A stretch of DNA of 64,000 nt from Sinosporangium album (GTDB lineage Bacteria > Actinomycetota > Actinomycetes > Streptosporangiales > Streptosporangiaceae), in contig NZ_FNCN01000015.1 of assembly GCF_900100605.1 (NCBI RefSeq), forward strand, positions 62,001 to 126,000, written 5' to 3'. Each line of letters opens with the position of its first letter. Within the stretch, counting starts at the first letter, position 1. This document shows positions 1 to 64,000 of the stretch, in pieces. A program made the translations under genes and the position numbers. Under the pieces are notes generated by a model. That model saw only the letters and a list, made by a program, of their open reading frames with translations, searched no databases and was not told the origin of the DNA.

Positions 1-327
1 GTCGGCACGGCGGATGATCCCCGCGTTGTTGAACAGGACGTGCAGACCGCCGAAGGTGTCCACCGCGGCCCGCACGACGCGTGCGCAGTCGTCCTCGACC
101 GACACGTCGGCCGTCACCGCCACCGCCCGGCCGCCCGCCTCGGCGATGTCGCGCGCGGCCGAGGCGGCGCCCGGGCCGTCGAGGTCGGCCACCACGACCG
201 CCGCGCCCTCCCGCGCGAACAGCAGCGCCGTGGCGCGCCCGATCCCGGACGCGCCTCCGGTGACGACGGCCACCTTGTCTTTGAGCTTCACCGCGTCTGT
301 GAGCTTCACCGCGCCTTTGAACGTCAC
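1..327 (-). CDS. SDR family NAD(P)-dependent oxidoreductase, N-terminal part (cut by window edge)
   Basis: Short-chain dehydrogenase/reductase with a Rossmann fold; only the first 109 codons are in the window. The reverse strand reads VAVVTGGASGIGRATALL (glycine-rich TGxxxGIG dinucleotide loop) and later NNAG (the conserved NNAG motif after beta-4). VADLDG after beta-2 carries an acidic residue, which usually favours NAD(H). The catalytic Ser/Tyr/Lys lie beyond the edge. The start is uncertain: three 18-bp near-repeats each begin with an in-frame GTG (at 327, 309 and 291 on the minus strand). I used 327 because a GAAGGG element lies about 10 nt upstream. Substrate cannot be inferred. Confidence 0.85.
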   Translation of the reverse strand, partial: MTFKGAVKLTDAVKLKDKVAVVTGGASGIGRATALLFAREGAAVVVADLDGPGAASAARDIAEAGGRAVAVTADVSVEDDCARVVRAAVDTFGGLHVLFNNAGIIRRAD

Positions 328-420
328 CGCGTCAACACCCTTCGAGAGACCTCACACACCCTCACACAGCAGATAAGAAGATATGCGGTCGGTCTTTCCG
401 GGTGCTCGCGGCCCGCGCGC

Positions 421-1017
421 TCAGGAGGCGGCGTGCGGCTTCAGCGTGAGGCAGGCGACCCTGGCCCCGGCCGTGCCCGCCTCCGGACCCTCAGGGGTGG
501 TCTTGCGCTCATGGATGATCAGGGAGCCGGGCAGCCGGTCGGGGGTGTAGGCCCACGACTGGCGGGCCGTCGCGGTGCCCGCGCCCGTGCCGTCGGTCGT
601 GAAGTCGAGCCAGACCTCGTTGTGGGGGTTGGCCATGTGGTGGCTCGGCGCGCCGGGGGTCTGCGCGTGCTGGTAGTGCGGGCCGGAGTCGTCGGGCTTG
701 GCACCGCAGGGCTTGGTGTGCAGGTGCGCGCCGTAGGTGCGTGAGGGCAGCATGCCCTTGACGGTCAGCGTCGAGACGGTGGTGGAGTCGACCGATTCGG
801 AGACCACCGCGCCCTCCGCGCCCTTGGGCACGAGCTTCGGGTCGTAGGCGACGGCGGTGGCGCCGGGCTTGTAGGGCTCGAACGTGCCACCCCCGGTGAG
901 GCGTATCGCCATCGGGTGGACGGTCGGCGTCGGATCGTGGGCCTCGGGACGGCCGGCCTCCTGGGCCGCCCCGCACCCTGTGGTCAATATGGCCATGAGA
1001 AGTGCGGCGACTCGCAT
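421..1017 (-). CDS. Cu/Zn superoxide dismutase-family lipoprotein
   Basis: About 198 aa. Starts with a short lipoprotein signal (MRVAALLMAILTTGCG; lipobox LTTGC, Cys15). The body has SOD_Cu features: GAHLHTKPCG (paired copper-ligand histidines and the disulfide cysteine), a loop ending in PHNEVWLDF, and IIHE near the C-terminus followed by a late Cys (ARVACL). Predicted role: extracytoplasmic superoxide dismutation, or a copper-binding relative, at the outer face of the membrane. The ATG at 1017 follows GGAGAGGGAA; a longer frame to 1056 exists, but it would put 13 residues ahead of the signal peptide. A perfect 12-bp-arm inverted repeat lies just upstream. Confidence 0.85.
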   Translation of the reverse strand: MRVAALLMAILTTGCGAAQEAGRPEAHDPTPTVHPMAIRLTGGGTFEPYKPGATAVAYDPKLVPKGAEGAVVSESVDSTTVSTLTVKGMLPSRTYGAHLHTKPCGAKPDDSGPHYQHAQTPGAPSHHMANPHNEVWLDFTTDGTGAGTATARQSWAYTPDRLPGSLIIHERKTTPEGPEAGTAGARVACLTLKPHAAS

Positions 1018-1046
1018 TTCCCTCTCCTCGGTGAGCAGACGTGTGA

Positions 1047-1074
1047 GCTCGACCACTCTAATGAGTGGTCGAGC
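1047..1074. promoter_or_regulatory. Perfect inverted repeat upstream of the superoxide dismutase gene
   Basis: GCTCGACCACTC, a 4-nt TAAT loop, then its exact reverse complement (12-bp arms). It lies 30 nt upstream of the start codon of the dismutase-like gene and right behind its ribosome binding site. The size and position suit a repressor operator (TetR-like) or a 5' UTR hairpin; no regulator gene is adjacent. Confidence 0.5.
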
Positions 1075-1137
1075 CGTTACGCACCGTGAAGCGCCGCCGG
1101 GCCGGGAAGCCTGACGCGACCCTGGGACTCCACCTAC

Positions 1138-1186
1138 CTGTGCCCCTGTGCCCCTGTGCCCCTGTGCCCCTATGGCCCTATGCCCC
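1138..1186. repeat. 8-bp tandem repeat (CTGTGCCC)
   Basis: Four exact copies of an 8-bp unit followed by two degenerate copies, between the dismutase promoter and the end of the dehydratase gene. No coding role is visible. Confidence 0.8.
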
Positions 1187-1471
1187 GTGCTCGGCGGCGA
1201 TGCGGTCGATGTCGGCCGCGAGCTCGAAGTCGCGCCCGGTCAGGCCACCCGCGTCATGCGTCGTCAGGGCGAGGTGGAGCCGGCGCCACCGGATGTCGAT
1301 GTCGGGGTGGTGGTTGATCTCCTCCGCGCGTACGGCGATGGCGTCCACAATGCGGATCGCCGTGGGGAAGTCGGGCGCCGCCACCGTGCGGCGGATCTCG
1401 TTCCCCTCGCGCCGCCACTCGGGCACGCCCGCGAGGCGCTCGCTCACCGCGTCGTCGTCAAGCAGTTTCAT
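1178..1471 (-). CDS. 4a-hydroxytetrahydrobiopterin dehydratase (pterin-4a-carbinolamine dehydratase)
   Basis: 97 aa, the usual length of the PCD/DCoH family. It dehydrates 4a-hydroxytetrahydropterin so that the cofactor of aromatic amino acid hydroxylases can be recycled. The signature EINHHPDIDIRWRRLHLALTT (catalytic histidine pair, then H near HLALTTHD) is intact, followed by GGLTGRDFELA as in family members. It is a stand-alone cytosolic enzyme; no aromatic hydroxylase is seen nearby. Start ATG at 1471. Confidence 0.93.
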   Translation of the reverse strand: MKLLDDDAVSERLAGVPEWRREGNEIRRTVAAPDFPTAIRIVDAIAVRAEEINHHPDIDIRWRRLHLALTTHDAGGLTGRDFELAADIDRIAAEHGA

Positions 1472-1604
1472 CGCACCAGGACATCACGGGGCGGCCCCGT
1501 CGCGTCAACCGGCCCCGCCCTATGATCGCCCGGCCAGATCGAGGGGCCCGTGCCGTACGGCTCACGCCGTACGGCAGGGTGCTTTCCCGAACCCCTCCTT
1601 GCCC

Positions 1605-2513
1605 CTACTTGACGGCGCCGGAGGTCAGGCCGGACTGGATCTGGCGCTGGAACACCACGTACACGATGAGCATCGGGATGATCGCCATGCTCAGGGCCGC
1701 GAACAGCCCGGGCCAGTCGGCCTCATAGCCGGCGATGACCGAGATATCAGCGATGCCCTGGGTGATCACCCATTTATCCCTGTCCTCGGCAAGGAGGACC
1801 AGTGGCAGGAGGTACTGGTTCCACTGGCCGAGCACGTTGAAGATCGTGATACTGACCACACCCGGCTTGGCCATGGGCAGCATGATCTGGAAGAACGTGC
1901 GCGTGTGCGACGCTCCGTCGATCATGGCCGCCTCCCCCACCGAGGTGGGCAGGTTCCTGAAGAAGGCCGTCATGAAGAGCACGGTGAACGGCATCGAGTA
2001 CGCCACATAGACCAGGACCAGCCCGATGTGGCTGTTGAGCAGGCCGAGGTCCTCCACGACGAAGAACAGCGGCATCATCGCCAGGAATACCGGGAAGGCC
2101 AGCCCCGAGACGAACACCACATACACGATCTTGCTACCGGGGAACGTGTATCTGGCGAGGACGTACGCCGCCATCGAACCGAACAGCATGGTGAGGAGGG
2201 TGCCCGCGCTCACCACGATGACGGTGTTGAGCATGTACTTGCCGACCTGGGCGGTCTCCCAGGCCCGCCCCCAGCTCTCGGTCCGGAGCTCGGCGGGAAG
2301 TGACCAGGAGTTCCCGAAGATCTCCGTGTTGGTCTTGAAGGAGGACAGGAACGTCCAGATCAGCGGGAAGATCGTGATGACCCCCCAGAGCGCCAGCGCC
2401 GCGTGGGCGAGGCCGCTGAGGGGGTTGGCCTTCGGGCGCGGGGGGCGAGTGCCGCCTCCGGCCGCGGGCGAGGGCTTCCGGGTGCTTGAAGCATCGTGGG
2501 TTTTGATCGCCAT
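1605..2513 (-). CDS. ngcG: Carbohydrate ABC transporter permease (NgcG/MalG-type)
   Basis: 302 aa inner-membrane permease of the MalG class with about six membrane spans. The EAA loop that contacts the ATPase is visible as EAAMIDGASHTRTFFQIMLP. A proline-rich cytoplasmic N-terminus of about 30 residues precedes the first span. Third gene of a three-gene operon; its start is 3 nt from the stop of the partner permease. No ATPase gene is present, as expected if the shared MsiK-type ATPase is used (known for NgcEFG in Streptomyces). The NgcG name rests on the binding protein being NgcE-like. Confidence 0.85.
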   Translation of the reverse strand: MAIKTHDASSTRKPSPAAGGGTRPPRPKANPLSGLAHAALALWGVITIFPLIWTFLSSFKTNTEIFGNSWSLPAELRTESWGRAWETAQVGKYMLNTVIVVSAGTLLTMLFGSMAAYVLARYTFPGSKIVYVVFVSGLAFPVFLAMMPLFFVVEDLGLLNSHIGLVLVYVAYSMPFTVLFMTAFFRNLPTSVGEAAMIDGASHTRTFFQIMLPMAKPGVVSITIFNVLGQWNQYLLPLVLLAEDRDKWVITQGIADISVIAGYEADWPGLFAALSMAIIPMLIVYVVFQRQIQSGLTSGAVK

Positions 2514-2516
2514 GGC

Positions 2517-3431
2517 TCAGAACTCGATCTTCTCTCGGCGCGACACACGCAGGGCCAGGACCGCGAAGGTGATCGTCATGAAGAACAGCGCCACACCCAT
2601 CGCCGAGGCGTATCCGAACTCGGAGTAGCTGAACGCCGTCTTCCAGATTTCGAGCGGCAGCACCGCGGTCGAGTTGTCAGGTCCGCCGCGGTCCACCGAG
2701 AGCACCTGCACGAGGGCGAAGCCGTCGAAGGCGGCGATGCTCAGGTAGATCCAGCCGACCTGCAGCGTGTCCCACAGGAGCGGGAGCGTGATGCTGAAGA
2801 ACAGCCGGAACCGGCCCGCGCCGTCCAGCGCGGCGGCCTCGAAGACGTCCTTGGGGATCGCCGCCATGCCGGCGGAGAACAGCACGACATAGAAGCCGAC
2901 GGCCTGCCAGACCATGACCCCGATGATCGCCCAGAAGGCGATGCTCGGCTCGGTCAGCCAGCCGATGGGCTCTAGGCCGATGGCGATCAACGCGCCGTTG
3001 ATGATGCCGCCCTCGTCAGGGCGGTAGACCGCCTGGAACAGCACGCCGACGATGGCCACGGCGAGGACCTGGGGGAAGAAGAACACCACCCGGTAGAACT
3101 TCGACCCCCAGACCCCGCGCAACTTTCCGCCCTTGCTGCCCCCTCCCAGGTTGAGCAGGAAGGAGAAGAAGAGCGCCAGTGAGAGCACGAGAAGCGGCAG
3201 CGCGATCAGGAGCAGCACGTGGTTGCGCACGGCCTTCCAGAAGACCTCGTCCTCAAAAAGCCGCGTGTAGTTGCTGAAGCCCGAGAAGCTCGGGAACGCC
3301 GACACTCCCCCCCAGTCGGTTAAGGAGAGGTAGAACGCCTGTACATACGGGCTGATCACAAAAACCACGTACAGGATCACCGGTATGGCGAGGAACCCGG
3401 TGATGAATCCGTACTCGCGCAGTCGCCTCAT
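2517..3431 (-). CDS. ngcF: Carbohydrate ABC transporter permease (NgcF/MalF-type)
   Basis: 304 aa membrane permease with six hydrophobic segments and an EAA loop (FEAAALDGAGRFRLFFSITLP) near residue 195. It pairs with the downstream permease to form the translocation channel. Its start is 3 nt from the stop of the binding-protein gene, so the three are surely co-transcribed. Substrate assignment (GlcNAc and chitobiose) is inferred from the binding protein and from DasR-like sites upstream. Confidence 0.85.
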   Translation of the reverse strand: MRRLREYGFITGFLAIPVILYVVFVISPYVQAFYLSLTDWGGVSAFPSFSGFSNYTRLFEDEVFWKAVRNHVLLLIALPLLVLSLALFFSFLLNLGGGSKGGKLRGVWGSKFYRVVFFFPQVLAVAIVGVLFQAVYRPDEGGIINGALIAIGLEPIGWLTEPSIAFWAIIGVMVWQAVGFYVVLFSAGMAAIPKDVFEAAALDGAGRFRLFFSITLPLLWDTLQVGWIYLSIAAFDGFALVQVLSVDRGGPDNSTAVLPLEIWKTAFSYSEFGYASAMGVALFFMTITFAVLALRVSRREKIEF

Positions 3432-3434
3432 GGA

Positions 3435-4889
3435 TCAGGCCGTCCGCGTCTGCTTTGTGATCTTGCTGTCCTTCTTGGTCTCGTCGGCCTTCTTCTGCAT
3501 GTTCTCGCAGAACTCGGCGGGCGTGATCCGACCGGCCATGACCGCGTTGGTCTGCGTCTGGGAGTAGTCGTAGAGCTTGCGGTACCAGCCCTCGTAGCGC
3601 GCCGGCGTGATGATGTTCTGTCCCGCCACCTCCTGAGCCTTGGCGGCGCTCTTCAGCCCCGGGGGAAGGTCGACGCCGTCGGAAGAGCCGACCACCACGG
3701 TGAGGTTCTTGGTCTTCTCCGTGAACGCCTTGGCCCCCTCAAGGGACAGCATCTGGCGGAGGTACTCCATCCCGCCGGCCTTGTTCTTGCCCTTCTCCGA
3801 GACGAAGAAGTTCTCACCGGCGCCCGCGAAGATGGCCTCGGCCGGCATCTTGTCGGCCGCGGTCACGCTGGGGATGGGCATGACGGCGTACTCGAACTTG
3901 CCCGCCGGGATCTCCTTGGTCATCTCGTTCTCGATCCAGGAGCCGGTCGGGTAGAACGCGACCTTGTCCTGGAGCTGCCTGACCTGGGTCTCGGTGTGGT
4001 TGAGGCCGAAGTAGGCCTTGTCGCCGTACTTCTTCTGCAGGTCGGCCCAGGCGGTGACGGCCTGCAGCATGGCGGGGTTCTGCCAGGCGCCGTCGACCAG
4101 GTTGTCGATGTCGATGATGACCTGGTTGCCGCCGATCTTGGCGGCGGTGTAGAGGAGGTTCCAGGTCTGGTAGTACGGCCCGACCTGCCCGGGGTAGGCG
4201 AACGGCGTGATGCCCGCCCCCTTGAGCTGCTCGCAGAGCGCGAGGAACGCGTCCCAGGTGGTCGGCACCTGGTAGCCCTTGTCCGCGAAGAGCTTGGCGT
4301 TGTACCAGAGCCCGCGGTGCGACAGCGTGTAGTTGAGGATGTACGGCTTGCCGGCGATCAGGCCCTCCTCGATCACGCCGGTCACCAGGGTGTCTCTGAC
4401 CTTCTTGCTCGGGTCGTGGACGGAGGGCGCGTCGTAGAGCGCGGTGAGGTCGGCCAGGTGGCCCGCCTGCTGGAGGGCCGAGGTGTCGATGGACTCCGGT
4501 CCGGAGTTGTTCACGACGTCGGGCACGTCGCCGCTGACGAACCGCGGGCGGAGCTGGCCGCCGATCCGCTGCGTGGGGACATGCTTGATGGCGGCCTGGG
4601 GGAACGCCTTCTTGTAGAGCGGCTGGTGGATCTCCGTGGCGTAGGCGTCGGTGTAGCCGCCGCTGAAGATGACGACTTCGAGCTGCTGCGACGCGTTGAC
4701 CCCGAACGGGTTGTCCGCCGAGATCGGGGCGGCGCTGCCCGCAGGGGTGGGCGTGGACGTGCCGCCACCGCCTGTGGCGCACGAGGCCAGGAGGCCGGCG
4801 CCTGGGCCTGCCATGAAGGCGGTCAGACCGATACGGCGGAGCGCCTGCCGCCGGTCGATGTCTCGGGGCGTGCCGGCGGAGTGGGACAT
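3435..4889 (-). CDS. ngcE: NgcE-type N-acetylglucosamine/diacetylchitobiose-binding lipoprotein
   Basis: 484 aa solute-binding protein. The N-terminus has RRQALRR (twin arginine) and LLASC (lipobox, Cys37), so it is probably a Tat-exported lipoprotein. The mature part follows the NgcE pattern I recall from Streptomyces: ADNPFGV, EVVIFSGG, PRFVSGDVPDVVNNSG, DPSKKVRDTL, SWIENEMTK and LPPGLKSA occur in that order. It captures GlcNAc or chito-oligosaccharides outside the cell for the two downstream permeases. ATG 4889 is chosen because AGGAGGG lies 6 nt before it; a longer frame to 4973 would run through the operator. Regulation: a ROK-like palindrome, a clear promoter and two DasR-like boxes lie upstream. 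Confidence 0.88.
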   Translation of the reverse strand: MSHSAGTPRDIDRRQALRRIGLTAFMAGPGAGLLASCATGGGGTSTPTPAGSAAPISADNPFGVNASQQLEVVIFSGGYTDAYATEIHQPLYKKAFPQAAIKHVPTQRIGGQLRPRFVSGDVPDVVNNSGPESIDTSALQQAGHLADLTALYDAPSVHDPSKKVRDTLVTGVIEEGLIAGKPYILNYTLSHRGLWYNAKLFADKGYQVPTTWDAFLALCEQLKGAGITPFAYPGQVGPYYQTWNLLYTAAKIGGNQVIIDIDNLVDGAWQNPAMLQAVTAWADLQKKYGDKAYFGLNHTETQVRQLQDKVAFYPTGSWIENEMTKEIPAGKFEYAVMPIPSVTAADKMPAEAIFAGAGENFFVSEKGKNKAGGMEYLRQMLSLEGAKAFTEKTKNLTVVVGSSDGVDLPPGLKSAAKAQEVAGQNIITPARYEGWYRKLYDYSQTQTNAVMAGRITPAEFCENMQKKADETKKDSKITKQTRTA

Positions 4890-4915
4890 GCAGCCCTCCT
4901 GGAGTACAGGACAAA

Positions 4916-4930
4916 TAGGAAAGTTTCCTA
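4916..4930. promoter_or_regulatory. ROK-repressor-like palindrome upstream of ngcE
   Basis: TAGGAAAGTTTCCTA, 7-bp arms around a central base, between the predicted transcription start and the ribosome binding site of ngcE. Palindromes of this TTAGGAAA/TTTCCTAA type are typical of ROK-family sugar repressors in actinobacteria (general knowledge). No ROK gene is in the window. Confidence 0.6.
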
Positions 4931-4943
4931 AACGTTTGCCCGC

Positions 4944-4973
4944 AACGTACGGATCCCCGCCGAGAGTCGTCAA
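4944..4973 (-). promoter_or_regulatory. Putative ngcE promoter
   Basis: On the minus strand TTGACG (4973-4968), an 18-nt spacer and TACGTT (4949-4944). It sits between the DasR-like box at 4985-4996 and the ROK-like palindrome at 4916-4930, so both operators flank the core promoter. Confidence 0.5.
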
Positions 4974-4984
4974 GAGGAAGTCCG

Positions 4985-4996
4985 CGGTCTAGACCG
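4985..4996. promoter_or_regulatory. DasR-responsive element (dre)-like box, promoter-proximal
   Basis: CGGTCTAGACCG, a perfect 12-bp palindrome that matches the core of the dre consensus (TGGTCTAGACCA). DasR is the GntR-family GlcNAc-6-P-sensing repressor of amino-sugar uptake in actinomycetes. The box lies 11 nt upstream of the ngcE -35 element. Confidence 0.75.
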
Positions 4997-5105
4997 AGCT
5001 GTAACGGAGCCGCGACATTCCGACGAGAACAAAGGAAACCGTAGTACACCCCTGCCAGATTTGTCCGGAAATAAGGCATATGTCGGTGAAGCTGGAGGCC
5101 CATCT

Positions 5106-5117
5106 TGGTCTAGACCG
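5106..5117. promoter_or_regulatory. Second dre-like box
   Basis: TGGTCTAGACCG, 11 of 12 positions match TGGTCTAGACCA. It lies 110 bp further upstream, in the divergent region between ngcE and the DUF4032 gene, so it could act on either or allow looping with the first box. Confidence 0.72.
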
Positions 5118-5255
5118 TGCCCAGCCTGCCTCACCGCAGGGGTGCCCCGCCACCCTGAACCGGAACTCTCCGGCAAGCGATACCGTCGTTCCACCACGAA
5201 CCCCAACAGTCACCCCCTAAGCCCCACACAGCACGCTGAAAGGCGAAGAGCAGCC

Positions 5256-6545
5256 ATGGTGCGGCAATCTCATCCGGATGGCGGAGCGGAAAGACAGCTC
5301 ATCGGGCGTGCCATGGGCGCGGCCTCCCTGCAGTTGATCGGCGCTCCCGGCGACCCCGACCTGATCACCCTCCCCTGGGACGTCCCGCTGGAGAACTGGC
5401 CGGAGCACCGCCTCGTGGCGCTGCCGCGCGGCATCTCACGCCACGTGGTGAGGTTCGCCCGGCTCAGCGGCAAGGTGTACGCGATCAAGGAGATCAGCGA
5501 GCGCTACGCGAGACGGGAGTATCGCCTGCTCTGGGACCTGGCCCGGCTCGACGCGCCCGCCGTGGAGCCCGTCGCGGTGATCACCGGGCGCACCGGAGTG
5601 GACGGCGAGCCCCTGGACTCGGCCCTGGTGACCAGACACCTGCAGTTCTCACTCCCCTATCGGGCAGTGATGTCGGGCACACTTCGCCCCGACACCCTCA
5701 CCCGGCTGATCGACGCCCTCGCGGTGCTCCTGGTGAGACTCCACCTGAACGGGTTCTACTGGGGCGACTGCTCGCTGTCGAACACGCTGTTCCGCCGGGA
5801 CGCCGGGGCGTTCGCGGCCTACCTGGTGGACGCGGAGACCGGCGAACTGCACCCGATGATCAGCGAGGGGCAGCGCGCGCACGACATCGAGCTGGCCCAC
5901 GTGAACATCTTCGGCGAGCTGCTCGACCTCGAAGCGGGCGGACTGCTGCACCCGTCCACCGACCCCATGGAGGTCGCCGAGCTGATCTGCGAGCGCTATC
6001 AGCGGCTCTGGGCGGAGATCACCCAGGACGAGATCATCGAGGAGCTCGACTGGCACCGTGTCGAGCAGCGGGTACGGCGGCTCAACGACCTCGGATTCGA
6101 CGTGGCCGAGATGATGGTGCGGCGCAAGGTCGGAACCGGCCGCCTCATCGTCCGGCCCAAAGTCGTCGACGCGGGCCACCACCAGCGCCGCCTGCTGCGC
6201 CTCACCGGGCTGGACGTCGAGGAGAACCAGGCCAGGAGGCTGCTCAATGACCTCGACTCGTTCCGGGTGGCCAAAAACCTGCGGCACGAGGACGAGGCCA
6301 TCGTGGCCCACCGCTGGCTGGCCGAGGTGTTCCACCCGGCTGTGGACAGCGTGCCGACCGAGCTGCGGCACAAACTCACCCCGGCGCAGCTCTTCCATGA
6401 GCTGCTCGACCACCGGTGGTTCCTCTCCGAGGCGGCGGGGCGAGATGTCGGACTTGAGCACTCGGTCGCGTCCTACGTGAACAATGTGCTCGTCTACAAA
6501 CCCGACGAGCAGGCCGTGCTTCCCAAGGCGGAATACGAGGATTAA
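5256..6545 (+). CDS. DUF4032 domain protein (kinase-like fold)
   Basis: 429 aa. The first two thirds resemble a lipopolysaccharide-kinase/protein-kinase-like fold: VRFARLSGKVYAIKEI supplies a lysine at the ATP-site position, WGDCSLSNTLF stands where kinases have HGDLxxxN, and YLVDAETGEL resembles the metal-binding D-x-G segment. The last third (about 280-420) matches the DUF4032 C-terminal region. Substrate is unknown. A frame to 5061 exists, but it would place a dre-like box inside the gene, so ATG 5256 is preferred. It diverges from ngcE; whether it shares that regulation is open. Confidence 0.8.
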   Translation: MVRQSHPDGGAERQLIGRAMGAASLQLIGAPGDPDLITLPWDVPLENWPEHRLVALPRGISRHVVRFARLSGKVYAIKEISERYARREYRLLWDLARLDAPAVEPVAVITGRTGVDGEPLDSALVTRHLQFSLPYRAVMSGTLRPDTLTRLIDALAVLLVRLHLNGFYWGDCSLSNTLFRRDAGAFAAYLVDAETGELHPMISEGQRAHDIELAHVNIFGELLDLEAGGLLHPSTDPMEVAELICERYQRLWAEITQDEIIEELDWHRVEQRVRRLNDLGFDVAEMMVRRKVGTGRLIVRPKVVDAGHHQRRLLRLTGLDVEENQARRLLNDLDSFRVAKNLRHEDEAIVAHRWLAEVFHPAVDSVPTELRHKLTPAQLFHELLDHRWFLSEAAGRDVGLEHSVASYVNNVLVYKPDEQAVLPKAEYED

Positions 6546-6925
6546 TCCTCCGCGCGGTGCGGGGCTGTGCCGTACGTCACTGTGAAGCGCCGGCGGCTCG
6601 ACGAACACGTGTCCAAAGCCACCTCAAGCAGGAGCATCAACCAAACAATCGATCAACTGGGGCTATATCAGTCGATATTTCGATTTCCTGGTGAAGGTAT
6701 TCGGCGGCATCTCTCCAGCCGGGTGTGGTTCTTTACACCAAGTGATCGATCCTTCCTTCTGCTGATAACTCCACTCCAAGACTGACAGGTGATCTTTCAG
6801 CATCGGCACCTACGCTGTCGGGTCGGAAGTGTGAGACGGTCCGCGTCCATGGCGAGGGAGTGTCCGTGCCGAATCGCGACCCCGGGCTGTCGGCCGTGCC
6901 AGAGCAAACCCAGAGGGAGTCCGCG
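6546..6925. other. Intergenic, comparatively AT-rich
   Basis: About 380 nt between the DUF4032 gene and a small protein gene. Base composition is visibly lower in GC than the flanks around 6640-6790. I see no convincing gene or RNA structure. It probably holds the promoter of the downstream small gene; a GTG at 6866 with GAGGGAG before it would extend that gene by 20 codons. Confidence 0.5.
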
Positions 6926-7102
6926 ATGCACGTGATGATGGAGAACCTGCCCCGGCGGACGGACCAGTCCGGCCCGAGGCATCTCCCAGGAGCCCACGGC
7001 AGCCGCACGCCCTATCCCATCGACTGGCCGCTCGTCAGCGGCGACCCGCACGACCTGGCGCTGCTGATCCGGATCAAGAACGCGCTGCAGGCGCTCAGAT
7101 AG
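6926..7102 (+). CDS. Small hypothetical protein
   Basis: 58 aa starting MHVMMENLPRR and ending LLIRIKNALQALR, with an amphipathic helix at the end. No family recognised. ATG 6926 follows AGAGGGAG at a spacing of 6 nt, a strong ribosome binding site. A longer version from GTG 6866 (78 aa) is also possible. A stable hairpin follows the stop by 25 nt, which supports a real monocistronic transcript. Confidence 0.55.
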   Translation: MHVMMENLPRRTDQSGPRHLPGAHGSRTPYPIDWPLVSGDPHDLALLIRIKNALQALR

Positions 7103-7126
7103 CCGACCGAGCTCATATGGAGGGGG

Positions 7127-7165
7127 ATGTACGGCCCACGCCCGCACAGGGTGCGGGCCGTACAT
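7127..7165 (+). terminator. Hairpin after the small gene
   Basis: ATGTACGGCCC pairs with GGGCCGTACAT; inside, GCCCGCAC and GTGCGGGC can form an alternative register. It lies just before a tandem-repeat block in the convergent region. Confidence 0.6.
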
Positions 7166-7182
7166 CATTGCGTGGCGCAGTA

Positions 7183-7272
7183 TGTCCGAGCGGCGCAGCG
7201 TGTCCGAGCGGCGCAGCGTGTCCGAGCAGCGCAGCGTGTCCGAGCAGCGCAGCGTGTCCGAGCAGCGCAGCG
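7183..7272. repeat. 18-bp tandem repeat, five units
   Basis: Five end-to-end units of TGTCCGAGCGGCGCAGCG (units 1-2 have G, units 3-5 have A at position 10), between two converging genes. There are no spacers, so it is a minisatellite rather than a CRISPR. Open in several frames because 18 is a multiple of 3, but there is no sign of coding. Confidence 0.9.
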
Positions 7273-7298
7273 CGGCGGGACGGCTTCGCCGTCCGCGG

Positions 7299-8183
7299 TC
7301 AGACGGCGGCCTCCCGCTCGGCCAGCGCGGTCAGACCAGCGATGGCGTCGGTGATGACCGGCCACAGATCCCGGGGCAGATCGTGGCCCATCCCGGGAAA
7401 TGTCAGCAGCTTGGCTCCGGGGATGGCCTCGGCGGTGGCGACACCCCCCGGGAGCTGGATGAGCAGGTCGTCCTCCCCATGGATCACCAGCGCGGGCACG
7501 TCGAGCCCGCGCAACCCCTCGCTGCGGTCACCCGACGCCAGCACGGCCATCAGCTGCCTGGCCGTCCCCGCCGGGTCGTAGGCCCGGTCGTAGGCCAGGC
7601 CGGTGACCCTCGCGATGCGCTCCACGTCCATCGGATAGCCCTTCGAGCCCATCAGCGACCATGCCTGCAGGGCCCGCTCGATCGCGGCCTCACGGTTTCC
7701 GACGGGAGGCGACAGCAGCGCGCCCAGGGCCTCGGGCGTGGGCGCGCCGATGTGCGGGGCGGGCGTGGACATGATGGAGGTCAGGCTGCGCACCCGCTCC
7801 GGTGCGGCGACGGCGATCGTCTGCGCGATCATGCCGCCCATCGACACGCCGACCAGGTGGACGTTCGCCAGGTCGAGCGCGTCCAGCAGGCCGATCACAT
7901 CGGCCGCCATGTCTGTCAGCAGATAAGCCGCATCGACCTGCCCGCCGAGCGCGGCGGCGAGATCGGGCATCCCCGCCTCGTGGAAGTGCGTCGACTCCCC
8001 CGCGTCGCGGTTGTCGAAGCGCACGACATAGTGCCCCAGATCCACGAGGCTCCCGCAGAAGTCCTCATCCCAGTGGATCAGTTGGGACCCAAGACCCATG
8101 ATGAGTAAGAGGGGACGCCCCTCCTGGGAACCGAAACTCTCGTAGGCGATCTCGACACCGTTTGTCCGTACGCGACCGATCAT
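7299..8183 (-). CDS. Alpha/beta-fold hydrolase
   Basis: 294 aa, cytosolic. Classic fold markers: MGLGSQ oxyanion region, VSMGG nucleophile elbow (Ser about 115), VIHGEDD (Asp), and FPGMGHD (His). The overall pattern (RFDNRDAGES, TSIMSTP) is like the RdmC/aclacinomycin methylesterase-type or general esterase branch. No pathway partner is adjacent, so the substrate is unknown. Start ATG 8183. Confidence 0.88.
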   Translation of the reverse strand: MIGRVRTNGVEIAYESFGSQEGRPLLLIMGLGSQLIHWDEDFCGSLVDLGHYVVRFDNRDAGESTHFHEAGMPDLAAALGGQVDAAYLLTDMAADVIGLLDALDLANVHLVGVSMGGMIAQTIAVAAPERVRSLTSIMSTPAPHIGAPTPEALGALLSPPVGNREAAIERALQAWSLMGSKGYPMDVERIARVTGLAYDRAYDPAGTARQLMAVLASGDRSEGLRGLDVPALVIHGEDDLLIQLPGGVATAEAIPGAKLLTFPGMGHDLPRDLWPVITDAIAGLTALAEREAAV

Positions 8184-8290
8184 GGTCCTCCCTCCCCTGT
8201 GATCGACAGAATCACATTCTGTCGCGTGGAGAGCAAGGCCAACGCCTGTTCGGGCGTGGCATGTCGCTCGACGTCACCGCGCGGGAACGC

Positions 8291-8340
8291 CGAACGGGCG
8301 CACCCCCTCGATGAGTTCGATGGGGGATACGCCCGTTTCG
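8291..8340 (-). terminator. Long-stem hairpin downstream of the secreted wall protein gene
   Basis: CGAACGGGCG...CCCCCTCGAT pairs with ATCGA-type and CGCCCGTTTCG sequence across a short loop, with one internal bulge. It lies 44 nt past the stop of the minus-strand gene. Confidence 0.5.
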
Positions 8341-8383
8341 TGAGCCAGTCAGCCGATCGGTCGGCCCGTCGGCTCCAGCATGA

Positions 8384-9325
8384 TCACGCCCGGTGGCTGC
8401 CGCTGCCCACCAGCAGCGCCCTAATGCGGTCGCGTCCGAAGAAAAGCCCGGCACCCAGTGCGATCAGCACACCGAGTACGGCCAGGCTGACGATACCGCC
8501 GGACTCGTCCGCCGGCGTCTTCACCGCAGCGGCCACGGTGCCGCCGAGGTCCACCGCCTGCTTCTGCTCGGCCGCCGAGGACGACCCGGCGCCATCGGCA
8601 TCGGCCGCCTTGTCCCGCGCCGCCTGCTCCTGCGCCTTGTCCTGCGCCTTGTCCGCAGCTGCGGCGCCCGCCTCGGTGCCGGCCTGAGCCGCGCCCTTCT
8701 CGGCACCCGCGCCGGCCGACGCGGACGCCTTCTCGGCCTTCCCGCTCTCGGCCTTCAGCGGGACGGTGTCCAGCTTCGGCGGGGTGGCCGGGTTCCTGTC
8801 GTAGCGCTGGTACCAGCCGGTGGAGAAGGCCACAGGGTGGTTCTTCTTCCCGTAGCCGTCGCCCCACTTGGTCACGACGTACTCGACATTGATGTGGCCG
8901 AGGCCACCGTTACCGGACACGGTCAGGCTGCCGGCGTTGAACCGCCCACCGGTCAGGTCGGCGAAGGTCTTGGCGTCGATGTCCAGCATGACGCCGTAGT
9001 TGGAGGGGTTGCCCGGACCGCGGTCGCCGATGAAGAAGGGGGCCTTCTGGCCCTTGTAAACGACGTAGCCCTCGGTGCCGAGCGGCCAGCTCGGGCTGGC
9101 GAACATGCCCTTCTGCATGGGCTTTCCGCTGGCGGGCAGGCCCGTGTCACCGTTGCGGCCGGAAGAGTCGTCCCAGAAGTAGGACGCCTTGGTCGAACCT
9201 TGGAGGAGGATGCGGTGGGAGTCGGCGTGGGAGGCGGTGGCAGTGCCCGTCACCATCGCGCCTGCGAGGGTGAGGCCGAGGAGGGAGGACAGCAGAGCAC
9301 GGTTTTTGCGCAGACTGAAGATCAC
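8384..9325 (-). CDS. Secreted, C-terminally anchored protein with an RlpA/expansin-like domain
   Basis: About 313 aa. Signal peptide at the N-terminus (SLRKNRALLSSLLGLTLAG, cleavage after ASHA). The domain at about 40-165 contains FIGDRGPGNPSNYGVMLDID and ADLTGGRFNAGSL, which look like a double-psi beta-barrel of the RlpA/expansin type. A 70-residue Ala/Glu/Lys-rich stalk follows, then one membrane span (VSLAVLGVLIALGAGLFFG) and a basic tail; there is no LPXTG. Likely bound at the wall-membrane interface. GTG 9325 gives a normal signal peptide; ATG 9382 is an alternative. A c-di-AMP riboswitch lies upstream in the same transcript, as is common for wall hydrolases in actinobacteria. Confidence 0.75.
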   Translation of the reverse strand: MIFSLRKNRALLSSLLGLTLAGAMVTGTATASHADSHRILLQGSTKASYFWDDSSGRNGDTGLPASGKPMQKGMFASPSWPLGTEGYVVYKGQKAPFFIGDRGPGNPSNYGVMLDIDAKTFADLTGGRFNAGSLTVSGNGGLGHINVEYVVTKWGDGYGKKNHPVAFSTGWYQRYDRNPATPPKLDTVPLKAESGKAEKASASAGAGAEKGAAQAGTEAGAAAADKAQDKAQEQAARDKAADADGAGSSSAAEQKQAVDLGGTVAAAVKTPADESGGIVSLAVLGVLIALGAGLFFGRDRIRALLVGSGSHRA

Positions 9326-9695
9326 TTTGCGGGGGTCTTTCGTGAGGGAACAGGGCGGGGCTGCACGTCGGGGGGCGGACATGCGGGCCGGGCGCGCTCA
9401 CGGAAAAAGCAAGCGAAACGCCGCCGGGGCAAACACACCGGAACGGCGTGGAACACGCCTATAGGGGCTGGAACGATCAGGGGATGGACAAGCCGCTCAT
9501 GCGCCGCGCGGACCCGTGCTGGAGATCACACCGCACGGCCGGATCACGGCTCGGACGGCGCTCAGCCGGTCGGGCTTGAGCGGGCATCCCTACGCGCGCG
9601 TGCCGAGGGAGGGCTCACGCGGGGATGCGGGGAAGGCTCAGTATCCGCGTCCCGCTGGGACGAGTGGAACACGCGGTATACGACGCATGGGGGTG
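9326..9695 (-). other. Long leader between riboswitch and coding region
   Basis: About 370 nt of transcript separate the aptamer from the coding start. It holds a 16-codon ORF (minus strand 9688-9638) whose ribosome binding site is the aptamer's own 3' end (GAGAGGAGA), a small hairpin CGTCCC-AGC-GGGACG (9662-9648), and several G/C-rich stretches that could form the expression platform. No longer gene is seen. Confidence 0.5.
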
Positions 9696-9820
9696 TCTCC
9701 TCTCCATCACGCCTACCGGGTTAGCTGACGGGTTCGGGCTGGAGGTGCTGCCCTACCGCATATGCGGATTCACCCCAGGGATCTTGGGTCCCCGGCTCCC
9801 TGTCGGGATTCGGCGCCGGC
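9696..9820 (-). ncRNA. c-di-AMP riboswitch (ydaO-yuaA type)
   Basis: The minus strand has the conserved ydaO elements in order: GCCGAATCCCGACAGGGAGC, GGGGTGAATCCGC, a short hairpin GCATATGC, GGTAGGGCAGCACCTCCAGC, CCGAACCCGTCAGCTAAC and GGTAGGCG followed by GGAGAGGAGA. P1 forms between GCGCC (5') and GGCGT (3'). The class binds c-di-AMP and usually turns off wall-remodelling genes in actinobacteria when the ligand is high. The next gene encodes a secreted wall-associated protein, which fits. Confidence 0.93.
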
Positions 9821-10202
9821 CGGCCGCCTTCTCATGAAGGTCGAGGTCACCGACCGATAACTTTGGTTATGAACTGTACTCACAAAAGCGGACAAAGCAA
9901 ACAGAGCACCACGAAATACCCAGAAGATCTACCTTCTAACGCCAAGAAATCCCGATGAACACGGGGTTCCGGTTTAACGATCAATGAGGTCGACGACTCG
10001 TCCTTCCCGCCCGTCACCAAGGTCATCCAGACGGCGTCCGACACCACCGACAGACCGATACCGGATGCGACGGGGAGCTCAGCAGACTTAGGCATCCGAT
10101 CACGATTAGGGTGATCTCAAGTTTCTGATCTCGAAGTCGAAGAGCATGATTCGCGCCACATCGTTCCCCGATCCACCGCCTTACGGTAGAAGGAGCAGCG
10201 CC
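9821..10202. other. Divergent intergenic region
   Basis: About 380 nt upstream of both the riboswitch transcript (minus) and the NIPSNAP gene (plus). AT-richer between 9860 and 9990. A TTGTCC/CATAAC pair about 17 nt apart on the minus strand near 9865-9895 may be the riboswitch promoter. A 71-codon minus-strand frame (9880-10095) lacks a ribosome binding site and I do not call it a gene. Confidence 0.4.
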
Positions 10203-10502
10203 ATGGCCAAGATCACGCAGCTCAGAACCTACACCATCCGTGAAGGGCTGCTCGATGAATGGGTGGACCGGTGGGCCGACCTGGTCGTACCGCTGCGTCT
10301 CGAGTTCGGCTTCGAGATCGGCGGTGCCTGGATCGACCGAGAACGCAGCCAATTCATATGGACGATCTCCTACGCGGGCGCCGGGAGCTTCGAGGAACGC
10401 AACGCCGCCTACTGGGCATCACCGAAAAGGACGGCCATGGGTCTCGATCCCAAGGATTACCTAGTCGCGCGTGATGTGAGATTCGTCTCGAAGGTTCTTT
10501 GA
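10203..10502 (+). CDS. NIPSNAP family protein
   Basis: 99 aa, a dimeric alpha-beta barrel type domain. Family markers: QLRTYTIREGLLDEW at the start, PLRLEFGFEIGGAW in the middle, and FIWTISYAGAGSFEERNAAYW near the end. Molecular function of bacterial NIPSNAP proteins is mostly unknown. ATG 10203 follows GAAGGAG at 7 nt. It converges with the WD40 gene, whose stop is 6 nt away. Confidence 0.88.
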   Translation: MAKITQLRTYTIREGLLDEWVDRWADLVVPLRLEFGFEIGGAWIDRERSQFIWTISYAGAGSFEERNAAYWASPKRTAMGLDPKDYLVARDVRFVSKVL

Positions 10503-10507
10503 TACTC

Positions 10508-11767
10508 CTACTGGCCGCCCGAGCTGTCCGATGGAAGCATGTGCTCCCGCCGCTCTTCCTCCGTGAGCGAGCGATACACCCGGTTTCGAGCCATGGCCTG
10601 TAGGCGCGTGAGGTCCACCTCCGCCTGCCATACCCGTGCGGTCCCGTCAAAAGACCCACTCATCAGTCGCGAGTTGTCTTCGGACCAGGCCACTGAAGTG
10701 ACCTTGTCCCGATGAACGCCCGCGATGGCGATCTCGGTGTAATCCTCGGCGTTCCATATCCGTATGGTCCTGTCGTCGGATCCAGTCGCCATCAGGCCAC
10801 CGTCAGAAGACCACGCCACGGAACGCACGCGCCCTTCGTGGCCACGCAGCGATGCGACGCAGCGGCCCGTGGAGACCTCCCAGACCCGAACCGTCCAATC
10901 CGCAGACGCAGTCGCGACGTACTGCTCTTGAGGAGACCACGCAACTGAATCCACCCAGTTGTCGTGCCCTCTCAGTGCTGTCATCTGCTCCCCCGTACTG
11001 ATCTCCCAAATCCGGCAGGTGCGGTCATCGGAGGTCGAGGCCACAAAACGGCCACTCGGTGACCACGCAAGCGAAGTGACCCAGTCCTGGTGACCGTGGA
11101 ACGTGCTCAACGACTCCCCCGTCACCGCATCCCAGAGACGAACGGCGGCGTCATGTCCGCCCGAAGCTATCCGGGCGCCGTCAGGGGACCAGGCCACCGC
11201 CTCCACAGCGGCTCCGTGATCCAGGGCAAGAACATCGTTCCGCTCACCGATGGTCGACACCAGGACCAGGCGATCGCTGGAGCCGGAGGCCACACGCATG
11301 CCATCCGGCATGAACTCCACGCACTTGACCCGATCGCGGTGCTGGACATCGTGTCCGAGAGGAGCCCCGGATCGCGCATCCCAGACCCGCATGGTGCCAT
11401 CCTCCGAGGAGGTCGCCGCATATCGATCCCCGGCCGACCAGACCGCGCAGGTGACTGTGGCCTGATGGCCGCTGAACAAGAGTTCCTCCCCGCCTCGGGG
11501 CACGACGTCCCAGACACGCGCTGTGCCATCCTCGGACGACGTGGCGATCTGGCCGCCGTCAGGTGACCACGCGACTCCCCACACGACGTCCGTGTGTCCC
11601 CGGAACACCGAGATCGGCCGGGCTTGGGCCGCATCGAAGATGCGGGCGGTCCTGTCGGTCGAGACCGAAGCCAGATACCGTCCATCAGGCGACCAGGCGA
11701 CGTTCCACACTTGGTCCTCATGCCCGCGGATCAGGAGCGTTTGCTGTCCGGTTTCGGCATCCCACAT
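10508..11767 (-). CDS. WD40 propeller part of a frameshifted STAND-WD40 protein (C-terminal fragment)
   Basis: 420 codons carrying nine WD40 repeats (each shows GH...VxxVAWSPDG and a terminal W-D/E). It is the downstream portion of the gene that begins at 14072. The reading frame joins perfectly to the upstream part if one base near 11794-11795 is removed: the blade then reads VATASGDHTIRMWD, a normal WD repeat. With the five repeats upstream this makes 14, i.e. two seven-bladed propellers. The fragment begins in mid-blade with no ribosome binding site, so it is unlikely to be translated alone. Confidence 0.75.
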   Translation of the reverse strand: MWDAETGQQTLLIRGHEDQVWNVAWSPDGRYLASVSTDRTARIFDAAQARPISVFRGHTDVVWGVAWSPDGGQIATSSEDGTARVWDVVPRGGEELLFSGHQATVTCAVWSAGDRYAATSSEDGTMRVWDARSGAPLGHDVQHRDRVKCVEFMPDGMRVASGSSDRLVLVSTIGERNDVLALDHGAAVEAVAWSPDGARIASGGHDAAVRLWDAVTGESLSTFHGHQDWVTSLAWSPSGRFVASTSDDRTCRIWEISTGEQMTALRGHDNWVDSVAWSPQEQYVATASADWTVRVWEVSTGRCVASLRGHEGRVRSVAWSSDGGLMATGSDDRTIRIWNAEDYTEIAIAGVHRDKVTSVAWSEDNSRLMSGSFDGTARVWQAEVDLTRLQAMARNRVYRSLTEEERREHMLPSDSSGGQ

Positions 11768-11780
11768 GCGTATGGTGTGA

Positions 11781-14072
11781 TCACCTGAAGCTGTTCGCCA
11801 CCAGGCGACCGTCCGGCGCCCAAGCCACCCCTTCGACGAAGTTCGTATGTGCCTGAAGCACGACGTGGGGGGAGAGTGTCGCGAGGTCCCACACGATCGC
11901 GGTCCTGTCGTGCGACGCCGTCACCAGTCGACGACCGTCGGGTGCCCAGTCGATGCCCAGAATGTTGTCGGTATGACCCCTGAGCTCGTGTTGCAGGGCC
12001 CCCGTTGACGTGTCCCAGATCCGAACGACTCGGTCCCGGGAGGCCCCGGCGATCTGAATGCCATCTGGCGACCACGCGACGCCGCGCACCACGTCCCGAG
12101 CCCCTGCTAACGTGAGGAGGCACCTACCCGTACGGGTGTCCCATACTCGCACTGTCTGATCTCGGGATGCCGTCGCGACCTTGGCCGAGTCAGGAGACCA
12201 CTTGGCCATCTCCACCATGCCGGTGTGGCCCTCAAGCACCGCCAGAGCACGGCCGGAATTACTCTCCCAGATTCGCGCGGTCCCGTCCCGGGAAGCCGTG
12301 ACGATTCGCGTGCCATCAGGCGACCATGCGAGATTGCGAACGGTGTCACTGTGTCCCGCCAGCACGACCCGGAGATGACTGAACCCGAGAGCGCTCATCA
12401 ATGCACGCTCGGCGATCGGTGTCGGGACGCATTCATCGAGGGCGGCTAAGGCAAGCAGAATAGATAGCTCTGGATAGAGCTGGGCATTTGCCAACACATG
12501 GCGTCCCACGCTCTCAGAGACGCGGCACAGGAACGCGTGATCTTTACGCCTTGAGGCAGCAACGAGATCGCGCATCGCCGCCGACGCCTGGCCGACGGCC
12601 TCCAAACCGCTCAGCCACTGCTGAGCCAGAGTCAGCCGTTCGCCTGTGAGGAGGTAGTCGGCACTGCGGTCAGCCCCTTGCCAGTCGACAGCCCACCGTT
12701 CCAACTCCGCACGCTGCCGAAGCAACTCCGATCTGGCCTCCACCTCTTGCCGAAGAGGCGGCCACTGTCTGAACAGGGCCTCGTGGGCCACCTGAACGAT
12801 CGGCTCTCCCTGGCTTGTTCCAGTGACAAGCAGGCGCGCATCGACGAACGCATCGACAATGCGCCTCTCGCCCGTTTCCAGCTCGTGCAATGCGACCTTG
12901 CGGCGGGCCACCTGCCTCCCCTCCGCGGTGACGAATTTCAGGAGCACCGCCAGAATCAGATCGACACGATCAGTGCCATGCATTTCCGCCACGACCTGAT
13001 CCGCCTGGCGAGCCATCGCACCAGCGACACCACCGAGCCGCCGGTAGTGCTCTCGAGTCACCCTGCCGGCGCTTCCCGAGAGGAAATACAGTTCCTGCAG
13101 CAAGTAGGCAAGCATGGGAAGGGCGTCACTCGTCCCCGCATCATCCACGATCTCTTCCGCCAACTGCGGTTCAAAGATGAGATCGACGAGTTTCCCCGGC
13201 TCCTCCACAACCTGCACAAGTTCGTCCCGTGCGAGCAAACCCAATGCCAGCGGGCTCTGGAAGAGCGCCGAGTGAGAGGTCTCGAGCAGTCCGCGCAAGA
13301 ACTCTATGCGTACGGTGGCCACGACGAAGAACCGCTGATCCGCACGGAGGGCCTCCGAAATCAGGCTCAGGAAGAGATCTCTCTCCCGATCACCGGACAG
13401 GGTCAGTAGTTCCTCGAACTGGTCGACCACCAAAAGCACCCGATTGAATCGGCTCCCGCCACGGCATTGGGCGACCAACGACTCCAGAGCCCGTGGTGAC
13501 TGCCGCAGCCTCCGCAGCGCTTGGGCGGATGAATCGAGATCCGCCCCCTCGGCCAGAGAGCGGGCAAGCGCCCCAAGCGGGTTGGTCCCGGGCGTCATGA
13601 CCGGTAAGACGGCCCATCGCCGTTTACGCAGGCGAGGCACCACTCCTGCCTGTATCAGCGACGACTTTCCACTTCCCGATGAGCCCACCACGGGCACGAA
13701 TCGCTCGTAGGGTCGCTCTGCCGTCTCGTGCAGCCTGCGCACGACCTCCGCGGCCTGCGGGTCCCTCCCAAAGAACACCGCAGCCTCATCCTCGCGGAAG
13801 GCGTCGAGCCCGGGATAGGGCGGCCGTTGCGCATCCCATACGCGCTTAGGCTTCGGCGGGCGGTCAATTCGGTACATGACCAGATGCCCGATCAACAACG
13901 CCATGAGCAGCACGAGGACGCCGGGAACCGCCACTTCACGAAGCAGCACCAAGAACTGAGGAGCTTCATCGACATCAGTGGCGTAATTGGTGAGAATGCC
14001 TAGAAGTGCGGCGATCAACACAAGCAGCATCTGCAAAAGCAGCGCCAGGCGCTGTCGCCGTCTCATAGTCAC
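11781..14072 (-). CDS. Membrane-anchored STAND NTPase with WD40 repeats (N-terminal fragment before a frameshift)
   Basis: 763 aa. Two membrane spans near residues 8-28 and 47-67, then a PPYPGLDAFREDEAAVFFGR linker typical of nSTAND1 proteins, Walker A GSSGSGKSSL (about 130-139), Walker B RVLLVVDQFEEL (211-222), a winged-helix/TPR-like region to about 560, then five WD40 repeats. The frame ends in the middle of blade five (VANSFR, stop). STAND ATPases act as ligand-triggered switches in signalling, defence or cell death; the double transmembrane anchor suggests sensing at the membrane. Start GTG 14072 or ATG 14066. It stands alone, with no obvious effector gene next to it. Confidence 0.85.
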   Translation of the reverse strand: MTMRRRQRLALLLQMLLVLIAALLGILTNYATDVDEAPQFLVLLREVAVPGVLVLLMALLIGHLVMYRIDRPPKPKRVWDAQRPPYPGLDAFREDEAAVFFGRDPQAAEVVRRLHETAERPYERFVPVVGSSGSGKSSLIQAGVVPRLRKRRWAVLPVMTPGTNPLGALARSLAEGADLDSSAQALRRLRQSPRALESLVAQCRGGSRFNRVLLVVDQFEELLTLSGDRERDLFLSLISEALRADQRFFVVATVRIEFLRGLLETSHSALFQSPLALGLLARDELVQVVEEPGKLVDLIFEPQLAEEIVDDAGTSDALPMLAYLLQELYFLSGSAGRVTREHYRRLGGVAGAMARQADQVVAEMHGTDRVDLILAVLLKFVTAEGRQVARRKVALHELETGERRIVDAFVDARLLVTGTSQGEPIVQVAHEALFRQWPPLRQEVEARSELLRQRAELERWAVDWQGADRSADYLLTGERLTLAQQWLSGLEAVGQASAAMRDLVAASRRKDHAFLCRVSESVGRHVLANAQLYPELSILLALAALDECVPTPIAERALMSALGFSHLRVVLAGHSDTVRNLAWSPDGTRIVTASRDGTARIWESNSGRALAVLEGHTGMVEMAKWSPDSAKVATASRDQTVRVWDTRTGRCLLTLAGARDVVRGVAWSPDGIQIAGASRDRVVRIWDTSTGALQHELRGHTDNILGIDWAPDGRRLVTASHDRTAIVWDLATLSPHVVLQAHTNFVEGVAWAPDGRLVANSFR

Positions 14073-14190
14073 TCATGATCTACAACCTGCGGACGGTCGG
14101 CAAGGTAAACCGAAATTTTAGCGCGATACCGCTGCGTTTTTCCCTAGTCGCAGGAAACCCATTTCATCCGTCCTCGTCAAAATATCTACC

Positions 14191-15033
14191 TCAGTCCCAC
14201 CAGAACGACCACGCTGTACGCCCGCGGATCACCTCCGCGTAGTCCGCCAGCGTGCCCGGGCCCTGGTAGACGATGTCGGGGCAGAAGGTCCAGTGCTCGG
14301 CGGCAACGTGGAGGGCGTGGCGCATGGTGACCGGAGGGGCGGCCACGCTCAGGTCCATCGTGTTGAAGCCGAGGCGCACGACGCGGGCCCCGAAGCGCTC
14401 CTCCCAGCTTCGCACCACGGAGGCCAGGGGCGCCGTCCAGCGATTGTGGTTGAGGGCGCCCTGCCAGCCCATGACGGCCAGGGAGTCGGCCCCTCGCCGG
14501 GCGGCGACCAGCCCGAGGGGGGTGCCTCCGTCGTCGAGGCTGCGGGCGAAGGCGTCGGCGAGTTCGTCGGGGTCGTAGACGGGTCGGCCAGGCTCGGCCA
14601 GCCCCGGGCATGAGCGCCCGAAGGGCTCCAGGTCGCTGAGGTCGGCCTCCCAGCCCGCACGCGACGGTTCCAACATGTCGGCCCAGACCTCGACCATGAA
14701 GGCCGAGGGGGTGTAGTTGTCGATCTCGCCCACGGGCTCGGGGGCCACCTGGCCGGCCCACCAGGGCTGTGCGGAGTCGTCGAGCAGCACCGGCCACAGG
14801 CCGGTGCCGGCATGCTCCGCGCGCAGGCGGCACCACAGCTCGCCCGAGACGGGCTCGTCGCTCAGCCAGAACGCCGGCCGCGTCGGCACCTGCTCGGTGT
14901 AGTCAGGGTCGGGCCACACGACGGAGCCCGGCGGGAGTTCTACCGACAACATCCGTCCGGGCTGCCCATCGGCGAACAGGTGGCGCAGCTCGTCCGCGCT
15001 GTCGCGGCGCTCACGCACTTCATGATCATCCAT
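14191..15033 (-). CDS. DUF4253 domain-containing protein
   Basis: About 280 aa. The C-terminal 110 residues carry DUF4253 hallmarks: LASVVRSWEERFGARVVRLG, LSVAAPPVT, ALHVAAEHWTFCPDIVYQG and a terminal WSFWWD. No catalytic function is known for this family. An upstream GTG (15093) gives a 20-residue longer form; ATG 15033 is chosen without strong support from a ribosome binding site. It is transcribed in the same direction as the NERD gene but 240 nt apart from it. Confidence 0.8.
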   Translation of the reverse strand: MDDHEVRERRDSADELRHLFADGQPGRMLSVELPPGSVVWPDPDYTEQVPTRPAFWLSDEPVSGELWCRLRAEHAGTGLWPVLLDDSAQPWWAGQVAPEPVGEIDNYTPSAFMVEVWADMLEPSRAGWEADLSDLEPFGRSCPGLAEPGRPVYDPDELADAFARSLDDGGTPLGLVAARRGADSLAVMGWQGALNHNRWTAPLASVVRSWEERFGARVVRLGFNTMDLSVAAPPVTMRHALHVAAEHWTFCPDIVYQGPGTLADYAEVIRGRTAWSFWWD

Positions 15034-15330
15034 GTGGTCGTTCCGGTGCTGGTCAACAGGATCTTGGCGCTCCGGAGATGGTATTCCCGTCACCTCCGGC
15101 CGGGTGGAGTCAACCCCAGCACAACAGGCGCCGGAACCATCGCGCGCTTTTCATCCTCCAGGCCGGCTCTGATGGCGGCGCCCACGCGACCCGTGCCGTC
15201 CGGGCCCGCGCGGGGCCCGGGCCGACCGCACGCCGAGGAGAGAAAGGCTCAATGACCACCTGTACACCTTGGCTCACGACAGTGCCGTCGTGCCACCCCC
15301 GTGCCACACCGTGACCTCGGTTACCCCGGA

Positions 15331-16152
15331 TCAGGTGAGCTTGTGAAGCTCCCGCGCGGCCGTACGCGCCAGCAGTTCGACCTGCTCCTTGGAGAGCACG
15401 CCGCCTTCGCGCCCACGGATGTGACGGGCGACCAGCGACGGCTTGAGCAGGGTGAGACCCTCGGCGGTCACTTTTCCGCCCCGGGGCAGCACGCCGCCGT
15501 GCACGCTGAGCAGCGGCTCGATCTCGACCTGGATGCCGGTTTCCCGGACCAGCACCTCGGCGAAGGTGTCGGCCGCGTCGACGAGCCCCTTGGCCACGGC
15601 GGAGCCGTACTTCTCGCCGAGGAACAGCCGCCCGTTGTAGGTGGCGATGTCGATGTCGGGGCCCCACGCCTCGTTGTCGATGATCCATACGCCGCCGGGG
15701 CCGATGACCAGGTGGTCGATGGAGGTCTTGCCCCGGACGGCACGGCCGTTGAGCACCATGTAGCCGTGGCGGACCAGGCTGCGCCTGAGGCGGCGGCCGG
15801 TGATGGCCTCGCCTTTGCGCTTGCCCCGCCACACACCGGTGGCCTCGTGGGCCCGCCAGACGAGGAACAGGTCCACCGCCGCGGTGCCCGCCGCGAAGAC
15901 CAAGGCCGCGACGACGGGAGCGGGGATGGAGAATCGCAGGGCCAGCAGGAAGCCGGCGACGGCGCCGAAGCCGGCCTTGACGGCCCGCGACCGCTGGCGC
16001 GCCTTGCTCGCCTCGACCCAGAACTTCTCATACATCTGCGGCGGCGACTGACCGGTGAACTTGTCGTCGCGGGGCACATAAATCGATCCGCCGGGCACAG
16101 CGAACCCCCGAGAAGATGGGCTGGATGGGTCACGGTCACGGATCTGCCACAC
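15331..16152 (-). CDS. NERD domain (nuclease-related) membrane protein
   Basis: 273 aa. Two adjacent hydrophobic segments at about 60-100 anchor it; the NERD domain follows (GRRLRRSLVRHGYMVLNGR, IDHLVIGPGGVWIIDNEAWG). The I-D-H, G-x-x-I-D and E spacing is that of restriction-endonuclease-like folds, so nuclease activity is plausible but unproven. Start GTG 16152 is the only early start; the GFAVPGGSIYVPRDDKF segment before the helices is soluble. Confidence 0.8.
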   Translation of the reverse strand: MWQIRDRDPSSPSSRGFAVPGGSIYVPRDDKFTGQSPPQMYEKFWVEASKARQRSRAVKAGFGAVAGFLLALRFSIPAPVVAALVFAAGTAAVDLFLVWRAHEATGVWRGKRKGEAITGRRLRRSLVRHGYMVLNGRAVRGKTSIDHLVIGPGGVWIIDNEAWGPDIDIATYNGRLFLGEKYGSAVAKGLVDAADTFAEVLVRETGIQVEIEPLLSVHGGVLPRGGKVTAEGLTLLKPSLVARHIRGREGGVLSKEQVELLARTAARELHKLT

Positions 16153-16295
16153 TGAAGATCCACCGGCAATGAAATACCCATCGAGGGCGCCCCCGCATCA
16201 CGGGCTCGACAAAGGTGATGGAAGTAACACACCTTCGCCAGGTTCGCGGGTGTTCGAGGTGGACTCCGCCACCGCTCACCGGGCCGAGCGGCGCC

Positions 16296-17168
16296 TCAGC
16301 TCACGGTGGCCTCGGTGGCCGGGGCGGGCTCCTTGGCCGGCGCCTTGTGCGAATGGTCCGGGGACAGCCTGCCGAGTGTGATCGTGCCGCCGATCAGCAG
16401 GGCCGCCGCCAGAAGGGCCGGCACGATGTTGCCGGTGCCGCTTGGAAGAGGCTCGCCCAGAAGCACCGCGCCGGCGAGCACCGACGTGATCGGGTCGACC
16501 ACCTGGACTCCCGCGTAGGCGATGCCGAAGTAGCCCACGGCGTACGAATGCTGGAGCAGGACCACCGCGAAGATCAGCATGACCGGAATGACGAGGGAGA
16601 ACCAGTGGAGGAGCTCCCCGAAGTCACCCCCGAAACCGCCGCCGACCACCCTGACGAATGTGGACACGGTCGCGGTGACGGCGCCGGCCCCGATCGCGAG
16701 CAGTAGCGCTTTGTGCGGCCCCTTGGCCTTCCTGGCGAGGAGGTTGCTCACGAGCACGATCAGCAGGATGGTGGCGAGGAAGCCGATGGCGGCCCGGTCG
16801 GACAGCACAGGTTCGGCGCTGTGCCGGGGCACGAGCCACATGATGCCGATCAACCCTACGGTCACCGCGACGGAGCCGAGGATCTCGGCGCGATGCGGTT
16901 TCCTTCCGTGAAGCATCGCGGCCAGCGGCACCGCGAAGACGAGCGTCGCCACGCTCACCGGCTGCACGACGACGAGGGGGGCGAAGCTCAGCGCGACGGC
17001 GTGAAGGCAGGCGCCGGTGAATCCGATGGCGCCGCCGATCCACCATCGCGGTCGCCGCATAAGCTTCAGCGACGCCCCCAGGTCGACCGCCTCGTATTGC
17101 TGGAGCGCCGCGCCGAGCGCGTATCCAAGGGCTCCGATCAGGGCGATGGACACCCCCACCCACGTCAT
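16296..17168 (-). CDS. DMT superfamily (EamA-like) membrane transporter
   Basis: 290 aa with nine to ten hydrophobic helices and a short basic/acidic cytoplasmic tail. Repeated GxxxG-rich helices (LIGALGYALGAALQQ, IGGAIGFTGACLHAVAL) and paired proline-containing motifs (VVQPVSVATLVFAVPLAA; QVVDPITSVLAGAVLLGEPL) mark the two internal EamA halves. Probably exports a small metabolite; the substrate is unknown. ATG 17168 is preferred, GTG 17189 would add seven residues. Confidence 0.82.
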   Translation of the reverse strand: MTWVGVSIALIGALGYALGAALQQYEAVDLGASLKLMRRPRWWIGGAIGFTGACLHAVALSFAPLVVVQPVSVATLVFAVPLAAMLHGRKPHRAEILGSVAVTVGLIGIMWLVPRHSAEPVLSDRAAIGFLATILLIVLVSNLLARKAKGPHKALLLAIGAGAVTATVSTFVRVVGGGFGGDFGELLHWFSLVIPVMLIFAVVLLQHSYAVGYFGIAYAGVQVVDPITSVLAGAVLLGEPLPSGTGNIVPALLAAALLIGGTITLGRLSPDHSHKAPAKEPAPATEATVS

Positions 17169-17298
17169 CGGCTGCCGCCGAACGCGCACGGGGGGATGGG
17201 GAAGAGGGTCTCATGAGTCACCCCCACAGCTTAAGGACTCAGCACACACAGGATCGCCACCGCGAAACAGGGGGAATAGGGCTGGTGGGAGGCATCGT

Positions 17299-17328
17299 TT
17301 GGCGAGGTACCCCCCAGGGGTATATACA
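17299..17328 (+). promoter_or_regulatory. Promoter with CsoR-like operator in front of the copper ATPase
   Basis: TTGGCG (17299-17304), an 18-nt spacer and TATACA (17323-17328). The spacer holds GTACCCCCCAGGGGTATA, the GTACCCCC/GGGGTAT palindrome recognised by the copper sensor CsoR. Placement across the spacer suits direct repression that is lifted by Cu(I). No csoR gene is in the window. Confidence 0.7.
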
Positions 17329-17351
17329 TAGAACCGTACGGAGGAACCCAC

Positions 17352-19646
17352 ATGAGACCTGACGGACCGGACACTCATCACCGCGATGCAGATGCCCCCA
17401 CGCACCACGCCATGGATCACTCCGGGCACGCAGGGCACACCGAGCACACAGAGCACGCCGGACACACAGAGCACGCCGGACACACAGAGCACGCCGGACA
17501 CACAGAGCACGCCGGACACAGCGGCCACGGATCGGCCTTACCCGCCGGGCAGAGGGCGCACGGCAAGCACGCCGCGCCCGCTGGACACGCGACCCACGGG
17601 ACCCAGGAGACCCGCATGACCCATGCAGGGCACGCAGGGCACGCAGGGCACGCGGGGCATGCCGCGCACGCGGGGCACGGCGGTCACGGCGCCGGTCATG
17701 GCGGCGGTCACGGCGACCACGCGGCCGTGTTCAGGGACCGCCTGTGGATCAGTCTGGTTCTGACGGTGCCGATCGTCGTCTACAGCCACATGATCCAGAT
17801 GTGGCTCGGGTTCACGCCCCCGCAGTTCCCCGGCTCGCAGTGGATCGCGCCGGTGCTCGGCACCGTCGTGTTCCTGTACGGCGGATGGCCCTTCCTCAAG
17901 GGCGGGTTCGACGAGGCCAAGGCCCGCAGACCGGGCATGATGCTGCTGATCACGCTGGCGATCGTCGTCGCGTTCGCCGCCAGCGGCTTGACCGCGCTCG
18001 GCATGCTGGAGCTCGACTTCTGGTGGGAGCTCGCGCTCCTGATCGACATCATGCTCCTCGGCCACTGGCTGGAGATGCGGGCGCTCGGGCAGGCGTCCAG
18101 CGCCCTGGACGCGCTCGCGGCGCTGCTCCCCGACGAGGCCGACCGGGTGACCCCCGACGGCACCGAGACGGTGCCCGTCAGCGAGCTGCACGAGGGCGAC
18201 GTGGTGCTGGTGCGTTCCGGCGGCAGGGTTCCCGCCGACGGCCAGATCACCGAAGGCGGTGCCGAGTTCGACGAGTCCATGCTGACCGGCGAGTCGAAGC
18301 CCGTCGCCAAGGGGCCGGGCGACCGGGCCGTCGCGGGCACCGTGGCGACCGACTCGGCGGTGCGGGTGCGGATCGACGCGGTCGGCGAAGGCACCACGCT
18401 CGCCGGCATCCGCCGGCTCGTGGAGGAGGCGCAGGCGTCCAAGTCCCGCGCCCAGGCGCTGGCCGACCGGGCGGCGGCCCTGCTGTTCTATGTGGCGGCG
18501 GCGGCCGGTGTGCTGACGTTCGCGGCGTGGATCCTGCTCGGGCATCCGGATGAGGCCATCGAACGCACGATCACGGTTCTCGTCATCGCCTGCCCCCACG
18601 CTTTGGGGCTGGCCATCCCGCTGGTCATCGCGATCTCGACGGCGCTGAGCGCGCGCAACGGCATCCTCGTCAAGGACCGCGTCGCCCTGGAGCGCATGCG
18701 CACGGTCGACGCGGTGCTGTTCGACAAGACCGGCACCCTGACCAAGGGTGAGCCCGAGGTCACCGGCGTCGCCGCCGTGGACGGCGACGAGTCGGCGCTG
18801 CTGACGCTGGCCGGCGCGGTCGAGTCCGACAGCGAGCACCCGCTGGCCCGCGCCATCGTCAAGGCGGCCAAGGAGGCCGGCCCGCTCCCCCGCGCCACGG
18901 GTTTCCGCTCGATGACCGGGCGGGGTGTGCAGGCCGAGGTGGACGGGCGCACGGTCGCCATCGGCGGGCCCGCGCTCCTGCGGGAGCTCGGCCTGGCCGA
19001 GCTCCCGGCGGAGGAGTGGCGCGCCCGCGGCGCCGCCGTACTCCATGTGGTGGCCAATGAACGGGTCGTGGGAGCGCTCGCACTGGAGGACGCGATCCGG
19101 CCTGAATCGCGAGAGGCCATCCGCGAACTGCACGCGCTGGGGAAGAAGGTCGTGATGATCACGGGTGACGCCCGCCAGGTCGCCGAGGCCGTCGCCGCCG
19201 AGCTCGGGGTGGACGAGACGTTCGCCGAGGTGCTCCCCGAGGACAAGGACGCCAAGGTCGCCGAGCTGAAGCAGCGCGGCCTCACCGTCGCCATGGTCGG
19301 CGACGGCGTGAACGACGCCCCCGCGCTGGCGCGGGCGGACGTCGGCATCGCGATCGGCGCCGGCACCGACGTGGCGATCGAGTCCGCCGGCGTGGTCCTG
19401 GCGAGCGACGACCCGCGCGGCGTGCTCGGCATCCTGCGGCTGTCGAAGGCGAGCTACCGCAAGATGCTGCAGAACCTCGGCTGGGCCACCGGCTACAACC
19501 TGGTGGCAATCCCACTGGCCGCGGGTGTGCTGGCCGGGTGGGGCATCACGCTGGCCCCGGCGGTGGGCGCGGTGCTGATGAGCCTGTCCACCATCGTGGT
19601 CGCGCTCAACGCGCAGCTCCTGCGCGGTGTCAAGCTGCACGGCTGA
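17352..19646 (+). CDS. copB: Copper-translocating P1B-type ATPase (CopB class)
   Basis: 764 aa. The first 125 residues are His-rich repeats (H-T-E-H-A-G-H units, then GHAGHA units) that replace the usual CxxC domains. The core has TGES near 312, the CPH metal-site motif at 414-416, DKTGTLT with the phosphorylated Asp458, and GDGVNDAP near 650. CPH plus a His-rich tail is typical of the CopB (P1B-3) group, which exports Cu(II)/Cu(I). ATG 17352 follows ACGGAGGAA. Regulation is probably by CsoR through the operator just upstream. It diverges from the DMT transporter. Confidence 0.93.
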   Translation: MRPDGPDTHHRDADAPTHHAMDHSGHAGHTEHTEHAGHTEHAGHTEHAGHTEHAGHSGHGSALPAGQRAHGKHAAPAGHATHGTQETRMTHAGHAGHAGHAGHAAHAGHGGHGAGHGGGHGDHAAVFRDRLWISLVLTVPIVVYSHMIQMWLGFTPPQFPGSQWIAPVLGTVVFLYGGWPFLKGGFDEAKARRPGMMLLITLAIVVAFAASGLTALGMLELDFWWELALLIDIMLLGHWLEMRALGQASSALDALAALLPDEADRVTPDGTETVPVSELHEGDVVLVRSGGRVPADGQITEGGAEFDESMLTGESKPVAKGPGDRAVAGTVATDSAVRVRIDAVGEGTTLAGIRRLVEEAQASKSRAQALADRAAALLFYVAAAAGVLTFAAWILLGHPDEAIERTITVLVIACPHALGLAIPLVIAISTALSARNGILVKDRVALERMRTVDAVLFDKTGTLTKGEPEVTGVAAVDGDESALLTLAGAVESDSEHPLARAIVKAAKEAGPLPRATGFRSMTGRGVQAEVDGRTVAIGGPALLRELGLAELPAEEWRARGAAVLHVVANERVVGALALEDAIRPESREAIRELHALGKKVVMITGDARQVAEAVAAELGVDETFAEVLPEDKDAKVAELKQRGLTVAMVGDGVNDAPALARADVGIAIGAGTDVAIESAGVVLASDDPRGVLGILRLSKASYRKMLQNLGWATGYNLVAIPLAAGVLAGWGITLAPAVGAVLMSLSTIVVALNAQLLRGVKLHG
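17430..17520 (+). repeat. In-frame 18-bp repeat coding His-rich tail
   Basis: Four tandem copies of CACACAGAGCACGCCGGA within the copper ATPase gene, followed at 17620-17670 by 9-bp GGGCACGCA-type repeats. Each unit adds two or three histidines, so copy number could tune metal binding. Confidence 0.88.
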
Positions 19647-19721
19647 GCCGCGGTCGCGGGGTCCCGGGGTCCCGGGCGGGCGGGGGGAGGCGTCCTCTCG
19701 CCCGCCTCCCGTTGCGGCTCC

Positions 19722-19791
19722 GCTGATCGCATCAGGCTGATCGCATCAAGCTGATCGCATCAGGCTGATCGCATCAAGCTGATCGCATCAG
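19722..19791. repeat. 14-bp tandem repeat, five units
   Basis: GCTGATCGCATCAG and GCTGATCGCATCAA alternate (28-bp higher-order period), ending in a degenerate sixth unit to about 19806. It lies between copB and the secA2 promoter region. Confidence 0.9.
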
Positions 19792-19928
19792 GCTGCTCGC
19801 GATCAGGTGCTCGCGTTCGGCCGATCATGTACGGCGGAGGCCGGACCTGGAATCCTGGTCCGGTGCGGCGGTCGCCGTACACGACCTCACACGGGAACGG
19901 CCCGAACAGGCGGGTCGTTGGAGGGATT

Positions 19929-22163
19929 ATGGCCTCGATATCAGATCTGTTCAGGCGATTTCTGGACCGTCCGGGTTCAGTGAATCTCACCCCCTTCCTG
20001 AAAGTGGTCGCCGAGGCGGGCAAGCGCGAGGAGCGGGTCAAGGCACTCGATCAGCTGCCCCCGCCCCCCGCCGGCGATCTGGCCGAGTTCTGCGCGATCG
20101 TCCGTGAGGCCGCCGACCGCACTCTCGGGCTCAGGCCGTACGACGTACAGCTCACCGGGGCGCTCGCACTGCTGGCGGGCCATGTGGCGGAGATGGCGAC
20201 CGGCGAGGGCAAGACCCTGTCGGGGGCGATCGCCGCGGCGGGTTACGCGCTCCAGGGGCACCGGGTGCATGTGATCTCGGTCAACGACTACCTGGCGCGG
20301 CGCGACGCCGAATGGATGGGGCCGTTCTACGAGGCCCTCGGGGTCAGCGTGGGCTGGATCGGCCAGACCTCGACCCGGGAGGAGCGCCGCGAGGCGTACG
20401 CGAGGCAGGTGACCTACGGCTCGGTCAGCGAGATCGGGTTCGACGTCCTGCGCGACCGGCTCTCCACGGATGTGGCCGACCTGGTGATGACCGAACCCAA
20501 CGTGGCCTTGGTGGACGAGGCCGACTCGGTGCTGGTCGACGAGGCGCGGGTGCCGCTGGTGATGGCGGGCGCCACGGACCGGGGCGGTGCCGTACCGCAG
20601 ACGGCGGCGCTCGTGCGGCGGCTCGTGCGGGGCTACCACTACGAGATCGACGATCAGGCGCGTAACGTCTACCTCACGTCGAAGGGCATCGACGCCGTCG
20701 AGCAGGCCCTCGGCGTCACCGACCTCTACGGCGACCCCGCGCAGATCACCGACGTCAACCTCGCGCTGCACGCGCACGCCCTGCTCACCAAGGACGTCGA
20801 CTACATCGTCCGCGACGGCAAGGTCCACCTGATCAACCCCTCGCGCGGCCGGGTCGCCCTGCTCCAGCGCTGGCCGGACGGCCTCCAGGCGGCGGTGGAG
20901 GCCAAGGAGGCGATCCCCGCGAGCGAGACGGGCGAGATCCTCGACTCGGTGACCGTGCAGGGGCTGATCACGCGCTATCCCCAGGTGTGCGGGATGACGG
21001 GCACGGCGGTCGCCGTGGGCGAGCAGCTCCGCGAGTTCTACAACCTCACGGTCGCCGTCATCCCCCCGAACCGGGCGTGTGTGCGCGTCGACGAGGAGGA
21101 CCGGCTGTTCGCCACCATCGCCGACAAGCGCCGCGCGCTCGTCGAGGAGATCGCCGCCGCTCACGCGCTGGGTCGGCCGATCCTGATCGGCACCCTCGAC
21201 GTCGCCGAGTCGGAGGAGCTGGCCGACCTGCTGCGGGCCCGCGGCCTGGAGTGCGTGGTGCTCAACGCCAAGAACGACGCCGAGGAGGCGTCCATCGTGG
21301 CCCGCGCCGGAGAGCACGGCGCGATCACTGTGTCCACCCAGATGGCGGGGCGCGGCACTGACATCCGCCTCGGCGAGGGTGTCGCCGAGCTCGGCGGCCT
21401 CTACGTCATCGGCTGCGGACGCCACGCCAGCAGCCGGCTCGACGACCAGCTCCGCGGGCGTGCCGGACGCCAGGGCGACCCCGGAGGCTCCGCCTTCTTC
21501 GTCGCCCTCGACGACGACCTGATCACGCAGTACGCGCCCGAGGAGCGCCCGCCCGCCCCCGACGCCGACGGTGTCGTACGGCACCGCCGCGCCGCCTACC
21601 TCGTCGGCCACGCCCAGCGCGTCGCCGAAGGCGTCAACCTGGAGATCCACCGCAACACCTGGCGTTATACGCGGCTGCTCGAAAAGCAGCGCGAGCTCGT
21701 CCTGGAACGCCGTGAGAAGGTGCTGCGCGGCGACTCGGCCGGCGACGGCCTCGCCGAGGCGGCTCCGGAGCGCTGGGCCGAACTCCTCGACACCGTGCCC
21801 GAGGAGGTGCTCCAGGAGGCGGCCCGCGCCATCGTGCTCTACCACCTCGACCGGGGCTGGGCCGACCACCTGGCCTTCCTCAATGATCTGCGGGAGGGCA
21901 TCCACCTGCGGGCGCTCGGCCGGATGAGCCCCATCGACGAGTTCCACCGGGAGGCCGTCCCGGCGTACGCCACCTTCATGGCCGAGGTCGAGAGCAAGGC
22001 GCTCACGACCTTCGCCGAGGCCGACATCACCGCCGACGGGCTGACGATGCCGGGCGAGTTGAAGCGGCCGAGCAGCACCTGGACCTACCTGGTCCAGGAC
22101 AACCCGTTCGGCTCGGAGTGGGACCGCGTCTTCAAGCGGATCAGCGCATCGGTCCGCGGCTGA
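19929..22163 (+). CDS. secA2: Accessory Sec system translocase SecA2
   Basis: 744 aa, shorter than SecA1 (about 900-950) and without the C-terminal zinc-finger tail. Walker A MATGEGKT at 89-96, [36 protein letters not shown] (motif II and the hinge), [13 protein letters not shown] and RQGDPG motifs are all intact. ATP-driven motor for export of a subset of proteins alongside SecYEG in actinobacteria. ATG 19929 follows GGAGGGATT; the frame is open upstream to 19827 but without a ribosome binding site. Client proteins are not evident from neighbours. Confidence 0.93.
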
Positions 22164-22285
22164 AGGGCACGACGGGCAGCGGTTCATGGCCCGCGGCTCA
22201 CCCGGCCGCGGGTTTGATCCACTCATCCGGGACACCAACTCTCAGCTAATCAAACGCTAAGCGCGCCCGGTTTTTCCTGATATGT

Positions 22286-22310
22286 GTTTTCCCATCACCT
22301 TCTCGGGTAG
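22286..22310 (+). promoter_or_regulatory. SigB-like promoter of the gas-vesicle operon
   Basis: GTTT (22286-22289), 15 nt, then GGGTAG (22305-22310), close to the actinobacterial SigB consensus GNNT-N14-16-GGGTA(C/T). It lies about 130 nt before the first gene of the gas-vesicle operon. Streptomyces gas-vesicle genes are linked to osmotic stress (known), which fits. Confidence 0.5.
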
Positions 22311-22441
22311 AGGGGGACGAGTCCGTTCGTGGACCGATTGCCACCCGCAGGGCAACGGGCGAGAGCTCTTGGCAGCACCGCCGCCCGCATTACCACGGAC
22401 GTTGGAGGCGGTGGCGCTCCGGGAGGGTGAGGAGCACCGGA

Positions 22442-22945
22442 ATGAGCAGAGTGCGCATAGCGCTGGCCATCGCGGCAGGTTACTACCTCGGTCGGCATCA
22501 CAAGCTGCGCGTGGCCGCGGCGTTGGCGGCGGCCGGAGTGGCAGGCGGACTGGGGCACAAGAGCGGCGTGCTGAAGCACGGGGCGAAGATACTCGGCTCC
22601 TCCCCCGAACTGGAGAAGATCACGTCCCGCCTGCGCTCGGACCTGACCGAGGTGGGCAAGGCGGCCGCGGTGGCCGCGGCGGGCCGGCAGATCGATTCGC
22701 TGACCTCGAAGCTGCACGATCGCGCCGAGGCGCTGCGACAGCCCGGCGGACGGACCGAGGAAGAGGCCGAGGAGAAGCGCCCTCGCCGACACGAGCGGGG
22801 ACGCGACGAGTACGAGGAATACGACGAATACGAGGAAGGCGAGTACGAAGAGGAGCCCGAGGGGACCCGGGAGCGGCAGCGCGAGCCGAGATCCAGAGCC
22901 GGACAGGAACGCTCAGGACGGCCCTTGAGCAGGGCCGGGAGGTGA
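22442..22945 (+). CDS. Small protein with hydrophobic N-terminus and acidic tail, first gene of gas-vesicle operon
   Basis: 167 aa. Residues 1-40 are hydrophobic and glycine/alanine-rich (IALAIAAGYYLGRHHKLRVA), the middle is helical, and the tail from about 105 is a run of Glu/Asp/Tyr (DEYEEYDEYEEGEYEEEP) mixed with arginine. Proteins of this type often open actinobacterial gvp operons, but I do not recognise a named domain. ATG 22442 follows GGTGAGGAG. Its stop overlaps the ribosome binding site of the next gene, so translation is probably coupled. Confidence 0.7.
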   Translation: MSRVRIALAIAAGYYLGRHHKLRVAAALAAAGVAGGLGHKSGVLKHGAKILGSSPELEKITSRLRSDLTEVGKAAAVAAAGRQIDSLTSKLHDRAEALRQPGGRTEEEAEEKRPRRHERGRDEYEEYDEYEEGEYEEEPEGTRERQREPRSRAGQERSGRPLSRAGR

Positions 22946-22951
22946 GATCGA

Positions 22952-24151
22952 GTGACGGAGGCGCTGAAGACGGTCAAGAAGGCCGCTGAGAAACCAGTGA
23001 GAAGCCTGCTCGTCCACGAGATCCAGAACGTGGCCCAAGCCATGGTGGAGCGGGGATTGAACTCCCTGAGCGACAAGATCGAAGGCATGACGGACCGGCT
23101 GAGCGATTACGCCGACAGCGGCGGCAAGGGCGGCCTGGTGAGCGCCGTGACCGGGAAGACCGCGGCGGCCGGCGAGAAGACCAAGGGCGGCCCGCATTTG
23201 GGGGCGGGAGCGAAAGACGCGGTGAAACACGCCCTGAGTGGCGTGGCCAAGGGGCTCAGAAAGGGAAAGAACGACGCCGAATCCGTCAAGGTGATCAATG
23301 TCGTCGAATCCCTCGATATAGGTGCGCCAATTCGGGTTGTTTACAATGAGTGGACCGAATTCAAGCGGTTTCCGACCTATATGAAAAAGGTCGAGCATGT
23401 CGAGCAGGAGTCCGATGAAAAGCTCACCTGGCGGGCGCAGGTGTTCTGGTCCCATCGCTCATGGCAGTCGACGATCCTGGAGCAGGTGCCCGACGACCGC
23501 ATCATCTGGCGCTCTCAGGGAGAGAAGGGCTACGTCGACGGGGCGGTGACCTTCCACGAACTCACTCCCACACTCACCCGCGTCACGATGGTCCTCGAAT
23601 ACCACCCCAAGGGGTTCATGGAGCACGTCGGCAATATCTGGCGTGCACAGGGGCGTCGGGCACGACTGGAGTTCAAACACTTCAGGCGGCATGTCATGAC
23701 GCGCACCATGCTCCACCCGGAGGAGGCGCTCGCCCGAGGGTGGCGCGGCGAGATCCACGACGGCCGGGTGACGAAGCCGCACTCCGAGGAGGAACCCGAG
23801 CCGGCGGAATCCGAGTCGGCGGGGCACGGGGCCCGGGAGGAGAAGCCCCGGGAGAAGCCCCGGGAGGAGAAGGCCCGCGGCGAGCACGACGAACATGAGG
23901 AAGTGGAAGAGGAGCGGGAGCACGCGGAGGCGCCGGCGTCGAAGAGGCGGGGCGAGGACCGCGACCGGCCTCGGCGCCGGGAACCGGAGGGCGAGTACAG
24001 AGAGCCCCGCGAGTCTCGGAGGGCTCCAGCGCCTCGCGAATCACGGGAGTCCCGGCGATCACGCGAGTACGGCGAAGCCGAGGAGCAAGCCGAGGAAGAG
24101 CGCCGTCCGCGCCCGGTGCGCCGCAGGACGGCGGGCACCCGCGGCGAGTGA
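22952..24151 (+). CDS. SRPBCC/polyketide-cyclase-like protein of the gas-vesicle cluster
   Basis: 399 aa in three parts: a helical N-terminus (1-100, AVKHAL-type helices), an SRPBCC domain at about 105-260 ([59 protein letters not shown]), and a 130-residue highly charged Arg/Glu tail. The same three-part plan is seen in actinobacterial gvp clusters (a gene there is called gvpZ; I do not insist on the name). Role unknown, perhaps shell or membrane association. GTG 22952 follows GGGAGGTGA. Confidence 0.85.
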
Positions 24152-24188
24152 ACACCCGTTCCCGACGAACGAGAAGGGACGGAAGACC

Positions 24189-24587
24189 ATGAGTGTGCAG
24201 CCCGTGTCGGGAGGCGTGGCCGAACGCCCGTCGCCGACCGGCCTGGCCGATGTCATCGACACGATCCTCGACAAGGGCATGGTGATCGATGCCTACGTCA
24301 GGGTCTCCCTCGTAGGCATCGAGCTCCTGACCATCGACGCGCGGATCGTCGTGGCCAGTGTCGACACCTACCTGCGCTTCGCCGAGGCGGTGAACCGGCT
24401 CGACCTCGCCGAGTCGGGTCAGGGCCTGCCCGAGATCATGCAGAACATGACGCAGGGGGCGAGCGCCCACAAGACCAAGGGCGTGGTCCAAGGAGTACTG
24501 GAGGCCGCAGAAGAGAAACTGCACGACCTCGGCGGCGAACGCGAGCGGGAGCCCTCGCGGCGGCGCCGACGCGGAGAGGAGGACTGA
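24189..24587 (+). CDS. gvpA: Gas vesicle structural protein GvpA
   Basis: 132 aa. Residues 15-65 are the GvpA core: [53 protein letters not shown]. GvpA is the main shell subunit of gas vesicles. This one carries a 60-residue Arg/Glu-rich C-terminal extension typical of actinobacterial GvpA. ATG 24189 follows GGGACGGAAGACC. It sits 37 nt after the SRPBCC gene and 1 nt before gvpF. Best candidate for the shell protein because the other two GvpA-family genes match the J and S groups better. Confidence 0.9.
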
Positions 24588-24588
24588 C

Positions 24589-25404
24589 ATGTCGCGGACC
24601 TCCGCGGAGCGGGGACCCGCCTCCACCCCCCAGGACGATCACGGAAGTGGTTTCTACATCTACGGCCTGGTGCCGGCGGATGTCGAGGTCACGCCGGACG
24701 CGCACGGGGTGGGTGGTGAGACATTCCCCGTGACCCTGATCCGGCACCGCGAGATCGCGGCCCTCGTGAGCGAGATCGATCTCAACCGCCCCCTGGGCAC
24801 ACCCGACAACCTGGTGGCCCACGAGCGCCTCCTGAACGAGAGCGCCGCCGAGGTGCCCGTCCTGCCGATGCGCTTCGGCGCGGTGATGACCGACGCCGAC
24901 GCGATCATCGACGAACTGCTGACGCCTTACCACGACGAGTTCCTTGAGGCCCTCGGGGAACTGGAAGGACGGACCGAGTTCGTCGTGCGGGGACGCTACC
25001 CGGAGAAACAGGTGCTGCAGGAGGTGCTCGACGAGGAACCGGAGGCGAGGCGGCTGCGCGACGAGATCCGCGCCCTGCCGGAGGAGGTCACACGCGACGC
25101 CCGCATCAGGCTCGGCGAGCTGGTGAACCAGGCGATCACCGCCAGGCGGGAGGCCGACACCGAGGCGCTCGTCGATGAGCTCGCGCCGTACAGCGTGGCG
25201 GCGGCCGTCCGGGAGCCGACGCACGAACGGGACGCCGCGAACGTGGCCGTGCTCGTGGAGAACGAACGGCGGGCCGATCTGGAGCGCGCGGTGGACGAGT
25301 TCGCCAAGCGCAACGCCGGACGAATCGAGGTGAGGCTGCTCGGGCCGCTCGCGCCGTACGACTTCGTCATGGCTCCCCAGGAGGGAGAGGGCGCATGGGA
25401 CTGA
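24589..25404 (+). CDS. gvpF: Gas vesicle protein GvpF (GvpL/F family)
   Basis: 271 aa, a minor shell/assembly protein that contacts GvpA. Family markers: FYIYGLVPADVEV at the start, ALVSEIDL, AHERLLNESAAEVPVLPMRFG, VRGRYPEKQVL, and the terminal LLGPLAPYDFV. ATG 24589 follows GAGAGGAGGACTGAC. Its last 10 nt overlap gvpG. Confidence 0.93.
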   Translation: MSRTSAERGPASTPQDDHGSGFYIYGLVPADVEVTPDAHGVGGETFPVTLIRHREIAALVSEIDLNRPLGTPDNLVAHERLLNESAAEVPVLPMRFGAVMTDADAIIDELLTPYHDEFLEALGELEGRTEFVVRGRYPEKQVLQEVLDEEPEARRLRDEIRALPEEVTRDARIRLGELVNQAITARREADTEALVDELAPYSVAAAVREPTHERDAANVAVLVENERRADLERAVDEFAKRNAGRIEVRLLGPLAPYDFVMAPQEGEGAWD

Positions 25405-25676
25405 TCAGTCTTATCTTCACGTGGCCCGTCGCGCCGGTGCGGGGAGTGATCAGGCTCGGTGAGCTGATCCAGGAACAGGCCGAGCGTCACATGCGGGATC
25501 CGACCGTGGTCAGGCGGCGTCTGGAGGAGCTTGAGGAGGCGCGGGCGGCGGGGCACATCTCCGACGAGGAACAGCAACGCGCCATGGAGGACATCCTTCT
25601 GGACATGTCGGCAGGGTCTCATCCGCTGGACGACCTCGGTGTTCCGCGGGAGCGGCAGGAGCGTCAGGGGAGGTGA
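25395..25676 (+). CDS. gvpG: Gas vesicle protein GvpG
   Basis: 93 aa. Opens with the GvpG signature MGLISLIFTWPVAPVRGVI and continues with a Glu-rich helix (VVRRRLEELEEARAAGHISD, EEQQRAMEDILLDM). Assembly factor of gas vesicles. The start overlaps the end of gvpF by 10 nt; translation is coupled. Confidence 0.93.
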   Translation: MGLISLIFTWPVAPVRGVIRLGELIQEQAERHMRDPTVVRRRLEELEEARAAGHISDEEQQRAMEDILLDMSAGSHPLDDLGVPRERQERQGR

Positions 25677-25683
25677 GAAGGCC

Positions 25684-26070
25684 ATGGCAGAACGGCGGAG
25701 GCTTCGCGACGACGACGAATACCGAGACGACTACCGCGACTCCCGTGACGATTCCCGTGATGATGTTCGAGAGCGGCGGCCCCGCGGGGGAAGGCCGCAC
25801 ACCCTGTCCGCCGGGGAGGCCGGCGGGGCCGGTCTCCGCCACATCACCGGACTCACCGGTCGGGAGGCCGAAGGCGTCACCCTCGTCAAGCCCGTCGAAG
25901 ACGGCTGGATCGTGGACGTGGAAGTGGTCGAGGACCGCCGGATCCCCTCGTCCGGGGACATTCTCGCGCTGTACGAGGCCGAGCTCGACGCCGAGGGAGA
26001 CCTGGAATCCTATCGGCGGCTGCGCCGCTACCGGCGCGGCAGCGGCGACATCGACGGGACATCGCGATGA
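25684..26070 (+). CDS. gvpO: Gas vesicle protein GvpO
   Basis: 128 aa. An Asp/Arg-rich low-complexity N-terminus (about 1-35) precedes the GvpO domain: LTGREAEGVTLVKPVEDGW, IVDVEVVEDRRIPSSGDILA, LYEAELDAEGDLESYRRLRR. Needed for gas-vesicle formation in haloarchaea and conserved in actinobacterial clusters. ATG 25684 follows GGGGAGGTGAGAAGGCC. Overlaps the next gene by ATGA. Confidence 0.92.
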   Translation: MAERRRLRDDDEYRDDYRDSRDDSRDDVRERRPRGGRPHTLSAGEAGGAGLRHITGLTGREAEGVTLVKPVEDGWIVDVEVVEDRRIPSSGDILALYEAELDAEGDLESYRRLRRYRRGSGDIDGTSR

Positions 26071-26534
26071 CCGAGCCGAGATACCAGGGGGTTCCGGCAC
26101 GCCGGGCCTCGTCGACCTCTCTCGCGGGGCACGAGCCGGCGAACCTGGGCGACATCCTGGAACGCGTTCTGGACCGCGGCATCATCATCGCCGGCGACAT
26201 CCGCGTGAACCTGCTCGACATCGAACTGCTCACCATCAAGCTCAGGCTGATCATCGCCTCGGTCGACACGGCCAGGGAGATGGGCATCGATTGGTGGGAG
26301 CACGACCCGTGGCTGACGGGTGACAGCCGCCGACTCGTCGAGGAGAACCGCCGGCTCCGCGAACGGCTCGCCGAGGTGGAGGAGGCGCACCCCGCGCGAA
26401 GGCCGATAGAGGGGCGGGTCGAACCCGACGAACGACCGGCTCGGCGGAGAGAGCCCCTGCGGAGGGAGCCCGAGCGGAGGGAGCCCGAGCGGAGGGAGCC
26501 CGAGCTGGAAGAGGACGACGAGTATGGCGGATGA
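26067..26534 (+). CDS. gvpJ: GvpA-family protein, GvpJ-like
   Basis: 155 aa. GvpA-family core at about 25-75 (LGDILERVLDRGIIIAGDIR, LLDIELLTIKLRLIIASVDT, AREMGIDWWEHDPWL), where the IDWW ending and K-L-R segment match GvpJ/GvpM rather than GvpA. A coiled-coil stretch and an Arg/Glu/Pro tail with three REPER-type repeats follow. Minor shell protein, thought to influence nucleation and shape. Overlaps gvpO (ATGA) and the next gene (11 nt). Confidence 0.82.
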   Translation: MTEPRYQGVPARRASSTSLAGHEPANLGDILERVLDRGIIIAGDIRVNLLDIELLTIKLRLIIASVDTAREMGIDWWEHDPWLTGDSRRLVEENRRLRERLAEVEEAHPARRPIEGRVEPDERPARRREPLRREPERREPERREPELEEDDEYGG

Positions 26535-27342
26535 GGCAGGCACCTACCTCTACGCGGTCGCGCTGGACGTGGGCGGGCCGCCGCCGCGGGAGTTGACCGG
26601 GGTGGCCGGGGAGGCCGTACGGACCATCACGCGCGGCGGGCTGGCGGCCTATGTGAGCAGCGTCCCGTTGAGCGAGTTCGGGGAGGAGCCGCTGCGGCAG
26701 TCGATGGAGGACCTCGGCTGGCTCAGCCGTACGGCGCGCGCCCACCACCGTGTCGTCGAGGCGGTGAGCAGGGCCGCGCCGACGGCCCCTGTCAGGCTGG
26801 TCACGGTATACAGCGGGGAGAAGCAGGTGGAGGACCTGCTGGAGCGGCGGCACGACGACTTCCACGCCATGCTCACCGGCATCACCGGGCGGGACGAGTG
26901 GGGCGTGAAGGTCTACGCCGAAGCCAAGGCCGCCGCGGAGTCTCCCGCGAAGGCCGCCGCGGAGCCGCCCGCGCCCGCCGACGTCTCCGCCGGTCCCGGC
27001 ACCGCGTATCTGAAGCGCCGTCAGGCGAACCTGCGGGACCGCGACGACGAGCGGCGCCGCGCCGCGGCCTCCGCCGAGGGGATCCACCAGGCCCTCACCT
27101 CGTTCGCGGTCGCGAGTCGGCTCCACCACACCCAGGATCCACAGCTTTCCGGGCACACCGAGTGGATGGTGCTCAACGGCGCCTACCTGGTCGACCATGA
27201 CCGTGGCGCCGAATTCGCGCGCCTGGTGAGAGATCTCAGCGGGCCCGGCATCGAGGTGGAGCTCACCGGGCCTTGGGCGCCGTACTCGTTCACGGTGCTC
27301 GACGACACCCCGGAGGAGGCGGATCCGGATGAGGACCGTTGA
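26524..27342 (+). CDS. gvpL: Gas vesicle protein GvpL (GvpL/F family)
   Basis: 272 aa, the second GvpL/F paralogue. TYLYAVALDV at the start, AAYVSSVPLSEFG, APTAPVRLVTVYSGEKQVED, MVLNGAYLVDH and ELTGPWAPYSFTVL at the end are all family positions. An Ala/Pro/Lys-rich insertion at about 135-160 separates the two halves. Contacts other minor Gvp proteins during assembly. ATG 26524; both ends overlap neighbouring genes. Confidence 0.9.
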   Translation: MADEAGTYLYAVALDVGGPPPRELTGVAGEAVRTITRGGLAAYVSSVPLSEFGEEPLRQSMEDLGWLSRTARAHHRVVEAVSRAAPTAPVRLVTVYSGEKQVEDLLERRHDDFHAMLTGITGRDEWGVKVYAEAKAAAESPAKAAAEPPAPADVSAGPGTAYLKRRQANLRDRDDERRRAAASAEGIHQALTSFAVASRLHHTQDPQLSGHTEWMVLNGAYLVDHDRGAEFARLVRDLSGPGIEVELTGPWAPYSFTVLDDTPEEADPDEDR

Positions 27343-27622
27343 ACCCCGCGGTGCCGCACTCGCCGAACAGGGCCGCCTCCCGTCCGAGCGGATCGCCCTG
27401 GTGGACCTGCTGGACCGGCTGCTGGCGGGCGGCGTCGTGGTCAGCGGAGACCTGATCCTGACCATCGCCGACATCGACCTGGTGCGCATCTCGCTGCGTG
27501 CGTTGATCATGTCGGTGCGCGAGACGGACACGGTGGCCGGGCGGCACGTGGAGCGGGAGATGAGAGGACATGGACCCATCGGAACCGGTGCGGGAGACAC
27601 GGCCGAACCGCCTGCGCCTTGA
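27329..27622 (+). CDS. gvpS: GvpA-family protein, GvpS-like
   Basis: 97 aa. Core IALVDLLDRLLAGGVVVSGD, LILTIADIDLVRISLRALIM, SVRET. The DLVRISLRAL segment fits the GvpS group of actinobacteria, though a GvpJ label is possible. Minor shell protein. It overlaps gvpL by 14 nt at the start and gvpK by 53 nt at the end, so its last 17 codons are read in two frames. Confidence 0.8.
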   Translation: MRTVEPRGAALAEQGRLPSERIALVDLLDRLLAGGVVVSGDLILTIADIDLVRISLRALIMSVRETDTVAGRHVEREMRGHGPIGTGAGDTAEPPAP

Positions 27623-27884
27623 GGCCGACCGGGATGCGGTGGAGCGCGACCTGTCCCGGCTCGTGCTCACCCTCGTCGAGCTGGTGCGCCAACTCGTGGA
27701 ACGGCAGAGCCTGCGGCGCATGGAGCAGGGCGACCTCACCGAGGAGCAGATCGAGACGCTCGGTCTGACCCTGATGCGCCTCGATGAGTCGATGACGGAG
27801 CTGTGCGAACGCTTCGATCTGTCGCCGTCCGACCTGAACATCGACCTCGGCCCGCTCGGGCCGCTCCTGCCCAAGGACTCCTGA
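27570..27884 (+). CDS. gvpK: Gas vesicle protein GvpK
   Basis: 104 aa. GvpK signature RDLSRLVLTLVELVRQLVER, QSLRRMEQGDLTEEQIETLG, TLMRLDESMTELCERFDLSP, DLNIDLGPLGPLLP. Last gene of the operon, overlapping gvpS by 53 nt, and followed by a strong terminator 12 nt after the stop. Confidence 0.92.
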   Translation: MDPSEPVRETRPNRLRLEADRDAVERDLSRLVLTLVELVRQLVERQSLRRMEQGDLTEEQIETLGLTLMRLDESMTELCERFDLSPSDLNIDLGPLGPLLPKDS

Positions 27885-27896
27885 CGCCTCGCGTAC

Positions 27897-27933
27897 GGCA
27901 CGGCCCCGGCGGCGTCGCCGCCGGGGCCGTGCC
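27897..27933. terminator. Strong (probably bidirectional) terminator between gvpK and tex
   Basis: GGCACGGCCCCGGCGGC, a 3-nt loop GTC, and the exact reverse complement: 17-bp perfect arms. It serves two converging genes. Confidence 0.9.
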
Positions 27934-27942
27934 GGATCGGCG

Positions 27943-30399
27943 TCAGCGGCCTTGGCCGCGGCCCCGCCCGCCCTGGTCGAGGCCGGCGCGGCGGAAGGCA
28001 TCGGCCATCGCCCCGCTCGGCGGCGGCTGGGAGGAGCCGCCCCTGCCGTTCTGGCCCGGACGGCCGCCTCGGCGTCCGCCCTGGCCGCCGCCACGGCGGT
28101 CGCCGCGCTCGCCGCCGCGCTGACCGCCCTGGCCGTTCTGGCCGTTCTGGCCGTTCTGGCCGCCCTGACCGTTCTGGCCGCCCTGGCCGCCCTGGCCGCC
28201 CTGGCCGCCCTGCGGGGCGTCGTCGTCGAGGCGCAGGGTCAACGAGATGCGCTTACGCGGAATGTCCACGTCAAGCACCTTGACGCGGACGATGTCCCCC
28301 GGCTTCACCACATCACGCGGATCCTTGACGAACGACCTCGACATCGCCGACACGTGAACCAGTCCATCCTGATGGACGCCGATGTCGACGAAGGCCCCGA
28401 AAGCCGCGACATTCGTGACGACCCCTTCGAGGAGCATGCCGCGCGTGAGGTCGGACAGCTTGTCGACACCCTCCTTGAACGTCGCCGTCTTGAACGCGGG
28501 CCGCGGGTCACGCCCCGGCTTGTCGAGCTCTTTCAGGATGTCGGTGACGGTCGGCAGGCCGAAGGTGTCGTCGACGTAGTCCGCGGGCTTGAGCTTGCGC
28601 AGCACCGCGCTGTTGCCGATCAGGCCCTTGATGTCGCCGCCGGTGCCGCCGAGGATGCGGTGGACCACGGGATACGCCTCGGGGTGCACGCTGGAGGCGT
28701 CCAGCGGGTCGTCGCCGCCGGGGATGCGCAGGAAGCCCGCGCACTGCTCGAAAGCCTTCGGGCCGAGCCGCGGAACCTCCTTCAACGCCCGGCGCGACCG
28801 GAACGGGCCGTGGGCGTCGCGGTGGGCGACGATGTTCTCCGCCAGGCCGGCGCCGATGCCCGACACCCGCGTCAGCAGCGGAGCCGAAGCGGTGTTGACG
28901 TCCACCCCCACGCCGTTGACGCAGTCCTCGACGACGGCATCCAGCGAACGCGACAGCTTCGTCTCCGCCAGGTCGTGCTGGTATTGCCCGACGCCGATGG
29001 ACTTGGGGTCGATCTTGACGAGCTCGGCCAGCGGATCCTGCAGCCGCCGCGCGATCGAGACCGCCCCGCGCAGAGAGACGTCGAGGCCGGGCAGCTCCTG
29101 CGAGGCGTAGGCGGAGGCGGAATACACCGAGGCGCCCGCCTCCGAGACCACCACCTTCGTGAGGCCGAGCTGCGGATGCCGCTTGATGAGGTCCGCGGTG
29201 AGCTTGTCGGTTTCGCGCGAAGCCGTGCCGTTGCCGATGGCGACCAGCTCGACACCGTGCCGCGCGGCGAGCGCAGCGAGGGTCTCGATGGACTCGTCCC
29301 ACTTGCGGCGCGGCTCATGCGGATAGATCGTCTCGGTCGCGACGACCTTGCCGGTCGCGTCCACCACGGCGACCTTCACGCCCGTGCGCAGTCCCGGGTC
29401 CAGGCCCATCGTGGGGCGCGTCCCCGCGGGGGCCGCGAGCAGCAGGTCGCGGAGGTTCGCGGCGAACACCCCCACGGCCTCGTCCTCGGCGGCCTGCCAC
29501 AGACGCGTGCGCAGATCGATGCCGAGATGCACGAGGATGCGCGTGCGCCACGCCCACCGCACCGTGTCGGTCAGCCACCTGTCGGCCGGCCGCCCCCGAT
29601 CGGCGATCGCGAACCTCTCCGCGACCCGCCGCTCATAACCGCTCGGCCCCGCGGGCGCGCTCTCCCCCGACTCCTCCTCCGGGTCGAGCGTCAGTGTGAG
29701 GACCTCCTCCTTCTCCCCGCGGAACATCGCGAGAATCCGGTGCGAAGGCAGCTTGGTGAACGGCTCCTGGAAGTCGAAGTAGTCCGAGAACTTCGCCCCG
29801 GCCTCCTCCTTGCCCTCCTTCACGGCCGCCACCAGGCGGCCCTTCCCCCACATCTCCTCGCGCAGCGCGCCGATCAGATCGGCGTCCTCGGCGAACTGCT
29901 CCACCAGAATCGCCCGAGCGCCCTCAAGTGCCGCCGGCGCGTCGGCCACTCCCTTGTCCGCGTCCACATAGGCCGCCGCGGCCCCCTGCGGGTCCTGCGA
30001 CGGGTCCCCGAGCAGCAGGTCGGCCAGCGGCTCCAGACCCGCCTCCCTGGCGATCTGGGCCTTCGTGCGGCGCTTCGGCTTGTAAGGGAGGTAGATGTCC
30101 TCAAGGCGAGCCTTGGAATCGGCTGCCATGACCTGCGCTTCGAGAGCGTCATCCAGTTTGCCCTGCGAGCGGATCGACTCCAGCACCGCCGTACGCCGCT
30201 CCTCCAACTCGCGCAGGTAGCGCAGCCGCTCCTCCAACGTGCGCAGCTGCGCATCGTCGAGCGTGCCCGTCACCTCCTTGCGATAGCGCGCGATGAACGG
30301 CACGGTGGCCCCGCCGTCGAGCAAGTCGACCGCCGCCGCCACCTGCTGCTCCCGCACGCCGAGCTCCCCGGCGATACGCTCATGAATCGAGATCGTCAC
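27943..30399 (-). CDS. tex: Tex family RNA-binding protein (S1 domain)
   Basis: 818 aa. Tex order: N-terminal helical region ([19 protein letters not shown]), YqgF/RNase H-like domain ([20 protein letters not shown]), HhH ([20 protein letters not shown]), then S1 ([31 protein letters not shown]). Transcription accessory factor that binds nucleic acid. The last 80 residues are an unusual Gly/Gln/Asn low-complexity tail (GGQGGQNGQ repeats) ending in [19 protein letters not shown]-like. GTG 30399 is the start. Confidence 0.93.
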
Positions 30400-30562
30400 G
30401 ATGAAAGATCCGCCTTCTCACCAATGGTTCCGGGGGGAGAGCGCCCTACCTGCTCCCGGTCTCCCGCGCCCCTCCAGTGGCGCCCCCGGGTCACCGTACC
30501 GGCGTCACGCCCTCCGCGCCGCCCGCTCCCTCCCTTTGCGCCCCCGCCAAAGCCCCCGCCTC

Positions 30563-31654
30563 TCAGGGAGCACCGCCGTAGCTCGAAGGACGAGATCGAT
30601 CCTGATCAGCAGCCTTGGTTTTCGATTTAGCCGCTGATCTATGCTTGTCGGCGCGGTAGGCGTCAACGGACTTGCGGGAAGATCTCCACACTCCATCGTG
30701 CCCTTGGACCGCGTTGAGACGCCCCCGCTGGGCGGCTTGGCGCAGAGCGTGGATGCTGAACTCTTCATTGGCCAGCGCAGCGAGGGGAACCAGCCTGGCT
30801 GGGCCTGCCACATTGGGCACTATGAAACGGTTGAGGTTGTCCTCCATGGCGCGGGCGATCAGCTCGCCAAGGGAACCGTAGTCCCCCGCGTCGGCATGAC
30901 GCATGGAGGCGAGATAGGCATCACGCTGCTTCTTGAAGATGATGATCGGAGGGTAACCGAGCCTCACCAGGATAAGGTTGAGAACCAGTCTTCCAGCACG
31001 CCCGTTCCCATCAATAAACGGGTGAATCCGTTCGAAGCCATTGTGCAGCCGGGCAAGCTCTTCAGGTAGCGGGTGTCCGAGATCTTCTTCTTCAAGTTTT
31101 CTGCCGACCTCGCAGACCTCGTCTACCCAGCCTTGGATCTCACCTGGCACCAACGGCCACGACGGAGGCGTCATCCCTTCGGCGAAGGGATGAATGTCGT
31201 GCTGACGGAAGTTGCCCGGCCCTTCCTGATCTGAGGCATCCGCGTGGGGAGCGACATCCCACACAGCTGTCATTGCCGTGTGGTGGATATGACGCAGCTC
31301 GCTCAAGCTCAAGAGCTGCCCGTCATTCCAGACCTCAGGCTCCAGCGCCTGACCATAGACCCACTTCGCAGCGTCTCCGTAACCCTTCACCTCGTTGTAT
31401 TCCCGCAAGGACTTGGCTCCGACCGCCCGGCCCTGGTCCAGCAGCGTCTGCACCTCCCGAAGCACCAGGGTGTTTCCCTCCAGCGCGGTGGAGTGATGCG
31501 CTTCGAGGTGCCAGATGTCGGACCAGATTTCCTGTGCCTCAAGAGGGCTGGGCAGCCCTCCGAGGCGTTGGTGGAGCTCACGAATGGCCCGGTCAAGTCT
31601 CGTGTAGACGGTTGCTCGGCTCGGACGCCCCCTACCAACCACAGAACTCCCCAT
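30563..31654 (-). CDS. Fic/DOC family protein with inhibitory motif and C-terminal helix-turn-helix
   Basis: 363 aa. N-terminal inhibitory helix STALEGN (55-61; S/T-x-x-x-E-G/N) and a complete Fic motif HPFIDGNGRAGR (211-222), so it is a class II auto-inhibited AMP-transferase. A C-terminal wHTH-like region (EEFSIHALRQAAQRGRLNA) may read DNA, as in some Fic-HTH proteins. It modifies an unknown target with AMP. ATG 31654; the ribosome binding site is weak. Not next to an antitoxin-like gene, consistent with internal inhibition. An AGTTTGAT/ATCAAACT inverted repeat lies 18 nt upstream of the start. Confidence 0.88.
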   Translation of the reverse strand: MGSSVVGRGRPSRATVYTRLDRAIRELHQRLGGLPSPLEAQEIWSDIWHLEAHHSTALEGNTLVLREVQTLLDQGRAVGAKSLREYNEVKGYGDAAKWVYGQALEPEVWNDGQLLSLSELRHIHHTAMTAVWDVAPHADASDQEGPGNFRQHDIHPFAEGMTPPSWPLVPGEIQGWVDEVCEVGRKLEEEDLGHPLPEELARLHNGFERIHPFIDGNGRAGRLVLNLILVRLGYPPIIIFKKQRDAYLASMRHADAGDYGSLGELIARAMEDNLNRFIVPNVAGPARLVPLAALANEEFSIHALRQAAQRGRLNAVQGHDGVWRSSRKSVDAYRADKHRSAAKSKTKAADQDRSRPSSYGGAP

Positions 31655-32018
31655 CAATGCGCAAACCGGACAGTTTGATTAGCCGGACAGTCACCCAATT
31701 GAACTTATCAAACTAGGCCTGTCGCGGGAGCCGCCTGGGGCGTTCCGCAGGTCAGAGGAGGGTGCGGCGCGTCGGGCGCGATCACCGTACTCGTGCTGCT
31801 GTCGCTCTTCTCGGCAGTCACCTTCGCCATCGGTCTCAGGCTGCCCGAACCCGGCCGACCTCGGCGGCGCGGGCGTCACCCCGGTCGCCGGGAGGCCGTT
31901 CCATCCGGTCAAGGGAAAGGTTTTTCGATTCTCGGGTAGAGGGGCGAGCCCGCGGCCGGGGTTCGGGCTATCACGGGATGAAGACGATCAGTGACAGGAC
32001 TTACGGGGACAGGTGACG
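31655..32018. other. Divergent region between fic and the S33 peptidase
   Basis: Contains two CCGGACAGT direct repeats and an inverted repeat AGTTTGAT (31672-31679)/ATCAAACT (31707-31714), likely fic regulation. From 31783 the plus strand reads ITVLVLLSLFSAVTFAIGLR, then basic residues, without a start codon: it may be the end of a lost membrane-protein gene. GGGTAG at 31934-31939 resembles the gas-vesicle promoter's -10 but lacks a well-placed -35. Confidence 0.4.
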
Positions 32019-33608
32019 ATGAGGTTCCTTCCGGCGTTCGCGGCCGTGGCCGTGGCGTTCACACACTCGGCGGCGGCCCAGGCAGGCGCCGCGGCCCCGG
32101 CGCCGCCCGCGGCCGGCCCGGCCGCACCGGCGCCGACGGCGGGCGCTTCCGGTACGGCTGACGCCTACGTTCCGGCGGCCCCGGTGTGGGCGGCGTGCAG
32201 CGGGGTGGCGTTGAGGGAGTTGGAATGCGCCGAGGTGGAGGTGCCCTTGGACCACGCCGAGCCCGAGGGGCGGAAGATCAAGATCGCGGTCAGCAGGAAG
32301 AAGGCGACGGCTCCGGCGGGTGAATACCGGGGGATTCTGCTGACGAATCCCGGCGGCCCGGGGGCGTCTGGGTTGGACGCGCCGAACACGTGGTTCAGGG
32401 GGAAGGGCGCGGAAGCGGTGGCGGGCTACGACATCATCGGTTTCGCCCCGCGCGGGGTGGCGCCGAGCAAGCCGGCGCTGTCGTGCGACAGGAATTACGA
32501 ACGCTCCCCCGAGCCCGACCCGGTGCCGTCGGGGGCGGCGGCGCTGAAGACCCTGTGGAAGCGCGCCTCGGGATATGCGGCAGCGTGCGGGAAGAGGTTC
32601 GGGTGGCTTCTGCCGTACCTCGACACGGCGTCGACGGCGCGTGACATGGACGCCATCAGGGCGGCGCTGAAGCAGCCGAAGCTGAGCTATATGGGTATCT
32701 CGTACGGCACTTATCTCGGCGCGGTCTACGGCACGCTGTTTCCCGACCGGGTGAACCGCATGGTGCTCGACAGCGTGGTGAGGCCGAGTGGGGTCTGGTA
32801 TCAAGCGAATTTCGATCAGAACGCGGCCATGGAGGGCCGGATCCACGACTTCTTCCAGTGGACGGCCAAGCACCATGGCACGTTCCGGCTGGGCCGGACG
32901 GCTGCGGCCGTGCGGGCGAAATACGCCGTGGTGCGAGCGAGACTGAAGGCGTCGCCGGTGGAGAAGGCCATCGGGGCGAAGGAACTCGACGACATTCTGA
33001 TGAAGACCTCGTACACGCATTCGGTGTGGTCCCTGGTGGCCGAGAGCCTGTCGGCGAAGTATCTGCGGAACGAGAACAACGCCCTCGCGATGGCGTTCTT
33101 CATGTCCTCGATCGGCAAGTTCGGGGAGAACGGGCAGAGCGACAACGGCATCGCCATGTATCTCGCGGTGGAATGCGCGGACACCCGGTGGCCGCGCGAT
33201 TGGGCGACCTGGCGCAAGGACACGCTTCGTTCGCTCAGGCGCGCGCCCATCGCCACGTGGAGCAATACGTGGATGAACGCGCCGTGCGCGTTCTGGCCCG
33301 CGTCGGCGAGGAACGGCAACCCGGTGCGGATCAAGGGCGACGGGTTGAAGAGCGCGCTGCTGGTGCAGTCGACCAAGGACGGGCCCACGCCGTACGCGGG
33401 TGCGGTGGAGACGCTGCGCCTGATTCCGGCGGCGCGCCTGGTGCTGGAGGACGGCGGTGGCGAGCACGGCGTGTCCTACACGGGCAACGCGTGTGTGGAC
33501 GCCCATGTCACCGCCTACCTGCGGGACGGCACGCTGCCGGCGGCGAAGGTGACGCGCTGCGCGGCGCGGTCGGCGCCGCGGCCGGACTCCCCCGGCCTCG
33601 GCAGGTAG
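32019..33608 (+). CDS. Secreted alpha/beta hydrolase, tripeptidyl-aminopeptidase/S33 type
   Basis: 529 aa. Signal peptide then a Pro/Ala-rich linker (to about 50). Peptidase S33 features: NPGGPGASG oxyanion loop, SYGTYLG nucleophile elbow (Ser about 230), QSTKDGPTP (Asp), GGGEHGV (His) and the C-terminal TAP domain. Two cysteines near 60-68 and others probably form disulfides. Extracellular exopeptidase acting on short peptides. GTG 32013 is also usable; ATG 32019 chosen. A P450 gene converges on it. Confidence 0.9.
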   Translation: MRFLPAFAAVAVAFTHSAAAQAGAAAPAPPAAGPAAPAPTAGASGTADAYVPAAPVWAACSGVALRELECAEVEVPLDHAEPEGRKIKIAVSRKKATAPAGEYRGILLTNPGGPGASGLDAPNTWFRGKGAEAVAGYDIIGFAPRGVAPSKPALSCDRNYERSPEPDPVPSGAAALKTLWKRASGYAAACGKRFGWLLPYLDTASTARDMDAIRAALKQPKLSYMGISYGTYLGAVYGTLFPDRVNRMVLDSVVRPSGVWYQANFDQNAAMEGRIHDFFQWTAKHHGTFRLGRTAAAVRAKYAVVRARLKASPVEKAIGAKELDDILMKTSYTHSVWSLVAESLSAKYLRNENNALAMAFFMSSIGKFGENGQSDNGIAMYLAVECADTRWPRDWATWRKDTLRSLRRAPIATWSNTWMNAPCAFWPASARNGNPVRIKGDGLKSALLVQSTKDGPTPYAGAVETLRLIPAARLVLEDGGGEHGVSYTGNACVDAHVTAYLRDGTLPAAKVTRCAARSAPRPDSPGLGR

Positions 33609-33660
33609 GCCGCGCTCCCGCCCCGGCCGGGGCCCGCTCCCGCCCCGGCCGGGACGCTAG
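33609..33660. terminator. GC-rich repeated palindrome between convergent genes
   Basis: GCTCCCGCCCCGGCCGGG occurs twice in tandem (22-bp spacing), each containing a CCCGGCCGGG palindrome. Probably terminates one or both converging transcripts (S33 peptidase and P450). Confidence 0.5.
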
Positions 33661-33667
33661 GTACGGA

Positions 33668-34966
33668 TCACCAGGTGACGGGAACCTCCTCGAATCCTTC
33701 GATCATGACTCCGCTGGAGCGCTTGAGTTCGAGGGGGTCGCAGGCGAGGGTGAGGCCGGGGAACCGCCTCAGCACCCCGGTCAGCGCGACCTGCATCTCC
33801 ATGCGGGCCAGGGCCGAACCGGCGCAGTGGTGCGGGCCGGTGCTGAAGGTCAGGTGGGGGCGGGGCGGGCGGTCGAAGTCGACGGTGGCGGGGTCGGGGA
33901 ACACGGTTTCGTCGCGGTTCGCCGACTCCATGGCGAGGATGACGCCGGAGCCGGCGGGGATGGTGGTGCCCGCCACCTCGATGTCCTCCTTGACGTAGCG
34001 CAGGGAGGCTATCGAGCTGAACACGACCTGGACGCGGAGGATCTCTTCCACGGCGCGCGGCACGAGGGTGAGGTCCTCGCGGAGCGTGGCGAGGGCGTCC
34101 GGGTTGGTGAGGAGGGTGATGATCGAGGCGCCGAGGTGGTTGGCGGTGGTCTCGTACCCACCCATCAGCAGGGATTTCGACCAGTAATACAGCTCGTAGT
34201 CGTTGAACCGGCTGCTGTCCTCGTCGCGTACGGCGATGAGCCCGCTGATCAGGTCCTCGCCGGGGTTCGCGCGCTTGGTATCGATGAGCGCGTTGATGTA
34301 CGCGTCGAGTTTGGCATTGTTGGCGGCGACCAGTTCCTTGGGATACTTGCCGAGCGACAGGTAGGTGTCCGTCCAGGCGGTGAATTCCCGCTGGTCCTCA
34401 GTCGGCACCCCCAGGAGTTCGCACAGGATGCGGATGGTGAGGGGGAAGGTGAGGGTGGCGTGCAGGTCCGCGGGCGGCCCTTTCTCCTCGACCGCGTCGA
34501 GCATCTCCTCCACGATGCCCTCGGTGTAGGCGCGTAGCCGTTCGACGCGCGACGCGGTGAAGGCCCGGGCGATGAGGCGGCGCATCCGGGTGTGGTCGGG
34601 CGGATCCTGATTGACGTTGGGGTCCTGGAAGAGGGTGTTCTCCTTGGACATGCGCGGTGTGCCGGGCCGCGACAGGTCGCGCGACAGTCGGCGGTCGCCG
34701 AGCAGGGCCTTGACGTCGGTGTAGCGGGTCACGAGCCAGGCGGCGTCGCCGCTCGGCAGGGTGACGCGCATGACGGGCTGTTCGCGGCACCACAGCAGTG
34801 TGCTGGGCGCGTCGAGCACGGTTTCCCGATCGGTGAACGGATAGGGAAGCCGGGGTCGGGGGGCGGTTCGGGGCGTGGTTTGAGGCGTGGTTTGAGGCGT
34901 GGTTTGAGGCGTGGTTTGAGGCGTGGTTTGAGGCGTGGTTTGAGGCGTGGTTTGGGGCGTGGTCAC
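33668..34966 (-). CDS. Cytochrome P450 with TTPQ-repeat N-terminus
   Basis: 432 aa bacterial P450. Heme-ligand segment FSTGPHHCAGSALAR (Cys about 381), ExxR as EEILR, I-helix LLMGGYETTANHL. Class I enzyme that needs separate ferredoxin partners; none is adjacent. The first 35 residues are tandem TTPQ units from 12-bp repeats, which other P450s lack. GTG 34966 follows GGGAGGAG at 7 nt; a longer frame to 35125 has no such signal. Substrate unknown. Confidence 0.9.
   Translation of the reverse strand: MTTPQTTPQTTPQTTPQTTPQTTPQTTPQTTPRTAPRPRLPYPFTDRETVLDAPSTLLWCREQPVMRVTLPSGDAAWLVTRYTDVKALLGDRRLSRDLSRPGTPRMSKENTLFQDPNVNQDPPDHTRMRRLIARAFTASRVERLRAYTEGIVEEMLDAVEEKGPPADLHATLTFPLTIRILCELLGVPTEDQREFTAWTDTYLSLGKYPKELVAANNAKLDAYINALIDTKRANPGEDLISGLIAVRDEDSSRFNDYELYYWSKSLLMGGYETTANHLGASIITLLTNPDALATLREDLTLVPRAVEEILRVQVVFSSIASLRYVKEDIEVAGTTIPAGSGVILAMESANRDETVFPDPATVDFDRPPRPHLTFSTGPHHCAGSALARMEMQVALTGVLRRFPGLTLACDPLELKRSSGVMIEGFEEVPVTW
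34870..34962 (-). repeat. In-frame 12-bp repeat at the N-terminus of the P450
   Basis: About seven to eight units of ACCACGCCTCAA (minus strand), coding TTPQ. Copy number is likely to vary between strains. Confidence 0.88.
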
Positions 34967-35284
34967 AGTCGGTCTCCTCCCGCTGTGAGGTGGTCGGACC
35001 CACGTGCGGATGCCGAGGGGAACGGCATGAGGGCGGCTCACGCGCGATGCCCGCGACGCGGGGTCCGAACCCCGCGCGCCAGTGGTACGGCGGGCATCAT
35101 GAATGCGATTACCCGGACCTCGCACTCATAACACTAGTCAGAATGAAGGGATATGTCCTTAATCGCCGGGGCGACATAACAGGCGAGTCAGCGGACCCCA
35201 TGTGGTGAGACCGAAATACGGCAGTCCATATGATGGGCCCTACCTCCATCCTCCTCCACGCTGTCGCCAGAAAGGTGCCCTGCG
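34967..35284. other. Divergent intergenic region
   Basis: Between the P450 gene and the metallophosphoesterase. GCGGGGT-CCGA-ACCCCGC (35061-35078) is a perfect small hairpin. An AT-richer stretch at 35105-35175 probably carries the promoter(s). No gene seen. Confidence 0.4.
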
Positions 35285-36103
35285 ATGAAATTGCTCGCGG
35301 TGAGCGACCTCCACGTCTCACATCGGATGAACCGTCCCATAGTGGAGGCCATCCCGCCCTCCCCCGACGACTGGCTCATCGTCGCCGGCGACGTCGCGGA
35401 GACGGCCGACGACATCGCCGAAACCCTCGGCGTGCTCACCCGCAAGTTCGCCCGCGTCGTCTGGGCACCGGGCAATCACGAGCTGTGGACCACTCCCAAG
35501 GACACCCTTCAGGCGCGCGGAGTGGAACGCTACGAGCGGCTCGTGGAAATGTGCAGGTCACTTGGGGTGCTCACGCCGGAGGACCCTTACGAGACGCTCG
35601 ACTGCGAAGGTTTCAGATTCGTGCTCGTGCCGCTGTTCCTGCTTTACGACTACAGCCTACGCCCGGCGGGCACGACGGTCGAGCAGGCGCTGGCCGACTG
35701 CTACAAGACGGGCGTCGTCTGCTCCGACGAGTTCATGCTCCACCCCGACCCCCACCCCGACCGCACCGCCTGGTGCCACGACCGGATCCGCATCACCGAA
35801 CAGCGGCTCAACGAACTGCCCGGCGACCTTCCCGTCGTCTTCGCCAACCACTACCCCCTGCACCCGTCGCTGGTGAAACTCCCCCGCATTCCGCAGTTCT
35901 CCCTCTGGTGCGGCACCACCCTCACCGCCGACTGGCACCGCAAATACAACGCCGAGGCCATGGTCTACGGCCACCTGCACATCCCCGGCTCCTACGTTAT
36001 CGACGGCGTCCGCTTCGAGGAGGTCTCCCTCGGCTACTACCGCGAATGGCGCTACCGCACCGGCCCCTACCTCCCCCGCCAGATCATGCCCCCACCCGCC
36101 TGA
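35285..36103 (+). CDS. Calcineurin-like metallophosphoesterase
   Basis: 272 aa, cytosolic. Motifs in order: SDLHVSH (D-x-H), VAGDVAE (GD), APGNHELW (GNHE), FANHYPLH (H), YGHLHIPG (GHxH). Two-metal phosphodiesterase or phosphatase; substrate unknown. A ribosome binding site AAAGGTG precedes ATG 35285. Family relatives often sit next to phosphopantetheinyl transferase genes in Streptomyces, but none is here. Confidence 0.9.
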   Translation: MKLLAVSDLHVSHRMNRPIVEAIPPSPDDWLIVAGDVAETADDIAETLGVLTRKFARVVWAPGNHELWTTPKDTLQARGVERYERLVEMCRSLGVLTPEDPYETLDCEGFRFVLVPLFLLYDYSLRPAGTTVEQALADCYKTGVVCSDEFMLHPDPHPDRTAWCHDRIRITEQRLNELPGDLPVVFANHYPLHPSLVKLPRIPQFSLWCGTTLTADWHRKYNAEAMVYGHLHIPGSYVIDGVRFEEVSLGYYREWRYRTGPYLPRQIMPPPA

Positions 36104-36295
36104 TCCGAGCAGGCCCCGGCGTCAGAATTCTTCGAGGGGCAAATAGGGCTCAACAGGTGGGTGAGCCTTACCGTTCAGCGGGATTTTCTCGTTGGCCAGA
36201 GCCATACCGCTCCCACCGTTTCTCAAATCCAGTTACCGAAGCATGCGAGAAGGCCGCCGAAATAGGATAGGCCGCCGCGGGGCGCGGCGGGGGCG

Positions 36296-37096
36296 TCAGC
36301 GGGTGGAGCCTCGGGCGCGGGAGATGCGCAGGGCGGCCTGGGCGACGAGGGGGCCGACGTCGCGCACGCGGGCGGCGGTGATGCGGGAGGTGAGGCCGGA
36401 GATGGAGAGGGCGGCGGTGGCGGCGTCGGCGTGGTCGAAGATGGGGGCGGCGACGCACCGCACCTCGGGTTCGTTCTCACGGTCGTCGACGGCGTAGCCG
36501 CGCTGTCTGATCCGCGCGAGTTCGACGCGCAACCGTTCGCCGTCGGTGATGGTGTGTTCGGTCCGCTGGGGCAGTCCGGCGGCGATGACGTCTTCGATGA
36601 GTTCGTCGCCCTGCCAGGCGAGGATGGCCTTGCCGACGCCCGTGCAGTGGGCGGGGGCGCGGCTGCCGATGCGCGACCCCATGCGGACCATCGGTTCCTG
36701 TTCGACTTTGTCGATGTAGACGACGTGGGGCGGCTCGTATACGACCAGGTGGACGGTTTCCCGCACTTCGCACATCAGGCGGTACGCCTCTTCGGCCGCC
36801 ACGGTGCGCAGGTCGAAGGTGGCGAGGTAGGCCTGTCCCAGGCGGAGGGCGCCGTGGCCGAGGCGGTAGGCGCCGTTCTTGCGGTCGCGGGCCAGCAGGT
36901 TGAGCTCGACGAGGGGCGTGGTCAGGCGGAGCACCGCGCTTTTGGACATGCCGGTGGCCTCGGCGAGCCTGGTCAGGGACAGCCCTTGGCCGGCACCTGC
37001 GTGATCACGGATGTACTCCAGTACGGCAAGGCCCCGCCGGAGCGATGCGGATTGATTACGTCCTGCGACGTCCTGTTTGAGGGTCACCGTACACAT
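36296..37096 (-). CDS. IclR family transcriptional regulator
   Basis: 266 aa. N-terminal winged helix (RRGLAVLEYI, LTRLAEATGMSKSAVLRL) and the IclR effector domain (DLRTVAAEEAYRLMCEVRET, APAHCTGVGKAILAW, VRCVAAPIFDHADAATAALS). Divergent from the sugar ABC operon beginning at 37187, so it is probably its repressor. A palindrome TTGTGCATTGCACAA lies at the start codon; ATG 37096 or 37099 keeps it outside most of the gene, while ATG 37123 would place it inside. Ligand probably a sugar or sugar phosphate. Confidence 0.88.
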   Translation of the reverse strand: MCTVTLKQDVAGRNQSASLRRGLAVLEYIRDHAGAGQGLSLTRLAEATGMSKSAVLRLTTPLVELNLLARDRKNGAYRLGHGALRLGQAYLATFDLRTVAAEEAYRLMCEVRETVHLVVYEPPHVVYIDKVEQEPMVRMGSRIGSRAPAHCTGVGKAILAWQGDELIEDVIAAGLPQRTEHTITDGERLRVELARIRQRGYAVDDRENEPEVRCVAAPIFDHADAATAALSISGLTSRITAARVRDVGPLVAQAALRISRARGSTR

Positions 37097-37098
37097 CA

Positions 37099-37113
37099 TT
37101 GTGCATTGCACAA
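37099..37113. promoter_or_regulatory. Palindromic operator between the IclR gene and the sugar ABC operon
   Basis: TTGTGCATTGCACAA, 7-bp arms around one base. It overlaps the IclR start and lies 74 nt before the binding-protein start, a good place for an autoregulated IclR repressor. Confidence 0.6.
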
Positions 37114-37186
37114 CAAATACCATCCCCTCTTCCCGTCACAGGTCATGGCTTTTTAGGGTCTGCCGCCATATAGGAGGAGGTTAGGG

Positions 37187-38446
37187 ATGAGGTTCATCAC
37201 GTGGGCCGCGACGGGCGTTGCCGTACTGGCCCTGGCTGCGTGCGCGCCGTCCACAGCGCCGCAGGCGACCGGCGGCGACGAGTCTTCGGGAACGCTGCGC
37301 GTATGGCTCTTCGACGAGCCGAACCGCGCACCGAAGGAGAAAGTGGTGGGCGAGGCCATCGCCGAGTTCACCAAGGCGAACCCGGGCGTAAAGGTCGACG
37401 TCAGCTACATCCCCACGTCTCCCGCCCGGCATGAAAGGTTCAAAGGCGCGTTCAACGACCCGGCGAGCGCTCCCGATGTCGCCGAGTACGGCAATACCGA
37501 CCTGGCGGAATATGCCGCGGCCAAGGGGTTCGCGGACTTGACGGCCGACCTTCAGGGGTGGGCCGAGGCGCAGGACATCAATGACGACCTGAAGAAGTCG
37601 GCGACCGTCGACGGCCAGCAGTACGGCCTCCCCTGGTTCATCGGCGTTCGCGCGCTCTACTACCGCACCGATGTCTTCGACGAGCTCAAGCTGAAGCCGC
37701 CCACGAGCCTGGAGGAGCTGACGAAAACCGCGCGGGAGATCCGCAAGAAGAAGCCGGATATGTACGGCCTCGCCGTGGGTGGCGAGTACACCTTCGCCGC
37801 GCTGCCCTTCGTCTGGGACGCGGGCGGCGAGATCGAATCGCTGAACAGCCCCGAGGCCCGCAAGGGCGTCAAGGCGTACACCGACCTGCTGAGCGATGAC
37901 AACTGCCCGCCGCAGGCGTGCGCGAGCCTGACCGGCGGCAAGACCGTCGACCTGTTCGCCAGCGGCAAGGCGGGGATGGGCATCGTCGGCAACTTCAACA
38001 GGGCGGCCGTGGACGCCGGGGCCGCCGCCGGGAAGTACTCGGTGATTCCGCTGCCCGGATCGAAGAAGGATTCGATCGCTCCGGCCTTCGCGGGCGGCAA
38101 CAACCTCGGCGTGATGCGCAGTTCCAAGCACCGCACGCTGGCGGTCAAGTTCCTGCAGATCCTGGGGAGCAAGAACTACCAGATCAAGATGTTCGAGGCC
38201 ATGGGCAACCTTCCGACCATGGGGACGGCCCGGGACGAACTCGCGGCCAAGGACCCGTTCCTCAAGCCCTTCCTGGACCACGTGTCGGCCGGAACGAAGT
38301 TCGTCCCCATCTCTCCCGCCTGGGTGAAGATCGACAACCAGAAGGTCATCCCCACGATGCTTCAGAAGATCGCCACCAAGCAGGCCACCGTGGAGCAGGC
38401 CACCGACGAAGCCGCGGCCGCGGTGAAGGCGGCGTTCGGCCAGTGA
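37187..38446 (+). CDS. Sugar ABC transporter substrate-binding lipoprotein
   Basis: 419 aa. Signal with lipobox LAAC (Cys19), then a bilobal family-1 solute-binding fold (TLRVWLFDEPNRAPKEKVV, PDVAEYGNTDLAEYA, GLPWFIGVRALYYRTDVFDE, WDAGGEIESLNSPEARKGV, AFAGGNNLGVM). Two cysteines in DDNCPPQACASL may bond. Captures an unknown oligosaccharide. ATG 37187 follows AGGAGGAGG. First gene of a three-gene operon with no ATPase gene, so a shared MsiK-type ATPase is likely. Confidence 0.9.
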   Translation: MRFITWAATGVAVLALAACAPSTAPQATGGDESSGTLRVWLFDEPNRAPKEKVVGEAIAEFTKANPGVKVDVSYIPTSPARHERFKGAFNDPASAPDVAEYGNTDLAEYAAAKGFADLTADLQGWAEAQDINDDLKKSATVDGQQYGLPWFIGVRALYYRTDVFDELKLKPPTSLEELTKTAREIRKKKPDMYGLAVGGEYTFAALPFVWDAGGEIESLNSPEARKGVKAYTDLLSDDNCPPQACASLTGGKTVDLFASGKAGMGIVGNFNRAAVDAGAAAGKYSVIPLPGSKKDSIAPAFAGGNNLGVMRSSKHRTLAVKFLQILGSKNYQIKMFEAMGNLPTMGTARDELAAKDPFLKPFLDHVSAGTKFVPISPAWVKIDNQKVIPTMLQKIATKQATVEQATDEAAAAVKAAFGQ

Positions 38447-38492
38447 GCACCCACTCCCACCACAACACGCGCCGGTCGCGCGGAAACGGCGC

Positions 38493-39443
38493 ATGACGAC
38501 GGCCCTCAAGGCCCCGGCGGACCGGCGCGACCCGGTCCGCCGGGGCGGTACGGCCCGGCCCCGGCGCGCGCGTGGCGCCCTTCGGCCGTGGATATACCTG
38601 CTGCCGGCGGCAGCCGTACTGCTCCCGCTGTTCGGCTACCCGATCTACATGCTCGGCCTACTGTCGGTCTTCGACTACCGGCAGGCTCAGGTCAGCGGCG
38701 GTGAGCCGACGAGTTTCATCGGGTTCGAGAACTACGCGACGCTGTTCGGTGACGAGAAGTTCTGGTCGGTGCTGGCGGCCACCGTGGCGTTCGCCGCCGT
38801 GCTCGTCGTCGCCACGCTGGCCGTGGGCGCCGCTCTGGCGGTCGTGCTGACCCGTGCCGGGCGCGTGCCGAGGCTGCTGCTGTCGCTGGCGGCCATGGCG
38901 GCCTGGGCGGCGCCGTCGATGACGGGCTCCACGGTGTGGATGTTCCTGTTCGACTCCGACCTCGGCCTGGTGAACCAAGTGCTCGGGATCGAGGGGTACA
39001 ACTGGTTCTACGACCAGTGGGTGACCTTCGGCATCGTCGGGGCCACCGTCGTCTGGCACTCGTTCCCGTTCGTCATGGTCACGCTCTACGCGGGCATCCA
39101 GGCCATCCCGGGGCATGTCCTGGAGGCGGCAGCACTCGACGGCGCGTCCGCGTGGCAGACGTTCTGGCGGGTCATCGTGCCGATGCTGCGCCCCCTGATC
39201 ACGATCGTGGTCATCCAGTCGATCATCTGGGACTTCAAGATCTTCACGCAGATCTACGTCATGACGAACGGCGGAGGCATCGCGGGCCAGAACCTCGTCC
39301 TCAACGTCTACGCCTTCCAGACCGCCTTCGGCTCGTCGGAATACGGGCTCGGCTCGGCGATCGGCGTGATCATGACGCTGATCCTGCTGGTCGTGACGTT
39401 GTTCTACATCCGCGCGCTCTACCGATCGGGGGAGAAGCTTTGA
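38493..39443 (+). CDS. Sugar ABC transporter permease (MalF type)
   Basis: 316 aa with six spans after a basic Arg/Pro-rich 30-residue N-terminus. EAA loop VLEAAALDGASAWQTFWRVI. The TNGGGIAGQNLVLNVYAFQT segment is common in actinobacterial oligosaccharide permeases such as DasB, but there is no dre box upstream here. Start ATG 38493, 46 nt after the binding protein. Confidence 0.9.
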   Translation: MTTALKAPADRRDPVRRGGTARPRRARGALRPWIYLLPAAAVLLPLFGYPIYMLGLLSVFDYRQAQVSGGEPTSFIGFENYATLFGDEKFWSVLAATVAFAAVLVVATLAVGAALAVVLTRAGRVPRLLLSLAAMAAWAAPSMTGSTVWMFLFDSDLGLVNQVLGIEGYNWFYDQWVTFGIVGATVVWHSFPFVMVTLYAGIQAIPGHVLEAAALDGASAWQTFWRVIVPMLRPLITIVVIQSIIWDFKIFTQIYVMTNGGGIAGQNLVLNVYAFQTAFGSSEYGLGSAIGVIMTLILLVVTLFYIRALYRSGEKL

Positions 39444-39495
39444 CGCAGACCATCCAGCCCCCGGCAGGGCCGACCGCCGTGTTCCGAGGCATGCC

Positions 39496-40335
39496 GTGAC
39501 CCGAGCACGCTGGATCGCGAACGTGGTGGCGGTGACCGCCGCCGCCGTGACGTTCTTCCCCATTTACTGGATGATCCTGTCCGCCTTCAAGCCGGCCAGT
39601 GAGATCCAGTCGCTGAACGTGCGCCCCTGGACCTTCGCCCCCACCCTCGAACACTTCCAGCGCGTGCTCGGCGGCGAGAACTTCGGGCGCTACTTCCTCA
39701 ACAGCCTGGGCGTCGCCCTCGCGGTGGTGCTGCTGTCCGCACTGGTGGCCTTCCTCGCCGCCGTCGCGGTGACCCGGTTCAAGTTCCGCATGCGCACCAC
39801 CGTGCTGATCATGTTCTTGATCGCGCAGATGGTGCCCATCGAGGCGCTCACCATCCCGCTGTTCTTCCTGGTGCGCGACCTCGGCGCCGTGGTGCCCGGG
39901 GTCGGCCTCAACACCCTCGGCTCGCTCGTGCTGGTGCACCTGGCCTTCTCGCTGCCGTTCGCCATCTGGATGATGCGCGGTTTCGTCGCGGCGGTGCCCG
40001 AGGCCCTGGAAGAAGCCGCGATGATCGACGGGGCGAGCCGGCCGGTGATCCTGTGGCGGATCCTGTTCCCCCTCGTGGCGCCCGGCCTGGTCGCGACAAG
40101 CGTGTTCTCGTTCATCACGGCCTGGAACGACTTCATCTTCGCGCGGACGTTCATCATCTCGGCCAAGGACAACCAGACGCTGCCCTCGGCGCTGCTGGTC
40201 TTCTTCAAACCCGACGAGATGGACTGGGGCGGCATCATGGCCGGCTCGACGCTGATGACGATCCCTGTGCTGGTGTTCTTCATCGCGGTCCAGCGCCGAC
40301 TCATCGGCGGCCTCGGCGGTGCCGTGAAGGACTGA
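39496..40335 (+). CDS. Carbohydrate ABC transporter permease (MalG type)
   Basis: 279 aa, six spans, EAA loop ALEEAAMIDGASRPVILWRI. GTG 39496 is the start of the open frame. A 19-codon frame begins right after the previous gene (TTG 39441, with GGGGAGAAGC before it) and ends at a TGA that overlaps this GTG. That frame reads MTQTIQPPAGPTAVFRGMP, which looks like the ordinary N-terminus of this permease, so a frameshift or a coupled leader peptide is possible. Confidence 0.88.
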   Translation: MTRARWIANVVAVTAAAVTFFPIYWMILSAFKPASEIQSLNVRPWTFAPTLEHFQRVLGGENFGRYFLNSLGVALAVVLLSALVAFLAAVAVTRFKFRMRTTVLIMFLIAQMVPIEALTIPLFFLVRDLGAVVPGVGLNTLGSLVLVHLAFSLPFAIWMMRGFVAAVPEALEEAAMIDGASRPVILWRILFPLVAPGLVATSVFSFITAWNDFIFARTFIISAKDNQTLPSALLVFFKPDEMDWGGIMAGSTLMTIPVLVFFIAVQRRLIGGLGGAVKD

Positions 40336-40360
40336 CCCACCCACGTGTGGAAACCCCGTT

Positions 40361-40395
40361 CGGCGGGGCCCGGGAGGACGGCCCGGGCCCCGCCG
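40361..40395 (+). terminator. Terminator after the second sugar ABC operon
   Basis: CGGCGGGGCCCGGG pairs with CCCGGGCCCCGCCG across a 7-nt loop: 14-bp perfect stem, 26 nt after the operon's last stop. Confidence 0.85.
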
Positions 40396-40771
40396 TTCGG
40401 CATTGCCGTACGGCACGGCCGCCGCGCCGGCGACCGCCCATGGCCTAGCTTGGACACGGGATTAAAACGCCAAACTTTACGGCGGGAAGCGCGTGTTGGT
40501 TATCCTCACAGATATCGAGGGCGCGTAATTTATTCAACCGAGACAAGATCAAGGGCACCTGAATATGTTGGCGTGCCCCATCACAACAGGGAGCAAATCA
40601 GTCCATAGTAGGGGCGCTTCACCAGCGAATCCTCGCTGTTCGACAGGCCCCTAGCCCTGCATCACCCTTCAACTCCACATGCCAGAGGTCATGTGGATTG
40701 AGATGTCATTCATGACGCTCATCATCGGGGGCTACGCCGGGATTCACCGGCGTCAGCGAATGGGAGGACAA
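40396..40771. other. AT-richer intergenic segment before the SARP remnant
   Basis: From about 40450 to 40700 the GC content drops clearly (AATTTATTCAACCGAGACAA; GGATTAAAACGCCAAACTTT) compared with the flanks. This may mark a junction of acquired DNA or a strong regulatory region. No gene is evident. Confidence 0.45.
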
Positions 40772-41251
40772 TTGCTTAGTTTTCGGATACTCGGTTCTCT
40801 GGAGGTGGTCCAGGAAGATGCCGTATGCACCCCGACCGCACCGAAAGCGCGACAAACATTGGCATTGCTTCTGTTGCGCTCCAATCACATCGTGTCGACC
40901 AGCGCGTTGGTCGACGAGCTCTGGGGCGACAACCCCCCGCCCACCGTGGTCACGACCGCCCAGTCGTACATCTACCAACTGCGCAAAGTCCTCCATCCCC
41001 GCGGGCGGCAGGCCGCGCCCGGCGAGGTCGCGCTGATCACCCGCTCCCCCGGCTACGTGCTCGCCAGGCACGAGGGCCAACTGGACCACGACCTCTTCCT
41101 CCAGGTCGCCGGCCAGGGCCGGGCCCTGCTGGAGCAGGACCAAGACAAGACGTCAGCATGCGAACGCTTGTGCATTCAGGGAGACATGCCCGTATTCGCG
41201 TGTGCCCGGGGGCGAGGGTTGCAGGCACCTCACAGAAAGGTGGATGAATGA
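40772..41251 (+). CDS. Truncated SARP-type transcriptional regulator
   Basis: 159 aa. Starts LSFRILGSLEVVQ with an OmpR-type winged helix: KARQTLALLLLRSNHIVSTS, LVDELWGDNPPPTVVTTAQS, YIYQLRKVL, ITRSPGYVLARHEGQLDHDL, as in the AfsR/SARP family. The BTAD domain starts (FLQVAGQGRALLE...) but breaks off after about 20 residues and a 30-residue unrelated tail follows. TTG 40772 follows GGGAGGA at 3-4 nt. Its stop overlaps the next gene (ATGA). SARPs activate antibiotic clusters, so this may be a relic of one. Confidence 0.8.
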   Translation: MLSFRILGSLEVVQEDAVCTPTAPKARQTLALLLLRSNHIVSTSALVDELWGDNPPPTVVTTAQSYIYQLRKVLHPRGRQAAPGEVALITRSPGYVLARHEGQLDHDLFLQVAGQGRALLEQDQDKTSACERLCIQGDMPVFACARGRGLQAPHRKVDE

Positions 41252-43137
41252 GCGGAATCGCCGGGTGGGTGGACTTCCACCGTGACCTGAGCGTCGAGCG
41301 CGGTGCCGTACTCTCCCAGCTCGCGACGCTCGCGGCGCGCGGGCCGGGGGCCGAGAACGTCTGGATCGGGCGGCACGCGCTGCTCGGGTCCCGCGGCGGC
41401 CCGCGCGGGAGCGGCCAGGCCATCGTCGCCGCACAGGGCGACAGCGCCGTGGTGGTGATGGACGGCCACCTGACCAACGCGGCGTCGCTGCACGCCGAGC
41501 TCTCGGGATACGGCAGAGCCGTCGGCTGCCCCGGCTACCCGGAGCTGGTGGGCCACGCCTACCTGCAGTGGGGGGAGGCGTGCGCCGAGCACCTGGAGGG
41601 GATGTTCGCCGCCGCCGTGTGGCATCCGCGCCACCAGCGCCTCACGCTGCTCCGCGACCGCCTGGGCACCAGGCCCCTCTACTACCAGCGGACCGCCGAC
41701 GGGCTGCTGTTCGGTTCGGAGCCGAAGGCGGTGCTGATCCATCCCCTGGCGGACACGGTCGTCAACGCGGGCGGGCTCCGGGAGCTGTTCGCCTACACCT
41801 CGACGCCGGGAGCGGGAATCGTCCGCAGCCTGCGCCGGGTCCTGCCCGGCGGTCGGGTCGACTTCGACAGGTCCGGCATGCGGGAGTGCCGTTACTGGCA
41901 GGTCGCCGCGGAGCCGCACCACGACGGGCTCCACCGGACGGTGCGCAAGGTGCGGGAGCTGCTGGAGGCGTCGGTCGAGAACCAGATCGGCGGCGATCCC
42001 TCGGTCGGGCTGCTCCTGTCGGGCGGGCTCGACTCGTCCGCGGTGGCCGCGTTGGCCGCGGCGGTGCTGAGGCGGAGGAACGCGGGGCGGCTGCGCACCT
42101 TCACCACCGGCTACGCCGATGTGGGGCCCGCGATTCCGGGGCCGATCCGGGGGCCCGAGGACAGGCCGCACGCAGCCGTGGTGGCCCGCCACCTGCGTAC
42201 GGAGCACCATTATCTGCCGCTCGACACGGCGGCTCTGACCGATGTCGTGACCCGCAGCAGCGCGGTGTCGGCGCAGCAGGACACGCCGGTGGCGATGCCG
42301 CAGTTCCCCGCGTCGCTGCGGATGCTCTGCCGACACGTGTCCCGGCACACGAACGCCGCGCTCGGCGGGCATCGGGCGGATATCGTGTTCGGCTCGAACG
42401 ATGAGGTCGTGTTCGGCTCGAACGAGGGACCAGACGGGACGGAGCGGGGGGACCGGGGAGACGGCGGTGGCAGATCGCGCGCCTGCACCTATCCCTGGAT
42501 TTCCGCGATGAGGATGAGATATCCGGCGCCTGCCTTCGGAACCGGACTGTTCTCCCAGGAACTGCTGGGCCGGCTCGACATCCCGACCTACTGCGCGGAC
42601 ATGTGCCGGACCGACCTCGCGTCGGTGCCGCGGCTGCCGGGGGAGGACGTCCACGACCGGCGGATGCGGGAGATCTCCTTCCTGAGGCTGCAGGGGCTCC
42701 AGGAGCTCGACAACATGCTCGACGACGGAGCCAGCTCTTTCGAAGGCGTCGATCTGCGGCTGCCGTTCAGCGATCACCGGCTGGTCCAGTACCTGTTCAA
42801 CGTTCCGTGGGCGTTGAAATGCTTCGACGGCAGGTCCAAGAGCCTGCTGCGGGCGGCGACGGCCGATCTGCTCCCCGACTCGGTTCTGGAGCGCGCGCCC
42901 AGCCACTTCCCGATCGGGCGGCACCCCGCCTACGGCGTGTTCCTGCGCAGACAACTCGCCCACGTGCTGGCCGACCGCGGCTCCCCCGTGGTGCCGCTCC
43001 TGGACGTGGCCGCGGCCAGGCGCCTGATCAAGGAGCCGATCATCGCGTCACGCACCTGGGTGGACGTGACGGACATGGAGATGGTCCTGCAGGTCAACCA
43101 GTGGTTGGAACGTTTCAATGTGCGGGTCCTCCTCTAG
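41248..43137 (+). CDS. Asparagine synthetase (glutamine-hydrolysing)-like protein lacking the glutaminase cysteine
   Basis: 629 aa. Layout as in AsnB: N-terminal Ntn-hydrolase-like domain (GIAGWVDFHRDL, MDGHLTNAASL, FGSEPKAVL), then synthetase domain with the PPi loop LLLSGGLDSSAVA (Ser258). Residue 2 is Ser (codon AGC), not the catalytic Cys, so glutamine-dependent ammonia release is presumably lost. The conserved GEGADE-type loop is degenerate (GGHRADIVFGS, about 372) and followed by a duplicated 8-codon unit. It resembles lasso cyclases and other amide-forming AsnB relatives in losing glutaminase function, but the altered synthetase loop may also mean decay. Overlaps the SARP remnant by 4 nt. 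Confidence 0.82.
   Translation: MSGIAGWVDFHRDLSVERGAVLSQLATLAARGPGAENVWIGRHALLGSRGGPRGSGQAIVAAQGDSAVVVMDGHLTNAASLHAELSGYGRAVGCPGYPELVGHAYLQWGEACAEHLEGMFAAAVWHPRHQRLTLLRDRLGTRPLYYQRTADGLLFGSEPKAVLIHPLADTVVNAGGLRELFAYTSTPGAGIVRSLRRVLPGGRVDFDRSGMRECRYWQVAAEPHHDGLHRTVRKVRELLEASVENQIGGDPSVGLLLSGGLDSSAVAALAAAVLRRRNAGRLRTFTTGYADVGPAIPGPIRGPEDRPHAAVVARHLRTEHHYLPLDTAALTDVVTRSSAVSAQQDTPVAMPQFPASLRMLCRHVSRHTNAALGGHRADIVFGSNDEVVFGSNEGPDGTERGDRGDGGGRSRACTYPWISAMRMRYPAPAFGTGLFSQELLGRLDIPTYCADMCRTDLASVPRLPGEDVHDRRMREISFLRLQGLQELDNMLDDGASSFEGVDLRLPFSDHRLVQYLFNVPWALKCFDGRSKSLLRAATADLLPDSVLERAPSHFPIGRHPAYGVFLRRQLAHVLADRGSPVVPLLDVAAARRLIKEPIIASRTWVDVTDMEMVLQVNQWLERFNVRVLL
42383..42425 (+). repeat. 24-bp tandem duplication inside the AsnB-like gene
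   Basis: TCGTGTTCGGCTCGAACGA occurs at 42383-42401 and 42407-42425, an exact 24-bp period (eight codons, VFGSNDE/VFGSNEG). It sits where AsnB enzymes have the catalytic GEGADE-loop. Confidence 0.88.
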
Positions 43138-43144
43138 CGGGCCG

Positions 43145-43285
43145 CATCCGGACATGCGACATGCACGTACGACATGCGACATGCGACATGCGAAGGGCGG
43201 TTGCGTTGGAGCAACACAGTGTCAGGTCGATGGCTGTCAGACCGATAGCTGTCAGACCGAGGACTGTCAGGCCGATGCCCGAGGC
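43145..43285. repeat. Short imperfect repeats before the DUF1772 gene
   Basis: GACATGC repeats (43150-43195), then three imperfect 15-bp units GCTGTCAGACCGATA at about 43229-43275. No coding sense. Confidence 0.7.
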
Positions 43286-43317
43286 CGCCGTCGAGCAACC
43301 CGTGAGGAGACGATGAC

Positions 43318-43779
43318 ATGGCCGTGCTGCTGCCTTTCGCTCTGCTGCTCAACGGCGTGCTGTCCGGGATGCTGCTGTGGTCGGTGGTCGGCGGCACGCC
43401 GTGGGTGCGCCGACTGAACGGAGCCGACTACCTTGAGCTGCACCAGTTCTGGCTGAGGCGGCTCGAACCGCTGGAGAACTTCTGCGTGAGCGGGGCGCTC
43501 CTCGCCGACGCCACCTTGATCTTCCTGTCCCACGCCGTGCACGTCCAAGCGGCCCTGGGGGTCGCCGTCGGCGCACTGAGTGCGGTGATGGTGATATCGG
43601 CGACGCGAAGCGCCCGTCTCAGACAGTCGATCCTCGTCGTCGGCCCTCACGGCGTCCCCGACGACTGGCGGCACGCGGACCCGCGCGAACGGTGGGAACG
43701 CTGGAACATCGCACGCGCGATCCTCACGCTGACGGCCTTCACCGCCAACGTCACGGCGGTCGGAGCCCTCGCCTGGTGA
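43318..43779 (+). CDS. DUF1772-like membrane protein
   Basis: 153 aa with four hydrophobic segments. LLNGVLSGMLLWSVVGGTPW at the start, LHQFWLRRLEP, and RERWERWNIARAILTLTAFT near the end resemble DUF1772, which includes anthrone-oxygenase-like proteins of polyketide clusters. ATG 43318 follows GAGGAGACGATGAC. Function unknown; it may belong with the AsnB-like gene upstream. Confidence 0.72.
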   Translation: MAVLLPFALLLNGVLSGMLLWSVVGGTPWVRRLNGADYLELHQFWLRRLEPLENFCVSGALLADATLIFLSHAVHVQAALGVAVGALSAVMVISATRSARLRQSILVVGPHGVPDDWRHADPRERWERWNIARAILTLTAFTANVTAVGALAW

Positions 43780-43865
43780 TCGACGATCGCAGGCGACCCT
43801 GGCCGGTGTCCGGCCGACACGATAGCCTCCAACGCGCCACGTCCGCCGCTGACGCTGGAGAGCCT

Positions 43866-44873
43866 ATGGACTGGACACCGGCAGGGTTGTTCACGGTCGA
43901 GGCGGGCCGCCTGCAATGCGCCCTATGTCCGCTGCGATGCGTGCTGGACGACGGCGAGGTCGGGCGGTGCCAGGTGCGCCGCCGGCGCGGCGACCTCATG
44001 GAGACCGCGACCTTCGCCACGTCGGTGCGCCATAAGGACGCCGTCGAGCGCAAGCCGTTCTATCACTACAGGCCCGGATCCACGGCACTGACCATCGCGG
44101 CCCCGGGCTGCACCTTTCGCTGTGATTACTGCGTCAACCACCGCCTCTCGCAGTTCGGCAGGGAGGGCGGGCTGCCCTGGGCGGCCACGCCGGTCGATCC
44201 CGCCGGCCTCGTCGCGTCGGCCGCGGCGGAGGGGGCGAGCGTCGCCCTGTCCTACACCGAGCCGTCGCTCGCGGTCGAGCTCACGCTCGCGCTGGCCGAG
44301 TACGGCGCGGCGGCCGGGGTGGACGTGCTGTGGAAGTCCAACGGTTTCCTCACCCCCGAGACGACCGCGCTCGCGGCCCCGGCCCTCGCGGCGGTGAACA
44401 TCGACCTGAAGGCCGGCGACGAACACGCCCACCACCGCGTCACCGGCGCGCCGCTGCGCCCGGTCCTGACCACGATCCGCGCGATGGTGGAGCTCGGCGT
44501 CTGGGTCGAGGTGAGCACGCCCCTCATCCCCGGATGCAGCAGCGAACCCGGCCAACTCTCGCGCATCGCCCGGCTCATCGCGGAGATCGACGCCGACATC
44601 CCCTGGCATCTGCTGCGCTTCACCCCGGCGTTCCAGAGGACCGGTACGGTGCCCACCGGTCCCGAGGCGCTCCGGGACGCCGTGGCGATCGGGCGCGACG
44701 CCGGACTGCGGCACGTCTACGTCGAGCGGGCCCTCGGGGCGACGGGCCGGGCGACGAGGTGCCCGGGATGCGGGGCCGAGGCCGTACGGCGCGGGGTGTG
44801 GACGACGGAGGCGGTGCGGATGACCGACGGGCGGTGCAACGCGTGCGGGCACCGGATTCCCGGCCGCTGGTGA
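43866..44873 (+). CDS. Radical SAM protein (AmmeMemoRadiSam/pyruvate-formate-lyase activase-like)
   Basis: 335 aa. Cys82-x3-Cys86-x2-Cys89 (PGCTFRCDYC) binds the SAM cluster. N-terminal ALCPLRCVLDDGEVGRC supplies three more cysteines and C-terminal CPGCG...CNACG looks like a zinc knuckle. WKSNGF, NIDLKAGDE and STPLIPG are AmrS/PflA-like positions. Its usual partners Memo and AMMECR1 are not next to it, so the substrate stays open. ATG 43866 follows GGAGAGCCT. Confidence 0.88.
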   Translation: MDWTPAGLFTVEAGRLQCALCPLRCVLDDGEVGRCQVRRRRGDLMETATFATSVRHKDAVERKPFYHYRPGSTALTIAAPGCTFRCDYCVNHRLSQFGREGGLPWAATPVDPAGLVASAAAEGASVALSYTEPSLAVELTLALAEYGAAAGVDVLWKSNGFLTPETTALAAPALAAVNIDLKAGDEHAHHRVTGAPLRPVLTTIRAMVELGVWVEVSTPLIPGCSSEPGQLSRIARLIAEIDADIPWHLLRFTPAFQRTGTVPTGPEALRDAVAIGRDAGLRHVYVERALGATGRATRCPGCGAEAVRRGVWTTEAVRMTDGRCNACGHRIPGRW

Positions 44874-45139
44874 CGCGGGTGCCGTTCACCGCATAGTCCC
44901 CGGAAATTCTCCAATCCGCAGATTATTGCGCCGACATTAGGGGCATTGTTCACCATTGGGGGCAAGCTTCCCCCGCGCTTTGGCCACGACTCTCACTCTC
45001 GCTCTCACGGAACGTCTTCTGGGGGGAACAGCGAACGCGGCACCTGTTCAGCCGGACAGAATAAGCGGTGACCATCGGACGGCCTGTTCGCCGACGCGGA
45101 TCCGCTACGCGTGACGTCTCTACGGAACAGGAGAAATAC

Positions 45140-45487
45140 ATGGGAGAGGGCATCGAGGAAGCCGTAAACCGGGCTATCGACACGATGTACAAGAATATTG
45201 GTCAACAACTGACGGTAGAGGACATCGCACGAACGGCGATGTTCAGCAAATTTCATTTCTCCCGCATGTTCAGGCAGGTCACCGGAGTATCGCCGGGACG
45301 ATTCCTCACAGACGTGCGCCTGCGGGAGGCCAAGCGGCTTCTGCTCTCCACCTCACTGAGCGTGGCCGACATCAGCAGCCGCGTCGGCTACACCAGCGTG
45401 GGCACGTTCAGCACCCGTTTCAAGAGCTCCGTGGGGGTGGCCCCCACGGAATACCGGCGGTGCCGGGGAGCGGTCCCGGCCCCGTGA
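45140..45487 (+). CDS. Short AraC family regulator (DNA-binding domain only)
   Basis: 115 aa, only the two-HTH AraC domain: QQLTVEDIARTAMFSKFHFS, RMFRQVTGVSPGRFLTDVRL, REAKRLLLSTSLSVADISSR, VGYTSVGTFSTRFKSSVG. No N-terminal sensory domain, so it may act constitutively or with a partner, as in MarA/SoxS. ATG 45140 follows ACAGGAGAAATAC. Confidence 0.88.
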   Translation: MGEGIEEAVNRAIDTMYKNIGQQLTVEDIARTAMFSKFHFSRMFRQVTGVSPGRFLTDVRLREAKRLLLSTSLSVADISSRVGYTSVGTFSTRFKSSVGVAPTEYRRCRGAVPAP

Positions 45488-45535
45488 CACAGGCCACCTG
45501 ACGCACGGGACCGCACGGCGAGGAGGGAGCGCGGA

Positions 45536-46729
45536 TTGGGCAGGCTTCTCACGCGGATGACGCTGGGCAGATCGACGGCACAGGTCCGGCATGTCACCCC
45601 GGTCCCGCCCGGCTCGGCCGAGGGCCTCGTGGCGCGCGTCTACGAGCAGATGGAGCGGGACCTCGGCATGCAAGCGGCCCCGGTCATGCTGCATTCACCG
45701 GCGCCCGGGCCTCTCGCCGCGTGCTGGCTTCTGCTGCGGGAGACGCTGCTCGCGGCCGATCCCGCCGACCGCGCCGCCGCGGAGGCGGTCGCGGCCGGGG
45801 TGTCCCTCGCCAATTCCTGCCCCTACTGCGTGGACGTGCACAGCATGGTGATCGGCGGCCTCGGCTTCGGGCGCGACGCCGTGGCGATCCGCAGGGGCGA
45901 CCTCACGGCGGTCGCCGACCCGCGCCTTCGGGACCTGTCCACGTGGGCGTGGGCGAGCGGCCGGCGCGGCGGCGCGGCAGGCGACACGCCGTCGCCGCCG
46001 CCGATGTCATGGGCGGCGCCCTGGGCGGCCTCGCCGGTCGCCCCCGCGCCCGCCGCACCGGCCGCACCGGCCGACACGCCGCCCGCCGCCCCTCTCGCCT
46101 CGCTGTCCCCCGAGCGGGCGGCGGGGATGGCGGGGGTGGCGGTGGCGTCCCACTACATCACCCGCATGGTCAACGTCTTCCTGGGCGAGTCGCTGCTCCC
46201 ACTCGCGCTGTCGGCCTCGGCGCGGTCGCGCTTCATGGCGCTCATCGGGCGGGTGGCGGCGTCGAGGGCGCGGCGTCCGCCGGTGGCGGGGCTGTCTTTG
46301 GGGCTGGTGCCGTACGCTCCGCTGCCGCCCGACCTGAGCTGGGCGCGGCCGGCGGAAACGGTCGCCGGGGCGTTCGGCCGCGCGTACGCGGTGGTCGACG
46401 GCGCGGCGGTCCGGTCGGTGACCGAGCCGGTGCGCGACGCCGTTCTGGAGACGCTCGCGGCGTGGGACGGGTTGCCGCCGGGGCCCGAGAGCGCGTGGAT
46501 CGACAAGCCGCTGTCGCTGCTGCCCCTGGAGGAGCGCGCGCAGGGGCGGCTCGCGCTGCTGACCGCAATGGCGTCCCACCGGGTTCCACCGTCGCTGATG
46601 GCCGCGTGCCGGGATGAGTTGGGCGGCGGCGGCGAGGCGGACCGGACGCTGGTCGAGCTCACCGCGTGGGCAAGCCTCACGGCGGCGCGGCGGGTCGGCG
46701 AGTGGATCGGGGCCGGCGTCCCGCGGTAG
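45536..46729 (+). CDS. Carboxymuconolactone decarboxylase/AhpD-like protein
   Basis: 397 aa. The CMD-type active-site SCPYCVDVHS (CxxC-x3-H) is intact around residue 100, indicating a peroxidase or redox role rather than decarboxylation. The rest has an Ala/Pro-rich insertion (about 150-200) and a second helical CMD-like domain without CxxC. TTG 45536 with GGAGGGAG before it is the start. Sits behind the AraC gene and may be its target. Confidence 0.8.
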   Translation: MGRLLTRMTLGRSTAQVRHVTPVPPGSAEGLVARVYEQMERDLGMQAAPVMLHSPAPGPLAACWLLLRETLLAADPADRAAAEAVAAGVSLANSCPYCVDVHSMVIGGLGFGRDAVAIRRGDLTAVADPRLRDLSTWAWASGRRGGAAGDTPSPPPMSWAAPWAASPVAPAPAAPAAPADTPPAAPLASLSPERAAGMAGVAVASHYITRMVNVFLGESLLPLALSASARSRFMALIGRVAASRARRPPVAGLSLGLVPYAPLPPDLSWARPAETVAGAFGRAYAVVDGAAVRSVTEPVRDAVLETLAAWDGLPPGPESAWIDKPLSLLPLEERAQGRLALLTAMASHRVPPSLMAACRDELGGGGEADRTLVELTAWASLTAARRVGEWIGAGVPR

Positions 46730-46783
46730 GCGCGGGACGAGCGCCCCTAGACCCCATGGCCGAGAGCATCGGACGCTCTGGAG

Positions 46784-46805
46784 TAGTTAGTTGCACAACA
46801 AACTA
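46784..46805. promoter_or_regulatory. Near-perfect palindrome before the hemerythrin gene
   Basis: TAGTTAGTTGCACAACAAACTA: 22 bp with ten of eleven arm positions matching. It lies 31 nt before the start codon, the place of a TetR/MarR-type operator. Confidence 0.55.
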
Positions 46806-46835
46806 TCCAGAGAGGCGCCTTTCCGGAGCGAACCG

Positions 46836-47360
46836 ATGACCTACGACCTCGCGATCGCCACACCGACCGGCCGGAAGATGATCTCCGACCTGCTCGCCAT
46901 GCACCGGCCGCTGCGCGCCGACGTCGCCGTGCTGCGGGACGCCCTGGGAGAGCTGTCCCTGGCCACCGTCGACCCGGGGCGGTTGGACAGGGTGGTGAAG
47001 GGGTTGACCGTGGCGGACCTGGCGTGGCAGCTGCAATACCACTGCCAGTATTTCTGCCAGGGCCTGGAACTGCACCACGCGGTCGAGGACGCCCGCATGC
47101 TGCCCACGATGGCACGCCGCTTCCCCGAGCTGCGCGAGGCCGTCGCCCGCCTGCGGACCGAGCACGACGAGGTGAACCGGCTCATCCGGGAGATCGCGCG
47201 GGCGGCGCAGGCGATGTCCTCCGACGACCGGGCCTCGGTGGACTCGCTCCGGGACATGATGGCCGAGCTCGCCTCCCACCTTGAGAAGCATTTGGACTTC
47301 GAGGAGCAGAGCCTGTTCCCCTACTTCGCGCGGATGGAGACCGACTGGCATTACGGCTGA
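46836..47360 (+). CDS. Hemerythrin domain-containing protein
   Basis: 174 aa four-helix bundle. His-ligand pattern: MHRPLRAD, YHCQYFCQGLELHHAVEDAR, LRTEHDEVNRLI, LEKHLDFEEQSLFPYF, as in DcrH/Hr-HHE diiron domains. Binds O2 or senses redox stress. ATG 46836 follows CCGGAGCGAACCG; upstream frames run over the palindrome. Confidence 0.88.
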   Translation: MTYDLAIATPTGRKMISDLLAMHRPLRADVAVLRDALGELSLATVDPGRLDRVVKGLTVADLAWQLQYHCQYFCQGLELHHAVEDARMLPTMARRFPELREAVARLRTEHDEVNRLIREIARAAQAMSSDDRASVDSLRDMMAELASHLEKHLDFEEQSLFPYFARMETDWHYG

Positions 47361-47525
47361 CCGCCGCGGCGGCCTCTCGGGGACGCGAGGCCCGGACGCG
47401 GCCGGCGCTTGAGGCGGTCTCCCCGACGGGGCCATCCGGCCGCGGTTTCATGGCCTTTTCACAGCTCTCGGCGTGCGCGGAATCCTTGACAAGGATCAGA
47501 GTGGGCCGCCAAACTGACGCGTTAG

Positions 47526-47544
47526 TGGTCATGCCAATTAGCCA
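47526..47544 (+). promoter_or_regulatory. FadR-regulon operator A (amidohydrolase)
   Basis: TGGTCATGCCAATTAGCCA. Same 19-bp pattern as sites B-E (consensus TGGYNWNGCCAMTTAGCCA). It lies 95 nt before the start codon of the amidohydrolase gene; orientation matches the gene. Confidence 0.78.
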
Positions 47545-47638
47545 CTAGTGGGCATTTCGGAAGTGTCATCCCCCTCTGACGCGGCACTAGGAGCACTTGC
47601 CCCCGATATGTCTGGCACTACCAAGAAAAGGATCATCC

Positions 47639-49111
47639 ATGGCCGAACGTCGAATCCTCATCCGTGGCGGACACATCCTCACCATGGACGACCAGCTTGG
47701 TGACTTCGAGACAGGCGACCTCCTGATCGAAGGCACGCGCATCGCCAAGGTCGCCGAGCATATCGACGAACCGGCGGACGAGGTCATCGACGCCCGCGGC
47801 ACCTTCGTGATCCCGGGCCTGATCGACACGCACATCCACCTGTGGCAGACGACGGTACGAGGCACAGCGGTCGAGATCATCGGGCCGGAGTACCAGGCGA
47901 ACGTCAAGCGGCTGCGCTTGAACTACACCGCGCAGGACAAGTACGTCGCCAACTACGTCGGCGCGTTGGAGGCCGTCTCCGGTGGCACCACCACGGCGAT
48001 CGACCACTGCCACGACGTGCCGAGCAACGAGCACTCCCACGCGACCCTCCGGGGCACGCGCGAGGCCGGCCTGCGCACCGTCTACGCGCCCACGATGAAC
48101 TCGCGCGCGGAGGGCAACCCGTCGACCCACGCCGAGCGGCTCGCCACCGTCCTCGACGCCCGCGACCGCATCCTCGCCGATGACAACAACGGGCTGCTGT
48201 ACCCGGGCATGGCGCTCACCGACGTACCGTTCGTCAAGGCTGCCGGTGACCGCTGGGAGTGGCTGACGCGGGAGGCGGAGTTCGCCCGCGAAAACGGGAT
48301 CTTCATGACGATCCACACCACCTCCCAGGACCACATGACGAAGCTGCACGGCCTCGGCGTGCTCGGCTCCGACCTGGTGCCGTCGCACTGCCGGGTGTTC
48401 AGCTCCCACGAGTACGACCTGCTCCAGGCCAACGGGATGTCGGTCAACATCACCCCCGTCGCCGACTACCGCCACGGCCTGTGGTGGCACGTGTCCGAGG
48501 CCGTACGGCGCGGCCTCAACGTGTCCTACGGCATCGACAGCGTGGTGTTCGGCGCGGGCAACCTGCTGTCGCAGATCCGCCTGGCCGGCGAAATGCAGCG
48601 GTCGAGCGACATGTGGACCGAGCGCATGCAGGGCCGCGGTGAGATCCGCCGCCCCGGTCTGCCGCTGATCGACGCCGCCGACATCCTCAAGCAGGCCACG
48701 CTCGGCGGGGCCATCGCCCTGGGCCTCGCCGACAAGGTGGGCAGCCTGACCCCGGGCAAGCAGGCCGACATCGTCCTGATCAAGGAGAACGAGTTCGGCC
48801 TGACCCACGCCTCCCCCGCCGCCTACGTCGTCTACGACACCGACCGGCAGAGCGTCGACACCGTCATCATCAACGGCGAGGTGCGCAAGCGCGACGGCCG
48901 GCTGGTGGACGTGGACTACGACCGCATCCGGGCCATGGTGAACGAGTCGGCGGCCCGCATCTGCGGCACGCCGATCGAGGGCGTGCGCCGCGTCTGGTGG
49001 GCGCCGAAGGAGGCCCGCGCCGCGTGGGACAGCGTGGCCCCCGCCAAGGACCTCGGCGCCGACCACGGCGAAGCCGCCCAGGAGCGCGTGGGCGCCCCCT
49101 ACGCGGGCTGA
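47639..49111 (+). CDS. Amidohydrolase family protein (TRZ/ATZ-type metal-dependent hydrolase)
   Basis: 490 aa TIM-barrel metallohydrolase. DTHIHLWQT (metal HxH), SGGTTTAIDHCHD (third histidine), HTTSQDHMTKL (loop with H), and GIDSVVFGAGNLL (Asp) are in place. The family includes cytosine, guanine and triazine-type deaminases. Its substrate is unknown; it is tied by operator A to the downstream malic enzyme and the transketolase-M24-dehydrogenase operon. ATG 47639 follows AGAAAAGGAT. A terminator lies 300 nt behind. Confidence 0.9.
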   Translation: MAERRILIRGGHILTMDDQLGDFETGDLLIEGTRIAKVAEHIDEPADEVIDARGTFVIPGLIDTHIHLWQTTVRGTAVEIIGPEYQANVKRLRLNYTAQDKYVANYVGALEAVSGGTTTAIDHCHDVPSNEHSHATLRGTREAGLRTVYAPTMNSRAEGNPSTHAERLATVLDARDRILADDNNGLLYPGMALTDVPFVKAAGDRWEWLTREAEFARENGIFMTIHTTSQDHMTKLHGLGVLGSDLVPSHCRVFSSHEYDLLQANGMSVNITPVADYRHGLWWHVSEAVRRGLNVSYGIDSVVFGAGNLLSQIRLAGEMQRSSDMWTERMQGRGEIRRPGLPLIDAADILKQATLGGAIALGLADKVGSLTPGKQADIVLIKENEFGLTHASPAAYVVYDTDRQSVDTVIINGEVRKRDGRLVDVDYDRIRAMVNESAARICGTPIEGVRRVWWAPKEARAAWDSVAPAKDLGADHGEAAQERVGAPYAG

Positions 49112-49463
49112 CCTCACCCTGTGGCCCCCAGGCCCGCCCCCGACGGCGCGAGCCAGGCTTGCGACCTAGTCCATCGGTCGCGGCCCGGCTCGCGTCATTT
49201 CCCAGGACGGCCGTGCCATGTCGCGGCTATGCGTCGCGGCTATGCGTCGCGGCTATGCGTCGCGGGTTCGCCCGTCAGAGGCATACGGCTTGCGCCGGCG
49301 CCCGGCCACCTCCCGGCATGGCCGGCGGGTGGGTGTCCCGTCCGTGCGAGCCGCCAGGTCGAAGCCGGGCTGAACAATACGGGCCCTGGCCTGCCTGGCT
49401 GTGCCGTACAAAAACAAAGAGGGCGCCTAGGCGCCCTCTTTTGCCTCGGTCAGCGTTTGGCTG
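49112..49463. other. Intergenic with 13-bp repeats between converging genes
   Basis: Between the amidohydrolase and malic enzyme genes. GTCGCGGCTATGC is repeated three times in tandem (49220-49258) with a partial fourth. A terminator lies at 49416-49442. No gene seen. Confidence 0.6.
49416..49442. terminator. Bidirectional intrinsic terminator
   Basis: AAAGAGGGCGCC-TA-GGCGCCCTCTTT followed by T's on both strands (A-run 5', T-run 3'). Serves the amidohydrolase (+) and malic enzyme (-) genes. Confidence 0.92.
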
Positions 49464-50654
49464 TTATGCCTTGCCCTTGACGCGGGCCACGCCGGAGGCG
49501 GTGGCGACGCGGCGGACGGCCTTGGAGACCGCGGGGACGACGCGCGGGTCGAACGCGCTCGGGATGATGGCGCCCTCGGCGAGGTCGGCCTCGCCGACCA
49601 GGGACGAGATGGCGCGGGCGGTCTCGATGATCACGTCGTCGGTGACGGCGGAGGCGCGCACGTCGAGCAGGCCCCGGCAGATGCCCGGGAAGGCCAGCAC
49701 GTTGTTGATCTGGTTGGGGAAGTCGCTGCGCCCGGTGGCGACGATCCGCACGTTGCCGGGCACCTCGCTCGGCAGCACCTCGGGGATCGGGTTGGCCAGC
49801 GCGAACACCGCCGCGTCGTCGCTCATGAGGGCGAGCAGGTCCGGCGGCAGGAGGCCGGGGCCGGAGACGCCGATGACGGCGTGGCTGCCGGTGAGGGCGA
49901 CATCGAGGCCGCCGGTGAGGCCGGCCCGGTTGGTGGTCGCGGCGAGGTCCGCCTTGGGGCCGCTGAGCCCCTTCCTGCCGGTGTGCACGATGCCTTCGCG
50001 GTCGACGCACACGACGTCCTGCGCGCCCGCCTCAAGCAGCAGGTGGGCGCAGGCGGACCCGGCGGCGCCGGAGCCGAGCATGACGACGCGGGTGTCGGCC
50101 AGGGGGCGGCCGGTGAGCCGCTCGACGGAGAACATGCCGGCGAGCACGACGGCGGCGGTGCCGTGCTGGTCGTCGTGGAAGACGGGGATGTCGAGGGCGT
50201 CGCGGAGCCTGCGCTCAATCTCGAAGCAGTCGGGGGCGGCGATGTCCTCCAGCAGGATCGCGCCGTAGCCAGGGGCGAGGGAGGCGACCGCGTCGATGAA
50301 GCTGTCGATGTCGCGGCGGTGCATCACGAGCGGTACGGCGTTGACCCCGCCGAACTCCTTCAGCAGGACGGCTTTGCCCTCCATCACCGGCAGCGCGGCC
50401 TCGGGGCCGACGTCGCCGAGTCCGAGTACGGCGGAGCCGTCGCTGACGATGGCGACGGTGGAGCCCTTGGCCGTGTAGTCCCAGACCAGGTCGCGATCCT
50501 CGGCCACGGCGGCGCTGACGCGGCCGACGCCGGGGGTGTATGCCTGGGCGAGCGACTCGGGCCCGGTGAGGGCGACGGTGGAGCGGATTTCCAGCTTGCC
50601 GCCTTCGTGGAGGGTGAAGACGGGATCGGGCATGGCGGAAGAGTCGGGGGTCAC
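49464..50654 (-). CDS. NAD(P)-dependent malic enzyme
   Basis: 396 aa, the bacterial short form without the PTA domain. YTPGVGRVS, KGSTVAIVSDGSAVLGLGDV, VFHDDQHGTAAVVLAG (metal Asp and general base) and the Rossmann GSGAAGSACA are all standard. Malate to pyruvate and CO2. GTG 50654 gives VTPDSSAMPDPVF with GAGAGGAC upstream; ATG 50633 is an alternative. Operator B lies 125 nt upstream on the same strand sense. Confidence 0.93.
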   Translation of the reverse strand: MTPDSSAMPDPVFTLHEGGKLEIRSTVALTGPESLAQAYTPGVGRVSAAVAEDRDLVWDYTAKGSTVAIVSDGSAVLGLGDVGPEAALPVMEGKAVLLKEFGGVNAVPLVMHRRDIDSFIDAVASLAPGYGAILLEDIAAPDCFEIERRLRDALDIPVFHDDQHGTAAVVLAGMFSVERLTGRPLADTRVVMLGSGAAGSACAHLLLEAGAQDVVCVDREGIVHTGRKGLSGPKADLAATTNRAGLTGGLDVALTGSHAVIGVSGPGLLPPDLLALMSDDAAVFALANPIPEVLPSEVPGNVRIVATGRSDFPNQINNVLAFPGICRGLLDVRASAVTDDVIIETARAISSLVGEADLAEGAIIPSAFDPRVVPAVSKAVRRVATASGVARVKGKA

Positions 50655-50973
50655 TCGGACGGGTCCTCTCGGCTGACGGGGATGGGGACGACCTCTCGTG
50701 CCGACACCCCCGCCGTGTGTACGGCCGTCGCATGAGTGGTGGGGGCGCACGTCTGGCCGGAGTCACATGAAAGGCTAGTGGCTAATTGGCATGGCCACAA
50801 GGCGTGTGGTGGGGCCCCGGCTCCCCACTCCCTGCCCTCGGCCTCGCGCTAACCTGCGAGGTAGGTGTGATCGACCAGGCCGCGCTCCTCGCCGAGCACG
50901 CGGTCAACGTCGTGGACGCCCGTGCGGAGCGCGTCGAACTGCACACGTGGTCTCACGAGGGTTACGGCCTGCT
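50655..50973. other. Intergenic with operator B and a possible 36-codon ORF
   Basis: Between the malic enzyme promoter and the FadR-like gene's end. Operator B is here. A plus-strand 36-codon frame from GTG 50868 (VIDQAALLAEHAVNVVDARA..., ending at 50978) has GAGGTAGGT before it but no recognised family; it overlaps the FadR stop and I do not call it. Confidence 0.4.
50779..50797 (-). promoter_or_regulatory. FadR-regulon operator B (malic enzyme)
   Basis: On the minus strand TGGCCATGCCAATTAGCCA. The extended 18-bp ATGCCAATTAGCCACTAG is identical to site A. It points toward the malic enzyme gene. Confidence 0.78.
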
Positions 50974-51756
50974 TTAACGCCGCTTCAGGTGGTCCAGCAT
51001 CACCTCGTGGTGGTGGAGCACCGCGGCCACCGCCGCTTCCTCGTCCGCCTCCTCAAGAGCACTCATGATCGGCTCGTGGATGGCGATCAGCTTGGAGGCG
51101 GCGTTGGGCTTGAGCCAGGCGGGCACGCGCTCCGCCTGGATCCAGGGCTCGTACTCGTAGCGGATCACCGCCATGTGCACGCTCTCGTAGATCGAGGTGA
51201 GGAACGGGTTGCCCGAGCGCCGCACCACGGCGGCGTGGAAGACGGTGTCGGCGGCGATCCACGCTGACGTGCCGCCGCCCACGCTCTCCTTCAGCCGCTT
51301 GAACGCCGTGCGGACCTCGTCGAGGTCGCCGGCGGGCTCACGCCGTACGGCCTCCCGGACACCCATCGTCTCCAGCCACAGCCGCAGCTCGGCCATGTCG
51401 GAGACCGACTCCTTGTCGAGGTCCAGCATGAGGCTGACCGAGGCGGTGATGATGCGGTCGGGGCGGTGGACGACATAGGCCCCCGAGCCCGGCCGGATCT
51501 CGACCAGCCCCATGAGCGACAGGGTGCGCAGCGCCTGGCTCACGGTGGGGCGGCTCGCGCCGAAGCGGGTGGCGAGGTCGCGCTCGGAGGGGAGCCTGGT
51601 GTTCTCGGCGAGGTCCTCGCTCACGATGAACTCGCGGATCTGCTCGGCCACGAGCTCCGACAGCCGACTCACCGTCACCGGGCGGACGGGGCCGAGGTCC
51701 ACGGGGCCGGGACGGCCGCGCCCCGCACGGCCGACGGAGTCGTTCGACGCCTTCAC
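50974..51756 (-). CDS. FadR/GntR family transcriptional regulator (FCD domain)
   Basis: 260 aa. N-terminal wHTH (VAEQIREFIVSEDLAENTRL, PSERDLATRFGASRPTVSQA, LMGLVEIRPGSGAYV) and an all-helical FCD domain with the metal/ligand histidines (DTVFHAAVV, SALEEADEEAAVAAVLHHHE). Expected to bind the TGGY...GCCA operators found around it. GTG 51756 (VKASND) follows GGGGGGACGG; the open frame extends to 51930 with no good ribosome binding site. Located in the middle of the operator-linked genes. Confidence 0.85.
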   Translation of the reverse strand: MKASNDSVGRAGRGRPGPVDLGPVRPVTVSRLSELVAEQIREFIVSEDLAENTRLPSERDLATRFGASRPTVSQALRTLSLMGLVEIRPGSGAYVVHRPDRIITASVSLMLDLDKESVSDMAELRLWLETMGVREAVRREPAGDLDEVRTAFKRLKESVGGGTSAWIAADTVFHAAVVRRSGNPFLTSIYESVHMAVIRYEYEPWIQAERVPAWLKPNAASKLIAIHEPIMSALEEADEEAAVAAVLHHHEVMLDHLKRR

Positions 51757-51982
51757 CGAAGGACCGTCCCCCCAGGCACGGGCGTGACGCCCTGGCATAC
51801 GCGAAACGCCCCGGAAACCACTGGCGGCACTCTGCGCACAATGCGAGCCGACGAGAACTCCATGCCCACGAGCCCCCTCGTTTCGAGCAGTTTTCCAATC
51901 CATGATGGATTCATGTCTTACCGCCGACAAGCAGGGGAAGATGGGTGTTGACGCGGCTCAAATCCCCGGTTTACTGTGCAAG

Positions 51983-52001
51983 CGGCAAAGCCACTTTACC
52001 A
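51983..52001 (+). promoter_or_regulatory. FadR-regulon operator E
   Basis: CGGCAAAGCCACTTTACCA, the most diverged copy of the 19-bp motif. It is followed by AAGGGGG and a small ORF, just as site D is followed by AAGGAGG and the transketolase gene; it also lies upstream of the divergent regulator gene, so it may autoregulate it. Confidence 0.65.
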
Positions 52002-52011
52002 AAGGGGGCTA

Positions 52012-52116
52012 ATGTCGTCGAGTTGCGCACGTAAGAACCGACAGGTCACGGGCGGAGTCCACCCGCCCCGACGTCGGGCCCGGAGGACTCCGCCAAAGCC
52101 CTGCGGCCCCATCTAG
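52012..52116 (+). CDS. Putative 34-aa basic small protein or leader peptide
   Basis: ATG 52012 with CCAAAGGGGG at 3-12 nt upstream; encodes MSSSCARKNRQVTGG and then a basic Arg/Pro-rich tail. Inside it GGCGGAGTCC (52050-52059) and GGACTCCGCC (52085-52094) form a 10-bp perfect stem, so it could be a leader with an attenuator-like hairpin rather than a protein. The promoter and operator arrangement matches that of the transketolase gene, as if the leader were duplicated. Confidence 0.4.
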   Translation: MSSSCARKNRQVTGGVHPPRRRARRTPPKPCGPI

Positions 52117-52354
52117 CAGTCGGCTCCTCTAACAAGCTTCCCAGCCCACCGCTCCGGACGGGCCACCATCCGGCCCGCCCGATGAACGCGCACGCATCTA
52201 CATCTCGCGTATCCCACAGTGCCGACTCCCACTGTGTTGATCCTTACCCGCCGCCATTGGCTCGCCGACAAAGCGGGGCCGAAGCCGCATCCCCTCATCC
52301 AGCACCCGGCCGGGAAAGCGGCACCATCGGCCGCCGGGGAGGGAGTGTCACAGT

Positions 52355-52373
52355 TGGCTAATTGGCTATGCCA
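52355..52373 (-). promoter_or_regulatory. FadR-regulon operator C
   Basis: On the minus strand TGGCATAGCCAATTAGCCA. It lies 86 bp upstream of operator D; the opposite orientation suggests a looped or paired arrangement, or control of a divergent transcript. Confidence 0.75.
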
Positions 52374-52458
52374 CAGTCTCATCCGGTGCCATGGCGCCCG
52401 TCAAGGTCACAACGGCCCGCACACCACCTTGACGCACAAAACGCCCACGCGAGACAAT

Positions 52459-52477
52459 TGGCATAGCCACTTAGCCA
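52459..52477 (+). promoter_or_regulatory. FadR-regulon operator D (transketolase operon)
   Basis: TGGCATAGCCACTTAGCCA, ending directly at the AAAGGAGG ribosome binding site of the transketolase gene. Its position between promoter and start suggests a roadblock type of repression. Confidence 0.8.
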
Positions 52478-52488
52478 AAGGAGGTCGG

Positions 52489-53301
52489 GTGCCTAGCTCG
52501 ACGACCACATCCGAGGTGAGTATCAGCCGCTTCGCCGACACCATCCGTCTGCGCGCGGTAATGATGGTCGCGCCACAGGGGTTCGGCTATCTGGGCCAGG
52601 CACTCTCCTCAGCCGAGATCTTCGCCGGCCTCTACACCCACGCCTACCGCCCCGGGCACGACCGCCTGGTCTGCTCGCCGGGGCACTACATCATCGGCGC
52701 CTACGCCGCGGGAGTGGAGATCGGCCTGCTGCCCGAGGAGGCCCTCCTGACCTACGGCCAGGACGACTCCGACCTCGAGGCCATCGGCACAGAGACCTCT
52801 CCCGCCGTGGACCTCACCTGCGGTTCCCTCTCCCAGGGCCTGTCGGGCGGCGTGGGCCTCTCCCTGGCCGACCGCATCAAGGGGGAAGCCGGCCGCCGCG
52901 TCTTCGTCCTCGCGAGCGACGGCGAACTGGAGGAGGGCCAGACGTGGGAGGCGGCGATGTTCGCCGCACACCAGGGGCTCGGCGCGCTCACCGTCCTGCT
53001 CGACGCCAACGACTCCCAGGTGGACGGCCCGGTCTCCGAGATCACCACCGTCGAACCGATCGCCGGCAAGTGGGAGGCGTTCGGCTGGCACGCCGTGGAC
53101 GTGGACGGCCACGACCCCGAGCAGTTGGTGCGCGCCCTCGATGAGACCGGGAGCGACCCCAGGCCGAGCATCATCATCGCCCGCACCTCCACCCGGCAGG
53201 GACTCGCCTGCCTGCCCGAGGACGCCGACGGGCACTTCATCAAGCTTCCCCCGGACCTGGCCGAAGCGGCCGTTCAGGAACTGGAGAGCCGCCTTGCGTA
53301 A
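52489..53301 (+). CDS. Transketolase, N-terminal subunit (TPP-binding)
   Basis: 270 aa, the N-half of a split transketolase. TPP/Mg motif ASDGELEEGQTWEAAMFAAH with DANDSQ (GDG...N) and PGHYIIGAYAA, GSLSQGLSGGVGLSLADRIK around it. Transfers two-carbon ketol units with the C-terminal subunit encoded next. GTG 52489 follows AAAGGAGG at 4-5 nt. It overlaps the next gene by 8 nt. Paralogues with this pairing occur in apulose and sulfo-sugar pathways as well as general pentose metabolism; the substrate here is unknown. Confidence 0.9.
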   Translation: MPSSTTTSEVSISRFADTIRLRAVMMVAPQGFGYLGQALSSAEIFAGLYTHAYRPGHDRLVCSPGHYIIGAYAAGVEIGLLPEEALLTYGQDDSDLEAIGTETSPAVDLTCGSLSQGLSGGVGLSLADRIKGEAGRRVFVLASDGELEEGQTWEAAMFAAHQGLGALTVLLDANDSQVDGPVSEITTVEPIAGKWEAFGWHAVDVDGHDPEQLVRALDETGSDPRPSIIIARTSTRQGLACLPEDADGHFIKLPPDLAEAAVQELESRLA

Positions 53302-54298
53302 GCCGCCCTACCCCACCGTGCTCAAGCCGTACGGCCAGGCGCTGCTCGACCTCGCCAAGGAACGCGAGGAGATCGTCTGCCTGTCGGGAGACCTCACCCG
53401 CCAGTGTGAGATCGACCTGTTCCGCGACGCGCTCCCCGAGCGCTTCATCAACGTGGGCATGGCCGAGGCCAACATGATGGGCATCGCGGGAGCGATGGCC
53501 AGGCAGGGACTCATCCCCTTCGTCCACACCTTCGGGGTGTTCGCGACCCGGCGGCCGTTCGACCAGATCGTCAATGCGATCGCCTACCCGTCGCTCCCGG
53601 TGAGGATCGTCGGGTTCATGCCGGGCGTCTCCAGCCCCGGCGGACCCAGCCACCAGGCCATCGAAGACGTCGCGATCATGCGGGCCCTACCCAACATGAC
53701 CGTGATCGACGTGGCCGACGCCGTGGAGATCCGCAAGGTGGTGCCGCAGATCGTCGATCTTCCCGGCCCGGTCTACCTGCGGCTCAAGCGCGGTGAGATC
53801 CCCGTCATCTTCGACGACGACCACGAGTTCTTCCTCGACCGCGCCCAGGTTCTGGAGAGCGGCGAGGACGTCGCCGTCATCGCCAACGGCATGATGCTCT
53901 CCTCCGCCCTGCTCGCCGCCGAAGCCCTGCGCGGCGCCGGGATCTCCGTGGCCGTGGTCAACGCCCCCGTCGTCAAGCCGTTCGACACCCGCACCGTCGA
54001 GGCGGTGGCGCGCGGCGTGCGCGCGGTGGTGACCGCCGAGAACCACACGATCGTGGGCGGCCTGGGCACCGCCGTGGCCGAGACCCTCGCCGAGGCCGGC
54101 CTGGGCCGGCCGCTGCGTAGAGTCGGACTGAAGGACACCTTCGCCGAGGGCGCCAAGACCGCGCCCCACCTCTTCAAGAAGTACGGCCTGTCCACCCAGG
54201 ACATCATCGACGCCGCGTGGAACGCGCTCGGACGCACCGACAGCGCCCCGACCGCCGCCCCTACCCCGGCCGAAACCGGCGAATACGCACCGGTCTAA
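53294..54298 (+). CDS. Transketolase, C-terminal subunit
   Basis: 334 aa: pyrimidine-binding domain (DLTRQCEIDLFRDALPERFI, NVGMAEANMMGIAGAMARQG with the catalytic Glu, FATRRPFDQI) and C-terminal domain. Partner of the N-subunit; TTG 53294 overlaps it by 8 nt after GGAG. A Ala/Pro/Thr tail of about 20 residues at the end. Together they form an alpha2beta2 TPP enzyme. Confidence 0.9.
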   Translation: MRKPPYPTVLKPYGQALLDLAKEREEIVCLSGDLTRQCEIDLFRDALPERFINVGMAEANMMGIAGAMARQGLIPFVHTFGVFATRRPFDQIVNAIAYPSLPVRIVGFMPGVSSPGGPSHQAIEDVAIMRALPNMTVIDVADAVEIRKVVPQIVDLPGPVYLRLKRGEIPVIFDDDHEFFLDRAQVLESGEDVAVIANGMMLSSALLAAEALRGAGISVAVVNAPVVKPFDTRTVEAVARGVRAVVTAENHTIVGGLGTAVAETLAEAGLGRPLRRVGLKDTFAEGAKTAPHLFKKYGLSTQDIIDAAWNALGRTDSAPTAAPTPAETGEYAPV

Positions 54299-54325
54299 GA
54301 CGCCGATTCACGACAGGAGACGGCA

Positions 54326-55657
54326 ATGACCACCAACTACGCCACCAAGCAGCAGGCCCCCAACTACGCCGCCAACCAGCAGGCCACGCCCATCGCCTCG
54401 CCCGGCGCCAGCATGGGAGTCGACTGGGAGCGCAGGGTCGACTTCGACCGCCTGCGGCGCGACCGGTTCGCGAAGGTCCAGGCCGCGCTGCGCGAGTCGC
54501 ACCTCGGCGCACTGATCCTCTTCGACATGAACAACGTGCGCTACACGACCGCGACGCACATCGGGAACTGGGCCAGGGACAAGCTGTTCCGCTGCGTCCT
54601 GGTCATGCGCGACCACGACCCGATCCTGTGGGACATCGGCTCGGCCGCCCGCACCCACCAGCGCCACGCCGACTGGTTCGACGCCGCGAGCTGGCAGGCC
54701 GGCCTGTCGAGCTGGCGCGGCTCCATCCCCGTCGAAGTCGGGATCGAGCGCGGCAACGCCGCCCGCATCGCGGGCATCCTGCGGGACAACGGCCTGGCCG
54801 GTGAGCCGATCGGCGTCGACGTCGTCGAACTGCCCGTGCTGCGCGCCCTTGAGGCCGAAGGGCTGCACATCGAAGACGGCCACGGCTTCATGCAGGAAGT
54901 GCGCCAGATCAAGACCTTCGACGAGGTCGCCCTGCTCGACCACTCGGCCGCGCTGGTCGACGGCGCCTACGAGGAGCTTTACCGCGCGCTGCGGCCGGGC
55001 ATCCGCGAAAACGACATCGTCGCACTCGTCAACAGCTACCTCTACGCGCACGGCTCGGAAGAGGTCGAGGCGGTCAACTCGATCTCCGGCGAGCGGTGCA
55101 GCCCGCACCCGCACGTGTTCTCCGACCGGCTGATCCGCCCCGGCGACACCGCCTACTTCGACATCATCCACTCCTTCAACGGCTACCGCACCTGCTACTA
55201 CCGCACCTTGAACGTGGGCGGCGCGAGCCGCGCGCAGCGTGAGGCGTACCGCCGGGCCAGGGAGTTCATGGACGGCGCGATCTCCGAGATCCGCCCCGGC
55301 GCCACCTCGGCCGACGTGGTCAGGCACTTCCCCGCCGCGCAGGAGTTCGGGTACGAGACCGAGGAAGAGGCGTTCGGCCTGCAGTACTGCCACGGCCTCG
55401 GCCTGTCCAACTGGGAACGCCCCCTGATGAGCCGCCTGCACTCCTTCGAACACCCCATCACCCTGCACGAAGGCATGGTGTTCGCGATCGAGACCTACTG
55501 GCCGACCCCCGACGGGTCCGCCGCCGCCCGCATCGAAGAGGAGGTCGTCGTCACCGCCAACGGCTGCGAACTGCTGACCCGGTTCCCCGCCGACCAGCTC
55601 TACGTCGCCGGCACGCGCTACTGGACCGGCCTCGAATTCGGCACGAACGAGTCCTGA
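54326..55657 (+). CDS. M24-fold (creatinase/DddP/peptidase M24-like) protein with altered metal site
   Basis: 443 aa. Creatinase N-domain-like part to about 190 (LGALILFDMNNVRYTTATHI), then the pita-bread domain. Canonical M24 metal ligands map as: Asp279 present (YFDII), the second Asp (11 residues later) is Cys290 (RTCYYRT in place of ...D.TRT), His356 (YCHGLGL), Glu389 (FAIETYW), Glu404 (RIEEEV). So four of five ligands remain. The family includes non-peptidases (creatinase, ectoine hydrolase, DddP). It presumably cleaves a C-N, C-S or amide bond in this operon's substrate. ATG 54326 follows ACAGGAGAC. Confidence 0.85.
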   Translation: MTTNYATKQQAPNYAANQQATPIASPGASMGVDWERRVDFDRLRRDRFAKVQAALRESHLGALILFDMNNVRYTTATHIGNWARDKLFRCVLVMRDHDPILWDIGSAARTHQRHADWFDAASWQAGLSSWRGSIPVEVGIERGNAARIAGILRDNGLAGEPIGVDVVELPVLRALEAEGLHIEDGHGFMQEVRQIKTFDEVALLDHSAALVDGAYEELYRALRPGIRENDIVALVNSYLYAHGSEEVEAVNSISGERCSPHPHVFSDRLIRPGDTAYFDIIHSFNGYRTCYYRTLNVGGASRAQREAYRRAREFMDGAISEIRPGATSADVVRHFPAAQEFGYETEEEAFGLQYCHGLGLSNWERPLMSRLHSFEHPITLHEGMVFAIETYWPTPDGSAAARIEEEVVVTANGCELLTRFPADQLYVAGTRYWTGLEFGTNES

Positions 55658-55670
55658 GGAGAATCGCGAT

Positions 55671-56570
55671 ATGACGATCGAACTGAAGACCGTGGGCTGG
55701 CTCGGCTGCGGACGCATGGGCACCGCCGCGGCGATACGCCTGATCAACGCCGGTCACCCGGTGACCGTGTGGAACCGTACCAAGAGCAAGACCGCTCCCC
55801 TGACCGACGCCGGCGCCGGTGTGGTCGACACCATCCCCGAACTCGCCGACAACGACATCGTCTTCGTCTGCGTTTCGACCTCCTCCGACCTCGAAGAGGT
55901 CGTCATCGGGCCGAACGGCCTGCTGTCGCGCGACCGCAAGCCGAAGATCGTCGTGGACTGCTCCACCGTGTCGGCGGAGAGCTCGGCGCTGGTACGGCAG
56001 CGGGCCAGCGAGGCGGGCGTCGCCTTCATCGCCTCCCCCGTCAGCGGCAACGCCCACGTCGTCGCCGAAGGCGGCGCGTGCCTGATCGCCTCCGGCCCGC
56101 GCGAGATCTACGACGTGGTCGAGCCCTACCTCAAGACCCTCGGCAAGGTCGCGGTGTGGGCCGGCGAGCAGGAGCAGTCGCGCCTGGTCAAGCTGGCCCA
56201 CAACCTCTACCTCGGCATGATGGTGCAGGCGCTCGCCGAGGTCACCTCGCTCGCTGAGAAGGCCGGAGTGCCGCGGGCCAACTTCCTGGAGTTCCTGAAC
56301 GGCACCGTCCTCGGCTCCGATTGGGTGCGCAAGCGCACCCCCGATCTCGTGGCGTTCGACCTCACGCCGACGTTCACCATGACACTGCTCCGCAAGGACT
56401 TTGACCTGGGCCTGGCCGCGGCCAGGGCAGAAGAAGTCCCCATGCCGGTGGCTGCTACCGTGCATCAGAACATCCAGGCCGCGATCGGTCTTGGCCACGC
56501 CGACAACGACTTGCTGTCGCTGTTCGCAGCGCAGGCCACCCTCGCTAATCTCGACGTGGAGAAGAATTGA
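55671..56570 (+). CDS. NAD(P)-dependent beta-hydroxyacid dehydrogenase (3-hydroxyisobutyrate dehydrogenase family)
   Basis: 299 aa. Rossmann GWLGCGRMG with WNRTKSK after beta-2, where Arg/Lys suggests NADP(H). Substrate loop SPVSGNAHVVAEGG and the catalytic Lys174 (RLVKLAHNLYLG) are intact. Oxidises a beta-hydroxyacid, or reduces a semialdehyde such as tartronate or malonate type. Its stop overlaps the next start. Follows the M24 gene by 14 nt. Confidence 0.9.
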   Translation: MTIELKTVGWLGCGRMGTAAAIRLINAGHPVTVWNRTKSKTAPLTDAGAGVVDTIPELADNDIVFVCVSTSSDLEEVVIGPNGLLSRDRKPKIVVDCSTVSAESSALVRQRASEAGVAFIASPVSGNAHVVAEGGACLIASGPREIYDVVEPYLKTLGKVAVWAGEQEQSRLVKLAHNLYLGMMVQALAEVTSLAEKAGVPRANFLEFLNGTVLGSDWVRKRTPDLVAFDLTPTFTMTLLRKDFDLGLAAARAEEVPMPVAATVHQNIQAAIGLGHADNDLLSLFAAQATLANLDVEKN

Positions 56571-58024
56571 CAGCACTACAGCAGGCTCTCAGTCGCTGCC
56601 CCACCGACCTGCTGATCGATGGCAAGTGGGTGCCGTCCGGCGACGGTAGCCGCATCAAGGTCGTCGACCCGGCCACCGCCGAGGTCTTCGCCGACGTCGC
56701 CTCCGCCACCGTGGAAGACGCCGTCGCCGCCGTCGAAGCCGCCGAGCGCGCCCTGCCCATCTGGGCGGACACCCCGCCCCGGGAACGTTCCGTAGTGCTG
56801 CGCCGCGCTTACGAGCTGATGATCGAACGCCGCGAAGAGTTCGCGGCGCTCATCAGCGCCGAGAACGGCAAGGCTCTCGCCGACGCGCGAGCCGAGCTGA
56901 ACTACGCGGCGGAGTTCTTCCGCTGGTTCTCCGAGGAGGCCGTCCGGCTCTCCGGAACGATCCAGACCGCCCCGGCGGGCGGCTACCGGATCGTCGTGGA
57001 CCGGGCTCCGATCGGCGTCGCCGTACTCATCACGCCGTGGAACTACCCGGCGGCGATGGCCACCCGCAAGATCGGCCCGGCGCTCGCCGCCGGCTGCTCG
57101 GTCGTCCTCAAGCCCGCCAGTGACACGCCCCTGACGGCGCTCGCCATCGGCGCACTCATGCTGGAGGCCGGCGTGCCGGCCGGAGTCGTCAACGTCGTGC
57201 CGGCCAACCGCTCCAGCGCCGTCGTCTCCGCGCTGCTCGCCCAGCCGGCCGTACGGAAACTCTCCTTCACCGGCTCCACCGAAGTCGGCCGCATCCTGCT
57301 CAAGCAGGCCGCCGAGCGCGTCATCAGCTCGTCGATGGAACTCGGCGGCAACGCCCCCTTCATCGTGCTGGCCGACGCCGACCTCGACGCCGCCGTCCAA
57401 GGCGCCATGCTCGCCAAGATGCGCAACGGCGGCGAGGCGTGCACCGCGGCCAACCGCTTCTACGTGCACGAGTCCGTCGCCGACGAGTTCAGCGCCAAGT
57501 TCGCCGAAGCCATGCGCGCCGTGCGTGTCGGCCCCGGTCTCGACGAGAACACCGAACTCGGCCCCCTCGTCAACGAGGCCGCCGTCGCCAAGGTCGACGA
57601 GCTCGTCCAGGACGCCGTCGGCAAGGGCGCCGTGATCCGCACCGGCGGACAGGCCCCCGACCGCACCGGCTACTACTACGAGCCCACCGTCCTCGACAAC
57701 GTCGCCCCGTCGTCGGCCATCCTCGACGAGGAGATCTTCGGCCCGGTCGCGCCCATCGTGCGCTTCACCGACGTCGAAGACGCCATCCGCCTCGCCAACG
57801 ACACCCCCTACGGGCTCGTCTCCTACCTCTACACCACCGACCTGCGCGAAGGCATGCGCGTCGCCGGCAAGCTGGAGGCCGGCATGGTCGGCCTCAACCG
57901 CGGCCTCGTCTCCGACCCCGCCGCGCCGTTCGGCGGCGTCAAGGAAAGCGGCCTCGGCCGCGAAGGCGGCCACGAAGGCATGCTGGAGTACACCGAGACG
58001 AAATACATCGCCACCGACTGGTGA
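56567..58024 (+). CDS. NAD(P)-dependent aldehyde dehydrogenase (succinate-semialdehyde type)
   Basis: 485 aa. Catalytic Cys292 (GGEACTAANRF) and Glu258 (MELGGNAPF), cofactor loop SFTGSTEVGR, ITPWNYPAAM. The EACTAANRF environment and length fit the succinate/glutarate semialdehyde dehydrogenase branch (GabD-like). Removes the aldehyde product of the operon. TTG 56567 overlaps the dehydrogenase stop by 4 nt after GTGGAGAAGAA. Last gene; a strong terminator follows. Confidence 0.9.
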   Translation: MTALQQALSRCPTDLLIDGKWVPSGDGSRIKVVDPATAEVFADVASATVEDAVAAVEAAERALPIWADTPPRERSVVLRRAYELMIERREEFAALISAENGKALADARAELNYAAEFFRWFSEEAVRLSGTIQTAPAGGYRIVVDRAPIGVAVLITPWNYPAAMATRKIGPALAAGCSVVLKPASDTPLTALAIGALMLEAGVPAGVVNVVPANRSSAVVSALLAQPAVRKLSFTGSTEVGRILLKQAAERVISSSMELGGNAPFIVLADADLDAAVQGAMLAKMRNGGEACTAANRFYVHESVADEFSAKFAEAMRAVRVGPGLDENTELGPLVNEAAVAKVDELVQDAVGKGAVIRTGGQAPDRTGYYYEPTVLDNVAPSSAILDEEIFGPVAPIVRFTDVEDAIRLANDTPYGLVSYLYTTDLREGMRVAGKLEAGMVGLNRGLVSDPAAPFGGVKESGLGREGGHEGMLEYTETKYIATDW

Positions 58025-58031
58025 CACCACC

Positions 58032-58071
58032 GCGCCGGGGCGTGAGCGGCCCACCCCTCACGCCCCGGCGC
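58032..58071 (+). terminator. Terminator at the end of the transketolase-ALDH operon
   Basis: GCGCCGGGGCGTGAG and its reverse complement with a 10-nt loop: 15-bp perfect stem, 8 nt after the stop. Confidence 0.9.
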
Positions 58072-58269
58072 CGGTTCACCCCTACCCCACCGGTACCGGC
58101 CGGCGCTCACACCCCCGGTACCGGTTTTCCTTCCCACCTGGCCCAGCAGATGGCCAGCGGGACCCTTTACTTCATGCTCCGCATGACTGGACACTTCATC
58201 CCTAAGCGCCAGCGATGCCACCAAAAGGCACGAACTCCCTCCCCTCGACTCGGGGTGCGTCTGTGCGCG

Positions 58270-59508
58270 TCAGGCCGTGAGTGGATACCGCGAAAACAGA
58301 TCACGCACCTCAAGTACGTCTCTGTACGACTTCAGGCGGCCGAGCATGACCCTTGCTCGCTGCGTGGTGCGTTCGCTGGCGAGGTCAGCCGATAGATCAA
58401 GCATCCGCGCCGCCGTCCGTGCAGCCTCCTCCGGTTCGTTGGCGTCGGCCAAGGCGACGACGAGCCAAGACAGGTAGAGCGCGAGCTCGCGCGCATGCGT
58501 GGCGTCGTACCGGGCGAGTACGGTCGTCAGAAGCGGTACCGCGCGCAATGGCCTGTGCAGTTCGGTGTAGACGCGCGCCTCCATGACCTGAAGTTCGCCC
58601 GCCTCGACCCAATAGAGGTAGGGAGGGCTCTCTTCATCCCGGTCACCAGCCAGCGCAACGTTAGCCTCACCAAGGGCGCGCATAGCCCCCTGTGCATCTC
58701 CGCAGCGAGCGTGCGCCCATGCCAAGCGGTCCCAAGCCAGAGCCCTGGCCCGGCCGGGCGAGTGGGACCCCATGACTTCAAGCGCGACAAGAGCAAGCGC
58801 AGCAGCTTCCCCCGTATCGCCCGTGTTGGCGATCTGGTAGGCCAGCGACCCGAGGAGGTTGCTCTCCAGTGTCTGGTCCCCTGCCTCGCGCGCCGCGCTG
58901 ATCCCGAGTTTGTAGGTCCTCGCGGCTTCCTCGTGCCGTCCGGCATCCGAGGCGATCCATCCGGCGATCTGCGCCCCCTCGCCGATCACGGTGAGCAGCG
59001 CGCGGCCGACTTCCTCGGCATGAGCGGCCTCCCGATAGAGCCGTACGGCCGCCCCGAGCTCTCGGAAAGCGGTATCGATGAGGTCGTCGCCCCCCAGCAG
59101 GTCGTCGGCGAGCCGAAGCCCATGCACACGAGCCGCCAGGTCGGACACTGTGCTCGGCCCTATACGGCGACCGCTCCGGGCACCGAGCGGGGCGAGCGGA
59201 TCTCCCTCGGGCATGATCGCCGCGAGGATGTCTGCCGGACTGCGCAGCGACGGCATCAGCGGGTCACCGAACAGGACGTCGTGGTCGATGCAGAACGCGT
59301 GGGAGAGAAGCATGGGGTAAGGGTCGCGCGGGCGGTATCGCCCGTGCTCCCAGTTGCCTATCGACTTCACCAGCGAGGTCCGTTCGGGCATGGAGACGCC
59401 CATCTCGGCGGCGACCTCGGAAACCTTCTTGGCCAACTGCCTCTGCGACCACCCGCGGGAGACCCGCTCGCGAGTGAGCCGCGCGCCCAAAGCAGGAAAT
59501 TTTGACAC
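58270..59508 (-). CDS. XRE family regulator with TPR-like C-terminus (paralogue 1)
   Basis: 412 aa. HTH at 8-60 (LTRERVSRGWSQRQLAKKVS, SMPERTSLVKSIGNWEHGRY) and a long helical tail (AARTYKLGISAAREAGDQTL, LAWAHARCGDAQGAMRALGE) that looks like TPR repeats. Related proteins in Streptomyces control neighbouring small genes; the target is unknown. GTG 59508 follows CGAGGTGTC. 40 percent-like resemblance to the next gene in the first 80 residues, and a shared promoter pattern. Confidence 0.85.
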   Translation of the reverse strand: MSKFPALGARLTRERVSRGWSQRQLAKKVSEVAAEMGVSMPERTSLVKSIGNWEHGRYRPRDPYPMLLSHAFCIDHDVLFGDPLMPSLRSPADILAAIMPEGDPLAPLGARSGRRIGPSTVSDLAARVHGLRLADDLLGGDDLIDTAFRELGAAVRLYREAAHAEEVGRALLTVIGEGAQIAGWIASDAGRHEEAARTYKLGISAAREAGDQTLESNLLGSLAYQIANTGDTGEAAALALVALEVMGSHSPGRARALAWDRLAWAHARCGDAQGAMRALGEANVALAGDRDEESPPYLYWVEAGELQVMEARVYTELHRPLRAVPLLTTVLARYDATHARELALYLSWLVVALADANEPEEAARTAARMLDLSADLASERTTQRARVMLGRLKSYRDVLEVRDLFSRYPLTA

Positions 59509-59650
59509 GACACCTCGGGAGTTGGAGGGGCGAATTTCCTCTAGCTTCCCTTATCGCAAGCCAGCCTGGAACGGTTTCCAAGAGACGGATTATGGGAGCC
59601 GAAACGGCATAACGCGTCTACGCCCGCTCTCTCCCCAAGCGCCTCCGCCG

Positions 59651-60904
59651 TCATTCCCCGACCAGCGGAGAATCGCTCGTTCCGGCCACTGTGACCAGCT
59701 CGCGCATCTCCTCTGCACTGGCATGCGCGCCGACCTCGGCAAGGGTCTGGGCTGTGTTTCGCAGTTCCGTCACGGCGTAAGGGTTCACCGCAGCGGCGTC
59801 CGGGGCGGCGTTCGCGGCCACCGACGCTGCGGCCTCGGCATCGCCCTCGACAGCGAAAGCCCTGGCCAGGCAGGCGCCGAACCACGCGCGATCGCGGCGG
59901 TAGGACTCCGGCAGATCCGACAGGCCGCGCTCGATCAGGTTCGCCGCGCGCCTCCCTTCGCCAAGCTCCAGCTCGGCCATCCCGCGCTGCATGAGAAACC
60001 AGTGCTCGCCGTAGAAGTACATCCATGCGGGTTCCTCATCAGGGCGCTCCGCCGCCCGCCTGATCAGCTCCTCGGCCTCTCCAAGAAGGGTCCGCGCCTC
60101 GTTGGCCTCGCGTAGCTGTGCGTGGCCCCGTGCGGCCATCTGGGCAGCCATCCCCTGGACGCCGAGGGAGGTTCGCCCCTCATGCCAGCGGGACGCTTCG
60201 GCGAGCCGTACGCACCGCTGAGAGTCCCCCATGCTCCACGCCTGATGTGCCTTCATGTTGAGCGTCGTCGCTGCGAGGGACGCGTCACCGGCTTCCAGGG
60301 CCCAGGCGTGCGAGCGGTCGTACCAGTGCAACGCTGTGGCGAGGTCACCGGAATCCTGGCACATCCACGCGACGAATTGGGCGTACTGAGCAAGGGTGCC
60401 CACGATGCGGTCGCTGAGTGGCCCTGTGGCTCCGCGCGCGAGGTCCACCACCGTCGCGAGCTGAGCGCACACAATAGGCAGAAGCGGCTTACTCCCCAAG
60501 GTGTCCTCGATGCGGCGGTGTTCGGCGAGACAGCGTTCCAGCCATTCGATCGTCGCGAGGTCGATACGCTGTGGCCCCTCGATGGCCTTCGTGATCCTTT
60601 TGTACAGATCCGCATCTGGTGCCAGCGAGGGGATCTCCAGCGTCGGGACCGGTGTCGGATCACCGAATAGAACGTCGTGGTCGATGCCCAGCGCTCGCGC
60701 GAGCAGCACCGGGTACGGGTGGCGTGGTTGGTATCTGCCGTTTTCCCAATTCCCGATTGATTTAACCAGCGATGTCCGTTCAGGCATGGAGATGCCCATC
60801 TCGGCCGCGACTTCAGCAAGCTTCCGCGCCAATTGCCTCTGCGACCACCCGCGCGAAATTCGTGCACGGGCGAGCCGTTCACTTAGGGCCGGAACCTTTG
60901 ACAT
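59651..60904 (-). CDS. XRE family regulator with TPR-like C-terminus (paralogue 2)
   Basis: 417 aa. HTH at 5-60 (RLARARISRGWSQRQLARKL, SMPERTSLVKSIGNWENGRY) nearly the same as paralogue 1; the helical TPR-like tail is diverged. ATG 60904 is preceded by CGAGGTGCCTGCC. Upstream CCGTTCCTGG and GATAGGGGAAACTAGAGGAA are shared with paralogue 1, so the gene and its promoter were duplicated together. Confidence 0.85.
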   Translation of the reverse strand: MSKVPALSERLARARISRGWSQRQLARKLAEVAAEMGISMPERTSLVKSIGNWENGRYQPRHPYPVLLARALGIDHDVLFGDPTPVPTLEIPSLAPDADLYKRITKAIEGPQRIDLATIEWLERCLAEHRRIEDTLGSKPLLPIVCAQLATVVDLARGATGPLSDRIVGTLAQYAQFVAWMCQDSGDLATALHWYDRSHAWALEAGDASLAATTLNMKAHQAWSMGDSQRCVRLAEASRWHEGRTSLGVQGMAAQMAARGHAQLREANEARTLLGEAEELIRRAAERPDEEPAWMYFYGEHWFLMQRGMAELELGEGRRAANLIERGLSDLPESYRRDRAWFGACLARAFAVEGDAEAAASVAANAAPDAAAVNPYAVTELRNTAQTLAEVGAHASAEEMRELVTVAGTSDSPLVGE

Positions 60905-61160
60905 GGCAGGCACCTCGCGATTAAGAGCCGACTTTCCTCTAGTTTCCCCTATCGCGGGCTGCCCAGGAACGGTTGTCAAGCACTGGGATAGAGCTGCAAG
61001 CGCCCCGAAGGCGGGACAGACCCGCCAAGCCGCGCGAACGGCCGGACGGGTCCTTGATCGGGCACCTGCAGGTCCGTCCTAATGCCAGAACGGAACAGGC
61101 AGGACCACCTCCAAACGCCCCCGCCGCGTTCCCAACCCCAGAGAAACGGAGACAGACCCG

Positions 61161-61226
61161 ATGACCACGGCAGCACCCGACCCGCTCCCCGCAGCGGTGC
61201 GCACAGTCAAGGCAGCCCGCCTATGA
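61161..61226 (+). CDS. Very small ORF coupled to the next gene
   Basis: 21 aa (MTTAAPDPLPAAVRTVKAAR and a final L). ACGGAGACAG before ATG, and its stop overlaps the next ATG (CTATGA). Typical of a translationally coupled leader or a small peptide; no family known. Confidence 0.45.
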   Translation: MTTAAPDPLPAAVRTVKAARL

Positions 61227-61561
61227 CCTCCTCGCCAGGCACCGCCCGTGAACAAGAGCTGATCAACAGCCTGCAGACCCACCTGCTCCACCAGGGCGTG
61301 CAGGCCAGGCCGGGAACAGACGCCGCGGAACGCCCCTGCCTGGACGTCCCTGACCGCCGCGGCATCACCCGCCGCGTCTACATCGACCTGGCGTTCCGCC
61401 TGTTCCATTGGGGCGACCTGGCCGACGAGACCGTCCCCATGGCCCCGCCAGAGGACGCGGCCCGTGCCCTCGTCCAAGCCGCCGAGCGCGGCTGGCACGA
61501 AGGCGGACAGCCTGAGTACCTTACGCTCCCGCAGTCACCCGACCGCCTCGGATACCCGTGA
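61223..61561 (+). CDS. Hypothetical protein
   Basis: 112 aa. Soluble, with AREQELINSLQTHLLHQGVQ, CLDVPDRRGITRRVYIDLAF and EDAARALVQAAERGWHE. No family recognised. Starts at an ATG overlapping the tiny ORF before it (ATGA). A longer frame back to 61082 lacks codon sense. It diverges from XRE paralogue 2 and may be one of its targets. The overlap with the tiny ORF suggests the two are expressed together. Confidence 0.7.
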   Translation: MTSSPGTAREQELINSLQTHLLHQGVQARPGTDAAERPCLDVPDRRGITRRVYIDLAFRLFHWGDLADETVPMAPPEDAARALVQAAERGWHEGGQPEYLTLPQSPDRLGYP

Positions 61562-61619
61562 CCGCCGCACACGAGCAATCCCAGCCCGCCATACATCGAC
61601 GACAGGACCGGACCCCGCC

Positions 61620-62132
61620 GTGCAAGAGTGGACCCGCGCCCATCCCCCCTACCGGCAGATCGCGGACCGGCTCCTATCCGACATCGCACAAGGAGTCCAC
61701 TTGCCGGGCTCCTACCTCCCCTCCGAGACGGCGCTCATCGCCAGGTTCCAAAGGTCGCGCCGCACCGTACGGCGGGCGCTGGAGACCATGGCCGACCTCG
61801 AAATAGTGGTTGCCGTCCAGTCCAAGGGCTGGATGGTTCGCCCTCTTGACGACCACCAGGGCCCGACCTTGCTCCACCGCTACCAGGAGATCGCCGAAGA
61901 CCTGTCGAGGCGGATCGCCGCCGGCCGCTACCCCCTCGGCTCGTTCCTCCCCGGCGAACTGGAACTCGCCCAGGCGTACCAGTGCAGCAGGCCCACCATG
62001 CGCAAAGCGCTCCGGCTCCTCCAGGAGCAGGGCCACATCACCTGCCTGAAAGGCATCGGCCGCAGGATCGTCCACACCGGACCGCAAACCGCAGCTCAGG
62101 GCAGTCCCCCTGCTGCACCAAGCCCCCGTTGA
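61620..62132 (+). CDS. GntR-type regulator made of two winged helices
   Basis: 170 aa. Two tandem GntR wHTH domains: one at about 9-75 (PPYRQIADRLLSDIAQGVHL, LPSETALIARFQRSRRTVRR) and one at about 84-150 (LLHRYQEIAEDLSRRIAAGR, YPLGSFLPGELELAQAYQCS). No effector domain follows. A single protein with two DNA-binding domains would read a doubled operator. GTG 61620 gives VQEWTRAHPPYRQI; there is no clear ribosome binding site. A frame to 61464 is open but nonsensical. Confidence 0.8.
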   Translation: MQEWTRAHPPYRQIADRLLSDIAQGVHLPGSYLPSETALIARFQRSRRTVRRALETMADLEIVVAVQSKGWMVRPLDDHQGPTLLHRYQEIAEDLSRRIAAGRYPLGSFLPGELELAQAYQCSRPTMRKALRLLQEQGHITCLKGIGRRIVHTGPQTAAQGSPPAAPSPR

Positions 62133-62271
62133 CTCGCACCCATCGGGAAGGCCACTGGACAGATCGCATGGGCCCGCGACGCGACGGCCGACCCACAGGC
62201 TGTTGCCGATGACCCGAGCCAGAGGCATGCTCTGGCTCAAGTCACGTGGCCGAGAAGCGGCGCGCCGGCGG

Positions 62272-62436
62272 TTAGGCCGCGGCGCGGAGCACCTTCAGGA
62301 AGGCGCGCATCCACGCCGAGTGGTCGGGCCAGGCGCGACCGGTGACAAGGTTGCCGCCGACGTGGGCCTCGCTGTCGACCCAGGCGCCTCCGGCGCTTTC
62401 GACGTCCACGGCGTGGCGTTTACGGCGAGCCGACCT
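62272..62436 (-). pseudogene. DJ-1/PfpI family C-terminal remnant
   Basis: The minus strand reads HAVDVESAGGAWVDSEAHVG, then GNLVTGRAWPDHSAWMRAFL and KVLRAAA to a TAA at 62274, which resembles the end of DJ-1/PfpI proteins (DLENAGATWVDE...DGNLVTSR..DLPAWMR). It runs into an in-frame stop after about 50 codons, and the N-terminal half with the nucleophile is absent. A fragment of a lost gene. Confidence 0.75.
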
Positions 62437-62453
62437 TTATGTGGGCATTGTGG

Positions 62454-63356
62454 TCAGCGAGGCGTTCCTGTCTTACACATTTCCCGGACGATGCGGATAA
62501 GAACAGTACAGGCATCTACAGCGGTCACACTCGTAAGCAGTTCTGTCATTAGCTGCCCAGGTAGGCCCTCAATGTCCAACTGGCGACGTCGATCCGCCCA
62601 GAGCGCCACACGCCACGCAAGCAACGGCGGCATGTTGTGATCCGTCAAGGCCAATGCGCGAAGCGCTGATGCCACACAACCTTCGACGCTGTCGTATTGA
62701 TAGTCTCGCACCGCGTGGAACACGGCATCCGCCACATCCATGACGGCCGGGCCTCGCGCGCACGCCTCCCAGTCGACGACATACATCCGACCGGCTTCCA
62801 CAAGGATGTGCTCAGGCTTGACGTCACCGTGCAAGTGAACGAGGGGTGCTCCGTCGAGGTCTGCGAGTTTGGAGCACAGTTCGAGCCACCAGGAGGTCCG
62901 GCGGGCACGAGCAGACAGCATCCCGGTCAGATACTCGCTGGTGCTGTGAAAATCGTGGTTATGCCCCCAACCGGCCCCCGGCGCCGCAGGCGGTTGCTGA
63001 TCGGCTAGGGCCCGCGTCAAGGCCTGGACGTAGTGCAGGTATTCCTCCATGTCGACCGACTTGCCGAGGGTGAGGGGCCTGCCAGGGACCACGGTGACCA
63101 GCACCCAGGCATCTGGGCCTAGCCGCTCGGCCTCAAGAACCTGAGGTGTCTTCAACCCACACTTGAAAGCGCTGCTCAGCGCCTGGATCTCTCGTTCCTG
63201 CCGCCGGACGGGGTCGATACCCCGATAGATCTTGAGGATGGCACTACCTTCGGCGTTCCGGAAGTTGAGGCTAAACGGCTTGACCACGGGTGTGCACCAG
63301 TCTCCGTAGCGGCTGCTCAGATCAACGAGAAGGTCGCGAACAGATTCAGCGGCCAT
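62454..63356 (-). CDS. Aminoglycoside phosphotransferase-like (APH/choline kinase-like) protein
   Basis: 300 aa kinase-like fold. HGDVKPEHILVEAGR (catalytic Asp and Asn-equivalent His) and YVVDWEACARGP (metal Asp) are present, with an N-terminal ATP-binding lysine in SAILKIYRGID. Small-molecule kinase with an unknown substrate; resistance to aminoglycosides is only one option. Its start overlaps the end of the next upstream gene by 11 nt, so the two are probably a coupled pair. Confidence 0.85.
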   Translation of the reverse strand: MAAESVRDLLVDLSSRYGDWCTPVVKPFSLNFRNAEGSAILKIYRGIDPVRRQEREIQALSSAFKCGLKTPQVLEAERLGPDAWVLVTVVPGRPLTLGKSVDMEEYLHYVQALTRALADQQPPAAPGAGWGHNHDFHSTSEYLTGMLSARARRTSWWLELCSKLADLDGAPLVHLHGDVKPEHILVEAGRMYVVDWEACARGPAVMDVADAVFHAVRDYQYDSVEGCVASALRALALTDHNMPPLLAWRVALWADRRRQLDIEGLPGQLMTELLTSVTAVDACTVLIRIVREMCKTGTPR

Positions 63357-63999
63357 GTCTCGCCACTTCCCTTTCGAGTAGCCAGCAGACTTCAGGCCAC
63401 GGTGTGACCAGTTTGGAAACGAGGTCCCAGTAAGCGTGGGCCTGCCGTACGGCGAAACTCAGACCGAGGCATGGCCGTACAGCGCACATCAGACGGCGCA
63501 GCGCATACCCGGGGCCGCGGCTGGCAGGCTGGATGCCGTGGCCCGCGATGAGGGTTGCAGTCCGAATCGCATCCAGGGCCCCGGCGTCGGCGGCTGCCGC
63601 GAGAGGGCCGTGGATGAGAACCCGCCACGATGAGCGCGTTACCGCCCAGGCCAGCCGCTCCAAGCCCGAACCGAGGTCACTCGCTATGAAGACCGGTTCC
63701 TGCAGGTTCCACAGCAGTACGAGGTCTCCTAAAGTGAGCCCGGCATGCTTGAACCTAAGGGTGACTCCCCCGACGGGTCCGCGCTGCCAAGGCAGAAGGC
63801 TGCCGTAGATCTCGATATGACGGGCATGCAGCCCGATCCTGGAGAGCACATCCAGCCAGACATCGAAGATCCTGACGTGTTCCTCGATAGACACGATCGG
63901 AGTGACACAGGAAACATTGACGAACGAAGTGAGAAACCCGTCCTGCAGCGCGCCGTCAGGATCTCGCTCGCCGGTGAACCGGACAACGGGCTGAGGCAA
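63346..63999 (-). CDS. Alanyl-tRNA synthetase-like protein, C-terminal 217 codons (cut by window edge)
   Basis: Incomplete; the gene's beginning is outside the window (or a TTG start lies exactly at the edge). It shows class II motif 3-like GSGLERLAWAVT and RTATLIAGHGIQPASRGPGY, ALRRLM, as in the AlaRS catalytic region (GMGLERL ... RGYVLRR), with FVNVSCVTP and HIEIYGSLLPWQ before it. It has no editing or C-Ala domain. Followed by the APH-like kinase gene with overlap. May attach an amino acid to something other than tRNA. Confidence 0.7.
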   Translation of the reverse strand: MPQPVVRFTGERDPDGALQDGFLTSFVNVSCVTPIVSIEEHVRIFDVWLDVLSRIGLHARHIEIYGSLLPWQRGPVGGVTLRFKHAGLTLGDLVLLWNLQEPVFIASDLGSGLERLAWAVTRSSWRVLIHGPLAAAADAGALDAIRTATLIAGHGIQPASRGPGYALRRLMCAVRPCLGLSFAVRQAHAYWDLVSKLVTPWPEVCWLLEREVARHGR

Positions 64000-64000
64000 G

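Follow-up and report, generated by a model that had tools for sequence, protein, structure and literature searches.

An AsnB-like gene of Sinosporangium album is probably an orphan from a Cys2-less clade of putative amide ligases associated with type II PKS clusters

The AsnB-like gene at positions 41248..43137 (+ strand) of a 64,000-nucleotide stretch of Sinosporangium album DNA, hereafter the window, is probably an orphan that comes from an ancient clade of AsnB-type amide ligases whose genes normally lie in type II PKS clusters. Its synthetase site is remodelled, and the protein would have left its original pathway and become impaired or changed in amide formation. Directly supported are the loss of Cys2 throughout the clade, the genomic context of its members, the loss of the cluster around the window gene, the states of the catalytic residues and the constraint on the protein.

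The gene encodes 629 amino acids, with an N-terminal Ntn-type domain and a C-terminal PP-loop synthetase domain. Pfam matched GATase_7 (PF13537; 86.4 bits, cut-off 25) and Asn_synthase (PF00733; 190.9 bits, cut-off 21), each covering the expected domain, and these two domains, the PP-loop SGGLDSS (pattern SGG[LV]DSS) and a fold match place the protein in the AsnB superfamily. It is predicted to fold confidently, its fold being intact in an AF2 model (mean pLDDT 87, pTM 0.90) in which only residues 387-410 fall below a pLDDT of 50. The ORF starts with ATG AGC (Met-Ser), so that codon 2 (41251..41253, + strand) specifies Ser and not the nucleophilic Cys. The glutaminase pocket is altered beyond Ser2, with Asn/Ser-Gly-Glu changed to Asp-Gly-His and Asp97 to Tyr.

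In AsnB, Glu348 is the general base of the synthetase reaction, which also relies on a pair of Mg-site Asp residues and a Lys. Residue numbers here are those of the window protein, except Glu348 and Glu352, which follow AsnB. The PP-loop of the window protein (residues 258-264; 42019..42039, + strand) is intact and includes Asp262, the Mg/PPi-site Asp, and Lys531 (in SKSLLR; 42838..42840, + strand), the catalytic Lys that the family conserves, is retained. The synthetase loop (residues 373-381; 42364..42390, + strand) reads GGHRADIVF, versus SGESADEVF in Cys2-bearing paralogues; His375 occupies the Glu348 position and Ile379 that of Glu352, and Asp378 is kept. The initial annotation had thus been right to describe an AsnB-like gene with Ser at codon 2 and a remodelled synthetase loop. 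With its Glu348 equivalent replaced, the synthetase site of the window protein is perhaps inactive.

Comparing the loop among homologues, as the initial annotation had suggested, turned up no close relative that combines Cys2 with an intact loop: Cys2 is missing from all close relatives, and three (Nonomuraea, Microtetraspora and Microbispora; loci L019, L050 and L051) retain a Glu-bearing loop, AGEQAD. Since these three keep it, the loop change is, as judged from the alignment, younger than the loss of Cys2. The loop Glu is absent from two close relatives of the window gene as well: genome G064 has Asn375 and Asn378, and the congener G004 has His375, Asn378, Ala262 (SGGLASS for SGGLDSS) and Gln531. 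Recent decay unique to the window genome was therefore ruled out, because close relatives share the loss of Cys2 and two of them that of the loop Glu.

Just after the loop lies a segment (residues 387-410; 42406..42477, + strand) that is longer than in every relative and predicted to be disordered. It takes in part of an imperfect 24-bp tandem duplication (42383..42425, + strand), found in none of the relatives compared. The duplication had been taken for an exact one of 24 bp; it is present, but the exact repeat is the 19-bp core TCGTGTTCGGCTCGAACGA (42383-42401 and 42407-42425), spaced by 24 bp, and the 24-bp units match at 21 of 24 positions. A 19-mer repeated exactly and side by side is far more than chance would produce, so the duplication is real.

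The family search covered 343 genomes, of which 159 carried homologues at E <= 1e-130; part of these homologues were read, and the residue-2 counts are those among the matches listed. Cys2 was missing in 10 proteins: residue 2 was Ser in the window protein, its counterpart in the congener G004, a second G004 copy and two proteins of genus g37; Gly in G064, Microtetraspora, Microbispora and G275; and Ala in Nonomuraea. All 32 other proteins of the tree had Cys2 (MCG start). On the maximum-likelihood tree a single branch (SH-aLRT 95) set the ten Cys2-less proteins, including that of the window, apart from the rest, with one change of the Cys2 state. The named loci of Microtetraspora fusca, Microbispora hainanensis and Nonomuraea endophytica were identical to family members. 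In the class-wide sample of 395 genomes, all 14 homologues, most of them from the same family, carried Cys2, and no member of the Cys2-less clade was found outside the family; a plasmid collection held no match above 40% identity. With one clade, one state change and Cys2 in the other homologues, Cys2 appears to have been lost once, long ago, and its absence conserved since.

Eight of the ten Cys2-less members are housed in type II (aromatic) PKS clusters. In five of these (G064, Microtetraspora, Nonomuraea, Microbispora and G275), KS/CLF pairs lie within about 25 kb of the AsnB-like gene, and genes for a TcmI-type cyclase (PF04673), Polyketide_cyc, an ABM monooxygenase, an anthrone-oxygenase-like protein (PF08592) and acetyl-CoA carboxylase each occur in at least one of the five clusters. 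KS genes also occur near the AsnB gene in the two g37 members and in G004:C32. The clade members at L058 and L063 lie in type II PKS clusters. The g37 clusters contain glycosyltransferases, and L076/L095, the cluster of L063, adds a DegT aminotransferase, a methyltransferase and ORFs read from their N-terminal sequence as dTDP-glucose synthase and dehydratase; such dTDP-sugar genes would be as expected for pradimicin-type clusters.

Genes for amine supply vary from cluster to cluster, and some could serve other steps. Directly downstream of the Microbispora AsnB-like gene are MppP (492.9 bits, cut-off 450) and an MppQ-like protein (486.1 bits, below its cut-off of 540). MppP orthologues occupy the same place in Microtetraspora and Nonomuraea, and the MppQ-like gene has orthologues in two of the three genera, so that at L036, L037 and L038 arginine-modifying enzymes follow the Cys2-less gene immediately (MppP/MppQ-like in Microtetraspora and Microbispora, MppP also in Nonomuraea). 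The G064 aromatic PKS cluster includes, at L035:10726-14806, a methylaspartate mutase E (Pfam MutE, 263 bits; TIGR01503, 142.5 bits, below the cut-off of 390.1) and a glutamate-synthase-like FMN protein. In G275 the neighbours of the Cys2-less gene in its type II PKS cluster (L039:8019-14207) include PEP mutase (313.7 bits, just below the cut-off of 319.55), phosphonopyruvate decarboxylase (397.9 bits, cut-off 312.5) and a B12-binding radical SAM enzyme; the gene content of the cluster makes an aromatic polyketide-phosphonate hybrid possible. An aminotransferase gene adjoins the second G004 copy.

From the clade-wide absence of Cys2, the type II PKS context and the nearby amine-supply genes, the best-supported reading is that clade members would be glutamine-independent amide ligases using an amine as nucleophile. 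A specialised enzyme that forms amide bonds without drawing ammonia from glutamine had been one of two readings offered initially, and for the clade, with ten Cys2-less proteins on one branch, eight in type II PKS clusters and several next to amine-supply genes, it is well supported.

Known enzymes offer partial parallels. Beta-lactam and carbapenam synthetases have the AsnB fold without a working glutaminase, use an amine nucleophile and carry Tyr in place of Glu348. Both (1JGT and 1Q15) are fold matches of the window model, but they carry out intramolecular ring closure and are about 15-20% identical to the window protein. Among solved structures TsnB9, the trichostatin hydroxyamidotransferase, is nearest both by sequence (372 bits) and as top PDB match to the model (7YLZ; TM 0.93 by target length); it differs in having Cys2 (MCGVAGW) and a Glu-bearing loop (SGEAADEIFA). 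FdmV and LlpA are AsnB-like enzymes of pentangular polyphenol (type II PKS) pathways. XanA, and Abf2 by likeness, are AsnB-like proteins of type II PKS clusters assigned to lactam formation (PMC9469721). Compared by pathway, not by residues, these four resemble the clade in their setting within type II PKS clusters, but the XanA type is tied to a lactam ring. PdmN of the pradimicin pathway of Actinomadura hibisca, a pathway that also requires sugar enzymes, is a D-Ala/D-Ser ligase that adds an amino acid to a polyketide (PMC10951976). It is thus a type II PKS amide ligase using an amino acid and not ammonia, and L058 and L063 lie in clusters of this kind, that of L063 with the pradimicin-like sugar genes; by this context PdmN would belong to the Cys2-less clade. 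The window copy differs in having no cluster.

Judged by its gene content, the window locus is a remnant from which most of the polyketide cluster has been lost. A SARP-type regulator gene (40679..41251, + strand), which overlaps the start of the AsnB-like gene, retains its DNA-binding domain (Pfam Trans_reg_C alone) and lacks most of the BTAD domain, as aligned with its 333-residue G004 orthologue (BTAD, 134 bits). The second surviving gene of the PKS-type cassette (43318..43779, + strand) encodes an anthrone-oxygenase-like protein of PF08592 type. Its own Pfam score (18.0 bits) is below the cut-off of 27.3, which its relative at L038 exceeds (28.6 bits), and it is 54% identical to the cassette gene product of G064 and 40-45% to others. 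These two genes alone remain of a type II PKS cluster, and no amine genes are co-encoded at the locus. In the window genome (G000), a 7.06-Mb draft of 97 contigs in which gene absence is not absolute, a profile search detected no PF04673 cyclase, and no close match to the cluster ketosynthase was found (best 43% identity, versus 63% in G004). On the upstream side the window shares synteny with G004 over a sugar ABC transporter and a regulator (85-92% identity), and in G004 SARP and then AsnB follow at the same place as in the window. A pair of KS-like ORFs lies elsewhere in the window genome (G000:C45:84998-88553), 43% and 29% identical to a type II KS.

For the reaction, its amine nucleophile and the current activity of the window protein, we infer the following course. 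In the ancestral enzyme the C-terminal PP-loop domain would have used ATP/Mg to adenylate an aromatic polyketide at a carboxyl group, and the acyl-adenylate would have been attacked by an amine or amino acid specific to the pathway; as such a mechanism would need no ammonia, the glutaminase function of the N-terminal domain would have been lost. The window lineage has shed the polyketide and amine genes and is left with a truncated regulator. In its synthetase loop His has replaced the general base Glu and an insert predicted to be disordered has appeared, and the protein has stayed folded, its amino-acid sequence under constraint. We favour such an orphaned protein with a remodelled site over both a live pathway enzyme and a plain pseudogene.

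It appears unlikely that the window protein is an active glutamine-independent amide ligase of a live pathway, in which the change of Glu348 to His would be akin to the Tyr of beta-lactam synthetase, itself among the fold matches, and the loop insert would tune substrate binding. Retention of the PP-loop, of Asp262 and Asp378 at the Mg site and of Lys531 means that the copy could still be a competent ligase with its partner elsewhere in the genome. Selection on the open ORF was purifying along the window branch, where w = 1 is rejected (2dlnL 35), and the codon-position ratio of that branch (0.92) falls between the extremes seen among sister pairs of homologues with intact residues (0.34-1.22). 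Against a live pathway stand the missing polyketide cyclase, close cluster KS and co-encoded amine genes, and the congener G004, which has also lost Asp262, Asp378 and Lys531. The loop region, moreover, looks near-neutral from its window-branch changes at the three codon positions (9/6/12 in residues 361-430).

A pseudogene decaying without constraint is a decidedly less probable account. It would fit the truncated neighbouring SARP, the vanished partner genes, the 19-bp repeat and disordered insert within the active-site loop, and the dN of AsnB, which is about 2.5-5 times as high as in five flanking genes whose dS is broadly similar. In counting estimates between the window and G004, AsnB has dS 0.69 and dN/dS 0.38, and the transporter, IclR and phosphoesterase flanks have dS 0.43-0.72 and dN/dS 0.10-0.16; dN/dS is 0.35 for the P450 and 0.21 for AraC. 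Yet neither a stop nor a frameshift occurs in 629 codons despite synonymous divergence from G004 equal to that of the flanks, the modelled fold is intact, and window-branch changes over the whole gene are distributed 46/43/100 by codon position. Maximum-likelihood pairwise w was 0.059 for AsnB, 0.019-0.032 for the five flanks, 0.052 for the P450 and 0.075 for AraC, and w = 1 was rejected pairwise for every gene fitted (AsnB, 2dlnL 352). In the six-taxon free-ratio fit the synonymous branches were very long and one stem was ill-determined, so use of the fit was limited to its neutrality tests; they rejected w = 1 on the G004 branch (2dlnL 37) as on that of the window.

From these rejections, the codon-position counts and a ratio within the homologue range, the AsnB-like protein is, on the sequence record, constrained through much of its separate history, the loop region excepted; constraint may have been lost very recently, which one genome cannot reveal. 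An argument from dN/dS for relaxed selection outside the loop was dropped, because the P450 and AraC genes evolve about as fast in the maximum-likelihood fit and codon-position ratios match those of residue-intact homologues. The decaying gene that the initial annotation had offered as its other reading holds in part: the pathway decayed and the loop looks near-neutral, but neutrality is rejected for the coding sequence overall.

The initial likening to lasso cyclases proved superficial. A lasso-peptide-like cyclase acting on a ribosomal precursor would share the AsnB superfamily, but it is very improbable, given a match to the NCBIfam model NF033535 of 161 bits against a cut-off of 525, nearest homologues in aromatic PKS clusters, and no leader-peptide binding (B) protein or peptidase recognised among the neighbouring ORFs scanned. 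An ordinary glutamine-dependent asparagine synthetase, suggested by overall fold and domain order, has a negligible chance of being correct, as Cys2 and further glutaminase residues are absent and the NCBIfam equivalog model TIGR01536 scores 254.1 bits, below its cut-off of 267.1.

A wider proposal extends the orphaned-ligase reading, and we offer it tentatively. A family-wide ligase branch may join aromatic polyketide acids to unusual cluster-encoded amines (an MppP-derived arginine product, methylaspartate, a phosphonate amine), with a sub-branch (the window genus and G064) lacking the synthetase general base, and in G004 also both Mg-site Asp residues and the Lys, that selection may keep for a non-catalytic or new role. 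A Cys2-less AsnB-like gene beside type II PKS genes would be a simple sequence mark for clusters expected to make amides of aromatic polyketides with amines other than ammonia; for some of these amides (arginine-derived, phosphonate) we found no description. The copies of the window and its congener would exemplify how an enzyme behaves after the loss of its pathway, and they make it possible to test whether pseudo-synthetases retain a function.

Several further features were seen around these genes. Adjoining the G004 AsnB copy is a separate DpgA/DpgC/PGM1-type cluster (L034:362-8252 and L044:5168-14299) with DpgA, DpgC, an aminotransferase, a PGM1-type ATP-grasp protein, a carbamoyltransferase and sugar genes, resembling a pheganomycin-type cluster. 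In the window, the intergenic stretch between the AsnB-like and PF08592-type genes (43138-43317) contains short motifs that recur, among them GACATGC and CTGTCAG. An AmmeMemoRadiSam-type radical SAM gene follows at 43692-44873 (206.6 bits, cut-off 220), of which the G004 counterpart matches a 92-residue C-terminal stretch alone (L044:4541-4816). The P450 ORF at 33668-35125 has an N-terminal extension with a run of TTPQ repeats, and its true start is probably downstream.
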